A stretch of 64,000 bases of DNA from Psychrobacter sp. PG1 (lineage in GTDB: Bacteria > Pseudomonadota > Gammaproteobacteria > Pseudomonadales > Moraxellaceae). The stretch spans positions 124,001 to 188,000 of the forward strand of contig NZ_JABUZG010000084.1 in the NCBI RefSeq assembly GCF_014897815.1, in the 5' to 3' direction. Below the pieces are notes generated by a model. It worked only from the letters and a program-made list of their open reading frames with translations, searched no databases and was not told where the DNA came from. The translations under genes and the position numbers were made by a program. Of this stretch, positions 1 to 64,000 are shown piece by piece (position 1 is the stretch's first letter; each line of letters begins with the position of its first letter).

Positions 1-267
1 CTATCCGTGTTTTTATACTGCAAATATTGATGACTTAAGTGTGAATAGCAAGTGACCGCTGAGCTGGAAGGAATCTTGGCAGTGACCGGCATATTGCACC
101 TATAAACCTATGAGTAGGTTGTGGTATAAAGAATAAAACTATAATTGGGCGGTACAGCTGGTAAGCATATATCCATTTTTAGCATGGATGCACCGTGCTG
201 CGATAACGAATATAGCAACACGAATTTAAAAAAATTGGGTTAAAAGACCATAAGTTAAACAAAGATA
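1..267. other. Left-edge non-coding stretch
   Basis: No convincing coding region, RNA gene or terminator is seen here. An 8-base direct repeat (AGTGACCG) occurs twice near 52-100, which may be chance. It lies downstream of the tetR stop codon and may belong to a gene outside the window. Confidence 0.4.
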
Positions 268-951
268 TTAATAACTGGTATTACGGTGCTCTTCTGACTC
301 AGTATCGATTTGCTCGACCAACTCCTGCATATCTTCATCCATCACCTCATCGTCGGCCGCAGGATAATGGCTCGGCAACTCAAGCATTTGCTGAACGAAG
401 GCATAACGCAGGGTATCACGGCGACCCAAATACCGCTGGTAAAAGCTTGAATTTAATAGTCCAGCACCGCCCTGACCCATCGCCCAAATCGAGGACAAAT
501 AGTCGCGCGTGCTCAAACTACTGTGCTGCTCTTGTAAATACGCACTGATAATGTCAATCAAGCGTTTCATACGCTGACGGCGAATATCATATAGCTCACC
601 AAATAAACGATTAAGACCCGTCACTGATGCAGCCAAACGCTCTTCGATTTGATTGAGCAACATGGCTTTTTGTGGATTAAATAACTGCTGAAAGATCATA
701 CGAGCAACGCCTGCTGATGGACAATCATCAATACGATTAATCTCAAACAGTTGTTCTTCATAGCGGATAATAATACGCAAATAGAGTTCATCTTTACTGG
801 AGAAATGCTTGTACAGTGTACCTTTAGCCAGATCCAGCTGGTCTGCCAAACTGTCTAAAGTAATATCACCATCGCCCGACTCAAGTAGCAATTGCTCTGC
901 CATCGCTAAGATATTCTCTTCTCGTGCCTTGAACTGATGCTGACGACTCAT
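268..951 (-). CDS. TetR/AcrR family transcriptional regulator
   Basis: This is a 227-residue one-component repressor-type protein. An N-terminal TetR helix-turn-helix occupies about residues 10-58, with the recognition segment LAKGTLYKHFSSKDELY typical of the family; the rest is the usual helical ligand-binding and dimerisation domain, without a recognisable ligand signature. The C-terminus is an acidic tail (DDEVMDEDMQELVEQIDTESEE). Length is normal for the family. No efflux pump or enzyme gene is next to it, so the regulated target is unknown. A palindrome in its own upstream region (1157-1172) could be an autoregulatory operator. Family assignment is secure; biological role is not. Confidence 0.9.
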   Translation of the reverse strand: MSRQHQFKAREENILAMAEQLLLESGDGDITLDSLADQLDLAKGTLYKHFSSKDELYLRIIIRYEEQLFEINRIDDCPSAGVARMIFQQLFNPQKAMLLNQIEERLAASVTGLNRLFGELYDIRRQRMKRLIDIISAYLQEQHSSLSTRDYLSSIWAMGQGGAGLLNSSFYQRYLGRRDTLRYAFVQQMLELPSHYPAADDEVMDEDMQELVEQIDTESEEHRNTSY

Positions 952-1156
952 AATCTCTCCTAAAACCTGACAAGATTAAGCATATGACCATCTTGTGGAT
1001 GAATGCATCGGCGACAAGCGTATAAGGTCATACAAAGTCTGCTCGAAAACCACCAAAGGAGATATGCTTATGTTTGCTAAATAGTCATTGATAATCATAG
1101 GCTTATGCTCCACATCATAAGTGCAAATAACCTAAAGCAACAGGACTGTATCATAA

Positions 1157-1172
1157 ATGACTGAGTGGTCAT
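1157..1172. promoter_or_regulatory. Candidate TetR-family operator palindrome
   Basis: ATGAC and GTCAT form an inverted repeat separated by six bases (tgagtg) about 200 bases upstream of the tetR start. Palindromes of this TGAC-N-GTCA shape are common operators of TetR proteins. There is no other gene start nearby on this side, so autoregulation is the simplest reading. Not tested. Confidence 0.3.
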
Positions 1173-1184
1173 AGCATAACCATT

Positions 1185-1973
1185 TTAGTGATACTGTGCC
1201 AGTAAATTCTCAAAGTTTTTTGCAGTTAATACCCCAACATCATCGCTACTACAGCCATACATCTCTGCCAAACAACTGGCGACATACGGTACGTAGGCAG
1301 GCTCATTCGGTCTACCACGCTTGGGCACCGGTGCTAGATAAGGACTGTCAGTTTCGATAAGCAGTCTGTCTCTAGGCATGTTTTTTGCTGCATCTTTAAT
1401 CATTTGAGCACTTTTAAAGCTAACAATGCCCGAAAATGATATATAAAACCCTAAGTCAAGTGCACGCTTGGCCGTCTCCCAATCTTCGGTAAAGCAGTGA
1501 ATAATACCGTGTTCAGCGCCTTCTGATTTTAGGATATCAATCGTATCTTCTTTAGCATCACGCATATGAATGACGAGTGGCTTTTGCAGGCTTTGACTGG
1601 CATGAATATGACGAGCAAGACTGGCTTGCTGCTCTTTTTTGTTTTCCGTTGACCAGTAATAATCTAATCCTGTCTCCCCAATCGCCCATACATGGTCGGC
1701 ATCAGCGGTTTCGATCAAACGCTCAACCGTCGCTGATTGTAAGACACTAATGTCCTCACAAGGATGAATACCGACGCTCATGCCAAGATTTAGCGCCTCA
1801 TCGCTATAGGTGCTGACAATATGAGCAATCTCATCATATTCGGCAAAATCACACATAATTGCCATTGCCCGAGTGACATTGGCAGCTTTCATCGCGTCAA
1901 TCGCGCCAGACAATTGACCATCATACTTGGTTAAATCTAAACGATTAAGATGACAATGGCTATCAGTAAACAT
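1185..1973 (-). CDS. tatD: TatD family metal-dependent hydrolase (DNase)
   Basis: The product is 262 residues, a TIM-barrel metallohydrolase. It begins MFTDSHCHLNRLDL with the HxH metal ligands, followed by GETGLDYYW (bridging Glu) and, near the C-terminus, LIETDSPYLAPVPKRGRPNEP, which is diagnostic of TatD/YcfH/YjjV. The family acts as 3'-5' exonuclease or DNase in DNA repair, in the cytoplasm. The reading frame is open for 31 more codons upstream, but that extension is hydrophobic, unrelated to the family, and the internal ATG gives the expected length, so 1973 is taken as the start. Which TatD paralog it represents (TatD, YcfH or YjjV) cannot be settled by eye. Confidence 0.9.
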   Translation of the reverse strand: MFTDSHCHLNRLDLTKYDGQLSGAIDAMKAANVTRAMAIMCDFAEYDEIAHIVSTYSDEALNLGMSVGIHPCEDISVLQSATVERLIETADADHVWAIGETGLDYYWSTENKKEQQASLARHIHASQSLQKPLVIHMRDAKEDTIDILKSEGAEHGIIHCFTEDWETAKRALDLGFYISFSGIVSFKSAQMIKDAAKNMPRDRLLIETDSPYLAPVPKRGRPNEPAYVPYVASCLAEMYGCSSDDVGVLTAKNFENLLAQYH

Positions 1974-2233
1974 AAGTAATCTCGTTAATAAAAATGAATG
2001 AATAAAAAATATTAGGTTTAAAACCTTAGAGTATTGATTGCTCCAAAGGCAACTGTTTTCAAGCAAAGTTTAGCGTTACACTATCAGAGTCATGGTTAAC
2101 CGTGTCTGAAACGGTATCAAAACTGACTATATTCTTGACATGAGCCTTGATATAAAGACAGCTAATCAACCATAGAAGCCATTCGCTAGCGAAAACATTA
2201 CGCCTTCTACTCACTTTTCATAAGCCCATCATT

Positions 2234-2899
2234 ATGAACCATAAAAAAACCATCAGCCTTTCTCCGATTATAAAAACATTATTACCCAAACAGCTCTATA
2301 AAAAGCGGTTTTTGTTACAAGACAAAGGGCTCAATAATCATATCAATATCGCCAAAGATGCACGCATCATTGGCAATTCGACCATTACCATTCGTAAGGG
2401 TTATGACAATCACATCACTATCGGTAAGGGCGGCAAATTTAATCAGTTAAAAATTGACATCAACGGCAATCACAATCAAGTCACGATTGGAGAGCACGTT
2501 AAATTCTCGGGGCGATTATTGGTTGTCGGTAATTATCTACATATTTATATCGGCAATCATACCACCGCTATTGACTGCTATATTTTGGCGCGCGATAAAA
2601 GTGTGACCATTGGTCAATCATGCATGATATCACGTGGTATCGAAATTCGAGCGACTGACGTTCACAAGGTCTATGATATAGACACTAACGCGCGAGTGAA
2701 TAAGGCACATACAGACGTCAGTTTAGGAGACCATATTTGGATTGCCGCCAATGTAACCATTTCTAAAAACGTCTCTATCGCCAGTGGTTGTATTATTGCA
2801 GCAGGGGCATTTGTCAATAAACCAGTTGAGACGCCCAACTGCATGATTGCTGGTACACCAGCCAAAATTATTCGCCAAAATGTACGCTGGGAGCGTTAA
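2234..2899 (+). CDS. Hexapeptide-repeat acyltransferase (O-acetyltransferase-like)
   Basis: The protein has 221 residues. From about residue 35 to 200 it shows the [LIV]-G-X4 periodicity of a left-handed parallel beta-helix (for example ITIGKGGKFN, QVTIGEHVKF, IYIGNHTTAI, VTIGQSCMIS). The C-terminal part (GDHIWIAANVTISKNVSIASGCIIAAGAFV, then AGTPAKIIRQ) matches the CoA-binding coils and closing strand of sugar O-acetyltransferases. The histidine in the DVHKVYD segment may be the catalytic base. Such enzymes acetylate capsule, LPS or other surface sugars using acetyl-CoA. No polysaccharide gene cluster adjoins it, so the acceptor is unknown. It converges on gspE. Confidence 0.8.
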   Translation: MNHKKTISLSPIIKTLLPKQLYKKRFLLQDKGLNNHINIAKDARIIGNSTITIRKGYDNHITIGKGGKFNQLKIDINGNHNQVTIGEHVKFSGRLLVVGNYLHIYIGNHTTAIDCYILARDKSVTIGQSCMISRGIEIRATDVHKVYDIDTNARVNKAHTDVSLGDHIWIAANVTISKNVSIASGCIIAAGAFVNKPVETPNCMIAGTPAKIIRQNVRWER

Positions 2900-2952
2900 A
2901 GAGTTAAGTTACAAGGCAACGTTTTACTAAAGCAAGCGTTAGCCGTTTGATG

Positions 2953-4740
2953 TCAATGCAATGGCACCACTCGCATTACTTCTTCTATGGTCGTCAGCCC
3001 TTCACTAATACGCTTTGCACCCGATAAGCGCAATGGCTGCACACCTTCGCGGTACGCTTGCTGCTTAAGCACATCTAAATTGGCATCGGCGGCGACCAGT
3101 TTTTTTAGCTCATTTGACAACGGCATGATCTCGTACAGACCAACGCGACCTTGATAGCCCGTATGGCGACAATGCTCGCAGCCTTGCGCCGTATAAATTT
3201 GCGCTGGAGCGGGCGCACGCCAAGGCTGAACCAATTCCTGCCACTGAATAGCAATTTCACTGTCTGGGATTACGTCTAGAGCTTTTTTGCAATGCGGACA
3301 TAAGGTGCGTAGCAAACGCTGCGCCATGACGCCTAATATCGTCGCTGAGGTTAAAAACGGCTGAATGCCCAAATCATGCAAGCGAGTAAGTGAGCTTGGT
3401 GCATCATTGGTATGCAACGTCGAGAGTACCAAATGTCCAGTGAGTGATGCTTGTACTGCCATATTGGCGGTTTCGGCATCGCGAATCTCACCAACCATAA
3501 TGATATCTGGGTCTTGGCGCATCAAAGAGCGAATACCATCGGCAAAGTGCAAATCAACCCCTGGATTAACCTGCATTTGGTTGAAAGCTGGTTCAATCAT
3601 CTCGATAGGATCTTCAATCGTACAAACGTTAACTTGTTCTGTGGCGAGCTGCTTAAGCGTACTGTACAACGTCGTAGTCTTACCTGAACCCGTTGGCCCT
3701 GTGACCAAAATAATACCGTTGGGATGCGCTGTCAGCTCATGCCAAGTATCGAGCTGTTTACCTGACAAACCAAGCTGAGCAAACGAGCGCACCAGCACTT
3801 CAGGGTCAAATACCCGCATCACCAGCTTTTCGCCAAAGGCTGTCGGCATCGTCGATAGGCGCAGCTCAGTTTCTAGACCCTTTGGCGTACGGGTTTTCAA
3901 CCTACCATCTTGTGGTTTGCGTTTTTCTGCCACATTCAGTCGTCCTAATATTTTAATCCGCGCCGTCACCGCGACAATGATTGCCAAAGGCATCTCATAG
4001 ACGGTATGTAGCACGCCATCGATACGAAAACGGACTTTACCCGTCTCACGGCGAGGCTCTAAATGGATATCACTGGCTCGCTGCTCAAAAGCATATTGCA
4101 ACAACCAATCGACAACTCTGACAATATGTTGATCGTTGGCATCAGGGTTGGTATTGTCGCCCAGTTGCAATAATGCCTCAACATTGGTGACATCAGCCGC
4201 CGCCCGCTTATGGACACTATTTGCTCCTGCAATCGCTTGGGTGACTTGGTAAAACTCTTGACGGTAGCGATTGATTTGCTCAGGATTGATATAAACCGTA
4301 CGATAGCTTTTAGACTTGATTAATTTTTCGATACTTGTCTGCCACTCCGTACAAAACGGCTGGTCTGTACCGATGACGACTTCATCATTCGTCACTTCAA
4401 TGGGCAAAATATGCTGTGAGCGGGCATATTCAAAGGACATCAGTTGGGTCACGGCTGGGACATCGACTTTTAATGGATCAATACGGACAAGTGCCATGCC
4501 TGCTTTGGCAGCCAACCATTGATTCAACCATACCAAAGTCAATTTATGCTCAACGTTTTTATCGAGTGCATGACCGTTTGGCAGACCAAATTCACTGATG
4601 GTCAGGAGTGGATGCTGCGCTTTATCACGGCGGCTCGTCATCACTAAATTGTAGCCACGCTGATCAATTACCTTATCTGCCAATAGTTCATCTAAGCACC
4701 AACGTAAATCAATCACGATTGAATATTTCTGAGCAGACAT
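2953..4740 (-). CDS. gspE: GspE/PulE-type secretion ATPase
   Basis: The 595-residue protein is a hexameric cytoplasmic ATPase powering assembly of a type II secretion pseudopilus. An N-terminal GspE/PilB platform domain spans about residues 60-165. The ATPase core carries Walker A GPTGSGKTTT (348-357), an Asp box around 375-382, Walker B with DPDIIMVGEIRD (410-421) and the His box near GHLVLSTLHTN (435-445). A tetracysteine zinc site (Cys 481, 484, 521, 524) lies in the C-terminal part. The overall form fits GspE, although some PilB-like proteins are similar. No other T2SS gene is adjacent, which is unusual for enterobacteria but seen where gsp genes are scattered. GspE versus PilB is inferred. 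Confidence 0.85.
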   Translation of the reverse strand: MSAQKYSIVIDLRWCLDELLADKVIDQRGYNLVMTSRRDKAQHPLLTISEFGLPNGHALDKNVEHKLTLVWLNQWLAAKAGMALVRIDPLKVDVPAVTQLMSFEYARSQHILPIEVTNDEVVIGTDQPFCTEWQTSIEKLIKSKSYRTVYINPEQINRYRQEFYQVTQAIAGANSVHKRAAADVTNVEALLQLGDNTNPDANDQHIVRVVDWLLQYAFEQRASDIHLEPRRETGKVRFRIDGVLHTVYEMPLAIIVAVTARIKILGRLNVAEKRKPQDGRLKTRTPKGLETELRLSTMPTAFGEKLVMRVFDPEVLVRSFAQLGLSGKQLDTWHELTAHPNGIILVTGPTGSGKTTTLYSTLKQLATEQVNVCTIEDPIEMIEPAFNQMQVNPGVDLHFADGIRSLMRQDPDIIMVGEIRDAETANMAVQASLTGHLVLSTLHTNDAPSSLTRLHDLGIQPFLTSATILGVMAQRLLRTLCPHCKKALDVIPDSEIAIQWQELVQPWRAPAPAQIYTAQGCEHCRHTGYQGRVGLYEIMPLSNELKKLVAADANLDVLKQQAYREGVQPLRLSGAKRISEGLTTIEEVMRVVPLH

Positions 4741-4825
4741 ATTTTTCTTCTTTTATTATTGATGCGTTATTTATTGAGGAGTGATTTATGGATAATTCAT
4801 GCGGCAGTAATGGCGTCACTGGGCG

Positions 4826-5701
4826 CTACAAGCTCACTTTCACAACAGCCATTATCTGCAATTGCCCTGATTCTATCAACTGGAAGCTCACATCGACAGA
4901 CTTATAACGCATGACAAACGGCGTATTGATCTCCGCGCGACGATAGGCTGGACGCGGGTCTTGCGCAATTAATGCTTTAATAGTCTCGATATCAGCAATG
5001 AGCAATTGCTCTTGCATTTGTCGAATAAGCGTCGCTACACTATTATTTTTTGCATGAATAGCTTTCTTATTATTTTTATTTTCAGTCTCATTGTCATTTT
5101 TATCGCATCGTCCAGCATCAACCAACGTCATAAATTGCTCGTAAGCAGACTCCGTGATAATTATCTCTAATAAATCTGGCGCAGTTGGCGCAAACCCGCT
5201 TTTTACATTGCTGAGCGCATCGCTATAAGCGACATAGGGCTTAATATCGATAATCGGCGTACCATCTATCATATCTGCACCGCTAATAATAAGTAACACG
5301 CGCCCATCACAAACCTCGATACTTTCAAGCTTGACGACAGATAACCCAAGCGCTGAGGGTCGATACATACTGCGACTGGCAAACACCCCTATTTTTTGAT
5401 TGCCACCGAGCCTTGGTGGGCGGACTTGCGCACGAAAGTCAGTGCCGCTTTTGCCAATGTGACTGTCTTTATTGGTATAGTTATGATGAAACTGCCAACT
5501 GATCCAGATATGGCTGAACGCGTCTAAACCGGCAAATGCTGCTGGCGAGTCATAAGGCGCTATCATCTCAATGATACTGGTGAGCGCAACCAAGTTCGGC
5601 TGGCGTGGCGCACCAAATTTCTGTGATAGCGGCGCGCGATGGTAGCCAATCATTGGCGCATGGTGGTAACCCGCCAAAGAGATATTATCATCGGACATCA
5701 T
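4826..5701 (-). CDS. trmO: tRNA (t6A37) N6-methyltransferase TrmO
   Basis: This 291-residue protein belongs to the TsaA/VirR/YaeB family, which methylates N6-threonylcarbamoyladenosine at position 37 of tRNA-Thr(GGU) using SAM. Family motifs are visible: GYHRAPLSQKFGAPRQP near the N-terminus, FSHIWISWQFHHN, the VRPPRLGGNQKIGVFASRSMYRPSALGLS SAM-binding block, and DIKPYV. The C-terminal subdomain (DPRPAYRR) is present. An Asn/Lys-rich insert sits at about residues 198-220. The N-terminus contains a near repeat (GYHHAPMIGYHRAP). The start is ATGATG with GGAG just upstream, so the first or second Met could be used. Confidence 0.9.
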   Translation of the reverse strand: MMSDDNISLAGYHHAPMIGYHRAPLSQKFGAPRQPNLVALTSIIEMIAPYDSPAAFAGLDAFSHIWISWQFHHNYTNKDSHIGKSGTDFRAQVRPPRLGGNQKIGVFASRSMYRPSALGLSVVKLESIEVCDGRVLLIISGADMIDGTPIIDIKPYVAYSDALSNVKSGFAPTAPDLLEIIITESAYEQFMTLVDAGRCDKNDNETENKNNKKAIHAKNNSVATLIRQMQEQLLIADIETIKALIAQDPRPAYRRAEINTPFVMRYKSVDVSFQLIESGQLQIMAVVKVSL

Positions 5702-6201
5702 GTTTCTCCAAAAAACCGTTCAATAGTAAGCATCTGCTTTTATGAGAGCGTTTAGCACATATTATCCAGTGATACAAAATTACTCACTAACGATATTCCA
5801 TTTTATCATGCCCCATCGTCGCTGCCAGACGGATTTTTATTTTAAATTTTGGTATTATGAGCCATAAATTCGATGAGAGCCTTTATTTTTCAACCCTTAT
5901 AAGCCAGCAACAGCCATTGTCGTGGTTTGGCAGGTGACAGATTCAGTCGTATCTATCCTTAGACCTTATCAGTCCCTCTCCTGATTTTAAATGCTCAATA
6001 AGGTGTTAGAATATCGCCCCATCACATTGATTAAAACATCGGCTATGCTACTTACTTTGCATGACAGAGGTTTTAAACGATTGGCTGTTCCAATAGTGAT
6101 TGAAAATTTACTACCCTTCTATACCCTTTTTCATTGAAAATTTTAATTTAACACTCATTTAAACTTAATAAAACCGATAGCAACTTATTAACGAGGACTT
6201 T
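5702..6201. other. 500-bp intergenic between divergent trmO and fpr
   Basis: No gene, tRNA or terminator is seen. The region must hold promoters for both divergent genes; a possible -10 (TAGAAT, about 6007-6012) is not backed by a good -35. AT-rich tracts occupy the last 80 bases before fpr. The fpr ribosome binding site GAGGA is at 6192-6196. Confidence 0.5.
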
Positions 6202-6975
6202 ATGTCAAAACTTCGCACCGAAACGGTCACAGAGGTTCATCACTGGAATGACGCTCTATTTAGCATCAAGACAACTCGCGACGATGGCCTGCGCTTTCGT
6301 AATGGAGAATTTGCGATGATCGGAATCGTTGTCGATGGCAGACCGCTATTGCGCGCTTATTCGATTGCTAGCCCGAACTACGAAGATCACTTAGAATTCT
6401 TTTCTATCAAGGTTCAAGATGGTCCATTAACCTCGCGCTTGCAGCATATCAAAGTTGGTGACGAGCTGTTGGTCAGCAAAAAACCAACGGGCACTTTGGT
6501 ACTAGATGATTTACTGCCTGGCAAAAACCTTTATATGCTCTCTACAGGCACTGGACTGGCGCCATTTTTATCGTTGGCACGTGATCCTGAAGTCTATGAA
6601 CGCTTTGAAAAAATCATCTTGGTACATGGTGTGCGCCATGTCGATGATTTGGCGTATCGTGATATGTTTGAAAACGAATTACCTAACGACGAGATCTTTG
6701 GTGAATGGTATCGTGAAAAATTCATCTACTACCCAACAGTGACTCGTGAAGATTTCAAAAATCAAGGTCGCGTGACTGACTTAATGACCTCAGGAAAGCT
6801 CTTTGAAGACATTGGCTTACCGCCGATGAATAAAGAAGACGACCGTGTCATGATCTGCGGTAGCATGCCATTTAATGCTGAAGTTTCAGCGATTTTGGAT
6901 GATTTTGGTTTGACTGTTTCACCACGCATGGGTGTCCAAGCAGATTATGCCGTTGAACGTGCTTTTGTAGGCTAA
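6202..6975 (+). CDS. fpr: Ferredoxin--NADP(+) reductase
   Basis: The 257-residue flavoprotein transfers electrons between NADPH and ferredoxin or flavodoxin in the cytoplasm and often serves oxidative-stress and Fe-S repair. The FAD motif RAYSIASPNYEDHLEFFSIKV (RxYS) lies near residues 50-70, the NADP-binding segment STGTGLAPFLS near 115, and the CGSMPFN motif near 220. The C-terminal end YAVERAFVG matches bacterial class I (subclass Fpr) enzymes. Length is typical. GAGGA precedes the ATG by a good spacing. It stands alone, upstream of the tRNA-Leu gene, with no visible operon partner. Confidence 0.93.
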   Translation: MSKLRTETVTEVHHWNDALFSIKTTRDDGLRFRNGEFAMIGIVVDGRPLLRAYSIASPNYEDHLEFFSIKVQDGPLTSRLQHIKVGDELLVSKKPTGTLVLDDLLPGKNLYMLSTGTGLAPFLSLARDPEVYERFEKIILVHGVRHVDDLAYRDMFENELPNDEIFGEWYREKFIYYPTVTREDFKNQGRVTDLMTSGKLFEDIGLPPMNKEDDRVMICGSMPFNAEVSAILDDFGLTVSPRMGVQADYAVERAFVG

Positions 6976-7008
6976 ACCAATTTAATTGAAAATTATATCA
7001 AATAATTC

Positions 7009-7036
7009 TTGACGGATAAAAATAGGCTGCTATAAT
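7009..7036 (+). promoter_or_regulatory. Sigma-70 promoter of tRNA-Leu
   Basis: TTGACG at 7009-7014 and TATAAT at 7031-7036 are separated by 16 bases. A short GC-containing stretch follows the -10 (ACGCAGCC), as is common at stable RNA promoters. The tRNA begins about 70 bases downstream. Confidence 0.8.
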
Positions 7037-7109
7037 ACGCAGCCTATACAGAGTTAACCCTGTAGCCCAATTCGATAATCTCTATCTAATAGACCTTATC
7101 TTCTAACAT

Positions 7110-7195
7110 GCCAGTGTGATGGAATTGGTAGACATGACGGATTCAAAATCCGTTGCCTAATAAGCGTGTCGGTTCGAGTCCGACCACTGGTACCA
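7110..7195 (+). tRNA. tRNA-Leu (anticodon CAA)
   Basis: The 86-base gene folds as a type II tRNA. The acceptor stem GCCAGTG pairs with CACTGGT, the anticodon arm is ACGGA/TCCGT with loop TTCAAAA giving anticodon CAA (codon UUG), there is a variable arm, and the T arm contains GGTTCGAGTCC. CCA is encoded at 7193-7195. It is expressed from the promoter at 7009 and followed by a strong terminator. Confidence 0.97.
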
Positions 7196-7213
7196 ATATT
7201 AGTAACAAATCAG

Positions 7214-7236
7214 CCTCCTCATCAGGAGGTTTTTTT
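7214..7236 (+). terminator. Intrinsic terminator of tRNA-Leu
   Basis: CCTCCT/AGGAGG six-base stem with a four-base loop, followed by seven T residues. Confidence 0.9.
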
Positions 7237-7260
7237 GTGCCGGTAATATTATTGCTATAC

Positions 7261-7506
7261 TTACTTCTCTATTTCAGATTGCAGCACCGCAATTATCTTA
7301 ATGGGCACGGCAAACTCCCACGGCATGCCAGCATTACAATAAAAATGTCCGTCACGAAATGATACGATATAAGCCGTAAAATCATTACCACAATGATCCA
7401 TCATTGCTTGCTCATCACTATCATCACAAACCGCACACCATACTTTTTTATCGCCGCGTGCTAGCATCGCCCTTGTTAAATCGCTCCCTTTTAGTTCATT
7501 ATTCAT
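7261..7506 (-). CDS. Small conserved-looking protein of unknown function
   Basis: The product is 81 residues from the chosen start (MNNELKGSDLTRAM). It is a soluble, mildly acidic protein with a WCAVCDDSDEQAM segment (CxxC-like spacing), DHCGNDF, and FRDGHFYCNAGMPWEFAVPIKI near the end. The frame extends six codons further, but AAGGAG lies just inside that extension and is ideally spaced for the internal ATG at 7506, which decides the start. It converges on the tRNA-Leu gene. I do not recognise the family; the cysteines could bind metal but this is a guess. Confidence 0.65.
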   Translation of the reverse strand: MNNELKGSDLTRAMLARGDKKVWCAVCDDSDEQAMMDHCGNDFTAYIVSFRDGHFYCNAGMPWEFAVPIKIIAVLQSEIEK

Positions 7507-8008
7507 CATCAGCTCCTTAGTCATTCTAAACTCTCTAACATCAAGCTCTTAAAGAGTTAATTTTACCAAAACTCCATTTTCGATCTTGGCATGAGCGATA
7601 AGTAATGTCTTTTTTACATGGTCATAGAGGCGCACAAGGCATTACTTATTGTTTTATAATCATCCATTAGCGCGGATACTATATTGTAAAACACCAGAAT
7701 CAAAACTGTAACATCTAAATGTGAGATTTATGACAAACGGTGAGGTGGATACGACAGGTGGTGCAAGAGTACAAATGAGTTTGATTTACAGTAGACTTAG
7801 ATAATTCAATAGCAGAAATATGTTTGCTAAATACGATTTTTTTGAATTAATACTTCTGTTTATCATTAACTAACTCTATGATATATAAGATTTATGACAT
7901 ATAAAATTATTCATATATCATTGCTAGTGTCCTGCTAACCTAGCAAAGGAGTCTATCGATAAATCCAAATTTTGACACTCAATCAAAGCGCTTGAATCAG
8001 GTAAAATA
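7507..8008. other. 502-bp intergenic upstream of dinB
   Basis: No gene is seen. A 10-bp perfect inverted repeat (ATAAGTAATG at 7598-7607, CATTACTTAT at 7640-7649) is the only clear structure. A TTGACA hexamer at 7972-7977 lacks a suitably spaced -10 before dinB. No SOS box (CTG-N10-CAG) was seen just upstream of dinB. Confidence 0.45.
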
Positions 8009-9100
8009 GTGAGTATGACAACTTCTATAAATGCTAGCCCTCGTAAAATCATTCATATAGACATGGATGCTTTTTATGCCAGTGTGGAGCAGCGTGACTT
8101 TCCTGAACTGCGCGGTAAGCCACTGGTGGTTGGTGGCGATCCAAGTGGTCGCGGCGTGGTCGCAGCAGCCAGCTATGAGGTGCGTAAATTTGGTGTACGC
8201 TCTGCCATGTCTTGTTATGAGGCGCGTAAACGTTGCCCAGAAGTCATTTTTGTTAGACCACGTTTTGAGGTTTATCGCGCAGTTAGTAGCGATATTCGCC
8301 AGATTATGTACCGCTTAACGCCACATGTTGAACCATTGTCTCTAGATGAGGCGTATCTCGATGTTACAGGGCTCAAAGTCCATAAAGGCTCAGCTACCTT
8401 GATGGCGAACTGGCTAAGGGCACAAATACTAGCGCATACTGGGTTAACCGCCTCAGCAGGTGTGTCGTTTAACAAGATGTTGGCTAAAATTGCCTCTGAT
8501 ATCAATAAGCCCAATGGTACGGCCATTATCACGCCAGCGGACGCTGATGCCTTTATCAGTACGCTACCTATCGAGCGTTTTCATGGTATTGGTAAAGCCA
8601 CTGCCAAGCGCTTACATGCAATGGGTGTAAGTACTGGCGCGGATCTCAAGCGAATGCAAGCAGCTGTCTTGGTGCAGGAGTTCGGCAAGCGTGGGCAGTT
8701 TTATCACGATATTGCCCATGGGCGTGATGAGCGTGCTGTCAAATCTGAGCGCGCGCATAAATCTGTGGGTTCTGAGACCACATTCAAAGACAATCTAAAT
8801 GACAACCATGAATTACGTATACAAATTTATGAACAAAATGGTGATGCCTTTCATCAATTGCAACAAAAACAGCTGGTCGCCTATACCATTACTCTAAAAG
8901 TTAAATACGCAGACTTCACTCAAATCACCCGCTCACACACGCTATCGACTGCCTTTAACAGTGCTGATTCTGCCCATTATTGGTTGGACAAACTGTTTTT
9001 AGACATTCCTCGTGAGCTACCTATCCGCTTAGTCGGTGTTACTTTCTCTTCATTAGCACCTGCCGCCCAATTGTTGCCGCAGTTAAATTTGTTTGAATAA
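8009..9100 (+). CDS. dinB: DNA polymerase IV (Y-family translesion polymerase)
   Basis: The protein is 363 residues (361 from the alternative ATG at 8015; the first codon used here is GTG). The catalytic core shows IIHIDMDAFYASVEQRD (first carboxylates), the YEVRKFGVRSAMSC fingers segment and SLDEAYLDVTG with the catalytic DE pair near residue 110. Helix-hairpin-helix residues (FHGIGKATAKRL) and a little-finger domain follow. The C-terminus ends QLNLFE, a canonical beta-clamp binding motif (QLxLF). It performs error-prone bypass synthesis on damaged templates. Neither start has a strong ribosome binding site. No neighbouring SOS gene is present. Confidence 0.95.
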   Translation: MSMTTSINASPRKIIHIDMDAFYASVEQRDFPELRGKPLVVGGDPSGRGVVAAASYEVRKFGVRSAMSCYEARKRCPEVIFVRPRFEVYRAVSSDIRQIMYRLTPHVEPLSLDEAYLDVTGLKVHKGSATLMANWLRAQILAHTGLTASAGVSFNKMLAKIASDINKPNGTAIITPADADAFISTLPIERFHGIGKATAKRLHAMGVSTGADLKRMQAAVLVQEFGKRGQFYHDIAHGRDERAVKSERAHKSVGSETTFKDNLNDNHELRIQIYEQNGDAFHQLQQKQLVAYTITLKVKYADFTQITRSHTLSTAFNSADSAHYWLDKLFLDIPRELPIRLVGVTFSSLAPAAQLLPQLNLFE

Positions 9101-9266
9101 CATACTGACGCTTATCGCTTTTGTTGATGATTCATTCTAACAATTAATGCTTAGGCTATTTAATATACAAACCCTTTTGTGCGCATAAGTCCTTACTAAA
9201 CTGCCCTTTCATGACATGGTTTCTGCTACAATTACGCCAAAATTTACATTCATTTAAAGATTAATT

Positions 9267-10487
9267 ATGAACGATTTTCACACTATAGACTCTACTACTG
9301 CCGCCTCAATTGATGCCGAAAAAAACAACAATGGTTTGAACTATTTGAGCGTTGATGACTATGATTATGAGCTGCCAGATAGCCTGATTGCACGCTATCC
9401 TCTCTCACAGCGTTCTGCCTCAAAACTTTTGTATTTGCCTGCCAATAATCAAAAAGACTCTACGCTTGTAGAAGATCGCTTATTCACTGAGTTACCTGAG
9501 TTATTAAATGAGGGTGATTTGATTGTATTTAATGATACAAAGGTGATGAAAGCGCGTCTTTTTGGACAAAAGGATACTGGCGGTAAGCTTGAAGTATTGA
9601 TTGAACGTTTGGTTGATATCTCAGATTTAGAGACAGCGACTTTATATGTAGAGGCTGAAAAATCTGTAGAAGCTGCAAATGACAAAGCCGTGAATCAAGA
9701 ACATATTGCACTTTGCCATGTTAAAGCCAGTAAAGCGCTCAAACTTGGACAACACTTGCAGCTTGCTGACGGTCATATGAAGGCGGTGATGATTGGTCGT
9801 CAAGACAACTTATTTATTTTAGCGTTTGATGCGCCGATCTTGCCGCATTTAGAGCTTTATGGTGAGCTGCCTATTCCCCCCTACTTTGAACGCCATGCGG
9901 ATGAGACAGACAATACTCGTTATCAAACGGTTTTTCATGATCCAACCAAGCTTGCGAGTGTGGCTGCACCGACTGCAAGCTTACACTTTGATGAATCGGT
10001 ACTGAGCAAACTTGCGGCAAAAGGTATTCGTACGGCTTTTGTGACTTTACACGTTGGCGCTGGTACATTTGCGCCAGTAAAAACGAACAACTTGCTCAAT
10101 CACACCATGCATAGTGAATATGCACATTTACCACAAGCAACCGCTGAGCTCATCAATGAAACCCATGCGAATGGTAAACAAGTCATCGCTATTGGCACCA
10201 CGGTCACACGCGTGCTCGAAACGGCTTATCAAAAAACAGCCGTTAATGGGCAGCCTCTCTCCAGCTGGTCAGGTGACACCGATATATTCATTTACCCAGG
10301 GTTTAAGTTTGGTGTGATAGATCGACTATTAACCAATTTCCATTTACCCAAATCAACGTTATTAATGCTGGTCTCGGCATTTTCGGGTAAAGATGCCATT
10401 GAGCATGGTTATCAACATGCGATTAAAGAACACTATCGTTTCTTTAGTTATGGCGATGCAATGCTGCTCGACAGAAAGCGATATTAA
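9267..10487 (+). CDS. queA: S-adenosylmethionine:tRNA ribosyltransferase-isomerase QueA
   Basis: QueA transfers and isomerises the ribosyl group of SAM onto preQ1-tRNA to form epoxyqueuosine. Recognisable segments include YELPDSLIARYPLSQRSASKLL, DLIVFNDTKVMKARLFG, GELPIPPYFERHADETDNTRYQTVF, LHVGAGTFAPVK and FHLPKSTLLMLVSAFSG. The protein is 406 residues, longer than the usual 340-360, because of a non-conserved N-terminal lead of about 30 residues and an insert near 120-140. Whether translation really begins at 9267 is less certain, as the ribosome binding site is weak. It is followed by fimV on the same strand. Confidence 0.95.
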   Translation: MNDFHTIDSTTAASIDAEKNNNGLNYLSVDDYDYELPDSLIARYPLSQRSASKLLYLPANNQKDSTLVEDRLFTELPELLNEGDLIVFNDTKVMKARLFGQKDTGGKLEVLIERLVDISDLETATLYVEAEKSVEAANDKAVNQEHIALCHVKASKALKLGQHLQLADGHMKAVMIGRQDNLFILAFDAPILPHLELYGELPIPPYFERHADETDNTRYQTVFHDPTKLASVAAPTASLHFDESVLSKLAAKGIRTAFVTLHVGAGTFAPVKTNNLLNHTMHSEYAHLPQATAELINETHANGKQVIAIGTTVTRVLETAYQKTAVNGQPLSSWSGDTDIFIYPGFKFGVIDRLLTNFHLPKSTLLMLVSAFSGKDAIEHGYQHAIKEHYRFFSYGDAMLLDRKRY

Positions 10488-10598
10488 ACAATGCTTAAAC
10501 ATTTTTTGCATTGTCCACAACAGTTGTGAAATAAACTGGTAAACTAAATGGTATTTTGTTATAACAGCACAGATAACTTATATCTTAAAGGTCTGCAC

Positions 10599-12353
10599 AT
10601 GTCTTGTCATTTATCTCATCGGTTGACTACGGTACATCGCGCGGTCTCGATGGCACTAATTTGTTCCGTAGGCTATGCGGCTCTCGTATCGAGTGCACAA
10701 GCTGCAACGATTGGTAAGACTGTTGTGACCTCTGCCCAGCATGAGCCGCTAGCTGCGAGCATTATGGTCAGTGATATCCGAGCCGCTGACTTTTCAGCAA
10801 GTTTGGCAAACTCTACTATTTATCAGCAAATGGGCTTGGCCCAAACTGATTCGATGACCGTACGTTTTAAACCTACCTCAGCGACCAGCGGTGAAGTATT
10901 TATTACTACTTCACAACCTGTATCTACACCTTTTGCTGATGTGGTTTTGAACATAAATGATAAGGGTCAACGCAACGTCATTCCCAAGACATTGTTGATG
11001 CCGCTCAATAGCCGTTTGCCCATTGACGCGCCTAAAAATATCGTTACTGGCGCAAAAAAACCCAATCTACCCAGTGTGTCCTCTAATACGGCTAAACCGT
11101 TGACCGTTAGAGAAGGTGCACCGCCGCCATTAACATTATCACCTATACTAGCGACTACTCACTCGTCAACGAGCGAGTTGGTGGCGTCTAAATTGCCAGC
11201 ACCTAATATCCAAGCACCTACAACGACTCCTACTTCGCAAGGCAACAATCTTGCTTATGCGCCTAGCCGGCTAGATAATGGTCGTTTAAACAACGTTAAC
11301 AATACTCTTAACGCTAACGACAATGCTCGTAATCCAACCAGTCGATTAGACAATGGTCGCTTGAGTGTAAATGGCAACGTTACCACAATGGGTAACAGCA
11401 ATATCGACCTCAATTCTGCTAAGAATGTAGCGAATGATACAGCCCTAGTCAATAACAAGACCATGCCAATAGATAATAGTCTATCAGCTACAGCTGTCAC
11501 TGATAAGCAGCTCGATATTTTGAATATTCAAGTCACTCGCCAGATACAGCCAAGTAGCAAATCAGAAGCTGGCATGATGACTGCTTCTCCTATTATGCCA
11601 ACGCCGAGTGACAACAAAGCGAGTACACCAAAAGCCAGTCTTGACACTAGCAATACAGCTGTCGCCACTGTCCCATCTAGTTTCACCAACAACGCCTCTA
11701 TCAGTACGGCAGCCAGCACTACTACTGCGTCCCAATATCAAGTACAGCGCAACGACAGTCTATGGATTATTGCACAGCAAATTGCGCAAGAAAATGACTT
11801 AGACATTCAAACAGTAATGAAGCAGATTCAGACGCAAAACCCTGATGCCTTTATTAATAAAGACGCGGGTCAACTCAAAGCGGATGCCAAGCTTAGCTTG
11901 CCCAGTTACGATGTCGTACCATCACAACAAAAACTAGAAGCGGCGATTGAGGCGCAAAGACAATATAGCCGCAGAGCAAACACCCCTGTGGTAAAAAAGG
12001 CCGCAAAAGCACCCTCTAAAAAACTGTCTGAAACAAATCAAGTCGCTAAACAGCGTAAAAAACCCATGATTACTAAAACACAAACGTTGCCAAAAGCACA
12101 ATTTTCAGTGCTCGCACCTGGTCGTAATGGCAACGCAGATGGCACCCAAGCAACATCAGCAGCGACAACAGGTAATGGTCTCAGCACAGATATATTAGCC
12201 ACGCTCAAGGCCTCAAGACAAAGTACCGCAGCTCAAGCTCAGCAGCTGTCAAAAACCAGCAGTGCACTTGATAGCTATACAAGAAAAATTCAATTACAAA
12301 ACCAAAAACTGGCTGAGCTCCAAGCTCGTCTCAAAAAACTACGCAATCAATAA
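10599..12353 (+). CDS. fimV: FimV N-terminal (periplasmic) half: FimV domain and LysM
   Basis: The 584-residue product is exported: MSCHLSHRL, a hydrophobic core, then SSAQA|ATIG as the likely signal-peptide cleavage near residue 35. The mature N-terminus is the FimV domain (TIGKTVVTSAQHEPLAASIMV through VIPKTLLMPLNSRLP, roughly 36-140). A long Asn/Ser/Thr-rich linker contains two near-identical SRLDNGRL motifs. A LysM domain begins YQVQRNDSLWIIAQQIA (about 385-450), and the end is a predicted coiled coil (TRKIQLQNQKLAELQARLKKLRNQ). FimV binds peptidoglycan and organises polar type IV pilus/secretion machinery. Unlike Pseudomonas FimV it stops here; the membrane and TPR portion is the next gene. 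The start at 10599 has AAAGG upstream and gives a proper signal peptide. Confidence 0.85.
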   Translation: MSCHLSHRLTTVHRAVSMALICSVGYAALVSSAQAATIGKTVVTSAQHEPLAASIMVSDIRAADFSASLANSTIYQQMGLAQTDSMTVRFKPTSATSGEVFITTSQPVSTPFADVVLNINDKGQRNVIPKTLLMPLNSRLPIDAPKNIVTGAKKPNLPSVSSNTAKPLTVREGAPPPLTLSPILATTHSSTSELVASKLPAPNIQAPTTTPTSQGNNLAYAPSRLDNGRLNNVNNTLNANDNARNPTSRLDNGRLSVNGNVTTMGNSNIDLNSAKNVANDTALVNNKTMPIDNSLSATAVTDKQLDILNIQVTRQIQPSSKSEAGMMTASPIMPTPSDNKASTPKASLDTSNTAVATVPSSFTNNASISTAASTTTASQYQVQRNDSLWIIAQQIAQENDLDIQTVMKQIQTQNPDAFINKDAGQLKADAKLSLPSYDVVPSQQKLEAAIEAQRQYSRRANTPVVKKAAKAPSKKLSETNQVAKQRKKPMITKTQTLPKAQFSVLAPGRNGNADGTQATSAATTGNGLSTDILATLKASRQSTAAQAQQLSKTSSALDSYTRKIQLQNQKLAELQARLKKLRNQ

Positions 12354-12404
12354 TTGCCTAACTGATCAACGCAGTGTGCTGTGATCATAGGCGTGGGAGT
12401 AACT

Positions 12405-14018
12405 ATGGACAATATGCTATATATCATCGCCGGATTGGTACTTATTCTAATAGTAGCCGGTTTACTATTGTACAAAAAGAAAGCGCAAAAGCCCTCAGCG
12501 CAGCCGGGAATGAGTACCGCTACGCCAGCTCCGATGCCAAAAACGGATCACAACACTCCTGCCCAAAGCCGCAAAGATGATGACAATAAGTTTGATCATA
12601 TTACGATTGCCCAGCGCTTCATGGATCAACAGCGTTATGACAAAGCCATTGAAACCCTCAGTCGCGGCCTAAGCGAAAAACCGAATGATGGTCAATTATC
12701 TGTTAAATTACTCAGCATATACGCGACTATTAATCAGCCAGAGAACTTTAACAAAGTTTATGATGCCATCAAGACGCAAAGCGACCCAAAAAGTCTTGCG
12801 CTAGCTGATGAGTTAAAAGCTTTATTTTCGGAAGAGCAGAATCAAGTCGCAGCAAAAGAGGCACCCGTAGAAGATAATAGCCATTTTGAAAGCATAGATT
12901 TTGACTTACCGATTAATCAAATCGATAGTAAGAACGCGCTATCTGATCAGCCAGCAACCTCTGAAGATAACCGTAGTACGCTGATAGATGACAGTATGTC
13001 TAACTCGTCAGTAACAAACACATCTTATGAGGCCAGTCTTACTAGCGACAATGTAGAAAATAACTTTGATCTTACGCTGAGTGATTTAGAGAATAATATT
13101 GGCGCATCTGAGGCGACTGATACGGCACCAGTCACATCACCATTAGAGATGATGGACGACGAAAGCCTGAACACTGCCAATATCAACATAACTGATAATG
13201 ATGTCGCGGTGTCCGCAGAAGATAATGATCTCAATGATCTTAGCGATTTTGACTTCAGCTTTGATTCATCTGAAGAAACTGATGCGCAGGCAACGGATTC
13301 TGTCATTCCAGACCGCCCTGATAGTATTAACGAGGAAATGATGCTAGAAGATGACGCGTTCATTTTAGACTTTGATGATCTAGCAACTGATGTCGATAAA
13401 GGTGTTGACGAGACTGTTGAAGCATTGTCTATCAACACTGTCCAGAATGACGAAGAAAATGATTTCACTTTGTCTTTAGACAGTCTCGATGCGCCAAACA
13501 ACATAGAAACATTAACAGAAAGCGAAGCGCCTGTACTTGAAGAAAATAGTGATATTGATAACTTCATTATTGAAGAAGATCGTTTTGAAACCGAAAGCTT
13601 TGAAAATATTAATCTCGAAGCACAATCGCTTGATAATAATGATTCAGAATATGCTCTTGCTGAAGAATCTAGTGTTACACCGACAGCCCCGTTGCTATTC
13701 GATGATAACTCTTTATTAGACAATGAATTCGATACTCACTCTTCAACAGCACTCAGCCCAGTTGCTCAAATTGAGGACGAGTCGGCCCTTACCGCCGAAG
13801 AAGATACTGAAACGGCAGAAGACTTTTCCTCGCGCTTTGCGGCCGACTTTGACTTTGTCAAATCATTAGATAGCACTCAAGTTACGCTAGATTTGGCAGG
13901 CCAATATTTACAATTGGGTGAATACGACAGTGCCAAACGCTTATTGAATGAGGTATTAATTCAGGGCACTAGTGAGCAACAGAACCAAGCAAAAGTATTA
14001 CTAGATCGTACTGCGTAA
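12405..14018 (+). CDS. FimV C-terminal half: membrane segment, acidic linker, TPR
   Basis: The 537-residue protein starts with a single transmembrane helix (YIIAGLVLILIVAGLLLYKKK, residues 5-25), whose trailing lysines put the C-terminus in the cytoplasm. A TPR-like block follows (FMDQQRYDKAIETLSRGLSEKP). A very acidic, Asp/Asn/Ser-rich stretch of about 300 residues leads to the conserved FimV C-terminal domain (TLDLAGQYLQLGEYDSAKRLLNEVL). In Pseudomonas these parts belong to one FimV chain that interacts with CyaB and polar proteins. GGGAG immediately before the ATG at 12405, 51 bases after the upstream stop, shows an independently translated gene rather than a frameshift remnant. An upstream GTG in frame (12381) is less likely. 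Confidence 0.8.
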   Translation: MDNMLYIIAGLVLILIVAGLLLYKKKAQKPSAQPGMSTATPAPMPKTDHNTPAQSRKDDDNKFDHITIAQRFMDQQRYDKAIETLSRGLSEKPNDGQLSVKLLSIYATINQPENFNKVYDAIKTQSDPKSLALADELKALFSEEQNQVAAKEAPVEDNSHFESIDFDLPINQIDSKNALSDQPATSEDNRSTLIDDSMSNSSVTNTSYEASLTSDNVENNFDLTLSDLENNIGASEATDTAPVTSPLEMMDDESLNTANINITDNDVAVSAEDNDLNDLSDFDFSFDSSEETDAQATDSVIPDRPDSINEEMMLEDDAFILDFDDLATDVDKGVDETVEALSINTVQNDEENDFTLSLDSLDAPNNIETLTESEAPVLEENSDIDNFIIEEDRFETESFENINLEAQSLDNNDSEYALAEESSVTPTAPLLFDDNSLLDNEFDTHSSTALSPVAQIEDESALTAEEDTETAEDFSSRFAADFDFVKSLDSTQVTLDLAGQYLQLGEYDSAKRLLNEVLIQGTSEQQNQAKVLLDRTA

Positions 14019-14040
14019 AAGCCCCATCGTTCTTTGGTCA

Positions 14041-14082
14041 GCAAGTATTCTATAACACTAAGAATACTTGCTGATTTTTTTT
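14041..14082 (+). terminator. Intrinsic terminator of the fimV operon
   Basis: GCAAGTATTC pairs perfectly with GAATACTTGC (10-bp stem) and is followed by a run of eight T residues at 14075-14082. Confidence 0.9.
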
Positions 14083-14194
14083 GCATTTAACCTTTATACT
14101 ATTTATTATTACTGAGCGCTATTAGCTATTAGCTATTAGCATCCAACCTTAAACTCTCTTTTTTATCACATACTTCTTTATTACGGCTCATACT

Positions 14195-15295
14195 ATGCCA
14201 TTTTCTGCTATGACAAATACATTATCCAATCCTGTCCAACTCATTTATGCTGGCGGTACTTTTGGTAGCTATGGACGACCCTTAGCACCGTTATCAGCAG
14301 AAGTATTCTTACCGACTTTACAAAAGCTATTGACTGACCGAGATAACGCTAACCACTTGCCTCAAATCTCATGGCTGGATAACGCCTTAATTAAAGACAG
14401 TAGCCAATTTACCCCTAACGACTTTGTACATTTTTATCAGCTTTTGCTAGCAGCCTATGCACAAGGCGACAGGCGTTTTGTGCTCATCACTGGTACAGAT
14501 ACTTTGAGTTATTTGGGTGCCTTTTTAGCAGAAGCGTTTGCTGGCAGTGATATTTGTATAGTCGTCACTGGTAGTATGCGCCCATTGTTAGACAGCGAGG
14601 TGATACATTCCTATGATATCGATGACCATAGCGACGCATGGGATAACCTCAGCGATTCACTAAAACTGGCTGCTGCTGGTGAGTCGGGTGTGAAGATTGC
14701 TTTTGGCGGTGAGTCTTGGCCTGCGCAAACGGTACAAAAAATTCATAGCCATGATTTGATGGCATTTACGGGTCACTCCAGAGCCGCCTATCCTGCCAAT
14801 AGTTATATCAAAAACTTACCGGATACCCGCCGCCAGCATTGGCTCGATGATCAGCAAGCAATGATTGACTATATCGAATCTCGGGCTGAGCAAGCACGCA
14901 TTCATGCTTTATATTGCTTGCCAAACGACACTGAGGTAATGACTAGCCAGCTACAGGCATTATTATCACAGCCGCCATGTGGCATTATCCTGTTAGGATT
15001 TGGCGCAGGTAATGTTCCTTATTCGCAAGCGCTAGCAGAGGCACTAGAGCTTGCTTATAAAAACGGCCACATGGTGATATGCGCTAGCCAGTCTCCATTT
15101 GGCGGTGTCAGTGACAGCTATGCGGCTGGTAGTTGGCAATATGAGTATCATGTTATTGCTGGCGGACGCTTAACGATTCCCGCTATCTATGCACGATTAT
15201 TATGGCTATTGCTGCGTTATGACAATCCCACTCGGCGCAGACAACGTTGGTTGAACAATGTCAATCAGGCGGGCACCACTATCAAAAAACGTTAG
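14195..15295 (+). CDS. L-asparaginase/glutaminase family amidohydrolase
   Basis: The 366-residue protein resembles bacterial asparaginases, which hydrolyse Asn to Asp and ammonia. The first catalytic block is IYAGGTFGSYGRPLAPLS with the nucleophile Thr22 in the GGT(I/F)GS context. The second is LITGTDTLSYLGAFLAEAF, then VVTGSMRPLLDSEV. The C-terminal subunit-contact domain is present. There is no signal peptide, so it is probably the cytoplasmic type I-like form. An internal ATG at 14210 is an alternative start. It lies between fimV and truA, genes that are direct neighbours in Pseudomonas. Substrate specificity is not provable from sequence. Confidence 0.85.
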   Translation: MPFSAMTNTLSNPVQLIYAGGTFGSYGRPLAPLSAEVFLPTLQKLLTDRDNANHLPQISWLDNALIKDSSQFTPNDFVHFYQLLLAAYAQGDRRFVLITGTDTLSYLGAFLAEAFAGSDICIVVTGSMRPLLDSEVIHSYDIDDHSDAWDNLSDSLKLAAAGESGVKIAFGGESWPAQTVQKIHSHDLMAFTGHSRAAYPANSYIKNLPDTRRQHWLDDQQAMIDYIESRAEQARIHALYCLPNDTEVMTSQLQALLSQPPCGIILLGFGAGNVPYSQALAEALELAYKNGHMVICASQSPFGGVSDSYAAGSWQYEYHVIAGGRLTIPAIYARLLWLLLRYDNPTRRRQRWLNNVNQAGTTIKKR

Positions 15296-15353
15296 ACTAT
15301 CGTTAAATATATTTACTTTATAAGCGCCAATACGAAAATGTCCAATACCAACC

Positions 15354-15383
15354 ATGTCCGAGATTAACATGTCCGAGATTAAC
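15354..15383 (+). repeat. Tandem 15-bp duplication at the truA start
   Basis: ATGTCCGAGATTAAC occurs twice back to back, so truA begins MSEINMSEIN. Either ATG could be used; the duplication is in frame and harmless. Confidence 0.9.
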
Positions 15384-16208
15384 AGCATCAACGCTGAAAT
15401 GCCCCCAACCTATACATTAGCCATTGCAATTGAGTTCTTGGGCACGCGCTATCATGGCTGGCAGCGACAACGAGAAGTATTAGGCGTACAAGAAGCATTA
15501 GAAACCGCTATCGGTAAAGTCGCAAATGAGACGGTAGAGGTCGTCGCGGCTGGTCGTACCGATGCAAGCGTTCATGCCAGCAATATGATTGCCCACTTTA
15601 CGACACGTGCCTATCGTCCTACTCATAACTGGCTGCGCGGGGTAAACAGTCTATTGCCTGATGATATCGCCTTGCGCTGGATTCAACCAATGCCTGACGA
15701 CTTTCATGCGCGTTTTGGTGCCATTGCCCGTCGCTATCGCTACATCACGCTGAATCAAGCACAGCGCCCTGCTATTTTGAATCACCAAGTTACTCACATC
15801 TATGAACCGCTCGATTTAGCAGCGATGCAACTGGTGGCGGCTGAGATCGTCGGTACTCACGATTTTAGTAGCTACCGCGCCGCTGCTTGCCAGTCTAATC
15901 AGCCGGTACGCTCAGTCAGTCACGCAAGACTCTTTGCTCATGGTCAGTTTATTGTTTTTGATATTCAAGCAGATGGATTTTTGCATCATATGGTTCGTAA
16001 CTTAATGGGTACCTTGTATGCCATCGGTCGACACGAATTGCAGCCAGAAGCCTTTTTAGATATTTTAGCCAAAAAAGATCGTACTATCGCACCGCCTACT
16101 GCCTCTGGTGATGGTCTATACTTTATCAATGCTTACTATCCTGAGCATTTTCAACAACGACTGCCAAATGCTCCTTTAACCCCCATTTGGCTAAATTTAC
16201 CTGACTAA
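15354..16208 (+). CDS. truA: tRNA pseudouridine(38-40) synthase TruA
   Basis: TruA makes pseudouridine at positions 38, 39 and 40 of the tRNA anticodon arm. The 284-residue protein contains IEFLGTRYHGWQRQ, the catalytic-aspartate motif AAGRTDASVHA near residue 75, HARFGAIARRYRYITL, and IQADGFLHHMVRNLMGTL near 205, all standard for the family. About 15-20 residues at the N-terminus precede the conserved core, partly due to the 15-bp duplication. It follows asparaginase on the same strand. Linkage of fimV and truA is familiar from Pseudomonas. Confidence 0.96.
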   Translation: MSEINMSEINSINAEMPPTYTLAIAIEFLGTRYHGWQRQREVLGVQEALETAIGKVANETVEVVAAGRTDASVHASNMIAHFTTRAYRPTHNWLRGVNSLLPDDIALRWIQPMPDDFHARFGAIARRYRYITLNQAQRPAILNHQVTHIYEPLDLAAMQLVAAEIVGTHDFSSYRAAACQSNQPVRSVSHARLFAHGQFIVFDIQADGFLHHMVRNLMGTLYAIGRHELQPEAFLDILAKKDRTIAPPTASGDGLYFINAYYPEHFQQRLPNAPLTPIWLNLPD

Positions 16209-16329
16209 ATAAATAGAAGTTGGCATACATAACGGTTACAGGCTGTCAAGTAAAAACCTAGTGCTGTATTGCTTTAATCCGCTAACTTACGTATAATATG
16301 GGCTTATTTTTAATTGATTGATACCAACT

Positions 16330-16551
16330 ATGGCAAAAGACGATATTATTGAATTTGAAGGCGAAGTCATTGACACCCTTCCAAATACCCTGTTTAGAGT
16401 TCGTTTAGAAAACGGACACGAAATCATTGCTCATATCTCAGGTAAGATGCGTAAGCATTATATCCGTATCTTGACAGGTGATAAAGTTAAGGTCGAAATG
16501 ACACCTTATGACCTATCAAAAGGTCGTATTACTTATCGTGGCAAAAACTAA
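16330..16551 (+). CDS. infA: Translation initiation factor IF-1
   Basis: The 73-residue protein [21 protein letters not shown]...GRITYRGKN is the S1/OB-fold factor that occupies the ribosomal A site during initiation. The [26 protein letters not shown] signature is present. The frame opens four codons earlier, but the ATG at 16330 yields the canonical length. It is monocistronic, with a bidirectional terminator about 190 bases downstream. Confidence 0.98.
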
Positions 16552-16871
16552 TTTCTTATACACTAAAATGGTTATAAAAGCATTTATATATATACAGCTG
16601 GTTGCTAAATGGCTTCTTTTCGCTGATAGCTGATATAGACGCTTGGGTGGTTTAACTGATAATAATAATGAAAATGCTAACCTGCTCATTATTGCCTATC
16701 AATATTTTAGTTATTCAGTCTTAGTTATTTGTTTTTATCATAAAAAATACCGCTAAATTTCAGCGGTATTTTTTTGTCTAAATTTTATGAGTTGACTTCC
16801 TTTCAAACTTTTAAATCATGATTAATAAGTAGCATGGTTAAGAATTAGCATGATTAAGAAGTAGTGAGGCA
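16552..16871. other. 320-bp intergenic between infA and ykuD-type gene
   Basis: Apart from the terminator at 16742-16775, nothing recognisable is present. The two flanking genes converge, so no promoter is expected. Confidence 0.5.
16742..16775. terminator. Bidirectional intrinsic terminator
   Basis: AATACCGCT/AGCGGTATT stem of nine base pairs with seven-base loop, flanked by A-run on the left and T-run on the right, so it can stop both infA (plus) and the transpeptidase gene (minus). Confidence 0.85.
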
Positions 16872-18041
16872 CTATTTAAACTCGACCGTCGCACCATTTT
16901 GAATCACCCCTAGCAAAGCAAGTGCATCCCAATTTGTCAGGCGTATACAACCCGCTGAGGCTTGACGACTAATACGATCAGGATCTGGTGAGCCATGAAT
17001 ACCATAAGAAGGCTTACTAAGCCCAATCCATACTGAGCCCACTGGATTATTGGGGCCAGGTGGAAGAATAGACTTGCTACCGTCTTTAGCAGTATAAGTA
17101 TAATTAGGCTCATGTACCTTCACCTCTACCGTATGTGTCCCTGTTGGTGACGGTGTTGCCGTACTACCTACTGTGGTCGGATAGCTGGCAACTAAGTTGT
17201 CTTTATCATCATAGGCATATAGCGTTTCAGTGGCTTTATCAGCAACGACTCGACTAACAGGCTTGATATTTGGATTGCCAGGATTATAAACTGTGATGGT
17301 TTCGCCTGCCGTAAAGCTAGCCTTAGGGTTTAACGCTTTGAGATAGCTTTCACTGATATGGAATTTTTCTGCTAGCCCTTCTATGATGCTCTCGTAATAC
17401 AATCCCTCAAGTTTGGATTTGGCTTCAGCACCAGCTGGTATTTCTGTCGTCTTAATATTAACATCCGCATCAGTTATCTGATAACTGACTAGCACTGGCT
17501 GCACCGTGAGTTTTTCATTCTTTGTCAGCGCTTGCCATGTTTCGTTGTTTAGCGTGTCAGTAACTGCCAAACCATTTGCTTGTTGAAACGCTTGCATGGC
17601 CTTGCGGGTATTTTTGCCCCAATAACCATCAACAGGGCCTACACCATTGTGATGCCAATTTAATAAGGCTTGCAATTTAGTACCGATGATACGGTCGATA
17701 CTCATCCCCTCTTTCCAAGTAGCATTATTCACCTTTTGCGCAGCAACTGATAAATTGTCTGTCGTATACTTGATAGTAGGTAAAAATTTGTTCGAAGCAT
17801 TTGCGGTTTTGCTATCACGTGCTAGCTTTTGGCTAACGCCATTGGTCACAGGGCTGACCTCTTCAGCAGCATTCGCTTTATTAGCATTATTTTTGCTAAT
17901 ACTGGCTTCATCGTTATTGGTCGGTGCTTGATTGTTAGCATTTACACTATCCAGTGGTGCTGCAATGCTCTGCCCCATGAAAACTGCCGTAGAAAAACCA
18001 ATCATCGCTACTGCTGTGCTGATTTTTTTTAATTGATACAC
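16872..18041 (-). CDS. L,D-transpeptidase (YkuD) with peptidoglycan-binding domain
   Basis: The 389-residue protein is exported (N-terminal hydrophobic segment ending GQSIAA). A peptidoglycan-binding-1-like domain lies at about residues 120-190 (ALLNWHHNGVGPVDGYWGKNTRKAMQAFQ). A LysM-like stretch (FHISESYLKALNP) follows. The catalytic YkuD domain is C-terminal, with HGSPDPDRISRQASAGCIRLTNWDAL carrying the His and the active-site Cys of the SxGCxR motif. Such enzymes form 3-3 crosslinks or attach proteins to peptidoglycan in the periplasm. The start is GTG at 18041, supported by AGGAG a few bases upstream. Which Ldt activity it has cannot be read from sequence. Confidence 0.9.
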   Translation of the reverse strand: MYQLKKISTAVAMIGFSTAVFMGQSIAAPLDSVNANNQAPTNNDEASISKNNANKANAAEEVSPVTNGVSQKLARDSKTANASNKFLPTIKYTTDNLSVAAQKVNNATWKEGMSIDRIIGTKLQALLNWHHNGVGPVDGYWGKNTRKAMQAFQQANGLAVTDTLNNETWQALTKNEKLTVQPVLVSYQITDADVNIKTTEIPAGAEAKSKLEGLYYESIIEGLAEKFHISESYLKALNPKASFTAGETITVYNPGNPNIKPVSRVVADKATETLYAYDDKDNLVASYPTTVGSTATPSPTGTHTVEVKVHEPNYTYTAKDGSKSILPPGPNNPVGSVWIGLSKPSYGIHGSPDPDRISRQASAGCIRLTNWDALALLGVIQNGATVEFK

Positions 18042-18474
18042 CTCATGCTCCTAATTTTTTATAAAAATAATAAGTTTTATTTTGTTATGTTGTCATCAAG
18101 GCTTGTTATTTTGAGTTGTAACGCCTTCATAACCAACTTTACTCAAACGCCTTTTTATCAGCTCTCTTCTAACGTGAAAGTCTGAGATTCTAGTGGTTTG
18201 TAAGCTGTTAATAGTGTCATATTACCTTGTGAGCATATAACAGCTTTATGTTAATAAAGCCCTTGTCCTGCGGTGTCTGTGTTAAAACAAGTACTTTTTT
18301 ACAACTATCTGGTTTAGTGTGTTACCGCTAGAAAGCGATTAATAATAAACATAAAAAAACCCATAATTTGCTGAGCAAACTATGGGTTTAGAACGACGAT
18401 AAACGATAAAGATGAGAATTTTTCCCTATCAAAATAAAACAGGGGAAAATTCAATCTATATCACTATAGTGGGA
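18042..18474. other. 433-bp intergenic upstream of the L,D-transpeptidase gene
   Basis: Contains the leuB terminator at 18353-18387 and, by position, the promoter of the transpeptidase gene. No ORF or RNA gene was recognised. Confidence 0.5.
18353..18387 (-). terminator. Intrinsic terminator after leuB
   Basis: Read on the minus strand, AACCCATA/TATGGGTT pairs around an inner GTTTGCT/AGCAAAT stem and ends in a T-run. It lies about 90 bases past the leuB stop. Confidence 0.8.
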
Positions 18475-19578
18475 CTAGAGTAATTTAGCCAATACTGCTT
18501 GACCCATCTCTTGGCACCCTACTTGCTTCAATCCAGCTTCACTACTGTCTAAGATATCAAGCGTACGCAAACCGTCATCAAGGACATCACTCACTGCTTG
18601 CTCAATCGCTTGTGCCGCTGCTTCTTGCTTAAAGGTATAACGCAGCATCATCGCAACCGATAAAATAGTCGCCAATGGGTTGGCTTTGTCCTGCCCAGCA
18701 ATATCAGGCGCTGAACCATGACACGGCTCATACATCCCTTTGCCTGCTTCATCAAGACTGGCTGATGGCAGCATACCGATAGATCCAGTGAGCATAGCAG
18801 CCTCATCAGACAAGATATCACCGAACATATTGCCTGTCACCATGACATCAAACTGCTTAGGATTCTTGATCAATTGCATACAAGCATTGTCAGCATACAT
18901 GTGCGATAACGCCACGTCGCTATAATCTGCTTGCTGCATTTGGGTCATCGTTTGCTTCCACAGCTCGGTGACTTCTAATACGTTTGCCTTGTCCACTGAG
19001 CAAACTTTAGCTGCTGTGTCTGCTGCTTGCGCACGCGTTTTTGCCAATTCAAAAGCAACTTTGCCGATACGCTGAATCTCGCTTGTGCTATAGACCATGG
19101 TGTTGTAGCCTTGCTGTTCACCATTCTCTAGTGTGCGGATTCCACGTGGCTCACCAAAATAGATACCACCAGTCAACTCACGAACGATAAGCAAATCCAA
19201 GCCTGAAATAATCTCAGGTTTGATACTAGACGCATTGACCAACTGCGGGTAAAGCTTTGCCACACGTAGATTAGCGAACAAACCAAGCTCACCACGTATT
19301 TTAAGTAAACCACGTTCAGGGCGCTTGCTGCGTTCAATACCATCCCATTTAGGGCCACCGACCGCTCCTAACAATACCGCATCTGCTGCACGAGCACGGT
19401 CTAGCGTCTCATCTGGCAAAGGCTCACCCGTTGCATCAATGGCCACCCCGCCAATCAATCCAGATTCAAGTGTCAAATCTAACGCAAATTTCTTATTGAC
19501 CGCATTCAGTACGTCAATGGCTTGAGTCATGATTTCGGGACCGATACCATCGCCCGCTAATGTTAAAATCGTTGCCAT
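18475..19578 (-). CDS. leuB: 3-isopropylmalate dehydrogenase
   Basis: LeuB oxidatively decarboxylates 3-isopropylmalate to 2-ketoisocaproate with NAD in leucine synthesis. The 367-residue protein begins [14 protein letters not shown] and carries [34 protein letters not shown], the [13 protein letters not shown] motif, the catalytic Tyr in [27 protein letters not shown], and the metal aspartates in [16 protein letters not shown]. Length is typical. AAGGA is well placed before the ATG. It is the last gene of the leu cluster, separated from the upstream lipoprotein gene by a 167-bp repeat element, so it may have its own promoter. Confidence 0.97.
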
Positions 19579-19613
19579 ACTAATCCTTGTGGGTAGGTAG
19601 TTTTTTATTTATG

Positions 19614-19780
19614 TTAGGGCGTGTCCTCATTTTAAAAATGGTGATAAAAATTGCCGTCAAACAAGGAAAGTAGCGCAAATAATATCGAGATATTGATAAG
19701 CTATTTAACGATGTTTGGCAAAATTTAGCCATTTTTAACTCATTTAGAGGATAATCGATTGAATTGAGGACACGCCCTAA
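19614..19780. repeat. 167-bp MITE-like inverted-repeat element, copy 1
   Basis: The element has perfect 16-base terminal inverted repeats (TTAGGGCGTGTCCTCA at 19614-19629 and its complement at 19765-19780), beginning and ending at TA dinucleotides. It encodes no protein. A second copy of exactly 167 bp in the opposite orientation lies at 37100-37266 and matches over its length with almost no gaps (roughly 70 percent by eye). It sits 35 bases upstream of leuB, between leuB and the lipoprotein gene. Confidence 0.85.
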
Positions 19781-19879
19781 TACTATAAATTTACGATATT
19801 TTCCTAAAAACGATTTTTAGTGCCTTCAATAGCACAAAAAATCGTGGTCAATTTACTATTTTTGAAACTCAAATAGGCT

Positions 19880-20641
19880 TTAAGCTTTGGCTTTTACTTT
19901 CGATGATGCAGGCAATGCTTTCACGATACGAGTTTCTACAAACTCTCCTTGATGCTCAGCAGACAGCTCTTTACAAAAGCGGCGCTGTACGGTGTTGCCT
20001 TGATACAGATCAACACATAGCGGCTGTGGTGAAGCGGTGTCTAATAAACTGCCAGAATTATCGTTAGATTTTTTCTGATAAGCCCGTAATTGATAAGTAT
20101 CAGCGTCAATAAAATCGTGAATTAAAGTAAAACGCTCAACATAGCCCAGATTGTTTTCTGGATAGAAATTCACCTGTACTTCGCGTTTTGCAGGTTTTAC
20201 CCGCGCATAATAATTGGTTAGACCCTGCATGCCTGAGGCAGACAAAGGTACAATTTTAATCTCATTTTTATGAGCGAGTGGTGTCATATCTATGTTTGCA
20301 TGCATTAATGTTTGTGCATGCTTATTGTTGGTATGACTGCTGGTATGACTTTTGCCCTTTGCACTCATATCTTTCATCGCGACCAGCATGGCAGGATTGA
20401 TAGGCTCATGCGTATCAGCCCCTATCACTCGTGTCTTATCTATCCTTGCAATTTCACAATGATAAGTTCCTATACAGGCAATATTAACTTCACCCGCAAT
20501 CGGTTGAATCTTACCTGCCCATGCTTTGGCGTTTTCTGCCTCATCTATTTTCTGATACCCAGTCAATAGCTGACAGCCTGACAACAATAAGCTTGCGGCA
20601 ACAACCGTACTTGTCCATAAAGCATAACGTTTTTTATTCAT
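19880..20641 (-). CDS. Putative lipoprotein of unknown function in the leu cluster
   Basis: The 253-residue product has a lipoprotein signal (LWTSTVVAASLLLSGCQLLTG, lipobox LLSGC with Cys near 23), so it is probably anchored in the cell envelope. The rest has no motif I recognise; a His/Lys/Ser-rich stretch is found around residues 95-115 and two cysteine pairs (IACIGTYHCEIARI and the C-terminal LCVDLY...RFCKEL) could form disulfides. It lies between leuD and leuB on the same strand, at a spacing that allows cotranscription, but a metabolic link to leucine synthesis is not evident. It may be a conserved genus-level protein. Confidence 0.75.
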   Translation of the reverse strand: MNKKRYALWTSTVVAASLLLSGCQLLTGYQKIDEAENAKAWAGKIQPIAGEVNIACIGTYHCEIARIDKTRVIGADTHEPINPAMLVAMKDMSAKGKSHTSSHTNNKHAQTLMHANIDMTPLAHKNEIKIVPLSASGMQGLTNYYARVKPAKREVQVNFYPENNLGYVERFTLIHDFIDADTYQLRAYQKKSNDNSGSLLDTASPQPLCVDLYQGNTVQRRFCKELSAEHQGEFVETRIVKALPASSKVKAKA

Positions 20642-20782
20642 AATGGCGGCTACTATTTATGAGAGAAATAATAAAATATCGTAAAAAAACTACCCTTCAT
20701 TTTAGCCAGTTCACCGCCATAACTCAACGTTACATTATTACTGTTCAGCAGTTTTATAAGTAATGGCTTGCAGATTCATTAT

Positions 20783-21433
20783 TTATGCTCGTACATCGTT
20801 AAATATCCATGGTGTTTTTTGCATTATATTATGCTCATAATCTTTAATGGCATCGCTTTGCTGCAAGGTTAAACCAATATCATCAAGGCCATTTAACAAG
20901 CAATGTTTGCGAAAAGCATCCACGTCAAATGCATATTCTTTACCTGTTGAGGTGATGACGACTTGGCGTTCAAGATCTGCGGTTAGCTCATAGCCTTCAT
21001 TAGCAAGCGTGTCTTTCATTAATGTATCTACAATTGCCTCGTCCAAGACAATTGGTAGCATGCCATTTTTAAAGCAATTGTTATAAAAAATATCGGCAAA
21101 GCTTGGTGCAATCACCGTACGAAAACCATATTCAGACAACGCCCATGGCGCATGCTCACGACTAGAACCACAACCAAAGTTGCGGCGTGCCAGCAAAATC
21201 GTCGCGCCTTGATAACGTGGCTTATTTAGCACAAATTCTGGATTGATAACGCGTGTGCTATTGTCTTGACCAGGATACCCTTCGTCAAGATAACGCCAAT
21301 CATCAAACAAATTGACGCCAAAACCTGTGCGTTTAATAGACTTTAAAAACTGTTTTGCAATAATTTGATCGGTATCGACGTTTGCGCGATCTAATGGGCA
21401 AACGATACCCGTTTGAGTGTTATAAGCTTGCAT
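20783..21433 (-). CDS. leuD: 3-isopropylmalate dehydratase small subunit
   Basis: LeuD pairs with LeuC to isomerise 2- to 3-isopropylmalate. The 216-residue protein shows [20 protein letters not shown] at the N-terminus and the swivel-domain core [20 protein letters not shown], then [22 protein letters not shown]. Length is typical. It is downstream of leuC, from which it is separated by a small exported-protein gene. Confidence 0.97.
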
Positions 21434-21480
21434 GAGTTTTCCTTAAAATATCGATTACTAACGTAAATTTTTTTGACGGT

Positions 21481-21945
21481 CTAATGAATCTTAAAAGAGC
21501 GTGCCATTTGTTTAACAATACTTGTCATTTTAGTTTTTTCACTTTCAGGATAATTCAGATGTAATACTGCTTCCTGACCATCCTTAACTTTAATAACATG
21601 ATAAAAAACTTGACCGTCTTTTCTATAGCCGCTTGCTGTATAGGTTTTATCTTTTAACAGCTCGTAAGTAACTGTCATGCCTGTTTTATATCGATGCTGC
21701 TTCTCTTTTAGATAATCACTATCTGTATAAAAGAAAACAGTTGGTGTATTACTCCCAAAGACCAAAATAGTGGCATTAGAATTGGGTAACTTAAAATGAC
21801 GACCATCACCATTATCTGCCTCAGGCAACCATGCCAATTGATTTGGCACATCGACACAATAGGCAAATCTTCCATTACAGTAATCACGAGCCATTGCTAG
21901 CTGAGAGCTACCCAATAAGCAAAATAAAACAAACAGCATTTTCAT
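21481..21945 (-). CDS. Small exported protein of unknown function
   Basis: The 154-residue protein has a clear signal peptide (MKMLFVLFCLLGSSQLAMA|RDYC). The mature part of about 136 residues begins with cysteines spaced CNGRFAYC that could form a disulfide. No catalytic motif is recognised. It is encoded between leuC (25 bases upstream) and leuD (47 bases downstream), so it is probably cotranscribed with the leu genes, though the role there is unclear. A periplasmic location is likely. Confidence 0.75.
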   Translation of the reverse strand: MKMLFVLFCLLGSSQLAMARDYCNGRFAYCVDVPNQLAWLPEADNGDGRHFKLPNSNATILVFGSNTPTVFFYTDSDYLKEKQHRYKTGMTVTYELLKDKTYTASGYRKDGQVFYHVIKVKDGQEAVLHLNYPESEKTKMTSIVKQMARSFKIH

Positions 21946-21970
21946 TTTTATGCTCTATAGAAATGCAAAG

Positions 21971-23389
21971 TTAAAACGTCCGCACATCGACAAAGTGACC
22001 CGCCAATGCGGCGGCAGCGGCCATTGCTGGGCTTACCAAATGGGTACGACCACCATTGCCCTGACGACCTTCAAAGTTACGGTTAGACGTTGAAGCGCAG
22101 TGTTCTTGTGGCTCAAGCTTATCCGCATTCATGGCAAGACACATCGAACAACCCGGCTCACGCCACTCAAAACCCGCCGCAGTAAACAAGGCATCTAAGC
22201 CTTCTGCTTCAGCCTGCAACTTCACTTGCCCAGAACCTGCCACAACGATGGCTTCTTTGATATTGTCCGCGACTTTACGACCTTTAATGACTGCGGCGGC
22301 ATCACGCAAATCTTCGATACGCGAATTGGTACATGAACCAATAAAAATGCGATCAAGCTGGATATCGGTAATCTTTTGCCCAGCGTCTAAACCCATATAG
22401 GTATAAGCACGTAACCAGCCTTCTTCTTGTGCTTCATCTGCCGCTTGATCAGGTGTTGGTACAGATTGAGTGATATCGACAACCATTTCAGGAGAGGTTC
22501 CCCAAGAGACTTGTGGCGCTATTTGGCTACCATCCAACTCAACCACGGTATCAAATACCGCGTCATCATCTGAATATAAGGTACGCCAGTAAGCTTCCGC
22601 TTGTGCCCATTGCTCAGAGGTTGGCGCATAAGGACGACCTTTGACATACTCGATGGTTGTGTCATCGACCGCAACCATACCCACGCGAGCACCCGCTTCG
22701 ATTGCCATGTTACAGACGGTCATGCGACCTTCCAAGCTCATCTCTTCAAATACTTGCCCAGCAAATTCGATAGCATGACCTGTCCCGCCAGCCGTGCCAA
22801 TTTTGGCAATGATAGCCAATACCACGTCTTTTGAGGTCACGCCAGCACCAAGCTTACCAGTGACACGAATTTGCATATTTTTTGATTTCTTTTGAATCAA
22901 GCACTGCGTTGCCAATACATGCTCAACCTCTGATGTGCCGATACCGTGCGCTAAGCAGCCCAGCGCGCCATGAGTAGCGGTATGAGAATCACCACAAACA
23001 ACCGTCATACCCGGTAACACCAAACCCTGCTCAGGGCCAACGACGTGTAAAATACCTTGACGAGCATCATTAATCATAAACTCAGCGATATCGAATTTGG
23101 CGCAATTTTCATCCAATGTCACTACCTGCAAGCGTGATACCTTGTCTTTGATACCAGGCACGCCTTCTAAACGCTCTTTAGTGACTGTGGGTACGTTATG
23201 ATCAGGACTGGCGATATTAGCCGACAGGCGCCACGGTGCTCTATTGGCTAATTCCAAGCCTTCAAATGCTTGCGGACTGGTCACTTCATGCAACAGATGG
23301 CGGTCGATATAAATCAGGCTCGAACCATCGTCACGCTTGGTGACTTCGTGAGCATTCCAAAGTTTGTCATATAACGTTTGACCTGCCAT
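21971..23389 (-). CDS. leuC: 3-isopropylmalate dehydratase large subunit
   Basis: The 472-residue protein is an aconitase-superfamily [4Fe-4S] enzyme of leucine synthesis. Landmarks are [11 protein letters not shown] at the N-terminus, [33 protein letters not shown], the first cluster cysteine in [17 protein letters not shown], and the CxxC pair in [19 protein letters not shown] and [12 protein letters not shown] close the family pattern. It is the first gene of the minus-strand leu cluster, divergent from a LysR regulator. Confidence 0.98.
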
Positions 23390-23865
23390 GTTGCTATCCT
23401 TTATTAGTTGCTAATTACTGGTTTTTTTACTTGCTTATAGTCATTCCACTATAAAAGTATTACTGCGTTAACCTCGCTTGAAGTATTAAATATACATCTA
23501 CACTCGGTTGCCTTGTACTACTTTTAAATTGACTCGACTATAGCCTATGGTAAAAATTTTATACGTCGCGATACTTTATCATCAGCGGCATCGTCAGCAG
23601 CGCTTGTATCAAAATCGATATTTTTATATTGGCGATTTTACATTGATGACCATTATCAGCGCTTAAAACGTGCGATGAGCTGCAAATAGTCAATTTAATA
23701 GAATAAATATGTCACAATACGCCTTGATGTCTTGTGATTATAGCAGGCTAATCCTATAATAATAATTGATGATTTTTGCCCAGACGCAAACTTTTATTTC
23801 TAATACATTGTGATTGGGTCAGCCAACTTTTATTTATAGCTCGCAAAGTAGCTAAGGACATCCGT
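23390..23865. other. 476-bp divergent leuC/lysR regulatory region
   Basis: Non-coding region between leuC (minus) and a LysR-type gene (plus). It should contain both promoters and LysR sites. No leucine-rich leader peptide or attenuator hairpin was recognised. No T-box is expected in this group and none was seen. Confidence 0.5.
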
Positions 23866-24738
23866 TTGAACACCACAAACTTGACGACATTCGTTACCGT
23901 TATGCACACTGGCAGCATCTCAGGTGCCGCAGAAAAACTGTTTATCACACAGCCTGCCGTCAGTAAACGCATCAAAAATTTGGAAGATGAATTCAACATT
24001 ACTTTGTTTGATACGGTGGGACGCGGCATTGTACCGACCCAAGCAGCCAATGAAATGCTGCCGCACGCCAAGCGTTGGCTAGAAGATTATGAAAATTTTA
24101 AGATTAATCTGCAACACTCTCAGCATATCGTGTCTGGTAAATTAGTGATCGGTACCAGTCATCATATTGGCTTGCACCATTTAGCGCCTGTACTTAAGCA
24201 TTTTATCCAAGCTTATCCTGCCGTACAACTAGAAGTACATTTCGTTGATTCAGAAAAAGCGCACAAAGCCGTACTCGATGGCGATTTATCATTAGCATTT
24301 TTAACACTGCCGCCCGTTTATGATAAGCGCTTGACCTATCATACGCTATGGTCAGACCCTCTTTACTTTATGACAGGTACGCTATCGCCTTTAGCGACCA
24401 AATCTAATGTGACACTAGAGCAATTGGCACGCTATCCTGCTATTTTACCGTCTGCCAACACCTTTACCAGTCAAATTACCTTGGCTGAATTCGCCAAGCA
24501 CAATCTGAAACCTTATGCCACGATGAGCACCAATCCTCTTGAGTCTATCCGCATGCTGGTTTCTGTTGGTCTGGGATGGTCTGTATTACCGCAAACCATG
24601 ATTAGTCAGGATTTAGAACGTATCGATATGGCAGACAATATAGAGTTACAACGCTATTTGGGTGTGGTTATCAATCCGAAATTGACGCAATCTAGCAGCG
24701 TTACAGCTTTGTTAGACTTGTTAGCGCCTATTGAATAA
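23866..24738 (+). CDS. LysR family transcriptional regulator
   Basis: The 290-residue protein is chosen from the TTG at 23866, which has AAGGA seven bases upstream and gives normal LysR length; the longer frame adds 30 residues unlike the family. The HTH is NLTTFVTVMHTGSISGAAEKLFITQPAVSKRIKNLEDE. The remainder is the periplasmic-binding-fold effector domain (LVIGTSHHIGLHHLAPVLKHF, then SVGLGWSVLPQTMI). It is divergent from leuC, so control of the leu cluster is a reasonable hypothesis, but the effector is unknown. Confidence 0.9.
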   Translation: MNTTNLTTFVTVMHTGSISGAAEKLFITQPAVSKRIKNLEDEFNITLFDTVGRGIVPTQAANEMLPHAKRWLEDYENFKINLQHSQHIVSGKLVIGTSHHIGLHHLAPVLKHFIQAYPAVQLEVHFVDSEKAHKAVLDGDLSLAFLTLPPVYDKRLTYHTLWSDPLYFMTGTLSPLATKSNVTLEQLARYPAILPSANTFTSQITLAEFAKHNLKPYATMSTNPLESIRMLVSVGLGWSVLPQTMISQDLERIDMADNIELQRYLGVVINPKLTQSSSVTALLDLLAPIE

Positions 24739-25215
24739 GACTCCCGCTAAATGAGGATTAGAGCGTGCTATGGAATCTAAAAAGCACGCTATTCGCATTT
24801 ATGACCCTCATGCGTTATAATACGCTTGACGTTGTTTTTATAACAAAAATTTACTATAAGAACACTGATAGTCATATATTGAACACTTCGAGTAATATAT
24901 GATGGTTAACAGTAGGTTTAATGGTTTTAAATGATTGGTTATATAGGTGGCCGATACTGATAAATGAGTCGCAAATGCGAGCAGTCGATATTATTTAATA
25001 TGACATTCTTATTGATCTCTAAGCACTGCGAATTCATATTAGCCCTAGAACAGCATCAATCATATAAAACTAACAGCAGATATTGAATAAAAGCCATTAT
25101 GTCCTACTTAATGGCTTTTTTCGTCTTTAGATATTGTTTGGGACATCGTCTTATAACACTTAATCTTTATAGTTAAAATAATTACCGCCAACCATGTTGG
25201 TTAAGGACAATTTAT
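24739..25215. other. 477-bp intergenic with isolated -10 and terminator
   Basis: After lysR there is an 8-bp hairpin (AGCGTGCT 24762-24769, AGCACGCT 24783-24790) without a T-run. A TATAAT hexamer lies at 24816-24821 inside GCGTTATAATACGC, without a good -35. A strong terminator follows at 25089-25121. The 270-300 bases between could be a small RNA or a long attenuated leader of putP. A CCAAC/GTTGG repeat just precedes the putP ribosome binding site. Confidence 0.4.
25089..25121 (+). terminator. Intrinsic terminator upstream of putP
   Basis: AAAAGCCATTA/TAATGGCTTTT stem with nine-base loop and T-run. It is about 350 bases after lysR and 95 bases before putP, so the transcript it ends is not obvious. 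Confidence 0.8.
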
Positions 25216-26715
25216 ATGAACGGAGTTTCTAGTGGCGTGCTGGTATCACTTGGCGCCTATTTTTTAGTGATGATTGGTATTGGCATTTACGCTTACTTTA
25301 AGCAAGCCAATGATACTGAAGGCTATATGTTAGGAGGACGCAGTTTAGGTCCAGCAGTTACTGCACTATCGGCAGGTGCATCAGATATGTCAGGTTGGTT
25401 ACTACTTGGCTTGCCCGGCTATATGTATGCTGACGGTGTCGTAAGTATATGGATCGCACTTGGTTTGACACTTGGTGCATTTTTAAACTACCTTATCGTG
25501 GCACCGCGCCTTCGCGTTTATACCGAAGTGGCTGACAATGCCATCACTCTACCCGATTATTTCGCCAACCGCTTCGAAGATAAGTCGCACATGCTGCGTG
25601 TTATCTCAGCCGTGGTTATCATTTTATTCTTCACGGTTTATACTGCTGCAAGCCTAGTAGGCGGTGGTAAACTCTTCGAAAGCTCGCTCAATCTTTCTTA
25701 TAGCACTGGTCTATGGGTCACCGCTGGCGTTGTCGTTGCTTATACGTTATTCGGTGGTTTCTTAGCCGTTTCAATGACTGACTTTGTACAGGGTATCATC
25801 ATGCTATTTGCGATGGTCATTGTTCCTGTCGTCGCTTTCACTGATTTGGGTGGTATTTCAGCCACCACTCAAGCGGTTAGAAATATCGATCCGAGCTTGC
25901 TTAACATTACTAATGGTATGAGTATCCTTGGTATTGTGTCATTGATGGCATGGGGTTTAGGTTATTTTGGTCAGCCACACATCATTGTACGTTTTATGGC
26001 CATTCGCTCAGTCAAAGATGTCCCTACTGCTCGTAACATCGGTATGAGCTGGATGATTGTCAGCCTTATCGGGGCACTGATGACAGGTTTTGCTGGTCGT
26101 GCTTATGTGCAAAAGACAGCGATGACTTTAGATGATCCTGAAACCATCTTTTTAGTATTTACGCAGTTTTTATTCCATCCATTGGTTTCAGGCTTCTTAT
26201 TAGCGGCAATTTTAGCTGCGATTATGAGTACCATCTCATCACAGCTATTGGTAGTATCAAGCTCATTGACTAAAGATGTCTATAAGTTATTTTTTGATCA
26301 AGATGCACCTGAGGCGCGTCAAGTATTGGTCGGCCGCATTTCCGTAATCATTGTCGCCGTTGTTGCCATTTTACTGGCGTCTAATCCAGAAAGCTCAGTA
26401 TTGAATTTGGTTTCTAACGCTTGGGCAGGGTTTGGTGCCGCATTTGGACCGTTGGTTATTTTCAGCCTAATCTGGCGCGGTATGAACCGTAATGGTGCAG
26501 TTGCTGGTATGGTCGTTGGTGCATTGACGGTTATTCTATGGATTTATGGTCCTTTCCAGATGAATGGCATGGCACTCAATAGCTGGTTATATGCTATCGT
26601 TCCAGGCTTTATCTTAAGTACAATCGCCATTTTTGCGGTAAGTATCATGACAGGCGGTCCAAAAGCCTCTGTTACTGCGAAATTTAAAGAAATGGAACTT
26701 AATTTAAATAAATAA
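25216..26715 (+). CDS. putP: Sodium/proline symporter (SSS family)
   Basis: The 499-residue integral membrane protein has about 13 hydrophobic segments. GYMLGGRSLGPAVTALSAGASDMSGWLLLGLPGYMYADGV near the N-terminus and GGFLAVSMTDFVQGIIMLFAM are characteristic of PutP, which imports proline with Na+. The segment AAILAAIMSTISSQLLVVSSSLTKDVYK carries the conserved Ser/Thr sodium site. Length matches PutP. AAGGA precedes the ATG. It is monocistronic with a strong terminator. Proline is inferred from closeness to PutP; other substrates of the SSS family remain possible. Confidence 0.92.
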   Translation: MNGVSSGVLVSLGAYFLVMIGIGIYAYFKQANDTEGYMLGGRSLGPAVTALSAGASDMSGWLLLGLPGYMYADGVVSIWIALGLTLGAFLNYLIVAPRLRVYTEVADNAITLPDYFANRFEDKSHMLRVISAVVIILFFTVYTAASLVGGGKLFESSLNLSYSTGLWVTAGVVVAYTLFGGFLAVSMTDFVQGIIMLFAMVIVPVVAFTDLGGISATTQAVRNIDPSLLNITNGMSILGIVSLMAWGLGYFGQPHIIVRFMAIRSVKDVPTARNIGMSWMIVSLIGALMTGFAGRAYVQKTAMTLDDPETIFLVFTQFLFHPLVSGFLLAAILAAIMSTISSQLLVVSSSLTKDVYKLFFDQDAPEARQVLVGRISVIIVAVVAILLASNPESSVLNLVSNAWAGFGAAFGPLVIFSLIWRGMNRNGAVAGMVVGALTVILWIYGPFQMNGMALNSWLYAIVPGFILSTIAIFAVSIMTGGPKASVTAKFKEMELNLNK

Positions 26716-26740
26716 GCTTATCGATATAATTATCACTATA

Positions 26741-26772
26741 AAAAAACCTCGCCATTATTGGCGAGGTTTTTT
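26741..26772 (+). terminator. Intrinsic terminator of putP
   Basis: AAAAAACCTCGCC pairs with GGCGAGGTTTTTT (13 bp) around a six-base loop. Confidence 0.92.
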
Positions 26773-27121
26773 ATTGATGACTATTAAATATAATACCTAG
26801 GACATTGGTACATAAGTAAGCTATGGTTATTTCTATTAGAGATCTCATACTTAGCTAATAGCGCTATAACATTTCATAATTCAGGTGTTAACTTTTCACT
26901 CAATCATCACGCTTGTAGCCACTTATGCTATGTCATTAATCATCTAACTTGTTAGTGTAAGATATACTACTGAATAAATTTATAATGCACCTCAAATATC
27001 AAAGATAAATGGATAAGCAGAACTACCTCAGCGAGGCTAAAAAGTTAGAGATATGGCAGTTATGATATCTATTAGCGCTGAGAGGTCAATGAGTCTTGGA
27101 TTTAAGTGTGTTTCAAGAAGC

Positions 27122-27143
27122 GTATATTTCAGCTGAAATATAC
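27122..27143. repeat. Perfect 22-bp palindrome
   Basis: GTATATTTCAG is followed immediately by CTGAAATATAC. It has no spacer, so it is better suited to a dimeric protein site than to a hairpin. It lies in the convergent putP/fadL gap. Confidence 0.7.
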
Positions 27144-27350
27144 TTATGATCATCATAACTCAATGATGTTGTGGCTTATGTTTGAGGCAAATATCGTTTC
27201 ATTGCAGGCAAGAAACCAATCACCGCCTTCTTAGACATCGCCTAAAAAAGGCTGTCAAATAAATTTATTATTTTGCTAAAAACCTTTATGCACACTTTAA
27301 AGTCGTTGATTTAATGTTCTTTTATATCAATTTCTATTTCGAACACCGAT

Positions 27351-27382
27351 AAAAAAGCGACCCATCACGGATCGCTTTTTTT
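27351..27382 (-). terminator. Intrinsic terminator of the first fadL-type gene
   Basis: Minus-strand stem AAAAAAGCGATCC/GGGTCGCTTTTTT (one mismatch) with T-run; nearly the same sequence terminates its paralog at 29147-29176. Confidence 0.85.
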
Positions 27383-27409
27383 ATGTATTGATACTGCTAA
27401 ATATACGTA

Positions 27410-28816
27410 TTATTTAGTGTCTTGGTAAGACAATTTTACACCGAATATGTATCCATCATTGTCTTGAAAATCACCAACAATTTTGTCACTTGGCAACACA
27501 CCTTGGGCATCGCCAAACCATAGGTATTTGCCACCTGCTGATACTGCCCAGTTTTCTGTCACGTTATACTTTGCACCCAAACCAGCGCTGTAATAGCCTT
27601 CGATAGGACCTAACGACGTGACAGGGTTACCAGCACCACTATCCCAACCAACGGTACCACTAATTGCAAGTGCTGGCGCAACACGCTTGGCTAGACCAAG
27701 CTCTACTTGCCATTGATCCTCTTCGTACTCAACCAAGTTTAAACCATCAGGTCCATAAGATCTTTTACTAACCTCATTATATAGTGGCGGCGTAATCTTA
27801 AAGTCACCCCAAGGTACCCAGCGCACTTTTGCAGTTGCTAACGTCGTTGGGTTAATACCGGTTTGAAAATCAAAGTTTACGGATTTAGGAGTAGTAATTT
27901 CCATATTACTGGTGCGATTGGCTGCAGCTGGATCACCAGCTAAAGCACCTGCAATCGGGTAATTTTCAGCAATCTTCATGTTGTGGTCGATTTCAGAGCG
28001 ATAGGTCAGCGCTGCTTTTAAGGCAATTTCAGGTTTGCTATAGGCAATACCAGCTATATAACCATAATCCATATCAGGGCTGTTACGTGAGGTATAGCCA
28101 GTAGCAGGACCATAAGCCAAACCTCGTAATTTCACTTCAGACTCAATACGCTGAGCGACTGGACCACCGTATACTTGAAACTCTTTATTGGCACCAAATT
28201 TTGCCCCAAGAATAGCTGTCAGGCTGTTACTACGTACTTCAACATTAGTACCTTCCCCTGCATTAGCTGCTTCAGCATTTGCGATACCTACTGCTCCACG
28301 CAAACCATCTAACTGCGCTTGCTGTTCATCTGTCAAGACTCCAGCCGTTTCTCCTGGCGTGAGCGCACCTATTCCAGCCAAAGCTGCGGCATAAGTGGGA
28401 GCTTGATTGTTAGTAATGGCAGCGACAGAAGCATCAAGATCGCCTTTCGACACAAAATTGTTGTCGCCAGTGTATTGCGCTGCTGCGCCAAAGGGCTCAT
28501 CATATAAGATACCAACACTAAAGGTTTCATTGATATCTGTTTTTACACCATAACGAAAAAAGTCATAATACTCAGCGATATCGCCAGTCTTATCACCTCT
28601 AACATAGGTATTGTTGCTAGGAACGTTATTGGCACTATCATAACCACTAACGTCAGCATCGATATAGGTGTAAACAGCTTCAGCATAGGTGCCATCTTGG
28701 AGGAAGGCTGTGACATCCTGACCTGAACGGTCAAGACCAGCAGCATTGGTTACGCTAGCTACAGAAAAAGCGGCAATCGCTACTGCAAGAGTTTTTAAAT
28801 GAAAAGTATTGCGCAT
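27410..28816 (-). CDS. FadL/OmpP1/TodX family outer membrane channel (paralog 1)
   Basis: The 468-residue beta-barrel protein has a signal peptide (KTLAVAIAAFSVASVTNA|AGLDRSGQDV); the family's mature N-terminus, which starts with GLDRSGQ-type residues, plugs the barrel. The C-terminal third (WGDFKITPPLYNEVSK, ATALAISGTVGWDSGAGNPVT, NWAVSAGGKYLWFGDA, GVKLSYQ) matches its neighbour closely. FadL proteins admit long-chain fatty acids or other hydrophobic compounds. The hypervariable middle (about residues 130-180) differs from paralog 2 and presumably lies in extracellular loops. A GGAG is found before ATG within a 5' leader shared with paralog 2. Confidence 0.88.
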   Translation of the reverse strand: MRNTFHLKTLAVAIAAFSVASVTNAAGLDRSGQDVTAFLQDGTYAEAVYTYIDADVSGYDSANNVPSNNTYVRGDKTGDIAEYYDFFRYGVKTDINETFSVGILYDEPFGAAAQYTGDNNFVSKGDLDASVAAITNNQAPTYAAALAGIGALTPGETAGVLTDEQQAQLDGLRGAVGIANAEAANAGEGTNVEVRSNSLTAILGAKFGANKEFQVYGGPVAQRIESEVKLRGLAYGPATGYTSRNSPDMDYGYIAGIAYSKPEIALKAALTYRSEIDHNMKIAENYPIAGALAGDPAAANRTSNMEITTPKSVNFDFQTGINPTTLATAKVRWVPWGDFKITPPLYNEVSKRSYGPDGLNLVEYEEDQWQVELGLAKRVAPALAISGTVGWDSGAGNPVTSLGPIEGYYSAGLGAKYNVTENWAVSAGGKYLWFGDAQGVLPSDKIVGDFQDNDGYIFGVKLSYQDTK

Positions 28817-28960
28817 TGTGTATCTCCAAACGTCCTTGTTGTTTTACTACTTAAATAATCAATATGTAGCATTGCTGCGCATAACTTTATGATTATAAAA
28901 GTCGTGTCCTGAGATGAATACTAATGCCTTTTTGACACTAAAACAACAATTAAAGTGCTT

Positions 28961-28986
28961 TATTTCCCGAATATGACTGGACAGTA
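28961..28986 (-). promoter_or_regulatory. Conserved upstream box of fadL paralog 1
   Basis: A 26-base block matches the block at 30735-30760 upstream of paralog 2 in 24 of 26 positions (TATTTCCCGA-TATGACTG-ACAGTA on the plus strand with two variable bases). It is 145 bases upstream of the start, in the same place relative to each gene. Confidence 0.5.
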
Positions 28987-29146
28987 CAAATAAGATACAG
29001 GTACAAAACTAATATCTAGTTTTTCATTCTGATATTTTTTAAATTGCTCTCAGTATTTTTTAGAGATAGCAGGCAGATACTTATCTGTTATAACTTAATA
29101 ATTCTAAAATACTCCAATCCTTTATTAAACTTAAATACACTGGCAT

Positions 29147-29176
29147 AAAAAAGCGACCCAATCAGGATCGCTTTTT
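29147..29176 (-). terminator. Intrinsic terminator of the second fadL-type gene
   Basis: AAAAAAGCGA...ATCGCTTTTT stem, read on the minus strand, closely matching the terminator of paralog 1. Confidence 0.8.
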
Positions 29177-29221
29177 ATTATTTAGACTATGGATTTATAA
29201 GTTAGCAAATTACAACTTATA

Positions 29222-30616
29222 TTAGTTTGCTTGGTAAGAAAGCTTCACGCCAAGTGCAAAACCATCGTTGTCTTCAAAGTTACTAACCACGGCTTTAGTC
29301 GGAATTTGGCCTTTAGCATCACCGAACCATAGATATTTACCACCAGCTGATACTGCCCAGTTTTCAGTCACATTGTACTTGGCACCCAAACCAGCACTGT
29401 AGTAGCCTTCGATAGGACCTAGCGAGGTTACAGGGTTACCAGCACCACTATCCCAACCGACAGTACCTGTCACTGCTAATGCTGGCGTCATGCGCTTAGC
29501 GAGACCTAGCTCAATTTGCCATTGATCTTCATCGTAACTAACTAATGCCAAGCCTTCATCATCTTTTGTCGATACTTTACTGACATCATTGTATAGTGAC
29601 GGTACGATAGCAAAATCACTCCAAGGCACCCAACGGACTTTCGCAGTAGCTAGCATGGTAGGATTGATACCCGTCTGGAAATCAAAGTTGACTGATTCTG
29701 GCGTGTTGATTTCAATATCAGAATGTCTGGTAGTCGGCAACGCTAGGCCAGCGGTAGCACCTGCAGCCGTAGCAATTGGAAAAGTCTCAAAAGCTTTTGC
29801 ATTGTGCTTGATTTCAGAGCGATACGTCAAAGCAGCTTTAAGTGCAATTTCAGGCTTGCTATAAGCCATACCAGCGATCCAGCCATAGTCTTGGTCATTA
29901 CTGATGTGAGTGGTATAACCCTTGGCTGAACTGTATGCATCACCGCGCAATTTTACATCTGCCTTTACGCGCTGAGCAACTGGACCACCATAAGCTTGAA
30001 ACTCTTTGTTAGCACCAAATTTAGCACCAAGAATACCAGTAATACTCTCAGTACGTACTTCTACTTGCGTCGCTTCGCCCGCTACTGCTGCTAGACCTTT
30101 AGCGGCTTCAAGACCAATAAGCTGACCTTGAGCGGCTTGTAATTCTTCAGCAGTTAGACCACCTGGATTACCTGGAGCAAGCGCCCCTTGCAATTGTGGT
30201 ATTAATACGTTATCGACATAAGCTTCGGTAATATTAGGGTTTTTTGTAAAGTCTTGAATGATAGCGTCACGATCACTGTCGGTAACGAAATCGTTTTGAC
30301 CGTTATAATCCGCAGCTGCACCAAAAGGCTCATCATATAAAATACCGATGCTAAACGTGTCGTTAATATCTGCTTTTACACCATAACGGAAAAAATCATA
30401 AGACTCTGCGATATCATTGAGCTTATTGCCTGACAAGTCGTTACCACTCACATCGGCATCGATATAAGTATAAACAGATTCGGCGTAGGTGCCATCTTGT
30501 AAGAATGCAGTGATATCTTGACCTGAACGATCAAGACCAGCAGCACTAGCAACGCTAGCAATAGAAAGAGCAGCAACAGCTACTGTGAGAGTTTTCAAAT
30601 GAAAATTTGCGCGCAT
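29222..30616 (-). CDS. FadL/OmpP1/TodX family outer membrane channel (paralog 2)
   Basis: The 464-residue protein is a close tandem paralog of the preceding gene. It shares the signal peptide, AGLDRSGQDITAFLQDGTYAESVYTYIDADVSG, RYGVKADINDTFSIGILYDEPFGAAADYNG, VEVRTESITGILGAKFGANKEFQAYGGPVAQRV and the C-terminal strands. Differences cluster in a segment at about residues 125-185 and in other loops. It presumably takes up hydrophobic compounds; the two may differ in substrate. Leader, upstream box and terminator are also shared, so the whole transcription unit was duplicated. Confidence 0.88.
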   Translation of the reverse strand: MRANFHLKTLTVAVAALSIASVASAAGLDRSGQDITAFLQDGTYAESVYTYIDADVSGNDLSGNKLNDIAESYDFFRYGVKADINDTFSIGILYDEPFGAAADYNGQNDFVTDSDRDAIIQDFTKNPNITEAYVDNVLIPQLQGALAPGNPGGLTAEELQAAQGQLIGLEAAKGLAAVAGEATQVEVRTESITGILGAKFGANKEFQAYGGPVAQRVKADVKLRGDAYSSAKGYTTHISNDQDYGWIAGMAYSKPEIALKAALTYRSEIKHNAKAFETFPIATAAGATAGLALPTTRHSDIEINTPESVNFDFQTGINPTMLATAKVRWVPWSDFAIVPSLYNDVSKVSTKDDEGLALVSYDEDQWQIELGLAKRMTPALAVTGTVGWDSGAGNPVTSLGPIEGYYSAGLGAKYNVTENWAVSAGGKYLWFGDAKGQIPTKAVVSNFEDNDGFALGVKLSYQAN

Positions 30617-30734
30617 TATGTATCTCCAAACGTCCGCATTGTTTTACTACTTTACTTAATTTTAATAAGCAAGCAGCATCCGAGGTGGAGGATAGTAATG
30701 ATTTTCGAACATTAAAACAACTGCAAAAACACAT

Positions 30735-30760
30735 TATTTCCCGATTATGACTGAACAGTA
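30735..30760 (-). promoter_or_regulatory. Conserved upstream box of fadL paralog 2
   Basis: Counterpart of the block at 28961-28986 (24 of 26 bases identical), 119 bases upstream of the paralog 2 start. Candidate regulator site or promoter shared by both genes. Confidence 0.5.
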
Positions 30761-30831
30761 TCTGTATTTCATAATGCGGATATAGTGGATATTATAGTCA
30801 TAAATTTTCAACCATTTAGTTTTTGCAGATA

Positions 30832-31104
30832 TTAATAATGAGGGGGTCTTTCTGCCATTACATCAAAAGGTGCAATGCCGCCTTCAGGATCCTGACTTTC
30901 CACTTGTTTATAAATCAGCTGCAACTGTCGTTGTAATGTCTGAATATCTTTATCTTGCCGCGCAATCACCTCATCGAGTCGCTCTACTGTCATCTCTAGA
31001 TGCGCCATACTCATCTGTAAATCAATGACTTGTTGCGTTTGTAAGTCAACATGCATAGCTAAAGCCTCGTTCTGAGCTTTATCTTGAGAATTAAATTGAT
31101 TCAT
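30832..31104 (-). CDS. slyX: SlyX-like coiled-coil protein
   Basis: The 90-residue protein is predicted to be largely coiled coil (LQMSMAHLEMTVERLDEVIARQDKDIQTLQRQLQLIYKQVE) and ends APFDVMAERPPHY, close to the PPHY ending typical of SlyX. SlyX function is unknown. The frame is open for 56 more codons upstream, but those residues are unlike the family; the ATG at 31104 with AGAG upstream yields normal SlyX length. It is divergent from uup. Confidence 0.85.
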   Translation of the reverse strand: MNQFNSQDKAQNEALAMHVDLQTQQVIDLQMSMAHLEMTVERLDEVIARQDKDIQTLQRQLQLIYKQVESQDPEGGIAPFDVMAERPPHY

Positions 31105-31345
31105 ATTTTTCTCTGAATTATCATAAACATAAGACTGGTAGGATTCATTAATGAAATGGCTCGATGACCGATAAAAAGTAGCAATTAGACGACGATGCTC
31201 TTTATAAAATAGCAGCCTTGAACAAAAGTCATAAATAGTGCGGATAAAATCATTTACGCTCACTACAGTCACGTGATGGCATGTTATACTGCTCGCAATT
31301 TTGCAGCAACCCCTACCTCACTATTATATAAGCTTAAGATATTCT

Positions 31346-33289
31346 ATGGCTCTGATACATTTAAAAGATATCCACCTCGCTTTTGGCGTCGCTCCTGTTC
31401 TTGATGGCATTGATTTTGCTATTGAAGCAGGTGAACGTGTCTGTTTAATTGGCCGTAATGGCGAAGGCAAATCCACCTTATTTAAGCTAATTAACGGCAC
31501 CTTACAACCTGATAGCGGCGAAGTCATTATCAATAGCAGCGTGCGCGTGGCGATGCTAGAACAAGATGTTCCCGAGACAAGCGGACGTATCCTAGACATC
31601 GTTATGGGTGGTAGCAGCCGCACGGCTGAGCTGCTTATCAACTACAATGCCCAAACAGATTTATGTGCCAATGGCGACATGGATGCTTGTGAGCGTATGG
31701 CAGACTTGCAGCATGATATCGATGCGGTACACGGTTGGGATTTAGAACGAGAAGCCACCCGCCTGATCAAAACCATGGGGCTGGATCCAGATGATGATTT
31801 ATCTTCATTATCAGGTGGTCGTAAGCGCCGTGTACTACTAGCACGCTCATTGGTCACCAAACCTGATGTACTGCTGCTCGATGAACCAACCAACCATTTA
31901 GACGTTGATAGTATTGAGTGGCTAGAGCGCTTCTTATTGGATTGGCAAGGCCTGACATTATTATTTGTCACCCATGATAGAGCATTCGTTAACAAACTAT
32001 CGACGCGCATCATTGAGCTAGATCGTGGTCAATTAACCAGCTATGACGTCACTCAAGGCGAAGGTGGCTATGCACGCTATCAAGAGCTAAAAGAACTACA
32101 GTTACTCGCTGAAGAAAAAAATAACGCCAACTTTGATAAAAAACTGGCGCAAGAAGAAGTATGGATTCGCCAAGGTATCAAAGCCCGTCGTACCCGTAAC
32201 GAAGGCCGTGTCCGCGAGCTAAAAGCATTGCGTGAAGAGCGTAGCGATCGCCGTGAGCAAGTCGGTAATGTGAACATTACGATGGGTCAAGGTGAGAAAA
32301 GCGGTAAGCTGGTCTGTAAAGTTAAAAACTTACATCTTGAATATGATGGCAACGTATTGGTTGATAATTTTACAACCACTATTATGCGCGGTGATAAAAT
32401 CGGCATTGTCGGACCCAACGGTGCGGGTAAAACCACACTGATTAAAGCCCTACTCGATATTTCTGATGATGAAGTCACAAAGACTGGTAGTGTTGAATTA
32501 GGCACTAACTTAAAAATCGCTTTCTTTGACCAGTTGCGCGATCAGTTAGACCTTGAAGCCAGTGTGGCGCAAAACGTCTCTGAAGGCTCAGACTTTGTAG
32601 AAGTGGGTGGTCGTAAGACACACATCATGAGCTATCTACAAGATTTCTTATTTGCCCCAGAGCGTGCGCGTACCCCTGTCAAAGCACTATCAGGTGGTGA
32701 GCGTAACCGCGTGCTACTTGCAAAACAGCTATTAAAGCCTGCCAACATTCTGGTACTTGATGAGCCAACCAACGACTTGGATATGGCGACACTTGAGCTA
32801 CTAGAAGAGTCCGTCGCCAGCTTTGGCGGTACGATTTTGCTAATCAGCCATGACCGCTCATTTATGGACAATGTCGTTACCTCTACTTGGGTATTTGACC
32901 AAGATGAAGACGGCAAAGGTATCGTCAAAGAGTATGTCGGTGGTTATCAAGAATACTTGGTACAGAAAAACCGTGAGCAAGCCGCACACGCGGCTAGAGC
33001 ACCAGCCAATAATGCAAATACTGCCAGTAAAGTTACCAATAAGACAACTGCAGCAAAACCTAACAAATCTGCTAAAAAGCTCAATTTCAATGAACAGCGT
33101 GAACTGGATAATTTGCCAAAAGAAATCGCTGCATTAGAAGCTGAACAAGCGCAATTGCAAGAGAAACTAGCAGATGGCTCATGGTTCACCACTGACGTTA
33201 ATGCAGCGACTGCCGCAAGTGAGCGCCTACTGACGATTGAAGATGAGATGATGAATAAGCTTGAGCGTTGGAGTGCGCTTGAGAGCTAA
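31346..33289 (+). CDS. uup: ABC-F family ATPase Uup
   Basis: The 647-residue soluble protein contains two ABC nucleotide-binding domains. The first has Walker A GRNGEGKST (36-44) and signature LSGGRKRR; the second has GPNGAGKTT and LSGGERNR. Both have DEPTNHLD/DEPTNDLD Walker B motifs. The linker KKLAQEEVWIRQGIKARRTRNEGRVRELKALREER is typical of Uup. A Lys-rich stretch and C-terminal coiled coil (about 570-645) complete the fold, which binds DNA in E. coli Uup. The family affects transposon excision and ribosome-related functions. The start at 31346 is chosen over a 15-codon extension because the conserved protein begins MALIHL. Confidence 0.93.
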   Translation: MALIHLKDIHLAFGVAPVLDGIDFAIEAGERVCLIGRNGEGKSTLFKLINGTLQPDSGEVIINSSVRVAMLEQDVPETSGRILDIVMGGSSRTAELLINYNAQTDLCANGDMDACERMADLQHDIDAVHGWDLEREATRLIKTMGLDPDDDLSSLSGGRKRRVLLARSLVTKPDVLLLDEPTNHLDVDSIEWLERFLLDWQGLTLLFVTHDRAFVNKLSTRIIELDRGQLTSYDVTQGEGGYARYQELKELQLLAEEKNNANFDKKLAQEEVWIRQGIKARRTRNEGRVRELKALREERSDRREQVGNVNITMGQGEKSGKLVCKVKNLHLEYDGNVLVDNFTTTIMRGDKIGIVGPNGAGKTTLIKALLDISDDEVTKTGSVELGTNLKIAFFDQLRDQLDLEASVAQNVSEGSDFVEVGGRKTHIMSYLQDFLFAPERARTPVKALSGGERNRVLLAKQLLKPANILVLDEPTNDLDMATLELLEESVASFGGTILLISHDRSFMDNVVTSTWVFDQDEDGKGIVKEYVGGYQEYLVQKNREQAAHAARAPANNANTASKVTNKTTAAKPNKSAKKLNFNEQRELDNLPKEIAALEAEQAQLQEKLADGSWFTTDVNAATAASERLLTIEDEMMNKLERWSALES

Positions 33290-33760
33290 CGTTAGCGACT
33301 GAAGCGATGTTTTATAAAACTTCGAGTTTTATAAGATATGAAAAATAATGAAATAATCACCGTTTTGTTCTTATAAAGCGGTGATTATTGGTTTACGACT
33401 ACTTACATAGTAGTTAGGTACTGAAAGTTAGTGAACATTACCTTAATTTCGAGTATCATTCGCTATTGCAAAATATCCTTATTAATTATAAGGTCATCAC
33501 GCTTATAATCCTTGCCAAAAAATCTATGTGAGACATTGATAATGCAGCTATTTTGCATCAATTCTCCTATTCAACCTTAGAGTATGTTCTATCAAGGTTG
33601 CTTTATTTTTAACGCAATAATTTATTTTATCACCGAAATAGCTTAGAATAGCAACAATTAGCAAAATTAGGCACAGCCAAAGTGGCTTGATATTGTACAT
33701 TTTCTAAGCCACAAACCCAGTGTGGGATAATCCCATTTCATTCACCTGGAGGAAGTATTA
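33290..33760. other. 471-bp intergenic between uup and petA
   Basis: Two hairpins lie near the left end: TTATAAAAC-ttcga-GTTTTATAA (33312-33334), and AATAATCACCG/CGGTGATTATT (33352-33389, 11-bp stem). Neither has a strong T-run, but the pair may end uup transcription. The remainder presumably carries the petABC promoter. No coding sequence is seen. Confidence 0.5.
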
Positions 33761-34345
33761 ATGAGCCAAGCCGAAGGCGTTAACGTACAACGCCGTAGAG
33801 TTCTTATTGCCTCGACTGCCGCGATTGGTGCAGCTGGGGTAGCTGCTGTGGCAACACCTTTTGTCCGTTCTTGGTACCCAAGCGCTAAAGCTGAGGCTGC
33901 AGGGGCTGCAGTGACCCAAGATATTGGTTCTATCGAAGCAGGACAGATGATCGTTGTCAAATATCGTGGTAAACCCATTTTTGTGGTCAAACGCACAGAA
34001 GATATGCTAGCGACTTTAGCGTCAGTAAAACCTTTACTGTCTGACCCTGAATCTGATGCATCATTACAACCTGAATACTGTAAAAATCCAGAACGCTCTA
34101 TCTCGCCAGAAGTCTTGGTAGTAGAAGGCGTCTGTACACATTTAGGTTGTGCACCAAACTACCGTCCTGATGTTGGCGCGGCTGACTTGGGTGGTAATGA
34201 TTGGTATGGCGGATTTTTCTGCCCATGCCACGGGTCTAAATATGACTTGGCGGGTCGCGTTTATAGTGGCGTTCCTGCACCGCTTAACTTACCTGTCCCA
34301 GATTACAACATGGATGGTACCATCTTGACGATTGGGGAGGCTTAA
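33761..34345 (+). CDS. petA: Ubiquinol-cytochrome c reductase Rieske iron-sulfur subunit
   Basis: The 194-residue protein is the [2Fe-2S] subunit of cytochrome bc1. It has an N-terminal twin-arginine-like membrane anchor (QRRRVLIASTAAIGAAGVAAVATPF) and the two cluster-binding boxes CTHLGCAP and CPCHGSKYD. It passes electrons from quinol to cytochrome c1 on the periplasmic side. GGAGG lies well before the ATG. First gene of petABC. Confidence 0.97.
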   Translation: MSQAEGVNVQRRRVLIASTAAIGAAGVAAVATPFVRSWYPSAKAEAAGAAVTQDIGSIEAGQMIVVKYRGKPIFVVKRTEDMLATLASVKPLLSDPESDASLQPEYCKNPERSISPEVLVVEGVCTHLGCAPNYRPDVGAADLGGNDWYGGFFCPCHGSKYDLAGRVYSGVPAPLNLPVPDYNMDGTILTIGEA

Positions 34346-34346
34346 T

Positions 34347-35573
34347 ATGAGCATGGGTAAAAAGTTAATGCATTGGGTGGACGCACGCTTTCCAGCGACC
34401 GAAACCTATGAATACCATATGTCAAAGTACTATGCACCAAAAAACTTTAACTTTTGGTACTTTTTTGGCGTGTTATCAATGGTGGTATTGGTTAACCAAT
34501 TGGTAACAGGTATTTGGCTGACCATGATGTACAACCCAAGTGCCGAAGGGGCATTTGCATCTGTTGAATACATCATGCGCGATGTCAAAGGTGGTTGGCT
34601 TATCCGTTACATGCACTCAACTGGCGCATCTGCGTTCTTTGTGGTCGTATATCTGCATATGTTCAGAGCACTGCTATATGGTTCATACCAGAAACCACGT
34701 GAGCTTATTTGGCTCATCGGTATGGGTATTTACTTAGCATTGATGGCAGAAGGTTTCTTCGGTTACCTACTTCCTTGGGGCAATATGTCATTTTGGGGTG
34801 CACAGGTTATCTTGAACCTTCCTGCTGCTCTACCTGTGATTGGTGATGGGCTTGCAGAATGGGTACGTGGTGATTATATTATCTCAGGTATCACCCTAAA
34901 CCGCTTCTTTGCTCTACATGTGGTTGCTATCCCGCTTGTACTTGTGGGCTTAGTATTCATGCATATTGTAGCGCTACACCATGTGGGTTCGAACAACCCT
35001 GATGGTATTGATATCAAGAAGCTAAAAGATAAAAATGGTGTGCCGTTAGATGGTATTGAATTCCATCCGTACTACACAGTGCATGATATGATTGGTATCG
35101 TGGTATTCTTTATCTTGTTCTTTGCAGTGGTATTCTTCTTCCCAGAAGGCGGCGGATTCTTCCTTGAGCCACCAAACTTTGAGACAGCGAATTCATTGAA
35201 AACGCCAGCACACATTGCACCAGTATGGTATTACACGCCATTCTATGCCATTTTACGTGCGGTTCCTGACAAGTTGGGTGGTGTGATTGCGATGGGTGGT
35301 GCGATTGCCGTACTATTCTTGATTCCATGGCTAGACAGATCGCCTGTACGCTCTATACGTTATAAAGGCATTTTATCTAAAATTGCTTTAACCGTGTTTG
35401 CGATTAGTTTCTTAGTTTTAGGTTACTTAGGCGCGACGCCAACGACACCAACAGCAACATTGATGGCTCGTATCTTCACTGTCTTGTATTTCTTGTTTTT
35501 CTTACTGATGCCAATTTATACCTCTATTGAGAAGTGTAAACAGCCACCAGAACGCGTTACCGGAGGTCACTAA
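34347..35573 (+). CDS. petB: Ubiquinol-cytochrome c reductase cytochrome b
   Basis: The 408-residue membrane protein binds the two b hemes of complex III. Motifs include [29 protein letters not shown]-like helix B with heme histidines, [46 protein letters not shown], and the C-terminal [12 protein letters not shown] quinol-site region (PExG in place of the more common PEWY). The ATG at 34347, just after petA stop and with GGGGAGG upstream, is preferred to a TTG five codons earlier. Stop overlaps the petC start by one base. Confidence 0.96.
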   Translation: [408 protein letters not shown]

Positions 35574-36289
35574 TGAACACGCTAATTAAATCCCTAGCGG
35601 GTCTAGGCTTAGGCGCGGCATTAACCTTGACGGCTGGTACTGCACTGGCAGCTGGTGGCGGTGGATGTGGTACATTCACCAATGCTGAGGGTGTTGAAGA
35701 ACACTTAGCTTGTAGTACTGCTCCTATTGATTTTACCAATAAGGGCTCGCTACAAAACGGTGCGAAAATCTTTATGAACTACTGTGCTGGTTGTCACTCT
35801 GCACAGTATGTTCGTCACTCGCGCATTGCTAAAGATTTAGAGATACCACCTGAGTTGGTCGAAAAGTATTTGATGGTCACCACCGATCAAATCGGTGATC
35901 ATATTAATGCTGAAATTGATCCTGAAGTACAAGCATCATGGTTTGGCGCAGCGCCTCCTGATCTATCACTTGAAACCAGACTACGTGGCGATGACTGGGT
36001 ATATACTTACCTGTTATCGTTTTATGAAGACCCAAGCCGTCCTTGGGGTGCCAATAACTTAGTACTTGCCAATGCGGCGATGCCTCATGTATTGCATAAT
36101 ATGCAAGAAGAGCTAAGTGCTGAAGAGTTTGAATCCGAAGTGGGTGATTTGGTTAACTTTATGGCGTGGATGGCAGAGCCTAACCGTCATGACCGTCAAG
36201 TGATTGGCTTCTTTGTGATTTTATTCTTATTAGTATTACTCATTCCAGTTTACTTATTGAACAAAGAATTCTGGAAAGATGTAAAGTAA
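35573..36289 (+). CDS. petC: Ubiquinol-cytochrome c reductase cytochrome c1
   Basis: The 238-residue protein is the c-type heme subunit. It has a signal peptide ending ALAAGG, a CAGCH heme motif (in NYCAGCHSAQYVRHSRI), the AAPPDLSL segment, a methionine ligand probably in ANAAMPHVL, and a C-terminal anchor helix VIGFFVILFLLVLLIPVYLL. Cytochrome b and c1 are separate genes, not fused as in some proteobacteria. The ATG overlaps the petB stop, and GGAGG lies upstream, so translation is coupled. It is followed by a strong terminator, with sspA downstream. Confidence 0.96.
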   Translation: MNTLIKSLAGLGLGAALTLTAGTALAAGGGGCGTFTNAEGVEEHLACSTAPIDFTNKGSLQNGAKIFMNYCAGCHSAQYVRHSRIAKDLEIPPELVEKYLMVTTDQIGDHINAEIDPEVQASWFGAAPPDLSLETRLRGDDWVYTYLLSFYEDPSRPWGANNLVLANAAMPHVLHNMQEELSAEEFESEVGDLVNFMAWMAEPNRHDRQVIGFFVILFLLVLLIPVYLLNKEFWKDVK

Positions 36290-36317
36290 TTGAGTATTAA
36301 AAAATATATTTTTATCG

Positions 36318-36351
36318 AAAAAAAGGCACTACTCTGGTAGTGCCTTTTTTT
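36318..36351 (+). terminator. Intrinsic terminator of petABC
   Basis: GGCACTAC/GTAGTGCC stem with four-base loop, with an A-run before and seven T residues after. Confidence 0.93.
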
Positions 36352-36484
36352 GTCTCTTAAAAGACCATAAAACACTGAACCATAATTTAAAACAAGGCTC
36401 ACCCGCAATGTTTACGTACCTTGCCTTGATAATCAGGGCAACTTTGTTTACGATGATAGGCTTTACTATTAACATTAGGCTTTC

Positions 36485-37099
36485 ATGATTGATGCGAACG
36501 ACATTCCAAGTAGTCAGCTGATTTTATACGCTGATGACGGCTACGACAGTCATGTAGTGCGCCTATTACTTGAGGAAAAAAAGCTTGCCTATTATCTATC
36601 ACGCTTGCACTCTGAACGGCCTGAAGATTTAACCGAGCTGAATCCCTATCACACCTTACCTGTTCTGCAACAACGTGAAATCGCACTGTATGAGATCAAC
36701 GTTATCTTTGAGTATCTTGAAGAACGTTACCATACAAACAAGCTACTACCAGATACCCCGCAAGAGCGTGCCCAATTTCGCCAACTGGCTTGGCGTATTC
36801 AGCATGATTGGCTGGTACTCGGTAAGCGTCTACTCATGCACCCTAATAGCTTTAATAAAACACAAGCTGCTATTGCGAAAAAACAGTTAAGCGATTCTTT
36901 GATTACTCTATCACCACTGTTTGCTCATAAACCTTATTTTATGGCAGACGATTTTGGCTGGTGTGATGTATTGTTAGCACCTTTGTTATGGCGACTTGAA
37001 GAAATGGGAATTGAGCTGCCACGCGCAATTAGTCGCCCCTTATTTGATTATCAACAGCGGGTCTTTGAGCGTACTAGCTTTCAAAAAAGTGTGCGTTAA
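36485..37099 (+). CDS. sspA: Stringent starvation protein A
   Basis: The 204-residue protein has a glutathione S-transferase fold: thioredoxin-like N-terminal domain (LILYADDGYDSHVVRLLLEEKKLAYYLSRL, then NPYHTLPVLQQREIALYEINVIFEYLEERY) and a helical C-terminal domain. SspA associates with RNA polymerase and modulates transcription under starvation and acid stress. Its place after petABC and before sspB is the standard gammaproteobacterial arrangement. Its stop codon directly abuts the 167-bp repeat element. Confidence 0.95.
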   Translation: MIDANDIPSSQLILYADDGYDSHVVRLLLEEKKLAYYLSRLHSERPEDLTELNPYHTLPVLQQREIALYEINVIFEYLEERYHTNKLLPDTPQERAQFRQLAWRIQHDWLVLGKRLLMHPNSFNKTQAAIAKKQLSDSLITLSPLFAHKPYFMADDFGWCDVLLAPLLWRLEEMGIELPRAISRPLFDYQQRVFERTSFQKSVR

Positions 37100-37266
37100 T
37101 TAGGGTGTATCCTCAATCTGAGCATTAAACCTTAAATGGGTCAAAAATGACTAAATCTTTGTCAAACTGTGTCAAATAGCTTGCTTATATTTCGATATTA
37201 TCAGTACTATTTTATTTGTTTGGCTGCAATTTTTATTACCATTTGCAAGAGCAGGACACACCCTAG
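37100..37266. repeat. 167-bp MITE-like inverted-repeat element, copy 2
   Basis: The element starts on the base after the sspA stop codon. Its terminal repeats are imperfect (TTAGGGTGTATCCT at the left, AGGACACACCCTAG at the right). In reverse complement it aligns to copy 1 (19614-19780) almost without gaps; shared internal blocks include ATAAAAATTGC, ATAATATCGA and AAGCTATTT. It now separates sspA from sspB. Confidence 0.85.
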
Positions 37267-37353
37267 ACAATGCTTAACCGCTGTCTTAAAATAGAAAACA
37301 ACAAAATACCTTTAAGTTATTATCTTCAAATTATCAGTATAGGAAACCCTTAG

Positions 37354-37791
37354 ATGAGCGAAACCACCTCTATTACCCCAACACGTCCTTATATGGTGCG
37401 CGCGCTTTATCAGTGGATAGAAGACAATCAACTAACGCCTTACCTGATGGTTGATGCCACTGCCGAAAACGTACAGATTCCAAGGGAACACGTGCAAGAT
37501 GGTCGTATCGTATTGAATATCGCCAGCCGTGCGACTGGTAATATGAGTATGGAAAATGATTATATTCATTTTAGTGCGCGTTTTGGCGGCGTGTCACAAG
37601 AGATTTGGGTACCAATGACGTCGGTGTTAGGTATTTATGCGAAAGAAAACTCGCAAGGGATGTTTTTTGACCCCAATGAATATGACAACTATCAACCTGA
37701 AGATGATGCGATAGTAAGCTCACAGAAGAGCCCTACTGCGGCACCTAAAGCCAAACGTGATAATAAAGCAGGTTTAAAAGTGTTGAAATAG
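37354..37791 (+). CDS. sspB: ClpXP protease specificity-enhancing factor SspB
   Basis: The 145-residue adaptor delivers ssrA-tagged proteins to ClpXP. The N-terminal substrate-binding domain is recognised by TRPYMVRALYQWIEDNQLTPYLMVDA, IVLNIASRATGNMSMENDYIHFSARFGGVSQEIWVPMTSVLGIYAKENSQGMFF. A flexible linker leads to the C-terminal ClpX-binding tail GLKVLK. It is preceded by sspA and the 167-bp element, which leaves 87 bases for a promoter or ribosome binding site. Confidence 0.96.
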   Translation: MSETTSITPTRPYMVRALYQWIEDNQLTPYLMVDATAENVQIPREHVQDGRIVLNIASRATGNMSMENDYIHFSARFGGVSQEIWVPMTSVLGIYAKENSQGMFFDPNEYDNYQPEDDAIVSSQKSPTAAPKAKRDNKAGLKVLK

Positions 37792-37806
37792 TCAATTTTT
37801 CGGTAT

Positions 37807-37844
37807 AAAAAAGGCTGGTCGTATTATATACGGTCAGCCTTTTT
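37807..37844 (+). terminator. Intrinsic terminator of sspB
   Basis: GGCTG-gt-CGTA stem with matching TACG-gt-CAGCC arm, preceded by A-run and followed by T-run. It could also act on the converging dcd transcript. Confidence 0.85.
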
Positions 37845-37898
37845 GTGATTAATCTAAAAGATTTATCATTGTGCACTTTCAGTTAGCATATAAGATTA

Positions 37899-38474
37899 CT
37901 AGGTTCTTGGCAATGTCACGCCGCGTTGACCTTGATACTTACCGCCGCGATCTTTATAGCTGGTTTCACATACGTCATCAGCATCGCTTTGGAAAAATAG
38001 CATTTGTGCCACTCCTTCGCCTGCATAAATACGCGCTGGTAGATTGGTGGTGTTGCTAAATTCCAAAGTGACATGCCCTTCCCATTCAGGCTCCAGCGGC
38101 GTCACATTGACGATAATTCCGCAACGGGCATACGTTGATTTACCAAGACAGATCGTCAATACATCGCGTGGAATACGGAAATATTCCATGGTGCGTGCTA
38201 GCGCAAACGAGTTTGGTGGAATAATGCACTCGTCACCGATGACATCAATAAAGCTTTTTTCATCAAAGTTTTTTGGATCTACAATCACTGAATGAACATT
38301 GGTAAAAACTTTAAATTCAGGCGCGCAGCGTACATCATAACCATAGCTTGACGTACCGTAGCTAACCAAACGCTCGCCTGTATCATTAAAACGTACTTGA
38401 CCCGCTTCAAACGGCTCAATCATGCCGTGTTCTTCAGCCATTTTACGAATCCAGCGGTCAGACTTGATAGACAT
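37899..38474 (-). CDS. dcd: dCTP deaminase
   Basis: Dcd converts dCTP to dUTP, the main source of dTMP in gammaproteobacteria. The 191-residue trimeric enzyme shows [75 protein letters not shown] with the catalytic Glu, and the C-terminal [11 protein letters not shown] and [12 protein letters not shown]. Length is typical. It is on the minus strand, downstream of DUF2804 and mrp. Confidence 0.97.
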
Positions 38475-38610
38475 TGTTGTTCCTTAGCAGCTATAAAATA
38501 AAATTTACGATATGAACGGTATTTTGATAGCGACGATTATACGGAATTGAGCGCTCAATTTATAGGCTTGCCTGCGTTTAATATAAATCTACAATCAATA
38601 CGACAACCGC

Positions 38611-39753
38611 CTACCATTTTGCGAAATGATCTTCTGCTAAGCCCATTATCTTATCGATTTCAATCACGTCATCTTTTAGACGAATCTCACCACTATAAAA
38701 GCCAAGCCATTGCTCAAATATACTGGCAAGCACACCAAAGTTATCTGTCTTTTTATAAACGGTTATCGGCGTGAAAGTTAAGTCAATATCAACATTGCTC
38801 CAGCCTAGGTTTTGATGATAGATGCGCCAAGGCTGTCGCGTATTATCTATGGTTTTAGCATTATCATCCTGCTCATTAGCTGGCAACTTTAAACCATCAC
38901 GGACAAACATCACAGGCGGTAAATAATAAATCTGCCCATCCAGCCAGCACGCATTTTCGCTAACCCCTGTTTCATTGACGCCCATCGCTAGATTTAGGGC
39001 AAAATGACGACCGTCTGGCAAATAACTATTGATACAACTCCAAAACCAATTGGTCTTGTGACGCATATAGCCAAGCGTCCAATCGAGATTGGCGATAGTC
39101 GTTTCGGAAAAGTGGATTTGTTTGGCTTGAGCATCAGTGTTAAATTTTGAATGGGCTTTAATAAGCAAATGACCAGCTAGAGCAGTTAACGGTTCTTTTT
39201 GAGTAAAGGTCCAGCCACGCCTGCCCGTTGGTGTGCAGACTGCTAATGGCGCTGCTTGCCGCTGTAGCGTCGCATCAAGCGTAATGTGTTTACTGTCCAA
39301 TGCTACTGCGATTTTTGATGGCGTAAAATCCAATGTTAATGTGAGATTACTATGGGTAAATGCCATTTGCCCTTGATAGCAATCGCCTTCTAACTGTGTG
39401 TGATGCATCAACGGCTGCAATGCTTCACAAACCTCTAACTGCTTAGTCTCATCATTATAAAGATAAACAAAGGCACTGGTTGCCAACTTAATCGTTGCCA
39501 ATGCCAAACAAATCCGATAAGGCGGCTGGATAATTTGAATAAAGCAGAATTGATTGGCTTTTAACTCTTTGCGCCAGTTTGGCAGCGCCTTTTGCGAAAT
39601 AAGATGACTGTGATAGTCCAAATAATTGATATTTTTAACGTGAGCAAAAACACCAAAAATAGGCTGACCATTTTGAATAAGCTCGTTAAGAACAGCTGGC
39701 TTAATGCTGGTAGATAAGTGTTGCTGATCTTGCTCATTACGATTTTGATTCAT
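38611..39753 (-). CDS. DUF2804-like protein
   Basis: The 380-residue soluble protein resembles the DUF2804 family: segments RRGWTFTQKEPLTALAGHL, TLGYMRHKTNWFWSCINSYLPDGRHFALNLAMGVNETGVSENACWLDGQIYYLPPVMF and the C-terminal GVLASIFEQWLGFYSGEIRLKDDVIEIDKIMGLAEDH. The family may be related to lipocalin-like hydroxyneurosporene synthase folds but has no established function. No signal peptide. It lies between mrp and dcd on the same strand; in Pseudomonas mrp and dcd are adjacent, so this gene looks inserted. Family name is from memory of motif pattern. Confidence 0.7.
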   Translation of the reverse strand: MNQNRNEQDQQHLSTSIKPAVLNELIQNGQPIFGVFAHVKNINYLDYHSHLISQKALPNWRKELKANQFCFIQIIQPPYRICLALATIKLATSAFVYLYNDETKQLEVCEALQPLMHHTQLEGDCYQGQMAFTHSNLTLTLDFTPSKIAVALDSKHITLDATLQRQAAPLAVCTPTGRRGWTFTQKEPLTALAGHLLIKAHSKFNTDAQAKQIHFSETTIANLDWTLGYMRHKTNWFWSCINSYLPDGRHFALNLAMGVNETGVSENACWLDGQIYYLPPVMFVRDGLKLPANEQDDNAKTIDNTRQPWRIYHQNLGWSNVDIDLTFTPITVYKKTDNFGVLASIFEQWLGFYSGEIRLKDDVIEIDKIMGLAEDHFAKW

Positions 39754-40155
39754 GATTGAGGCATCCTAGCCAAATTTTTCTAAAGGTACTATTTTTCCTT
39801 GATAACTCACGGCAGTATGTACAGTTTTTCTTTTTGCCTTCGCAGAACCCACAAAAAACGCTGCCGTTATCACCTTAACTTCAATGCTGGTCAATCCATC
39901 TGCCAACCTTTCCGTCACATTTGCTGATGGCGTTTGCTACTCCCGTCTTTAGAGTAGCAAACGGCCATCAGTTGATTGTTTGAGAGCTCAATCGCATATA
40001 TCGGCGAACGGAATAATTTCAGTCACCTATACTGTTTGGGAATATTATCTAAATGTCGTTGATAAATTGATAAGCTCGCAATATTCCCTGTTTAAAAATA
40101 TAAGTTCTTTAACGATTTTCTACTTAAGCTGTTCTACTATCACTAAGAACTACTA
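39754..40155. other. 402-bp intergenic with large hairpin
   Basis: Lies between mrp and the DUF2804-like gene, both minus-strand. It contains the 18-bp hairpin at 39924-39971 and a second inverted repeat GGGAATATT/AATATTCCC (40038-40046, 40080-40088). No ORF was recognised. Confidence 0.5.
39924..39971. repeat. Long hairpin (8 + 10 bp stem)
   Basis: CTGATGGC pairs with GCCATCAG and GTTTGCTACT pairs with AGTAGCAAAC, with one bulged G between the two helices and an 11-base loop. There is no T-run, so it is not an ordinary terminator; it may stabilise mRNA ends or be a REP-like element. Confidence 0.75.
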
Positions 40156-41376
40156 TTAAAAAATACGTTTATCATCGACAGGCTTGGCGAATTTATTAAT
40201 ATTGGCTTCGATATTTTTGGCAATGCTAAGATAGTACGGCGCAAACTCATCATCGGCTAATACGCTCGGCTCACCTTTATCCACTTGTGCACGAATACCT
40301 CTGGCCAATGGCAACTGACCTAACAGCGGCACCTGATATTGCTCAGCGATTTTTTCGCCGCCGCCTGTGCCAAAGATAGCTTCTGTATGATTACAGTTAC
40401 TACAGGTATGCAGCGCCATGTTTTCGACTACGCCAAGTACTGGGATGTTGGTTTTGTTAAACATCTCAATGCCTTTTTGCGCATCAAGCAAGGCAATATG
40501 CTGCGGCGTCGTGACAATCACCGCGCCCGTTACGGGAATACGCTGCGCTAGTGTTAACTGAATATCGCCCGTACCCGGTGGCATATCAATGACTAAGTAA
40601 TCTAGCTGCGGCCAGTTGGTTTGGTTATACAGCTGCATCAGCGCACCAGTGGCTTTTGGTCCACGCCATGCGACAGGCGTATTGTCACCATCGAGCAAGC
40701 TACCAATCGATAACATCGCCATGCCATGCGCATTGATAGGAACGAACTGCTCATTTTCTAGCTCAGGTCTGACATTATTGACGCCCAGCATGGTTGGCAT
40801 ACTAGGGCCGTAGATATCGGCATCGAGCACGCCAACACGGTTGCCGAGCTTTTGTAATGCCAAGGCGATATTGACAGTAGTGGTTGATTTACCAACACCG
40901 CCTTTACCTGACGCCACCACGATAATATGACGAATGCGCGGATGCGCTGTCAATGATGCTTGTGTCGGTGCGGCTTTGGTAATCGGCGGTTCGGCATCAG
41001 TTGTCTTATTATTAACTGAAGACTGACTTTGGCTGTCCATTGCATTGGTGGTCTTGGGCATTGCCTTCGGTAAGCTTGATCCTGTCCCTTTCGCTGGCGC
41101 TGGTAGACGGACATTCATGTGAATCGCTTTGATACCGTGCGGATGTAGCAGCTGCCCAAGCTCTTGTTGGATGATTTCAGGGTTACTATTTACGGGAAGA
41201 CGCAAATCTAAGGTAAGCTGATCGCCATCGCGCTCAAGTCCTGTGACCATGGTGGCAATGCTAATGGTACCTACTTCGTAACCAAGCAGCACCTTGTCCA
41301 CAGCACTATCGCGCTCTGCCCGCTGCTCTGGTGTTTCTGGTTTTTTGGTGGAGGTTTTCTTCATAAAGTTAAACAT
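40156..41376 (-). CDS. mrp: Iron-sulfur cluster carrier ATPase Mrp/ApbC
   Basis: The 406-residue P-loop ATPase carries and delivers Fe-S clusters. The N-terminal MIP18/DUF59-like domain covers about residues 22-95, a flexible Ser/Thr-rich linker about 95-145. The deviant Walker A SGKGGVGKSTT is at 156-166, followed by LDADIYGPSMPTMLG, IDMPPGTGDIQLTLAQ, and the cluster-binding CSNC pair near 319 (ALHTCSNCNHTE). Motif set and order are standard. It lies downstream of mgtE. Confidence 0.93.
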   Translation of the reverse strand: MFNFMKKTSTKKPETPEQRAERDSAVDKVLLGYEVGTISIATMVTGLERDGDQLTLDLRLPVNSNPEIIQQELGQLLHPHGIKAIHMNVRLPAPAKGTGSSLPKAMPKTTNAMDSQSQSSVNNKTTDAEPPITKAAPTQASLTAHPRIRHIIVVASGKGGVGKSTTTVNIALALQKLGNRVGVLDADIYGPSMPTMLGVNNVRPELENEQFVPINAHGMAMLSIGSLLDGDNTPVAWRGPKATGALMQLYNQTNWPQLDYLVIDMPPGTGDIQLTLAQRIPVTGAVIVTTPQHIALLDAQKGIEMFNKTNIPVLGVVENMALHTCSNCNHTEAIFGTGGGEKIAEQYQVPLLGQLPLARGIRAQVDKGEPSVLADDEFAPYYLSIAKNIEANINKFAKPVDDKRIF

Positions 41377-41558
41377 AGCGACCGTTACTGCCTATACAAG
41401 TGGGTAGGTATGGTAAAACAACTCAATTGATACTGTCGTAAATAGCGTAAATAACATAGCCCATAAGCTTTTTAGCCAAACCTTTTACAGTGATAGTGTA
41501 GCTGAATTGGATAAATAAAAAAACCACAACGCTAGTGGGACTAGGCTTTATAGCAGCG

Positions 41559-42911
41559 TTAACCGATAGACAAAAACTGTGAAGCAATAAACAAATAAAT
41601 AAGTACACCCGAGGCATCACAGACAGAGGTAATCAAAGGCGCACTGGCAGTGGCAGGGTCAAAACCCAATTTATTAAGCACAAAAGGTAAGCTCATACCA
41701 ATCACACAACCAATCATTACCACCGACATCATACTCAGTGCCAGCACTAACGACACCACTGCATCACCACGTACATAACCGATGATTGAGATAGCCACCG
41801 CCATCGTCGCCCCAAGCATCAACGCAACCACTGCCTCTCGACCCAATAATGAAAACCAGTCACGCATGACCACATCGCCAGTCGCCAAAGCTCGCACCAT
41901 CAAGGTCGCTGACTGCGAGCCAGCGTTACCGCCACTGTCGACCAATAAAGGTAAAAAGAACACCAATACCAAATTGGCGGCAATCACATCTTCAAAACTG
42001 GAAATACTAAAGCCTGAGAGCAAGTTGCCAAATACCAAAAACACTAGCCAGAATACGCGCTTACGGTATAACACTCGAACGCTGACGTCTTTTAATTTGC
42101 CAACCATGGTCGAGACACCGCCCGACTTATGGAAATCATCGGTTGCCTCATCACTCGCCACATCCATCGCATCATCGTGGGTAACAATACCGACCAAGGC
42201 ACCACTATCATCGGTAATAGGCAGCGCAATTAAATCATAGCGAGCCACGACTTTCGCAACGTCTTTTTGATCATCATTGACATTACAAGACACTACTGTG
42301 CTCATCATAATGTCATTAATCAGCTGCTCAGGAGCCGCTAAAATAAGTACTCGTAAAGAGACAACGCCTAATAACTTACGCTCATCATCAATCACATAAG
42401 CATGATAAATAGTCTCGGCATCAGGTGCTTCTAGGCGCAGTGCTGCCAATGCCTCAGAGACAGTCATATGAGCAGCTAAAGTCGCATAATCAGACGTCAT
42501 CAACGCACCAGCAGTGCGCTCCTCATAGGCAGATAACTTACGAATATCTTCACGTTGTGCCTGTGCCAAGGCGGGTAACAAAGCATCCCGCTGCTCCTGA
42601 TTGAGGTGCTTATATAAGTCGGTACGCTCATCCGCAGGCATCTCGCCTACTATTTTCGCTAACACAGCCCGAGGAAATACATAGGCAAGTGCAACCTGAA
42701 TATCCGTTTCTAAATAGGAGAACACGGTAGAACGATTGGGCAGATGCTCAAGTAGCTGCCATGCAAGATTTGGCTCCATGAGTGCTAGAACATCGGCAAT
42801 ATCAATCGGGCGCAAATTTTGAAGTTGATTGATTGATTGCTCAAACTGCTGTTGCTCGATAGCACGGCTTAATTTTGCTGCAAGCGTTTTTGCAAAATTC
42901 TTATCATTCAT
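41559..42911 (-). CDS. mgtE: Magnesium transporter MgtE
   Basis: The 450-residue channel imports Mg2+. An N-terminal superhelical domain (LRPIDIADVLALMEPNLAWQLLEHLP, residues 30-130), a CBS pair (about 135-255, with TAGALMTSDYATL and DLIALPITDDSGALVGIVTHDDAMDV), then five membrane helices (WLVFLVFGNLLSGFSISSFEDVI; FFLPLLVDSGGNAGSQSATLMVRALATGDV is the signature). The start at 42911 has CGGAG eight bases upstream; the frame opens six codons earlier. There is no M-box/ykoK leader, as only about 45 bases separate it from the upstream terminator. Confidence 0.95.
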   Translation of the reverse strand: MNDKNFAKTLAAKLSRAIEQQQFEQSINQLQNLRPIDIADVLALMEPNLAWQLLEHLPNRSTVFSYLETDIQVALAYVFPRAVLAKIVGEMPADERTDLYKHLNQEQRDALLPALAQAQREDIRKLSAYEERTAGALMTSDYATLAAHMTVSEALAALRLEAPDAETIYHAYVIDDERKLLGVVSLRVLILAAPEQLINDIMMSTVVSCNVNDDQKDVAKVVARYDLIALPITDDSGALVGIVTHDDAMDVASDEATDDFHKSGGVSTMVGKLKDVSVRVLYRKRVFWLVFLVFGNLLSGFSISSFEDVIAANLVLVFFLPLLVDSGGNAGSQSATLMVRALATGDVVMRDWFSLLGREAVVALMLGATMAVAISIIGYVRGDAVVSLVLALSMMSVVMIGCVIGMSLPFVLNKLGFDPATASAPLITSVCDASGVLIYLFIASQFLSIG

Positions 42912-42954
42912 TATACTTACTCCGTGCAACCCGAAACGCTATTCAAGCGCTCAT

Positions 42955-42983
42955 AAAAAAGAGCCAATCTAATTGGCTCAAAT
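42955..42983 (-). terminator. Intrinsic terminator after bdhA
   Basis: Minus-strand GAGCCAAT/ATTGGCTC stem (eight bp, three-base loop) followed by six T residues. It separates the ketone-body operon from mgtE, which starts about 45 bases beyond. Confidence 0.85.
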
Positions 42984-43082
42984 TAATATAAAACTAGATG
43001 CTAATGGATTGGTCTTTTATTAGCAAGCCCATGATTCTTAAACCAATCAAACAGCCCGCAAACCCATTAATTCACCACTCAG

Positions 43083-43886
<804 letters not shown>

Positions 43887-43943
43887 TTATAGTCCATTAT
43901 AAATAGGTTTTTTAGAGGTTTGTGCCAAATATATCTAACAAGC

Positions 43944-44573
43944 TTATTGAGCAATGCTCACTGGCGTTTTTTCTTGTAGCTCATCAAAGCTAACACCTTC
44001 TGCCAGCTCAACTAGCTTTAGACCGTTGTCAGTAACATCTAGTACAGCAAGTTCGGTAATAATCCGATCAACCACCCCTTTGCCCGTCAATGGTAGCTCG
44101 CAACTGGCAAGGATTTTTGGCTCGCCGTGTTTATTGACTTGTTCCATCAAGACAATCACGCGCTGCACGCCAGCGACTAAATCCATCGCACCGCCCATGC
44201 CTTTAACCATTTTTTTGGGAATCATCCAGTTGGCCAAATCACCTTTTTCTGACACTTCCATCGCACCCAATATCGCAAGATTAACATGACCACCGCGAAT
44301 CATCGCAAACGACTCTGAGCTACTAAAATAACTGGCACCCGCTTCGGCAGTGACGGTTTGTTTACCCGCATTAATCAAATCTGCATCGACATTTTCTGCC
44401 GTTGGAAACTCGCCGATACCTAATAGACCATTTTCAGACTGTAGCCAAACATCGACATCTTTAGGGATATAATTGGCGACTAGGGTTGGTAGTCCAATGC
44501 CTAAGTTGACATAATAGCCGTCTTGTAGCTCTTGTGCGGCACGCTGTGCCATCTGCTCTCTTGTCCATGCCAT
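43944..44573 (-). CDS. scoB: 3-oxoacid CoA-transferase subunit B
   Basis: The 209-residue subunit forms, with ScoA, a succinyl-CoA:acetoacetate transferase (or acetate/acetoacetate CoA-transferase). The catalytic Glu lies in [14 protein letters not shown] near residue 50; [26 protein letters not shown] and [12 protein letters not shown] are further landmarks. The chosen ATG (44573) has AAGGAAG six bases upstream and the expected start [16 protein letters not shown]; 34 further upstream codons are unlike the family. Confidence 0.94.
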
Positions 44574-44749
44574 GATAACTTCCTTATTTTTATAACGACC
44601 CCAAAAAATATGATGAGCGGTGTCAAACTCACTTAGTCTACTAGATGTAGCACTTTCACTCGTTTTCCTTGCCACTCAAATCTTTAGGAATAGTATGACA
44701 ATATTCTATTATTAATTTAACATTTTAAAAAAATCTATAAAGCCTTTAA

Positions 44750-45463
44750 CTAAGGGCCTTCAACGGCCTTAGTCGTGGTTTTTTCAATACGCTTTTCAGG
44801 ATTGCTATTCAAGACGATACGCTGCACAAAGATACCCGGTAGGTGCACGTCATCAGGATCAAAGGTGCCCGTCTCTACGATTTCTTCGACTTCAACAATG
44901 GTGATTTTTCCTGCCATAGCGCAATCTGGATTAAAGTTACGCGCCGTTTTATTGAATATTAAATTACCTGCTTTATCCGCTTTTTGCGCTTTGATTAATG
45001 ACACATCAGCGCGTAATGAGTGCTCAAGTATATAAGTACGACCATCAAAATCACGGGTTTCTTTGCCTTCAGCGACCAGTGTGCCAACGCCAGTTGCGGT
45101 GTAGAAAGCAGGAATACCAGCGCCGCCCGAACGTAGTTTTTCCGCTAAAGTACCTTGCGGCGTCAGCTCAACTTCTAACTCGCCTGCCAAGTATTGACGC
45201 TCAAATTCTTTATTTTCACCGACATAGGATGAAATCATTTTTTTAATCTGGCGCGTTTGCAATAGCAATCCTAAGCCAAAGTCATCGACGCCTGCGTTAT
45301 TACTGATGCAAGTTAACCCTTTAACACCACTATCACGCAATGCGGCGATTAACGCTTCCGGAATACCGCACAGACCAAAACCACCGATAGCGAGCGTTTG
45401 TCCATCGCTGACGATGCCTTTTAGCGCTTCTTCGGCACTGCTATATACTTTTGATTGACTCAT
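44750..45463 (-). CDS. scoA: 3-oxoacid CoA-transferase subunit A
   Basis: The 237-residue subunit has the CoA-binding [13 protein letters not shown] motif near residue 28, [33 protein letters not shown], and [23 protein letters not shown]. With ScoB it activates acetoacetate. A GGAGA lies upstream of the ATG. It starts the minus-strand operon scoA-scoB-bdhA, divergent from the GntP-type permease, whose role fits uptake of 3-hydroxybutyrate. Confidence 0.94.
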
Positions 45464-45810
45464 GCTTATCTCCTTGCAAGTCTATTTTTTGTTATTAACT
45501 TCTATCATCAATGATTATGAGTGGCTGACATCACTCAATATTTCCATATTTATATTAATACATTTTCTATCGATATATAATAATTAAAAATCCTGTGTTA
45601 ACTTACCATATTATTCTCGTAGCGAGAAGAGAATAACCATAGGAATATACAAGCCAGCGCAGTAGCGATATATATGATGGGTCAATATCTTATTAAGACA
45701 GGATTTATGTTTAATAAAATATCAAATATTGGCTATTTTAAGTAATTTTATTGACCAATATCACTATGCTCTGCATACTCGCTGACTGAACTTTGCCAAG
45801 GAGGGCGATC
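45464..45810. promoter_or_regulatory. 347-bp divergent scoA/gntP control region
   Basis: The region must control both divergent units. It contains TTCTCG-tag-CGAGAA (45614-45628) nested in TTATTCTC/GAGAATAA (45611-45636), ATATTGG/CCAATAT (45726-45732, 45755-45761) and GGTCAATA/TATTGACC (45680-45687, 45749-45756). These are candidate operators for a regulator not encoded nearby. No ORF. Confidence 0.4.
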
Positions 45811-47226
45811 ATGTTTAGTACCTTTGCTATTGTCATTACTTTATTATTACTGATGTTTTTTGCTTATCGTGGTTATTCCGTGCTGATATTAGCACCGATT
45901 ATGGCGACATTAGCCGTACTATTATCAGGTGATTTTTTAAGCACAATTCCTGCCTATACCGATGTCTTTATGGGCGCATTGAGTGGATTTTTACTTAAGT
46001 TTTTCCCTATATTCTTGCTGGGTGCATTATTTGGGCGTTTGATGGCAGACTCTGGTGCGGCGACCGCGATTGCCAAAACCGTGGTCGAAAAGCTTGGTGC
46101 CAGCAAAGCCATCTTAGCGGTTATCTTAGTTTGTGCCATTTTAACCTATGGTGGCGTCTCGTTATTTGTCGTGGCATTTGCTATTTACCCCATCGCCAAA
46201 GACTTGTTTAAAGCCGCTGATATTCCTAAGCGCTTGATTCCGGCAGCGATTGCCTTAGGCTCATTTACCTTTACGATGACGGCATTGCCAGGTACACCTG
46301 CCATTCAAAACGCCATTCCGATTCCTTACTATAATACCAACGTTTTTGCCGCGCCTATCTTGGGTATTATCGGCGGTACCATCATGTTTATTTGCGGTTG
46401 GTTATGGCTACAATCACGCGCCAGAAAAGCCAATGCAGCAGGCGAAGGCTATGGTCAGCATGACGAAGAGGATGTGGGCGGCGTTGGCGCAGCCAAAAAA
46501 GAAACTGAGGTATTAAATACGCATCACACCTCATTTACTATTGCTATGATTCCACTGGTATTGGTCATTGGCTTAAATGCTCTATTAACTTACGCTGTCT
46601 TTCCATCAGTGGATTTTAGCGGCTTACAAGCTCAGTTTCCTGATCTAAATATCGCAGGCTCACTGGGTTTATGGTCAATTATCATCTCGTTAGTCGTGGC
46701 TTGTGCGGTGTTAATTTTGTTACGTATCGGTCATTGGAATAATCTGCAAAAAACCATCAACCGTGGTACTTATGATTCGATGTTGCCGATTTTTAATACC
46801 GCCTCAGAAGTCGGTTACGGCGCGGTTATCGCCTCGCTAGCAGGCTTCCTCATCATTCGTGATAGTATCTTAAATCTAACGCCTGACAATCCTTTAATCT
46901 CAGAAGCGGTGGCGATGACCACGCTGGCTGGTATTACTGGTTCGTCATCTGGCGGTTTAAGTATTGCCCTCTCGACGTTGGGTGAAGACTATTTAAGAAT
47001 GGCGGTCGCAGCGGGTATTGACCCAGAGCTCATGCACCGTGTTGCTGTGATGGCAGCGGGTGGTTTGGATACGCTACCGCATAGTGGTGCGGTCATCACC
47101 TTACTTGCGATTTGTGGTTTGACCCATAAGCAGTCTTATCTGAACGTCGCCATGGTGACAATGGTGATTCCACTTATTGCTGTGGTCGCCGTTATCATTT
47201 TAGGGACGATATTTGGCTCGTTCTAA
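45811..47226 (+). CDS. GntP family permease, probable 3-hydroxybutyrate/short-chain acid importer
   Basis: The 471-residue membrane protein has about 12 hydrophobic helices and belongs to the GntP family of gluconate and short-chain hydroxyacid permeases (GDFLSTIPAYTDVFMGALSGFLLKFFPIFLLGALFGRLM near the N-terminus; ITGSSSGGLSIALSTLGEDYL near the C-terminus). The start at 45811 has AAGGAGG with six-base spacing; six upstream codons in frame lack support. Divergent position to scoAB-bdhA suggests 3-hydroxybutyrate or acetoacetate as substrate; that is inference. A short charged loop occurs at about residues 205-230. Confidence 0.85.
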   Translation: MFSTFAIVITLLLLMFFAYRGYSVLILAPIMATLAVLLSGDFLSTIPAYTDVFMGALSGFLLKFFPIFLLGALFGRLMADSGAATAIAKTVVEKLGASKAILAVILVCAILTYGGVSLFVVAFAIYPIAKDLFKAADIPKRLIPAAIALGSFTFTMTALPGTPAIQNAIPIPYYNTNVFAAPILGIIGGTIMFICGWLWLQSRARKANAAGEGYGQHDEEDVGGVGAAKKETEVLNTHHTSFTIAMIPLVLVIGLNALLTYAVFPSVDFSGLQAQFPDLNIAGSLGLWSIIISLVVACAVLILLRIGHWNNLQKTINRGTYDSMLPIFNTASEVGYGAVIASLAGFLIIRDSILNLTPDNPLISEAVAMTTLAGITGSSSGGLSIALSTLGEDYLRMAVAAGIDPELMHRVAVMAAGGLDTLPHSGAVITLLAICGLTHKQSYLNVAMVTMVIPLIAVVAVIILGTIFGSF

Positions 47227-47623
47227 TGTTCTGGAATGAGGCATTTACTAAACCTTAAAGATAATTAAATGTAACGATTATTGCTTGATACCGAAGAGCC
47301 CACTGAGCGATTGCTTGGTGGGTTTTTTATGCATGCTTTCTCATTACTACCTCTAAATACAACCGACTATTTATCTCTCATAATTGATTGACACTCTATA
47401 TACCGTATAGAGTTAATCGCTTTATTAGCGACTATATTAATTACTCAGGTAATGTCACAAATTTGGCTGAATTACGGTATCATAGGCACACTTTTTTAAA
47501 TTTTTATTTGCTTAATACGTTTTAGTATTGATAGTTTGATATTAATAGTATCGCGTCTAATAGCTCAAAACCGCTGAAGACGTTTGATAACCAACCCGTT
47601 TATATAAAAATATAGGTGATTTT
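47227..47623. other. 397-bp intergenic between gntP and metG
   Basis: Contains the gntP terminator (47299-47328) and an 8-bp inverted repeat ACTCTATA-taccg-TATAGAGT (47393-47413) overlapping a TTGACA hexamer (47388-47393). No clear -10 with correct spacing and no ORF. Confidence 0.45.
47299..47328 (+). terminator. Intrinsic terminator of the GntP-family gene
   Basis: CCCAC-tg-AGC/GCT-tg-GTGGG stem followed by six T residues. Confidence 0.85.
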
Positions 47624-49756
47624 GTGCGTGAGATTCTAGTAACCAGTGCTCTTCCTTATGCCAATGGCGATCTTCATTTAGGCCATCTTTTAGAACATGT
47701 ACAGACCGACGTTTGGGTACGTGCGATGAAAGCACAAGGTCATCAAGTCACCTATGTCTGTGCCGATGATGCTCATGGCACTGGTATCATGTTAAAAGCT
47801 GAAGAAAATGGCGTCACGCCAGAGGAGCAAATTGCCTCGGTGAAAGCGTCGCATGAAGCAGATTTTGCTAAATTTTTGATTAACTTTGACAATTATCACT
47901 CCACCCACTCAGAAGAAAACAAGCATTTCTCTGAGCTGATTTATCGTCGCTTGAATGATGCTGGGCATATTAGTACAAAAGATGTCGAACAACTATTTGA
48001 CCCTGAAAAACAGTTGTTTTTAGCCGATCGTTTTGTCAAGGGTACTTGCCCTGAATGCGCAGCGCCAGACCAATACGGCGATAACTGTGAAGTTTGCGGT
48101 ACCACCTATGATGCAACGGATCTTAAAGACCCGCATTCAACGCTATCAGATGCCACGCCTATTCTAAAAACGTCCAAGCATTACTTCTTTAATTTGCCTG
48201 AATTTGAGCAATTCTTGAAAGATTGGACGCGTAGTGACAATCGCTTGCAAACATCGGTCGCCAATAAACTACAAGAATGGTTTGAAGCAGGTCTGGCAAC
48301 GTGGGACATTTCCCGTGATGCGCCCTACTTTGGTTTTCAGATTCCAGATACCCCAAGCGATGAGCCAGACAAATATTTTTATGTTTGGCTCGATGCGCCA
48401 GTCGGTTACATGGCGAGCTTCAAAAATCTGTGCGATAAACGCGCAGGTACAGACGAGGCGCTTGATTTCGACCGTTATTGGATGCAAGAAAACGAGCATA
48501 AAACCGAGGTGTATCACTTCATCGGTAAAGACATCGTTTATTTCCATGCGCTATTTTGGCCTGCCATGCTTGCCGGTAGTGAGTTCCGTACACCAACGGG
48601 TGTTTTTGCTCATGGCTTCTTGATGGTCAATGGCGAAAAAATGAGTAAGTCACGCGGTACTTTTATTAAAGCCGAAACGTATGCTGATCACTTACATCCT
48701 GAATACTTGCGTTATTATTTTGCTAGTAAACTGTCTGATAAAGTCGAAGATATCAACCTTGATTTAGAAGACTTTATGCAAAAGGTCAACTCTGATCTAG
48801 TTGGTAAAGTGGTCAATATCGCCAGTCGCAGCGCTGGATTCTTGGTCAAAAAGTACGACGGCATGCTCACAGAGATCTGCGCTGAACCAAGTTTATTAGA
48901 AGATATCACCAAAACGGGCGATGAGATTGCTGCCGCTTACGAGAACCGTGAGTTTTCACGTGCCATGCGTTTGATTATGCAATGTGCTGATAAAGCCAAT
49001 GAATATATCGATGAGAAAAAACCATGGGCGCTTGCTAAGGTTGAAGGCGCAGAGCAAGAAGTTCAAGATGTTTGCTCGGTCGCGATTAATATCTTCCGTC
49101 AATTAATGGTTTATCTTGCGCCAGTATTGCCTGAGCTAACCGCCAATGCCAAAGCGTTTTTGAACATTGACGACTTAAGCTTTGCCAGCCGTAATGAATG
49201 GCTATTGGGTCATAAAATCAATAAGTTCAAGCCTTTGATGCAGCGTATCGAAGAAAAAGACGTTGCCGCGATGGTTGAGGCATCAAAAGAGTCTTTGGCT
49301 CAAGCTGCTGCTCCAGTTGCTAAAAAAGATAACAAGCCCGCAAAAGAAGCTGATGCTGAGACGAATACTGAGACGAATACTGAGACAAATACTGAGACAA
49401 ATACTGAGACAAATACTGAGCAAACTGACCATATCGGTATCGAAGACTTTGCCAAAGTTGAGATGAAAGTCGCTCACGTTTTAGCCTGCAATCATGTCGA
49501 AGGCGCAGATAAGCTTTTACAATTTACCTTGGACGTTGGCGAAGACAAACCGCGCAATGTGTTTAGCGGCATCCGTAAGTTCTATGAGCCTGAGCAATTG
49601 CTAGATAAAAAGGTCATTTGCGTGACCAATCTTGCCCCGCGCAAAATGAAGTTTGGTATCTCAGAAGGGATGGTGCTATCAACTGGCAATCCAAAAACCC
49701 AGCTGACAGTGGTTACTTTACCTGACAACTGCGTGATTGGCGATGTGCTTGCTTAA
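47624..49756 (+). CDS. metG: Methionyl-tRNA synthetase
   Basis: The 710-residue dimeric synthetase charges tRNA-Met. Landmarks: [11 protein letters not shown] (HIGH-type motif, 18-21), zinc-binding cysteines in [45 protein letters not shown], and KMSKSRGT. The anticodon-binding helical domain is followed by a linker with a (ETNT)n repeat at about 580-602 and a C-terminal tRNA-binding (EMAP/Trbp111) domain ([36 protein letters not shown]). The start is GTG, with AGGTGA upstream. It is about 6 kb from mrp and divergent to it, as the two are adjacent in Pseudomonas. Confidence 0.96.
49355..49420 (+). repeat. 12-bp in-frame minisatellite in metG
   Basis: ACTGAGACRAAT-type units are repeated five times with a partial sixth, encoding ETNT repeats. 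Units 1-2 carry ACG for Thr and later ones ACA, consistent with stepwise duplication. It lies in the linker before the C-terminal tRNA-binding domain, where length change is tolerated. Confidence 0.9.
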
Positions 49757-49778
49757 TAGTTAGGCTTACTCAACAAAC

Positions 49779-49808
49779 AAAAAAGATGTCCAGCTGGGCA
49801 TCTTTTTT
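49779..49808 (+). terminator. Intrinsic terminator of metG
   Basis: AAAAAAGATG-CC/GG-CATCTTTTTT hairpin with T-run, 23 bases after the stop. Confidence 0.88.
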
Positions 49809-50054
49809 ATTGTCCAAAAACTATCGCTGGTCAATCGCAAAAATCAGTGCTTATATAGAAGATAATATCGATGAATATTGATTCAGCACGTTCTTTATAG
49901 AGGTAATGACAAACGCGTTTTAATTTCTTATTGCCATAAGTTACATTACTGTCATAATATGGACGTAATGATCAATGGATTGATTACTTTGATGTTAGCC
50001 CGTTATCTCAGCATGCACATAACATTGACTCGGGTAACCTGCACTCTCTAACCT

Positions 50055-51122
50055 ATGAGCCCCAATAAAATGACCTTTGCTACTACTTTACGCTTCAGCC
50101 TATTCGGTGCTGCTATGAGCGCCGCGCTTGGATTAATTGGCTGCTCAAACACGACCGACACTGCTGCAACGACAGATACAAGTGCCGCCGCAGATTCTGA
50201 CAAGCCTGCCAAGACATTAGCCATCACTCAAATCGTCGAACATCCTTCGTTAGATGCGATGCGTCGCGGCATTATTGATGAGTTGGCAGATAATGGCTAT
50301 GTTGAAGGCCAAAATCTAACCATTAATTTTCAAAGTGCTCAAGGCAATACAGCGACAGCAGGTCAGATTGCGAAGCAGTTTGCAGGAGACAATCCAGATG
50401 CCATCGTGGCAATCTCGACGCCATCAGCTCAGTCTATCGTTGCGTCAACTAAGACGATTCCGGTTATTTATACGGCTATTTCAGACCCTGTCGCGGCAAA
50501 GCTCATTAATGAGAACAATACGCCTATCCAATCTAATGTGACAGGACTGTCTAGTGAGCTACCTATCGAGCCGCAACTGGACAATATTCAAAAAATTGCG
50601 CCTAATGCAAAAACCATTGGCTATGTTTATAGTCCAGGTGAGGTCAATTCGGTGGTGGTACTCAATCAACTAAAAAAAGCTGCGCCTGCGCGTGGGCTTA
50701 AGATATTAGACGTAACCGCCAATCGCCCAACGGATGTGGCGATGGCGACTCGTAGCCTTGCTGGTCGTGTTGATGTGATTTATACCTCACTAGATAATAA
50801 TGTGGTATCCGCCTTTGAAGCGATGGCAGGTGCTGCCAATGAGCTTGATATTCCTGTCATTGCCTCAGACGAGTTCAGTGTGCGACGTGGTGCAACTGCG
50901 GCACTTGGTGTCAATGATTATGACTTTGGTCGTACCACAGGCAAAATGGTGTATCGTGTTTTAAATGGCGAAGCAGTTAGTAGCGTTAAGCCTGAAGTGA
51001 TGAATACTTTAACCTTATATGCAAGCCCGAAACATGCGGCTGAGCAAGGCTTCAGCCTGACTGATGAGCTGCTAAAAAATGCCATTAATATCGACAAACA
51101 AGCGCAGAGTGCGGATAAATAA
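50055..51122 (+). CDS. ABC transporter substrate-binding lipoprotein (TrpX-like, paralog 1)
   Basis: The 355-residue protein has a lipoprotein signal (AAMSAALGLIGCSNTTD, lipobox LIGC). The ABC_sub_bind fold is visible in KTLAITQIVEHPSLDAMRRGIIDELADNGYVEGQNLTINFQSAQGNTATAGQIAKQF, GYVYSPGEVNSVVVLNQLKKAA, DVIYTSLDNNVVSAFEAMAGAANELDIPVIASDEFSVRRGA and ALGVNDYDFGR. The family imports amino acids such as tryptophan in streptococci, but substrate here is unknown. It starts the trpXX'YZ-like unit, which includes a second close paralog. A 13-bp tandem repeat overlaps the stop region. Confidence 0.85.
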   Translation: MSPNKMTFATTLRFSLFGAAMSAALGLIGCSNTTDTAATTDTSAAADSDKPAKTLAITQIVEHPSLDAMRRGIIDELADNGYVEGQNLTINFQSAQGNTATAGQIAKQFAGDNPDAIVAISTPSAQSIVASTKTIPVIYTAISDPVAAKLINENNTPIQSNVTGLSSELPIEPQLDNIQKIAPNAKTIGYVYSPGEVNSVVVLNQLKKAAPARGLKILDVTANRPTDVAMATRSLAGRVDVIYTSLDNNVVSAFEAMAGAANELDIPVIASDEFSVRRGATAALGVNDYDFGRTTGKMVYRVLNGEAVSSVKPEVMNTLTLYASPKHAAEQGFSLTDELLKNAINIDKQAQSADK

Positions 51123-51147
51123 TACGGATAAATAATACGGATAAATA
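51113..51147 (+). repeat. 13-bp tandem repeat at the stop codon of the first binding-protein gene
   Basis: GGATAAATAATAC occurs at 51113-51125 and 51126-51138, with a partial third copy to 51147. The first copy holds the TAA stop, and the next copies bring additional in-frame or out-of-frame stops. Confidence 0.85.
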
Positions 51148-51282
51148 GTTTTGACAAGTAGCACTGAAAAATAACATTTAGCCTTCTATATAGATGGCTC
51201 GCTTTACCCTTTATCCATCTATACCTTTTATCTATAAATTAAATAATGTACGGACACATTATTATTTTCAGGAGTGAGACCC

Positions 51283-52323
51283 ATGTTGTATCAAAATCGT
51301 TTTGGTCATTTTAACTTTAGTAAAGCACTATTATTAGGTGGCGTTTGTACTGCCATCTTGACTGGCTGTAATCAATCAGCACAAGATACCAGCACCACTG
51401 ATACAGCTGCGACTGGCGATGCAGCCACGGCTATGAAGACTGTCGCAATCACAGCTATCGTCGAACATCCAGCGCTTGATGACGTCCGTAAGGGCGTTAT
51501 CGACGAGCTTAATGAAGCAGGCTTTAAGGATGGTGAAAATTTAAAGGTTAATTTCCAAAGCGCACAGGGTAACACTGCCACTGCTGGACAGATTGCTAAG
51601 CAATTCGTCGCAGACAATTCAGACGTTATCGTTGCGATTGGTACTCCATCAGCGCAGTCAGTAGCTGCTGCTACTAGCAGTATCCCTTTAGTATTCTCAG
51701 CAGTCACTGACCCAGTTGCCGCCAAACTAGTGACCAAACTAGATGGCTCTGGCACCAATGTCACTGGCGGCTCTGATGCCCTGCCTTATGAGCCACAAAT
51801 TGAATTGATGCGTCAAATCATCCCGAGCCTGAAGAATGTCGGCTATGTTTATAGCCCAGGCGAAGTCAACTCAACGATTATCTTGAAAAACTTAAAAGAA
51901 AAACTGACACCACTAGGTATCAATGTACTCGAAGCGCCTGCCCAGCGTAGTACTGATATTGCGATGGCAGCACGTAGCCTCGAAGGTAAGGTCGATATGA
52001 TCTATACCTCAACCGATAATAACGTCGTATCGGCTTACGAATCACTATATCAAGTCGCTAAAGAGAGCAAAATCCCACTGATTGCGTCTGACACTAGCTC
52101 CGTTGAGCGTGGTGCCGTTGCTGCATTGGGCGTGAATTACTACGAGCTTGGTCGCGAAACAGGCAAAATCGTGGTACGTATTTTAAATGGTGAAAAAGCA
52201 GGCGCTATTCCTGTCTACACCCCGCAAATGTTGGATCTATACGTTAGTCCAAAGCATGCCAAAGAAGAAGGCATTACTTTGTCACAAGCGGTTATCGATA
52301 AAGCAAAAGAAGTGGTAGAATAA
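51283..52323 (+). CDS. ABC transporter substrate-binding lipoprotein (TrpX-like, paralog 2)
   Basis: The 346-residue lipoprotein (lipobox LTGC in GGVCTAILTGCNQSA) is closely related to the preceding gene: KTVAITAIVEHPALDDVRKGVIDELNEAGFKDGENLKVNFQSAQGNTATAGQIAKQF and MIYTSTDNNVVSAYESLYQVAKESKIPLIASDTSSVERGAVAALGVNYYELGRETGK. Differences are concentrated in the middle and C-terminal parts. The ATG at 51283 has AGGAGTGAG upstream; three upstream codons in frame are not needed. It probably feeds the same permease/ATPase with a different specificity or affinity. Confidence 0.87.
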   Translation: MLYQNRFGHFNFSKALLLGGVCTAILTGCNQSAQDTSTTDTAATGDAATAMKTVAITAIVEHPALDDVRKGVIDELNEAGFKDGENLKVNFQSAQGNTATAGQIAKQFVADNSDVIVAIGTPSAQSVAAATSSIPLVFSAVTDPVAAKLVTKLDGSGTNVTGGSDALPYEPQIELMRQIIPSLKNVGYVYSPGEVNSTIILKNLKEKLTPLGINVLEAPAQRSTDIAMAARSLEGKVDMIYTSTDNNVVSAYESLYQVAKESKIPLIASDTSSVERGAVAALGVNYYELGRETGKIVVRILNGEKAGAIPVYTPQMLDLYVSPKHAKEEGITLSQAVIDKAKEVVE

Positions 52324-52753
52324 CGCACTTTTATAGCTAGCTCATTACAGCTATCATAAGGTAGATATCGAGTTTGATGGATTTGGTGTCAGCCGTCATC
52401 TACCTTTATGCGATGAGGCTAAATGTTTAACATCAGAAACCCAGCTATGAATCAGTAGGCTGGGCTTCTTATTTAAACCACATTGATTAAATATAAAGTA
52501 TTTGCGTCATTTCTAAATTTGCCCTTTTTTTAATCAAAGCTTTGAACCTAGGTAGCTTATGATAGCTGTTGATCGTGACATGTTTTGGTTTACCCTAACC
52601 GCAGATTGTTTAATCTGTTAAATTCACCGCTTAGTCGTTTAGCTAAAATTGACGTATAGATGAGACAGCGCTGATCTATATCACGCACTCATTCTATGAA
52701 TCGATATTAGAACGTTAGTTGCTAAACGCTTGGTTATGACTTACTGATCTCTT
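52324..52753. other. 430-bp intergenic before the ABC permease gene
   Basis: A weak terminator-like hairpin (CCCAGC/GCTGGG, 52440-52464, poor T-run) could reduce readthrough from the binding-protein genes. Another short inverted repeat AGATT-gttt-AATCT lies near 52607. No ORF. Confidence 0.45.
52440..52470 (+). terminator. Weak terminator-like hairpin
   Basis: CCCAGC/GCTGGG stem with 13-base loop followed by CTTCTTATTT rather than a pure T-run; may act as a partial terminator between binding-protein and permease genes. Confidence 0.45.
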
Positions 52754-53653
52754 ATGTCTTTAATTGCTTTTTTTGGTGCACTTGAAAGCGGTCTGATTTA
52801 TGGCCTAGTAGCACTTGGTGTGCTGATCTCATTTCGCACCCTCGACTTCCCCGACTTGACCGCTGACGGTAGTTTTCCACTAGGTGGCGCTGTCGCTGGT
52901 ATTTCTATCATCGCTGGTGTCAACCCATGGCTTGCCTGTGCTTTTGGTATGTTGGCAGGTTCAGTCGCTGGTATTGTTACGGCATGGCTACACGTCAAAC
53001 TTGGCATCCTGCAACTACTTGCCAGTATCTTGGTGATGGTCGCACTATATTCTATCAATTTACGGATTATGGGTGCGCCGAACTTGCCATTATTGGGTGA
53101 AACCACGGTCTTTAGCACCTTGGTCACTGATGGCAACGGTTATTGGATGCGCTGTCTAATTATTGGTGTCGTGGTGATAGCTGCCATGTTATTTTTAAAC
53201 TGGTTCTATAGTACCGAAACGGGTCTTTCGATGCGGGCGACGGGTTCCAACCTCCGCATGGCACAGGCGCAAGGCATCAATACCTCATGGATGACCATCA
53301 TTGGTATGGCGATTTCTAATGGTTTGATTGCTCTAGCAGGTGCATTGTTTGTGCAGACTCAAGGTGGCGCAGATATCTCGATCGGTATTGGTACCATTGT
53401 CATCGGTTTGGCAGCGGTCATCATCGGTGAAACCATCATTCCTGCCAAGCGAATTTGGCTGATTACCTTTGCCGTGGTCGTCGGTGCGGTGCTGTACAAG
53501 CTATTTATTCAGGTGGCGCTATCGAGCGATACGCTCCGTAGTATTGGTTTTGGTCCGCAAGATTTAAACTTGATTACAGCGCTACTCGTCGTATTTGCCT
53601 TGGTATTGCCAAAAGCTAAAAATAAATTTTTAAGTCGTAAAGTTCGGGCTTAA
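52754..53653 (+). CDS. ABC transporter permease (TrpY-like)
   Basis: The 299-residue protein has about eight to nine hydrophobic segments. It begins FFGALESGLIYGLVALGVLISFRTLDFPDLTADGSFPLGGAVAGISII, the signature of the binding-protein-dependent permease family that accompanies ABC_sub_bind proteins. GLSMRATGSNLRMAQAQGINTSWMTIIGMAISNGLIALAGALF, close to the EAA-like region, contacts the ATPase. It follows two binding-protein genes and precedes the ATPase gene. Confidence 0.88.
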   Translation: MSLIAFFGALESGLIYGLVALGVLISFRTLDFPDLTADGSFPLGGAVAGISIIAGVNPWLACAFGMLAGSVAGIVTAWLHVKLGILQLLASILVMVALYSINLRIMGAPNLPLLGETTVFSTLVTDGNGYWMRCLIIGVVVIAAMLFLNWFYSTETGLSMRATGSNLRMAQAQGINTSWMTIIGMAISNGLIALAGALFVQTQGGADISIGIGTIVIGLAAVIIGETIIPAKRIWLITFAVVVGAVLYKLFIQVALSSDTLRSIGFGPQDLNLITALLVVFALVLPKAKNKFLSRKVRA

Positions 53654-53684
53654 TGTCAATGTGCAACCATAAGGAATAATTATT

Positions 53685-54479
53685 ATGATGCAAGCTACAG
53701 ATTTGCGGTTGACCTTTAATCCTGGAACGCCCATTGAAAACCCTGCCCTACGCGGTATCAATCTCAACATCGCTGATGGTGAATTTGTCACTGTCATCGG
53801 TACCAATGGCGCGGGTAAATCAACCTTTTTAAATGCGGTCAGTGGTACCACGCGCGTCGATAGCGGTTCAATCTTATTAAATGGTATCGATGTCACCAAA
53901 AAGACCGCGCACCAACGCGCCCATTGGGTGGCTCGTGTCTTCCAAGACCCGATGGCGGGGACTTGTGAAGCATTAACCATCGAAGAAAACATGGCGCTGG
54001 CTTATAAGCGCGGCGGCAAACGTGGTTTGAGCTTTGCACTCAACCAAAATAACCGTGATTTATTTCGCGAAAAATTATCAGTATTAAAATTGGGGCTAGA
54101 AAATCGTCTGACCGACCGTATGGGTCTGTTATCCGGTGGTCAACGTCAAGCCGTCAGCCTATTGATGGCTTCATTGCAACCTTCCAAAATTTTATTGCTT
54201 GATGAGCATACTGCTGCCCTCGACCCTAAGACTGCTGCTTTCGTTTTAGAATTGACCGATAAAATTGTAACGGACAATCAGCTTACAACGATGATGGTTA
54301 CCCACTCGATGCAGCAGGCATTGGCGCATGGCACCAGAACAGTGATGTTACATCAAGGACAAGTGGTATTAGATGTGGCTGGCGATAAACGTCAAGGCAT
54401 GACTGTACATGACTTACTTGATATGTTTGAGCAAACTCGCGGCGAAAAAGTCGAAGATGATAGCTTGATATTGAGTTAA
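53685..54479 (+). CDS. ABC transporter ATP-binding protein (TrpZ-like)
   Basis: The 264-residue ATPase has Walker A TVIGTNGAGKSTFL near residue 37, the Q-loop FQDPMAG, signature LLSGGQRQAVSLLMA and Walker B ILLLDEHTAALDPK (His in place of Pro after DE). It energises the neighbouring permease. The start MMQATDLRL uses the first of two adjacent ATGs. It ends the unit, before a terminator. Confidence 0.92.
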   Translation: MMQATDLRLTFNPGTPIENPALRGINLNIADGEFVTVIGTNGAGKSTFLNAVSGTTRVDSGSILLNGIDVTKKTAHQRAHWVARVFQDPMAGTCEALTIEENMALAYKRGGKRGLSFALNQNNRDLFREKLSVLKLGLENRLTDRMGLLSGGQRQAVSLLMASLQPSKILLLDEHTAALDPKTAAFVLELTDKIVTDNQLTTMMVTHSMQQALAHGTRTVMLHQGQVVLDVAGDKRQGMTVHDLLDMFEQTRGEKVEDDSLILS

Positions 54480-54516
54480 ATAACTTAGCAAAATTCTTCA
54501 ACTCTTGAAAAAATAG

Positions 54517-54546
54517 AACGTCTGTTTAATATCAGGCGTTTTTTTA
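54517..54546. terminator. Convergent intrinsic terminator after the ABC ATPase gene
   Basis: AACGTCTG/CAGGCGTT stem (one G-T pair) with eight-base loop and T-run on the plus strand. It separates the ABC unit from the minus-strand response regulator. Confidence 0.8.
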
Positions 54547-54579
54547 TGACTGCTTTAATTGATACGACTGTCTTAATTT

Positions 54580-55257
54580 TTAAGCATCAAGCAATACTAA
54601 CTTTTGAATCAACTCACTGACATGTTGTGACTGCATTTTTTTCATCACTTGTGAGCGATGCACCTCTACCGTGCGGACCGATATATCTAAATGGTTGGCG
54701 ATATTTTTATTCAGATTGCCTTGCAGTAACTCATTGGCGACCTGCTTTTCTTTATCGGTCAGCTGCGCATAAAGATTTTTAATATCATAAAGCGTGGCGC
54801 GTTTTAGAGTGAGGTCTTGCGCACGCGCAAGCGCTTCTTGTAGCCGGCGGCTATTAATCGGTTTTTCCAGATAGTCAGCCGCACCTTGCTTCAGCATATT
54901 GACAGCATCAGCAATCTCGCCATTTCCCGTTAGCGCTATCAATGCCATAGGGCTGTCCTGTTGACTAAGGTGCACTTGTAGCGCTTGACCACTCATCTCT
55001 GGCATCATCAAATCACTCACAATCACTGCTGGACGATAGATATTGACTTGCTGTAAAAATATCAGAGCACTTGCCCACACTTGGGTCGATAGCCCTAAGC
55101 TGCTAATCAAAAAATCACAGGACATGCGCACACTTTCTTCGTCGTCAATGATATGAATGATAAGCGATTCTGGCGTAATGCCTGATAAATCGTCAGACAG
55201 ATGACTGCTTTCATCTTGCCAGCACGTAGGCTCATTTGAGAGTTGATTAGACGTCAT
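54580..55257 (-). CDS. FixJ/TtrR-type response regulator
   Basis: The 225-residue protein has an N-terminal receiver domain with acidic residues in IHIIDDEESV, phosphoacceptor Asp82 in VSDLMMPEMSGQ and the Lys in LEKPIN. A C-terminal LuxR/GerE HTH (LTDKEKQVANELLQGNLNKNIANHLDISVRTVEVHRSQVMKKM) completes it. The start at 55257 is preferred because AAGGT is five bases upstream; a longer frame starts 8 codons earlier without a ribosome binding site. It is encoded just after the sensor kinase gene, about 36 bases apart from it (12 in the long form). Tetrathionate or thiosulfate response is inferred from the kinase and the neighbouring tsd genes. Confidence 0.88.
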   Translation of the reverse strand: MTSNQLSNEPTCWQDESSHLSDDLSGITPESLIIHIIDDEESVRMSCDFLISSLGLSTQVWASALIFLQQVNIYRPAVIVSDLMMPEMSGQALQVHLSQQDSPMALIALTGNGEIADAVNMLKQGAADYLEKPINSRRLQEALARAQDLTLKRATLYDIKNLYAQLTDKEKQVANELLQGNLNKNIANHLDISVRTVEVHRSQVMKKMQSQHVSELIQKLVLLDA

Positions 55258-55293
55258 ATGTGACCTTATGGCTAAATACATTATTGATATTCA

Positions 55294-57399
55294 TTAGAGT
55301 TTTTCGTCATTATTCGCTAAAGATAATGACAGATAAAAAGATATTTGTGCGCCCACCGTGTTTGACAGCTGATAGTTAGCATTGGTTTGTAGCAACTGTA
55401 TTTTACCGTTTAAGCTACGTTTAAAGCGTCGGTGCTCGCTGCTCATTACTTGGTAAACTTGCTCAATTTCAGGTTCGGCATCAATATTATTTAGCTGCAT
55501 CATACCGCCCAGCGACTTGCATAAGCGCTGACATATCATCAGTCCTAATCCTAGACCGCCTGCTTTCGTTGATTGAGTGGCATACTGACTGGGTAGGTTC
55601 TCTGGTAGGTGCTGTGCTTTAAGCTGGGCTTGATCAAAGCCGCCAGCATCATCGCTTAGATGCAATACCAGCCATTGCTTGCCATCGTGTTCTTCTGCCT
55701 GACAGCGTAGCATGATATTGGTCGCCCCTTGCTGCGCAGCATTGGTCATGCTATTTATCAATAACTGATCTAATAATAAATTTGGCAAGGTTAAATGCTG
55801 GTAATCACTTGCCAGCCAAAAATTGACACCTACTGCTTGCTCACCCAATAATAAGATGCACTGTTGATAGATAGCTGCGATATCGACACGAGTTTCATTC
55901 GCTTGCGACCGTCCAGCCCAGCGGCGAATATTAGTCACTACAGCAGCGACGCGTTCTGTTTCACATACAATCTGCTGTAGAGCATTCTCTGTTGCCGCAC
56001 TATCAAGTGGCGCTATGTCGATAGCATTTTTAGACAAACTTGCGTGTTGACTGCGTATCAATAACCCTTGCGCATAATTTTGAATGGTTGCCAGCGGCTG
56101 ATTGATTTCATGAGCGATAGCACCGCTCATCTCACCGATGACCGCAAAGCGCTCTGATTGGTGTAACTGCTGATCATAATCACGGATTAGTCTATTTTGC
56201 CGCACTATCTTTTTTTGCCGCCGCCATGCCAGCCAGCTCATCCAAGCATAATTTACTGTCGATATCAGGATAACCAAAATAATCACAGCCATCCACAATC
56301 GATGCGCCTTTATCCAGTCGATCATATGCGCGCTCAGCTGCTTTTGGGCGGGATGACGATTCATCTCATAAAGGATGCGCTCAGCATCGCTACTCGATTC
56401 TGCTGGCAACCAGCGCTGCTCTGCTTGACTCTTGCCAAATAAATGTTGATTGATCTGGCGCACCAAAGCATCTGGCGCTTGCTCGGTCGCTGCCAGTGTC
56501 CAATTTGGATATATTTTCGTTGAAGAGTGGCAGCTAGATACAGTGGCGACTGGGTGAATGAGACGGTACTGCTTGTCATTGATTTGACCGCGCCTTGCCA
56601 TCTCCTCCATCAAACAAAGCGGCGTAATGGCAGCGTCTACCTTGCCACTAGCCAAGGCATGCAAAGTGCGCTCTATCGGATAACCGACAAACTGTGTTTG
56701 ATAGTGACTTGGCGTGATGCCATTTTGCTGTAATAAATGCGCGCCCAATAAATAACCGCCAAATGCGTCAGTGTCGACGGCAGCAATATGACGTTGCTCT
56801 AAATCCTGCAAACGATAAATATCACTGTCGGCAGCAACCCATAAAGCACTGGCGACCTCTTCCATCGCACTCGGCTGTTTTAATGGCGTATATTCATTTA
56901 GCTTATTAAATTCATTGGCGAGGGTGACTGTCGTCGATAGCTGATTTTGCGATTGTTGCCCATTAACACCCTCAGCATCAAATCCTTGATTGCTAAAAAT
57001 TTTATCACGAGGACTTTTATCACGAGCGTTTTGCGCATTGCTATTTAATTGAGCCGTCTCTGTTTGTAAGGTAGCCAGCCAGCGCCACCTGATGGTATTC
57101 ATTTTTATAAACTGTACTTGCGGGCCAAGCACTAGCGCAAACTGCTGTGCTTCTATTTGCTGTTGCCAATTCTCCAGCGCCAAAGGTACCAATATCACGG
57201 TGTCATCTGATAACTGATCATTAAGCTCGTCAAGCCACGGCTGCCAGCGATTTTGTGCGGCTGTTTCGCCTTGCGGTGCCAGCACACCCAAATAGTAGGT
57301 CTGGGCGGTTGCCTTGGATAGCGGCAACCAAGCAACCGATGCCACAACGATAATAAAACAGGTCTTTAAGATAGTCCAAATTTTAGACTTTTTATGCAT
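55294..57399 (-). CDS. Sensor histidine kinase with PhnD-type periplasmic sensor (TtrS-like)
   Basis: The 701-residue protein has a signal-like N-terminus, then a PhnD/TtrS-like periplasmic binding domain of about 300 residues (QTYYLGVLAPQGETAAQNRWQPWLDELND; VAAVDTDAFGGYLLGAHLL; VGYPIERTLHALASGKVDAAI). A transmembrane helix spans 368-390. The kinase part has phosphoacceptor His430 in GEMSGAIAHEINQPLATIQ, N-box with N549 and N553 (INSMTNAA), and GLGLGLMICQRL. A Gln/Asn/Ser-rich insert sits at about 112-165. TtrS senses tetrathionate in Salmonella; the neighbouring TsdA makes tetrathionate, which fits. The pair is divergent from tsdBA. Confidence 0.87.
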   Translation of the reverse strand: MHKKSKIWTILKTCFIIVVASVAWLPLSKATAQTYYLGVLAPQGETAAQNRWQPWLDELNDQLSDDTVILVPLALENWQQQIEAQQFALVLGPQVQFIKMNTIRWRWLATLQTETAQLNSNAQNARDKSPRDKIFSNQGFDAEGVNGQQSQNQLSTTVTLANEFNKLNEYTPLKQPSAMEEVASALWVAADSDIYRLQDLEQRHIAAVDTDAFGGYLLGAHLLQQNGITPSHYQTQFVGYPIERTLHALASGKVDAAITPLCLMEEMARRGQINDKQYRLIHPVATVSSCHSSTKIYPNWTLAATEQAPDALVRQINQHLFGKSQAEQRWLPAESSSDAERILYEMNRHPAQKQLSAHMIDWIKAHRLWMAVIILVILISTVNYAWMSWLAWRRQKKIVRQNRLIRDYDQQLHQSERFAVIGEMSGAIAHEINQPLATIQNYAQGLLIRSQHASLSKNAIDIAPLDSAATENALQQIVCETERVAAVVTNIRRWAGRSQANETRVDIAAIYQQCILLLGEQAVGVNFWLASDYQHLTLPNLLLDQLLINSMTNAAQQGATNIMLRCQAEEHDGKQWLVLHLSDDAGGFDQAQLKAQHLPENLPSQYATQSTKAGGLGLGLMICQRLCKSLGGMMQLNNIDAEPEIEQVYQVMSSEHRRFKRSLNGKIQLLQTNANYQLSNTVGAQISFYLSLSLANNDEKL

Positions 57400-57652
57400 A
57401 CACCTAGCCTTATATTTGACCTACTAAACGTACATTATAGTAAAAACCTTAATTCTAATGTGGTTTTCCACAATATCACAATATTACCCGCTACCCTATA
57501 CTAGATGACAGTCGTGTAACTTTTAATTCGCTGAGCTTAAAGCACAAATATTCGATTTCAATTTTGATTTCAATAAGAATGATTAATACACCTCATGAAA
57601 TATGGGTGATGAATTATAAGCTTGGTAAAAATATCTTATGGAGGGCGGGCTT

Positions 57653-59029
57653 ATGAAAAAATGGCCACTGATTATAATAATAGCAGCCATCATCGGGCTG
57701 GTGGTTGCCTTTATTATTGGGCAATTACTGCCAAATATGCGCACCAGCAGTAGCGATATCGAGATCAATATCACTGATCCTGCTCTCATCAAGCAGGGCG
57801 AATATATCGCTCGCACTGCTGACTGTATTGCGTGTCATACCACGCTCGATGGCGAGACTTATGCAGGCGGTCTGCCTATGCTAACGCCACTTGGGGCAAT
57901 TTACTCGACCAATATCACACCCGATCAAGAAACTGGCATCGGCAACTACAGTTTCGCCGACTTTAAAAATGCCGTTAAGCATGGGGTACGCAGTGATAAT
58001 AAAGCCTTATATCCTGCTATGCCGTATCCCTCTTACCAGCTCATGCCAGAAGAAGACTTAGCCGCGATGTACGCCTTCTTTATGTCCGATGTCACAGCCG
58101 TCAAGCAAGCCAATCTAAAAAGCGAGCTACCTCCGATAGCAAACTGGCGCTGGCCCTTGGCATACTGGCAGGTCTTATTTGATCGCAAGCGTGACTTTGT
58201 CCCTGAGACAGACGACGCACTATTGACTCGTGGTCAATACTTAGTCGAAGGTCCTGGGCACTGCGGCTCTTGTCATACTGGGCGCGGTATTGGCTTTCAA
58301 GAAATCGCTCTAAGTAATGCAGATTCTAACAAGTATTTGAGCGGTGCCATCATCGATGGTTGGCGCGCCAAAAGTATCCGCGGTGAGCATCGCGGACTTG
58401 GCACTTGGACGGTTGCAGAATTAAATGACTTCTTCAAAACTGGTCGTACTGATACCACTGCTGCCTTTGGTGCCATGGCCGAAGTGGTTGAGCATAGCAC
58501 CCAGTATATGACCGACTACGACATCAACGCCATGTCATCTTATCTAAAAACATTAACGCCAGCACCAAACAAAGAAGCCACACTGCCTGCGAAAAAAGAC
58601 ATCACTACGCAAAAATTACTAGATGGTGACTATGATTCGCGCGGTTCGATTTTGTACGCCGAATATTGCCAAATTTGTCACCGTGTCGATGGTAAAGGAG
58701 TCGCGCGTATTTTCCCAGCGCTTGATGGCAATAGTGCGGTTTATTCTAACAATGCCGATTCGGTCTTACAGATTACCTTGAGCGGTGGTCGTATGCCTGA
58801 AACTCCACATGACCGTATGGCATTTACTATGCCTGAATTCAGCAATCTTAGCGATGCAGATGTGGCAGAAGTGGTCAATTATGTCCGCAATAGCTGGACC
58901 AACCAAGCGCCTGAAATCGATGTCAATGACGTGGTAAAAATGCGGGCTTTCCTCGCCAAAAAACCAAAAACCAGTACGGATATTGCTCCAGACTTAAGTA
59001 TTGACGCGCAAACAAAAGGAGCAAAATAA
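57653..59029 (+). CDS. tsdB: Membrane-anchored triheme cytochrome c, probable TsdA electron acceptor
   Basis: The 458-residue protein has an uncleaved N-terminal anchor (WPLIIIIAAIIGLVVAFIIG, about 4-23) and three CxxCH heme sites (CIACH 58-62, CGSCH 204-208, CQICH 339-343). The layout resembles the triheme cytochrome subunit of membrane alcohol/gluconate dehydrogenases, which pass electrons to ubiquinone or oxidases. Position before tsdA suggests it takes electrons from thiosulfate oxidation, the role of diheme TsdB in Pseudomonas stutzeri; three hemes are unusual. The start at 57653 has GGAGG with good spacing; an ATG at 57638 is not used. Its stop overlaps the tsdA start. Confidence 0.85.
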   Translation: MKKWPLIIIIAAIIGLVVAFIIGQLLPNMRTSSSDIEINITDPALIKQGEYIARTADCIACHTTLDGETYAGGLPMLTPLGAIYSTNITPDQETGIGNYSFADFKNAVKHGVRSDNKALYPAMPYPSYQLMPEEDLAAMYAFFMSDVTAVKQANLKSELPPIANWRWPLAYWQVLFDRKRDFVPETDDALLTRGQYLVEGPGHCGSCHTGRGIGFQEIALSNADSNKYLSGAIIDGWRAKSIRGEHRGLGTWTVAELNDFFKTGRTDTTAAFGAMAEVVEHSTQYMTDYDINAMSSYLKTLTPAPNKEATLPAKKDITTQKLLDGDYDSRGSILYAEYCQICHRVDGKGVARIFPALDGNSAVYSNNADSVLQITLSGGRMPETPHDRMAFTMPEFSNLSDADVAEVVNYVRNSWTNQAPEIDVNDVVKMRAFLAKKPKTSTDIAPDLSIDAQTKGAK

Positions 59030-59997
59030 TGAAAAAATCTCCACTCAACTTGCCTACTATTGCTCGCGTTATCTCTCAAAAAATGACCATAGGCAACTTA
59101 ACCACCGCTATCCTTACTGCTTCAGCGCTTAGTATCGCCGCTATCAGTAGTGGTTGCTCGCAGCCCGAGCCTATCGAGCAGAATGCACCTGAGTACGGCT
59201 TAGTCACCACTGATGATGCCAACGAAGATATCGGCACTTATGTGCTGCCGCAAGATACGGCTATCTTGGATGAACCAAATGCTGATGAGATATTTTATGG
59301 TAAACGCTTATTAAACGAAACTAAGCGCTTACTGCCAGAGCATGTGGGCGCGCAAATGAACTGTAACAGCTGCCATATTTCACAAGGTAAAATTCCACTG
59401 GGTGATCCGTACATCAATAGTTATAACTTCTATCCGCGCGTGATGCCACGATCTGGTAAGGAAGTTGATTTAACCAAACGTATTAATGGCTGCTTCCAGC
59501 GCTCAATGAATGGCAAACCGTTGAAACCTGAATCCCCTGAAATGCTGGCAATGTTGGCTTATATGAAGTGGCTATCGCAAAACACCCCAAAAGAGCAAAA
59601 AGTCGATATCCAAAATACGGGTAAAGTGGATGAATCATTAACCCCAGACCCTGTCCGCGGCGAACAAATTTATAAAGCTCAATGTGCAACTTGTCATGGT
59701 GATAATGGCGAAGGCATCAAAGACAGTCGCGGCGATATCGTGTTCCCGCCACTGTGGGGCGATGAATCCTTTAATATCGGTGCTGGTATGGCACGTACTT
59801 ACAAGGCGGCAGCCTTTGTAAAATACAACATGCCCATGGGTATTCAGACCAAAGGCTTATGGGGTCACGGAAATGTGCTGAGCGATCAAGATGCCGTCGA
59901 TGTGGCGCACTTCTTTACTCATCAGCCGCGCCCTGACTTTGCTGGTAAGGTCAATGATTGGCCAAATGGTAAAAAACCTAAAGACGCGCGTTACTGA
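59029..59997 (+). CDS. tsdA: Thiosulfate dehydrogenase (TsdA, diheme cytochrome c)
   Basis: TsdA oxidises thiosulfate to tetrathionate in the periplasm. The 322-residue protein has an N-terminal signal (ALSIAAISSGC, possibly a lipobox at Cys43), a first heme site CNSCH (112-116) and a second CATCH (219-223). The conserved GCFQRSMNG motif places Cys155 where the family's cysteine axial ligand of heme 1 is expected. NSYNFYPRVMPRSGKEVDLTKRINGCFQRSMNGK is a TsdA fingerprint. TAATG overlap with the upstream triheme gene shows translational coupling. A downstream terminator precedes the tnpB element. Confidence 0.9.
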   Translation: MKKSPLNLPTIARVISQKMTIGNLTTAILTASALSIAAISSGCSQPEPIEQNAPEYGLVTTDDANEDIGTYVLPQDTAILDEPNADEIFYGKRLLNETKRLLPEHVGAQMNCNSCHISQGKIPLGDPYINSYNFYPRVMPRSGKEVDLTKRINGCFQRSMNGKPLKPESPEMLAMLAYMKWLSQNTPKEQKVDIQNTGKVDESLTPDPVRGEQIYKAQCATCHGDNGEGIKDSRGDIVFPPLWGDESFNIGAGMARTYKAAAFVKYNMPMGIQTKGLWGHGNVLSDQDAVDVAHFFTHQPRPDFAGKVNDWPNGKKPKDARY

Positions 59998-60094
59998 TAT
60001 CTTAAGAAGACGGTATTTATAAAGACTTTACTTAAGAGGACTTCACTTAGCAGACATCATTCTATGCTCGCTTGTGAGTGAGCATTGACACGAT

Positions 60095-60133
60095 AAACCT
60101 TTAAGAAAATGCATTTTTCTTAAAGGTTTTTTT
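60095..60133 (+). terminator. Intrinsic terminator of tsdBA
   Basis: AAACCTTTAAGAAA pairs with TTTCTTAAAGGTTT (long A/T-rich stem) followed by a T-run. Confidence 0.88.
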
Positions 60134-60138
60134 GTTAT

Positions 60139-61651
60139 CTATCAAACCCGCGAAAGAGGACGCCATCCGACATTAGGGTGGCGGTGAATTTCGCATCATT
60201 TTCAATGTTTAAATTACATAATATGCGCCTGAATCCAGTATAATAATTAATTATTGTAATACTTATAACTCACCACGAGCATTTATGAAAATCAACAAAG
60301 CGTATAAATTTAGGCTTGAGCCTAATACGGAGCAAGAGGTTATTTTAAATAATCTTGTCGGCTCTGCACGTTTTGTTTGGAATCAAATGCTGGCAATCTC
60401 ATTTGAGATGTTTGCTAAAGATGAGTTTATTAATGCCACCAATCTGGTTAATAAAATTATAGATTTAAAAAGTAATCCTGATTTTAACTTCCTAAAAAGC
60501 AGCTCAAACGCTGTGTCTTTACAACAAAAAGTACGCGATCTGGCATCGGCTTGGTCGCGGTTCTTTGATCCTAAAGTACATGCCAGATTAAAAGACAATA
60601 AAAAGAAACCTCGCAAACCCAAGTTCTTTAAACTGGCTGACGGCACAGAAATCCAGCTACGCTCGTTGATGCCAAGATTTAAGCGCAAATCCGATGGCTG
60701 CGACTCAATTCGCTTGGTTCAGTTTGATAAATATTGCCGTGTTGAAGGTAATCGAGTAAAACTGCCTAATGGCATTGGCCTGGTGAAGTTTAGGAAGTCG
60801 CAAGACATCATTGGTACAATTAAAAATGTCACCATCAGCAAGAAATCAGGGCACTGGTACGTGTCTTTTGGTACGGAGCGAGAACTGGATGAGAACCCTC
60901 GTCACCCTGCCACAAGCGCCATTGGCTTGGACATGGGTATCAGCAAACTACTCACCACTTCAAACGGTCAGTACATCAAACCGAAAAACAGTTTTAAAAC
61001 CAATCAACTCAAACTTGCCAAATTGCAACGAGGGTTAGCAAAGAAAGTAAAATTCAGTGAAAACTGGAAAAAGCAAAACCGCAAGATTCAAAAGCTACAC
61101 AGCCACATTGCTAATATTCGCCATGACTACTTGCATAAAGTCACCACCCGCATCAGCAAAAACCACGCCATGATTGCTTGTGAGGATTTAAAGGTCGCTA
61201 ATATGTCGAAATCAGCCAGCGGGTCGGTGGAGAACAAAGGTCGTCATGTTAAAGCCAAGTCGGGATTAAACAAATCAATCCTAGATCAAGGCTGGGGCAT
61301 GATGGTTAATATGCTTGAGTACAAACAGCAATGGCGCGGTGGGTTACTGATCAAGGTAAACCCACACTACACCAGTCAAACCTGTTCTCAATGTCAGCAT
61401 ATTGCTAAAGAGAATAGACAAACTCAGTCTAAATTTGAGTGCGTCAAATGTAGGTATGTTGCGAACGCTGATTTTAATGCGGCTCGTAATATATTAGCGG
61501 CAGGACATGCCGTTTTGTCTGCGGAGGGAGGATGCAGTAAGGGTCGCCCGTTGAAACAGAAAACAAGCGACCTTCGTGAGAAAGTCGCCTAAGAGCATCT
61601 GCTTTTAGAATCCCCCACTTGAGCTTGGCGAAAGTGGTGGGAGTATGTCAA
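60139..61651 (+). mobile_element. IS200/IS605-type (IS1341-like) tnpB-only element
   Basis: The left end has an imperfect hairpin at 60150-60194 (GCGAAA outer, CGCCATCC/GGGTGGCG inner). The right end has a hairpin at 61612-61641 (CCCCCACTT/AAGTGG-t-GGG), directly preceded by GAAT and followed by a TCAA at 61648-61651. These tetranucleotides match guide and cleavage motifs recalled for IS608. The left boundary is less certain; a TTAT at 60135-60138 just precedes it. No Y1 transposase (tnpA) is present. It lies right after the tsdA terminator. Confidence 0.7.
60285..61592 (+). CDS. tnpB: TnpB RNA-guided endonuclease
   Basis: The 435-residue protein is an OrfB/TnpB nuclease, ancestor-type relative of Cas12. 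It starts KINKAYKFRLEPNTEQ (HTH_OrfB). RuvC-like catalytic residues are intact: Asp216 (GLDMG), Glu300 (CEDLK), Asp396 (NADFNAARN). The zinc-finger cysteines 367, 370, 386 and 389 (CSQC, CVKC) are present. Length is near typical. TnpB uses an omega-RNA from the element's 3' end to cut DNA at the donor site. No tnpA accompanies it, so mobility would need a transposase in trans. No frameshift is seen; likely functional by residues. Confidence 0.93.
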   Translation: MKINKAYKFRLEPNTEQEVILNNLVGSARFVWNQMLAISFEMFAKDEFINATNLVNKIIDLKSNPDFNFLKSSSNAVSLQQKVRDLASAWSRFFDPKVHARLKDNKKKPRKPKFFKLADGTEIQLRSLMPRFKRKSDGCDSIRLVQFDKYCRVEGNRVKLPNGIGLVKFRKSQDIIGTIKNVTISKKSGHWYVSFGTERELDENPRHPATSAIGLDMGISKLLTTSNGQYIKPKNSFKTNQLKLAKLQRGLAKKVKFSENWKKQNRKIQKLHSHIANIRHDYLHKVTTRISKNHAMIACEDLKVANMSKSASGSVENKGRHVKAKSGLNKSILDQGWGMMVNMLEYKQQWRGGLLIKVNPHYTSQTCSQCQHIAKENRQTQSKFECVKCRYVANADFNAARNILAAGHAVLSAEGGCSKGRPLKQKTSDLREKVA

Positions 61652-61668
61652 AGTTAATGCTTCTACAA
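61500..61668 (+). ncRNA. Predicted omega-RNA (reRNA) of tnpB
   Basis: In known TnpB systems the scaffold spans the tnpB 3' end and the right-end hairpin, and the guide is the roughly 16 bases just past the right end. Here GCGAC/GTCGC pairs within the last codons (61567-61588), then the right-end hairpin, ending at 61651. The guide would begin at 61652 (AGTTAATGCTTCTACA). Boundaries at the 5' end are guessed. Confidence 0.4.
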
Positions 61669-61738
61669 ACTTCTCGCTCGTCACTATATAGTTGCTGTAT
61701 ATCAAAGTTCGCTACCGCCATTTACTATGAGGTCTGTC

Positions 61739-64000
61739 ATGCGCAAAATTCCTGTCTACTCCCACCCTGCTGCCGGTTGGCCTGCGCTGATTTCCTCTAC
61801 TCGTAAGCTGATGGATTATCAGACTTTTTTACGGGGTAGCGTAAGTGTGCTAAAAAGCAACCAACCTAAAGGCGGATTCGACTGTCCGGGCTGCGCTTGG
61901 CCTGACCACAAATCACATAAAGCCATCGACGTCTGTGAAAATGGTATCAAAGTCATTGCTAGTGAGACCATGACAAAAAAAGCCGATGCGCAGTTTTTTG
62001 CGCGACATAGCGTCACTGAATTACAAGGCTGGTCGGGCTATGAGCTTGAGCATAGTGGTCGTTTATCAGAGCCTGTATATTATGATGCCGCGCAAGACCG
62101 CTACTTACCAATCTCTTGGGAAGCTGCTTATCAATGTATCGCTGAGCAGTTAGGACAGCTTGATTCGCCAGATGAGGCGCTATTTTATACCTCAGGCCGT
62201 GTGACCAACGAGCCCGCCTTTATGTATCAGCTGTTTGTGCGCTGTTTTGGCACCAATAATTTACCAGATTGCTCCAATATGTGTCACGAACCAACGTCGG
62301 TAATGCTCGGTAGACAGTTGGGTATTGGCAAAGCGACCGTGAAATTGGAAGACTTTGAGCAAGCCAAACTGATATTGATGTTTGGACAAAATCCTGCGAC
62401 CAATCATCCACGCATGCTTGAAATGCTTGCTCATGCTCACGAGCAAGGCTGTCGAATCCTCTCAATCAACCCTATGCGCGAACAAGGCTTACGTAAATTT
62501 AGAAATCCGCAAAAGCCCACGCATATGGCAGCTGGTCAAAGTGATGAGATGGTCGATGAGGTCATTCAAATTCAGATCGGCGGCGATGCAGCACTCTTGA
62601 CCGGTATCGCTAAGTGGCTGACTAAAAACAATAAAATCGATCAAAGCTTTATCGATGAGCATACGTCAGGATATGAGGCACTCGACGCATGGCTGCGCCA
62701 ACAATCATGGCCTGATGTGGAACGCGGGTCTGGTATCAGTAAAGAGGAAATCATTATTATAGCAAAACTGGTAGCGGCGAGTCCTGCGACCATTTGCACC
62801 TGGGGCATGGGCATCACTCATCACGTCCAAGGCGATGACAATGTAGCGATGATTACCAACCTATTATTATTAATGGGTATGATTGGTATTGATGGCGCAG
62901 GCGCGTCTCCCGTCCGTGGTCACTCTAACGTACAGGGCGACCGTACCATGGGCATCCATGAGCGCCCTGCACAAAAGCTACTAGACAGCCTTGAGCGTGT
63001 GTTTGAACGTCCGATGCCGCAAGAAAATGGCTTTGATGTGGTCTCTGGTGCAAAAGCATTGATTGCCGGTAAGCTAAAAGTATTTATGAGTATGGGCGGT
63101 AATTATGCCGTGGCAGCACCTGATACCAGTGCAATTCAGCAAGCTTTAACCACCACTCAGCTCAATATTTTTGTCGGTACTAAACTTAATGAAACTATGC
63201 TGTATCCGGGCGCGAACAATCTTATTCTGCCTTGCTTAGGTCGTACCGAACGTATTATTACTGCCAAAGGTGAGCAATTTGCCACTATCGAAGATTCCAT
63301 GTGTCAGATTGTACCCACTCGAGGCAACCTGAAACCCGTCAGCGATACGTTGAAATCTGAAGCACAAATTGTGGCAGATATCGCCACTCATTTGCTTGGT
63401 GCTGATTCGTCCATTCCTTGGCAAGCAATGAGTGAAGACTTTGACATCGTTCGTGATTATATCGCCCAAGCGATTGACGGTTTTGAAGACTTTAATCAGC
63501 GTATTCGCGAAACCGAGCGTGGCTTTCATTTGTACCATTCTGCGCGGCATCGTGTGTGGAATACTGACAGTGGCAAAGCGCAATTTGAAGTACCACAATA
63601 CCCTATCACCTACGTCGCAGCACAAATGGCAGAGACCTCTTTAGCCTTTCACCATGACAAAAAACCCAATGATAATACTAATAGTGCGCCAAACAATGAA
63701 CAAAAAATTTGGCAATTGACCAGTGTCCGTAGCCATGACCAATTTAATACCATGATTTTCGGATTTGAAGATCGCTATCGCCAAACCACTCGCCGTGATG
63801 TGTTGTTTATGCACCCAGATGAAATGACTCGTTTGGGTTGGCAAGCAGGTGACCGAGTAATGGTATCTCGCCATGCCAGCTCAAATGGTTCAAATAACAC
63901 AGACGGTACCGCTCAGCCACGCACGCTAGGGCCGTTAGTATTGACTGAGATGGATATCGCCGCTAACGCTGTCGCAACTTATTATCCTGAATGTAATGAT
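61739..64000 (+). CDS. FdhF/YdeP family molybdopterin oxidoreductase (right-truncated)
   Basis: From the ATG at 61739 (GAGG upstream) the frame stays open for 754 codons to the window edge, with no stop visible. The translation begins MRKIPVYSHPAAGWPALISSTRKL; DCPGCAWPDHKSHK and, near residue 178, CSNMCHEPTSVMLGRQLGIGK are YdeP-type motifs. Later GQNPATNHPRMLEMLAHA, GADDN-like loops, GDDNVAMITNLLLLMGMIGIDGAGASPVRGHSNVQGDRTMG and LNETMLYPGANNLILPCLGRTER are typical. YdeP proteins are molybdenum oxidoreductases, linked to acid resistance in E. coli; substrate is unknown. It likely ends within a few dozen codons. Confidence 0.85.
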   Translation, partial: MRKIPVYSHPAAGWPALISSTRKLMDYQTFLRGSVSVLKSNQPKGGFDCPGCAWPDHKSHKAIDVCENGIKVIASETMTKKADAQFFARHSVTELQGWSGYELEHSGRLSEPVYYDAAQDRYLPISWEAAYQCIAEQLGQLDSPDEALFYTSGRVTNEPAFMYQLFVRCFGTNNLPDCSNMCHEPTSVMLGRQLGIGKATVKLEDFEQAKLILMFGQNPATNHPRMLEMLAHAHEQGCRILSINPMREQGLRKFRNPQKPTHMAAGQSDEMVDEVIQIQIGGDAALLTGIAKWLTKNNKIDQSFIDEHTSGYEALDAWLRQQSWPDVERGSGISKEEIIIIAKLVAASPATICTWGMGITHHVQGDDNVAMITNLLLLMGMIGIDGAGASPVRGHSNVQGDRTMGIHERPAQKLLDSLERVFERPMPQENGFDVVSGAKALIAGKLKVFMSMGGNYAVAAPDTSAIQQALTTTQLNIFVGTKLNETMLYPGANNLILPCLGRTERIITAKGEQFATIEDSMCQIVPTRGNLKPVSDTLKSEAQIVADIATHLLGADSSIPWQAMSEDFDIVRDYIAQAIDGFEDFNQRIRETERGFHLYHSARHRVWNTDSGKAQFEVPQYPITYVAAQMAETSLAFHHDKKPNDNTNSAPNNEQKIWQLTSVRSHDQFNTMIFGFEDRYRQTTRRDVLFMHPDEMTRLGWQAGDRVMVSRHASSNGSNNTDGTAQPRTLGPLVLTEMDIAANAVATYYPECND

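What the first reader, a model, noticed from the sequence alone, without database searches (positions are those of the whole stretch)
60139..61668. Intact tnpB-only IS605-type element with readable ends and predicted guide
Both end hairpins, the GAAT guide tetranucleotide immediately 5' to the right hairpin, and TCAA at the right boundary can be read. The TnpB catalytic DED residues and zinc cysteines are intact. Without tnpA it depends on a transposase in trans or is retained for TnpB activity alone. The predicted omega-RNA guide starts at 61652, and the target-adjacent motif would be near the TTAT at 60135-60138, allowing a testable prediction of the empty site.
Basis: partly seen in the sequence, partly recalled or inferred. 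Interest (0 to 1): 0.6.

Follow-up and report, generated by a model that had tools for sequence, protein, structure and literature searches.

The report
Transposase-less TnpB element spread by recombination
A small bacterial jumping gene that has lost its jumping enzyme but kept an RNA-guided DNA cutter sits at exactly the same spot in several Psychrobacter genomes, and its DNA and flanks look as if it was recently copied between them by recombination, as a cutter aimed at empty sites would favour.

Summary
The element is real and complete: a tnpB-only IS200/IS605-family (IS1341-type) insertion with end hairpins, intact TnpB and a folded right-end guide RNA. CTAT precedes 14 of 14 close tnpB-only copies read. 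Relatives with tnpA share both ends, but this genome's only Y1 match is a REP-associated transposase. A second tnpB-only insertion, shared by four genomes, shows the same, in one with only about 0.1 kb and 0.3 kb of shared flank. So the insertion moved between lineages by recombination of its flanks, rather than by repeated transposition or vertical descent. TnpB cutting empty alleles (homing) would explain and bias this; that step is inferred, and passive recombination is not excluded.

The parts
60143..61651 (+). whole element, 1509 bp, inserted between ...GTTATCTAT and AGTTAATG...
   Evidence: empty sites, 16 of 16 that I aligned
60139..60142 (+). CTAT, left cleavage site / predicted TAM, kept in the flank and in the empty site
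   Evidence: 16 of 16 empty sites; CTAT before 20 of 23 left-end-bearing loci read by eye, 14 of 14 tnpB-only ones; two diverged tnpB-only copies (L090 second copy, L105) read TTAT and were not counted
60150..60194 (+). left-end hairpin (outer stem GCGAAA/TTTCGC, inner stem CGCCATCC/GGGTGGCG)
   Evidence: DNA fold, 2 of 200 shuffles as good; compensated stem change between copies, GCCATCC/GGGTGGC against TCCACCC/GGGTGGA (read by eye)
60285..61592 (+). tnpB, 435 aa, RuvC motifs and zinc cysteines present
61567..61651 (+). predicted right-end RNA (omega RNA/reRNA) scaffold, three hairpins overlapping the tnpB 3' end
   Evidence: RNA fold of 61545-61671, z -4.4, 0 of 200 shuffles as good; 24 consensus pairs over 26 sequences, 4 of them with a both-side change
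61608..61611 (+). GAAT, right guide tetranucleotide of the IS608 type (role recalled)
   Evidence: invariant in 26 of 26
61611..61642 (+). right-end hairpin
61648..61651 (+). TCAA, right cleavage site
61652..61667 (+). flanking DNA = predicted 16-nt guide AGTTAATGCTTCTACA
   Evidence: CTAT plus its first 15 nt occurs exactly in 11 of 105 genus genomes; 0 of the 5 carriers have it even with two mismatches
61739..64000 (+). start of the downstream FdhF/YdeP-family oxidoreductase gene (runs off the window); neighbour, not part of the element

Best explanation
A tnpB-only member of a Psychrobacter IS605-type family. Shown: it sits precisely between CTAT and AGTTAATG; it keeps both ends and a conserved TnpB; no IS200-type transposase was found in its genome; and the same insertion moved recently between lineages together with short pieces of flanking chromosome, so homologous recombination carried it. 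Inferred: TnpB and its right-end RNA, whose guide copies the right flank, cut the empty allele (CTAT plus target) when carrier and empty DNA meet in one cell, and repair from the element-bearing copy installs the element. It would thus act as an RNA-guided homing element that no longer needs transposition. Element identity about 0.97; lateral spread by recombination about 0.85; TnpB as the driver about 0.4.
For: Exact empty sites. CTAT plus 15 nt of guide: exact in 11 of 105 genus genomes, within two mismatches in 21 of 105, in 0 of 5 carriers. Site 1: the four other carriers are 99.80-100% identical to the window over the element and 99.88-99.94% over 58500-60142, but 96.0-96.4% over 55001-57500, where seven non-carriers have 95.6-96.8%. 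Of 49 1-kb windows with all four aligned, all four reach 99.5% only at 59001, 60001 and 61001. Where all seven non-carriers differ from the window, all four carriers match it at every site from -1218 to +1014, and the edges differ by carrier. Site 2 (tnpB-only, G075:C1:916679-918189, also in G004, G008, G022): element 99.9-100% identical; G022 is 96.3% to G075 in the left 600 bp, where six non-carriers have 96.3-97.5%. Of 93 500-bp windows there, the four in which all three other carriers reach 99.5% lie in two tnpB genes. Other variable segments in these regions were 68-99% alike between genomes, the near-sister pair G000/G029 apart. dN/dS of the window tnpB against 11 copies 0.07-0.11. G075, G004 and G022 have no Y1 match; G000 and G029 one weak one each, that of G000 REP-associated.
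Against: No transcript, cleavage or homing was measured. Sharing a young insertion implies recent common ancestry at that locus whatever the cause. Recombination is frequent here: G029, G075 and G021 match the window at 99.5% or more in four of the five 1-kb windows of 50-55 kb, where there is no such element, and over 49 windows G029 does so in 0.80, G021 in 0.35, G075 in 0.20 and G051 in 0.08. G075 and G021 share the left edge at -2379 with G029, so the number of separate transfers at site 1 is not known. Next to site 2 only three flank alleles (-50, +59, +256) mark all carriers, and further matches to all three carriers occur away from it. Of three multi-genome tnpA+tnpB sites, two lack element-limited identity and one shows it in part. 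Carriers G021, G051 and G008 do hold a strong IS200-type match. The tnpB frame has a one-base gap in the G075 copy and another in the G051 copy; both assemblies are only 85-86% complete, so these may be sequencing errors.
Confidence: 0.55

Rival explanations
1. Passive spread: ordinary recombination between Psychrobacter lineages carries the insertion as a neutral or linked allele; TnpB plays no part.
For: Mosaic near-identical tracts occur elsewhere in the window without a TnpB element.
Against: In the two regions compared, other variable segments were 68-99% alike between genomes, the G000/G029 pair apart, and the tnpB elements at sites 1 and 2 were 99.7-100% in all carriers; purifying selection on tnpB; none of seven non-carriers has the carriers' flanks with an empty site (94.9-97.3% left, 95.6-96.9% right).
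Confidence: 0.36
2. Independent insertions at the same CTAT by a TnpA acting in trans.
For: tnpA+tnpB relatives share both ends.
Against: Carriers share flank alleles that the non-carriers compared lack; G075, G004 and G022 have no Y1 match; CTAT specifies only four bases.
Confidence: 0.02
3. Vertical inheritance from a common ancestor of the carriers.
For: Likely for G000 and G029, which match at 99.5% or more in 0.80 of 49 windows.
Against: G075, G021 and G051 are no closer to the window than non-carriers over 55001-57500, while element and left flank are nearly identical.
Confidence: 0.02
4. Domesticated TnpB used as a regulator or in another host role (TldR-like; recalled).
For: tnpB conserved without tnpA; the element ends 87 bp before an FdhF/YdeP gene.
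Against: Catalytic motifs present; 5 of 105 genus genomes carry it here; the guide addresses the empty allele.
Confidence: 0.05

Closest known systems
IS1341 group of the IS200/IS605 family (tnpB-only)
   Same: tnpB alone between IS605-type ends
   Different: here with empty sites and signs of transfer between lineages; PMC9956272 (passages) calls it unclear whether IS1341 members are autonomous or decayed, and leans to independent evolution
Psychrobacter tnpA+tnpB IS605-type elements (e.g. L065, L070, L071)
   Same: same kind of left and right ends; TnpB 91.6-94.0% identical in the seven nearest
   Different: carry a divergent tnpA (132 aa in L065); the 75-90 bp before tnpB are not detectably similar
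ISDra2 TnpB with reRNA (PMC8612924, passages)
   Same: TnpB family, right-end RNA, guide = right flank, TAM = left flank
   Different: TAM TTGAT there, CTAT here; ISDra2 carries tnpA
TnpB gene drive of IS in plasmids (PMC11870625, parts 1-2 of 5 read)
   Same: TnpB biases against empty alleles
   Different: shown by experiment for plasmids with a tnpA/tnpB IS; here chromosomal, between lineages, without tnpA, inferred from sequence

Membership tests
IS200/IS605 family, IS1341-type (tnpB-only) | TnpB of the RNA-guided endonuclease family | tested here: met
IS200/IS605 family, IS1341-type (tnpB-only) | subterminal hairpins, no target duplication, fixed flanking tetranucleotide | tested here: met
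   hairpins; junction without duplication; CTAT
IS200/IS605 family, IS1341-type (tnpB-only) | no tnpA within the element | tested here: met
IS200/IS605 family, IS1341-type (tnpB-only) | ends recognised by a Y1 transposase in trans | not testable with these tools
   tnpA+ relatives with like ends exist; none found in this genome
TnpB-omega RNA nuclease | right-end RNA with a guide equal to the right flank | tested here: inconclusive
   structure conserved; expression and cleavage not testable
Homing element | nuclease target present in empty alleles and absent from occupied genomes | tested here: met
   (target predicted, not shown)
Homing element | element and short flanks transferred together between lineages | tested here: met
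Homing element | transfer depends on nuclease activity | not testable with these tools
   needs an experiment

The most novel reading that the evidence does not exclude
The element is an RNA-guided homing element: without tnpA it persists and spreads between lineages only by TnpB cutting empty chromosomal alleles and being copied in by repair, which would be a natural chromosomal gene drive in bacteria and an answer to how tnpB-only (IS1341-type) elements persist.
Probability: 0.35. Interest if true: 0.75.

Novelty: new member of a known kind. Interest (0 to 1): 0.5.

Why it matters
How tnpB-only elements persist without a transposase is open (PMC9956272, passages). Here two such insertions in one group of genomes have empty alleles, carrier alleles and tract edges in hand, so homing against passive transfer becomes a direct laboratory test. 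PMC8612924 (passages) proposed that TnpB cleavage could install the element at sites flanked by homologous sequence with TAM and guide match; this would be natural evidence for that. Among the titles and abstracts listed by my searches (several listed only part of their hits) I saw no report of this in chromosomes of natural isolates; the library holds open-licence papers only.

Tried and rejected
Rfam search of 59900-61900 at E up to 1: no match. Sigma-70-type promoter scan of one empty site (L129) and of 59980-61760: none found, so I make no claim about promoter disruption. Control with other IS: 60 stretches around rve (PF00665) matches of 14 genomes, out of the roughly 100 matches listed; pairs from different genomes sharing more than 2.6 kb: 3, none clean (one, L242/L243, has a 99-100% stretch of about 2.4 kb with less similar or unlike flanks). 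It neither supports nor weakens the reading. PF01609 matches were not fetched. The variable-segment scan (segments of 0.5 kb or more, present in at least two and absent from at least two other genomes) served instead; it covers two regions of about 40 kb (more for G008 and G022).

A single loss of tnpA is not supported: tnpB-only copies lie among tnpA+ copies (7 changes, at least 3-4 forced by well-supported branches; one-clade AU p 5.8e-05 for 15 rows lacking tnpA; 31 rows, L105 dropped as partial). But upstream regions of tnpB-only copies do not resemble those of tnpA+ copies and partly conflict with the tree, so exchange of tnpB between element types is as likely as repeated loss.

Site 3 (tnpB with right end but no recognised left end, G075:C1:868445-869739) also shows high identity limited to the gene, but I have no empty site for it, so I do not lean on it. 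L075/L076 proved to be at different sites. Left ends of L081, L093 and L050 were not found by my patterns.

Full report
WHAT IS THERE. The window lies in genome G000 (3.49 Mb, 84 contigs), of the genus Psychrobacter (inferred from the named loci). ORF 60285-61592 is a 435-aa TnpB with the RuvC residues D216, E300 and D396 and four zinc cysteines, related by sequence to the solved ISDra2 TnpB. It is the only TnpB match in this genome at E up to 0.001 with this query.

ENDS AND EMPTY SITES. A 3-kb query matched 100 of 105 genus genomes; 5 have the whole stretch (G000, G029, G075, G021, G051), and in others the two flank matches abut (its list was cut at the weak end). I fetched and aligned 16 junctions: 16 of 16 keep CTAT, followed by AGTT (14) or GGTT (2). 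CTAT stands left of 20 of 23 left-end-bearing loci read by eye, same-site copies counted once: 14 of 14 tnpB-only, 6 of 9 tnpA+ (the others TTAT, ATAT, CTGT). Two diverged tnpB-only copies with another left hairpin read TTAT and were not counted. Hairpins. The right-end RNA folds into three hairpins (z -4.4) kept over 26 copies; covariation is modest, 4 of 24 pairs with a both-side change.

TRANSPOSASE. Relatives with a divergent tnpA have the same kind of ends and, in the seven nearest, a TnpB 91.6-94.0% identical. In this genome the single Y1 match is a REP-associated tyrosine transposase (NF047646, 185 bits, cut-off 80; IS200 model 25.5 bits, cut-off 55). In the genus search G075, G004 and G022 have no Y1 match, G029 one weak match (not classified), and G021, G051 and G008 a strong one. 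Most assemblies are drafts, so absence is not proof.

GUIDE. If the guide is the right flank, as in ISDra2 (PMC8612924, passages), then CTAT plus 15 nt matches 11 of 105 genus genomes exactly, one place each, and 21 of 105 within two mismatches; the 5 carriers have none. The target block is conserved although the sequence around it diverges.

SPREAD BETWEEN LINEAGES, SITE 1. Identity of the four other carriers to the window: 99.80-100% in the element, 99.88-99.94% over 58500-60142, 99.1-99.9% over 61652-63000, but 96.0-96.4% over 55001-57500, where seven non-carriers have 95.6-96.8%. At sites where all seven non-carriers differ from the window, all four carriers match it from -1218 to +1014; G051 departs by -2048, all four at -2379, G075 and G051 at +1106, all at +1170, and all match again from +1896 to +2512. 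Of 49 fully aligned 1-kb windows, three, at the element, reach 99.5% in all four (five reach 99%). G029 is a near sister of G000 (0.80 of windows), so the lateral cases are G075, G021 and G051; how many separate transfers they stand for is not known.

SITE 2. A second tnpB-only insertion (G075:C1:916679-918189) is also in G004, G008 and G022; flanks abut without it in G000, G029, G020, G010, G091, G050, G052 and G009. The element is identical in G004 and G008 and has one change in G022. In G022 the first flank mismatches to G075 are at 103 bp left and 283 bp right (the one at 283 is shared by the other genomes compared, the next is at 339), and its left 600 bp are no closer to G075 (96.3%) than those of six non-carriers (96.3-97.5%). 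G004 shares a longer tract on the left. Of 93 500-bp windows in the stretch holding sites 2 and 3, all three other carriers reach 99.5% in four, all in tnpB genes. The genome tool states one genome per species.

CONTROLS AND LIMITS. In the two regions, other variable segments were 68-99% alike between genomes, the near-sister pair G000/G029 apart (100% in one); an island shared by G029 with G021 and G075 is at 98-99%; the tnpB elements are at 99.7-100%. But near-identical tracts without an element exist too (50-55 kb), so recombination is common here. Of three tnpA+tnpB insertions shared by several genomes, two show no element-limited identity and one does in part. A control with other IS families gave nothing clean. 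dN/dS against 11 copies is 0.07-0.11.

READING. Shown: precise insertion, intact TnpB motifs, predicted guide target in empty alleles and not in carriers, recent transfer with short flanks. Inferred: that TnpB cutting of the empty allele drives the transfer. PMC8612924 (passages) proposed such propagation; PMC11870625 (parts 1-2 of 5) showed a TnpB drive in plasmids. Work on transposon maintenance by TnpB (Meers and others, 2023) is recalled; the paper was not held.

Noticed in passing
window 50001-55000: Transport-type genes (two binding-protein-like, a permease-like and an ATPase-like ORF, read by eye) in a tract at 99.5% or more in G029, G075 and G021 in four of five 1-kb windows: a recombination tract without a TnpB element.
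   Followed up: partly
L101 and L082-L085, from position 4001; G075:C1:868445-869739: A tnpB with right end but no recognised left end, at one place in five genomes, 99.3-100% identical over its first 1.2 kb while the right flank falls to 88-91% in the next 0.8 kb beyond the element.
   Followed up: partly
window 60110-60142 and 61652-61680: The insertion target is a block conserved in the 16 aligned genomes between a terminator and an FdhF/YdeP gene; its role is unknown.
   Followed up: no
L156 (G000:C82:188001-207900): From about 2-4 kb right of the window most of this sequence does not align with the stretches fetched from 12 relatives: a possible genomic island.
   Followed up: no
L003, L066, L074, L088 and L075, L076, L078, L092, L100, 90 bp upstream of tnpB: These tnpB-only copies fall into two upstream-region groups that do not resemble tnpA+ copies and partly conflict with the tnpB tree.
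   Followed up: partly
L002:1468-2022: REP-associated tyrosine transposase gene in the same genome; REP-like repeats around it were not examined.
   Followed up: no
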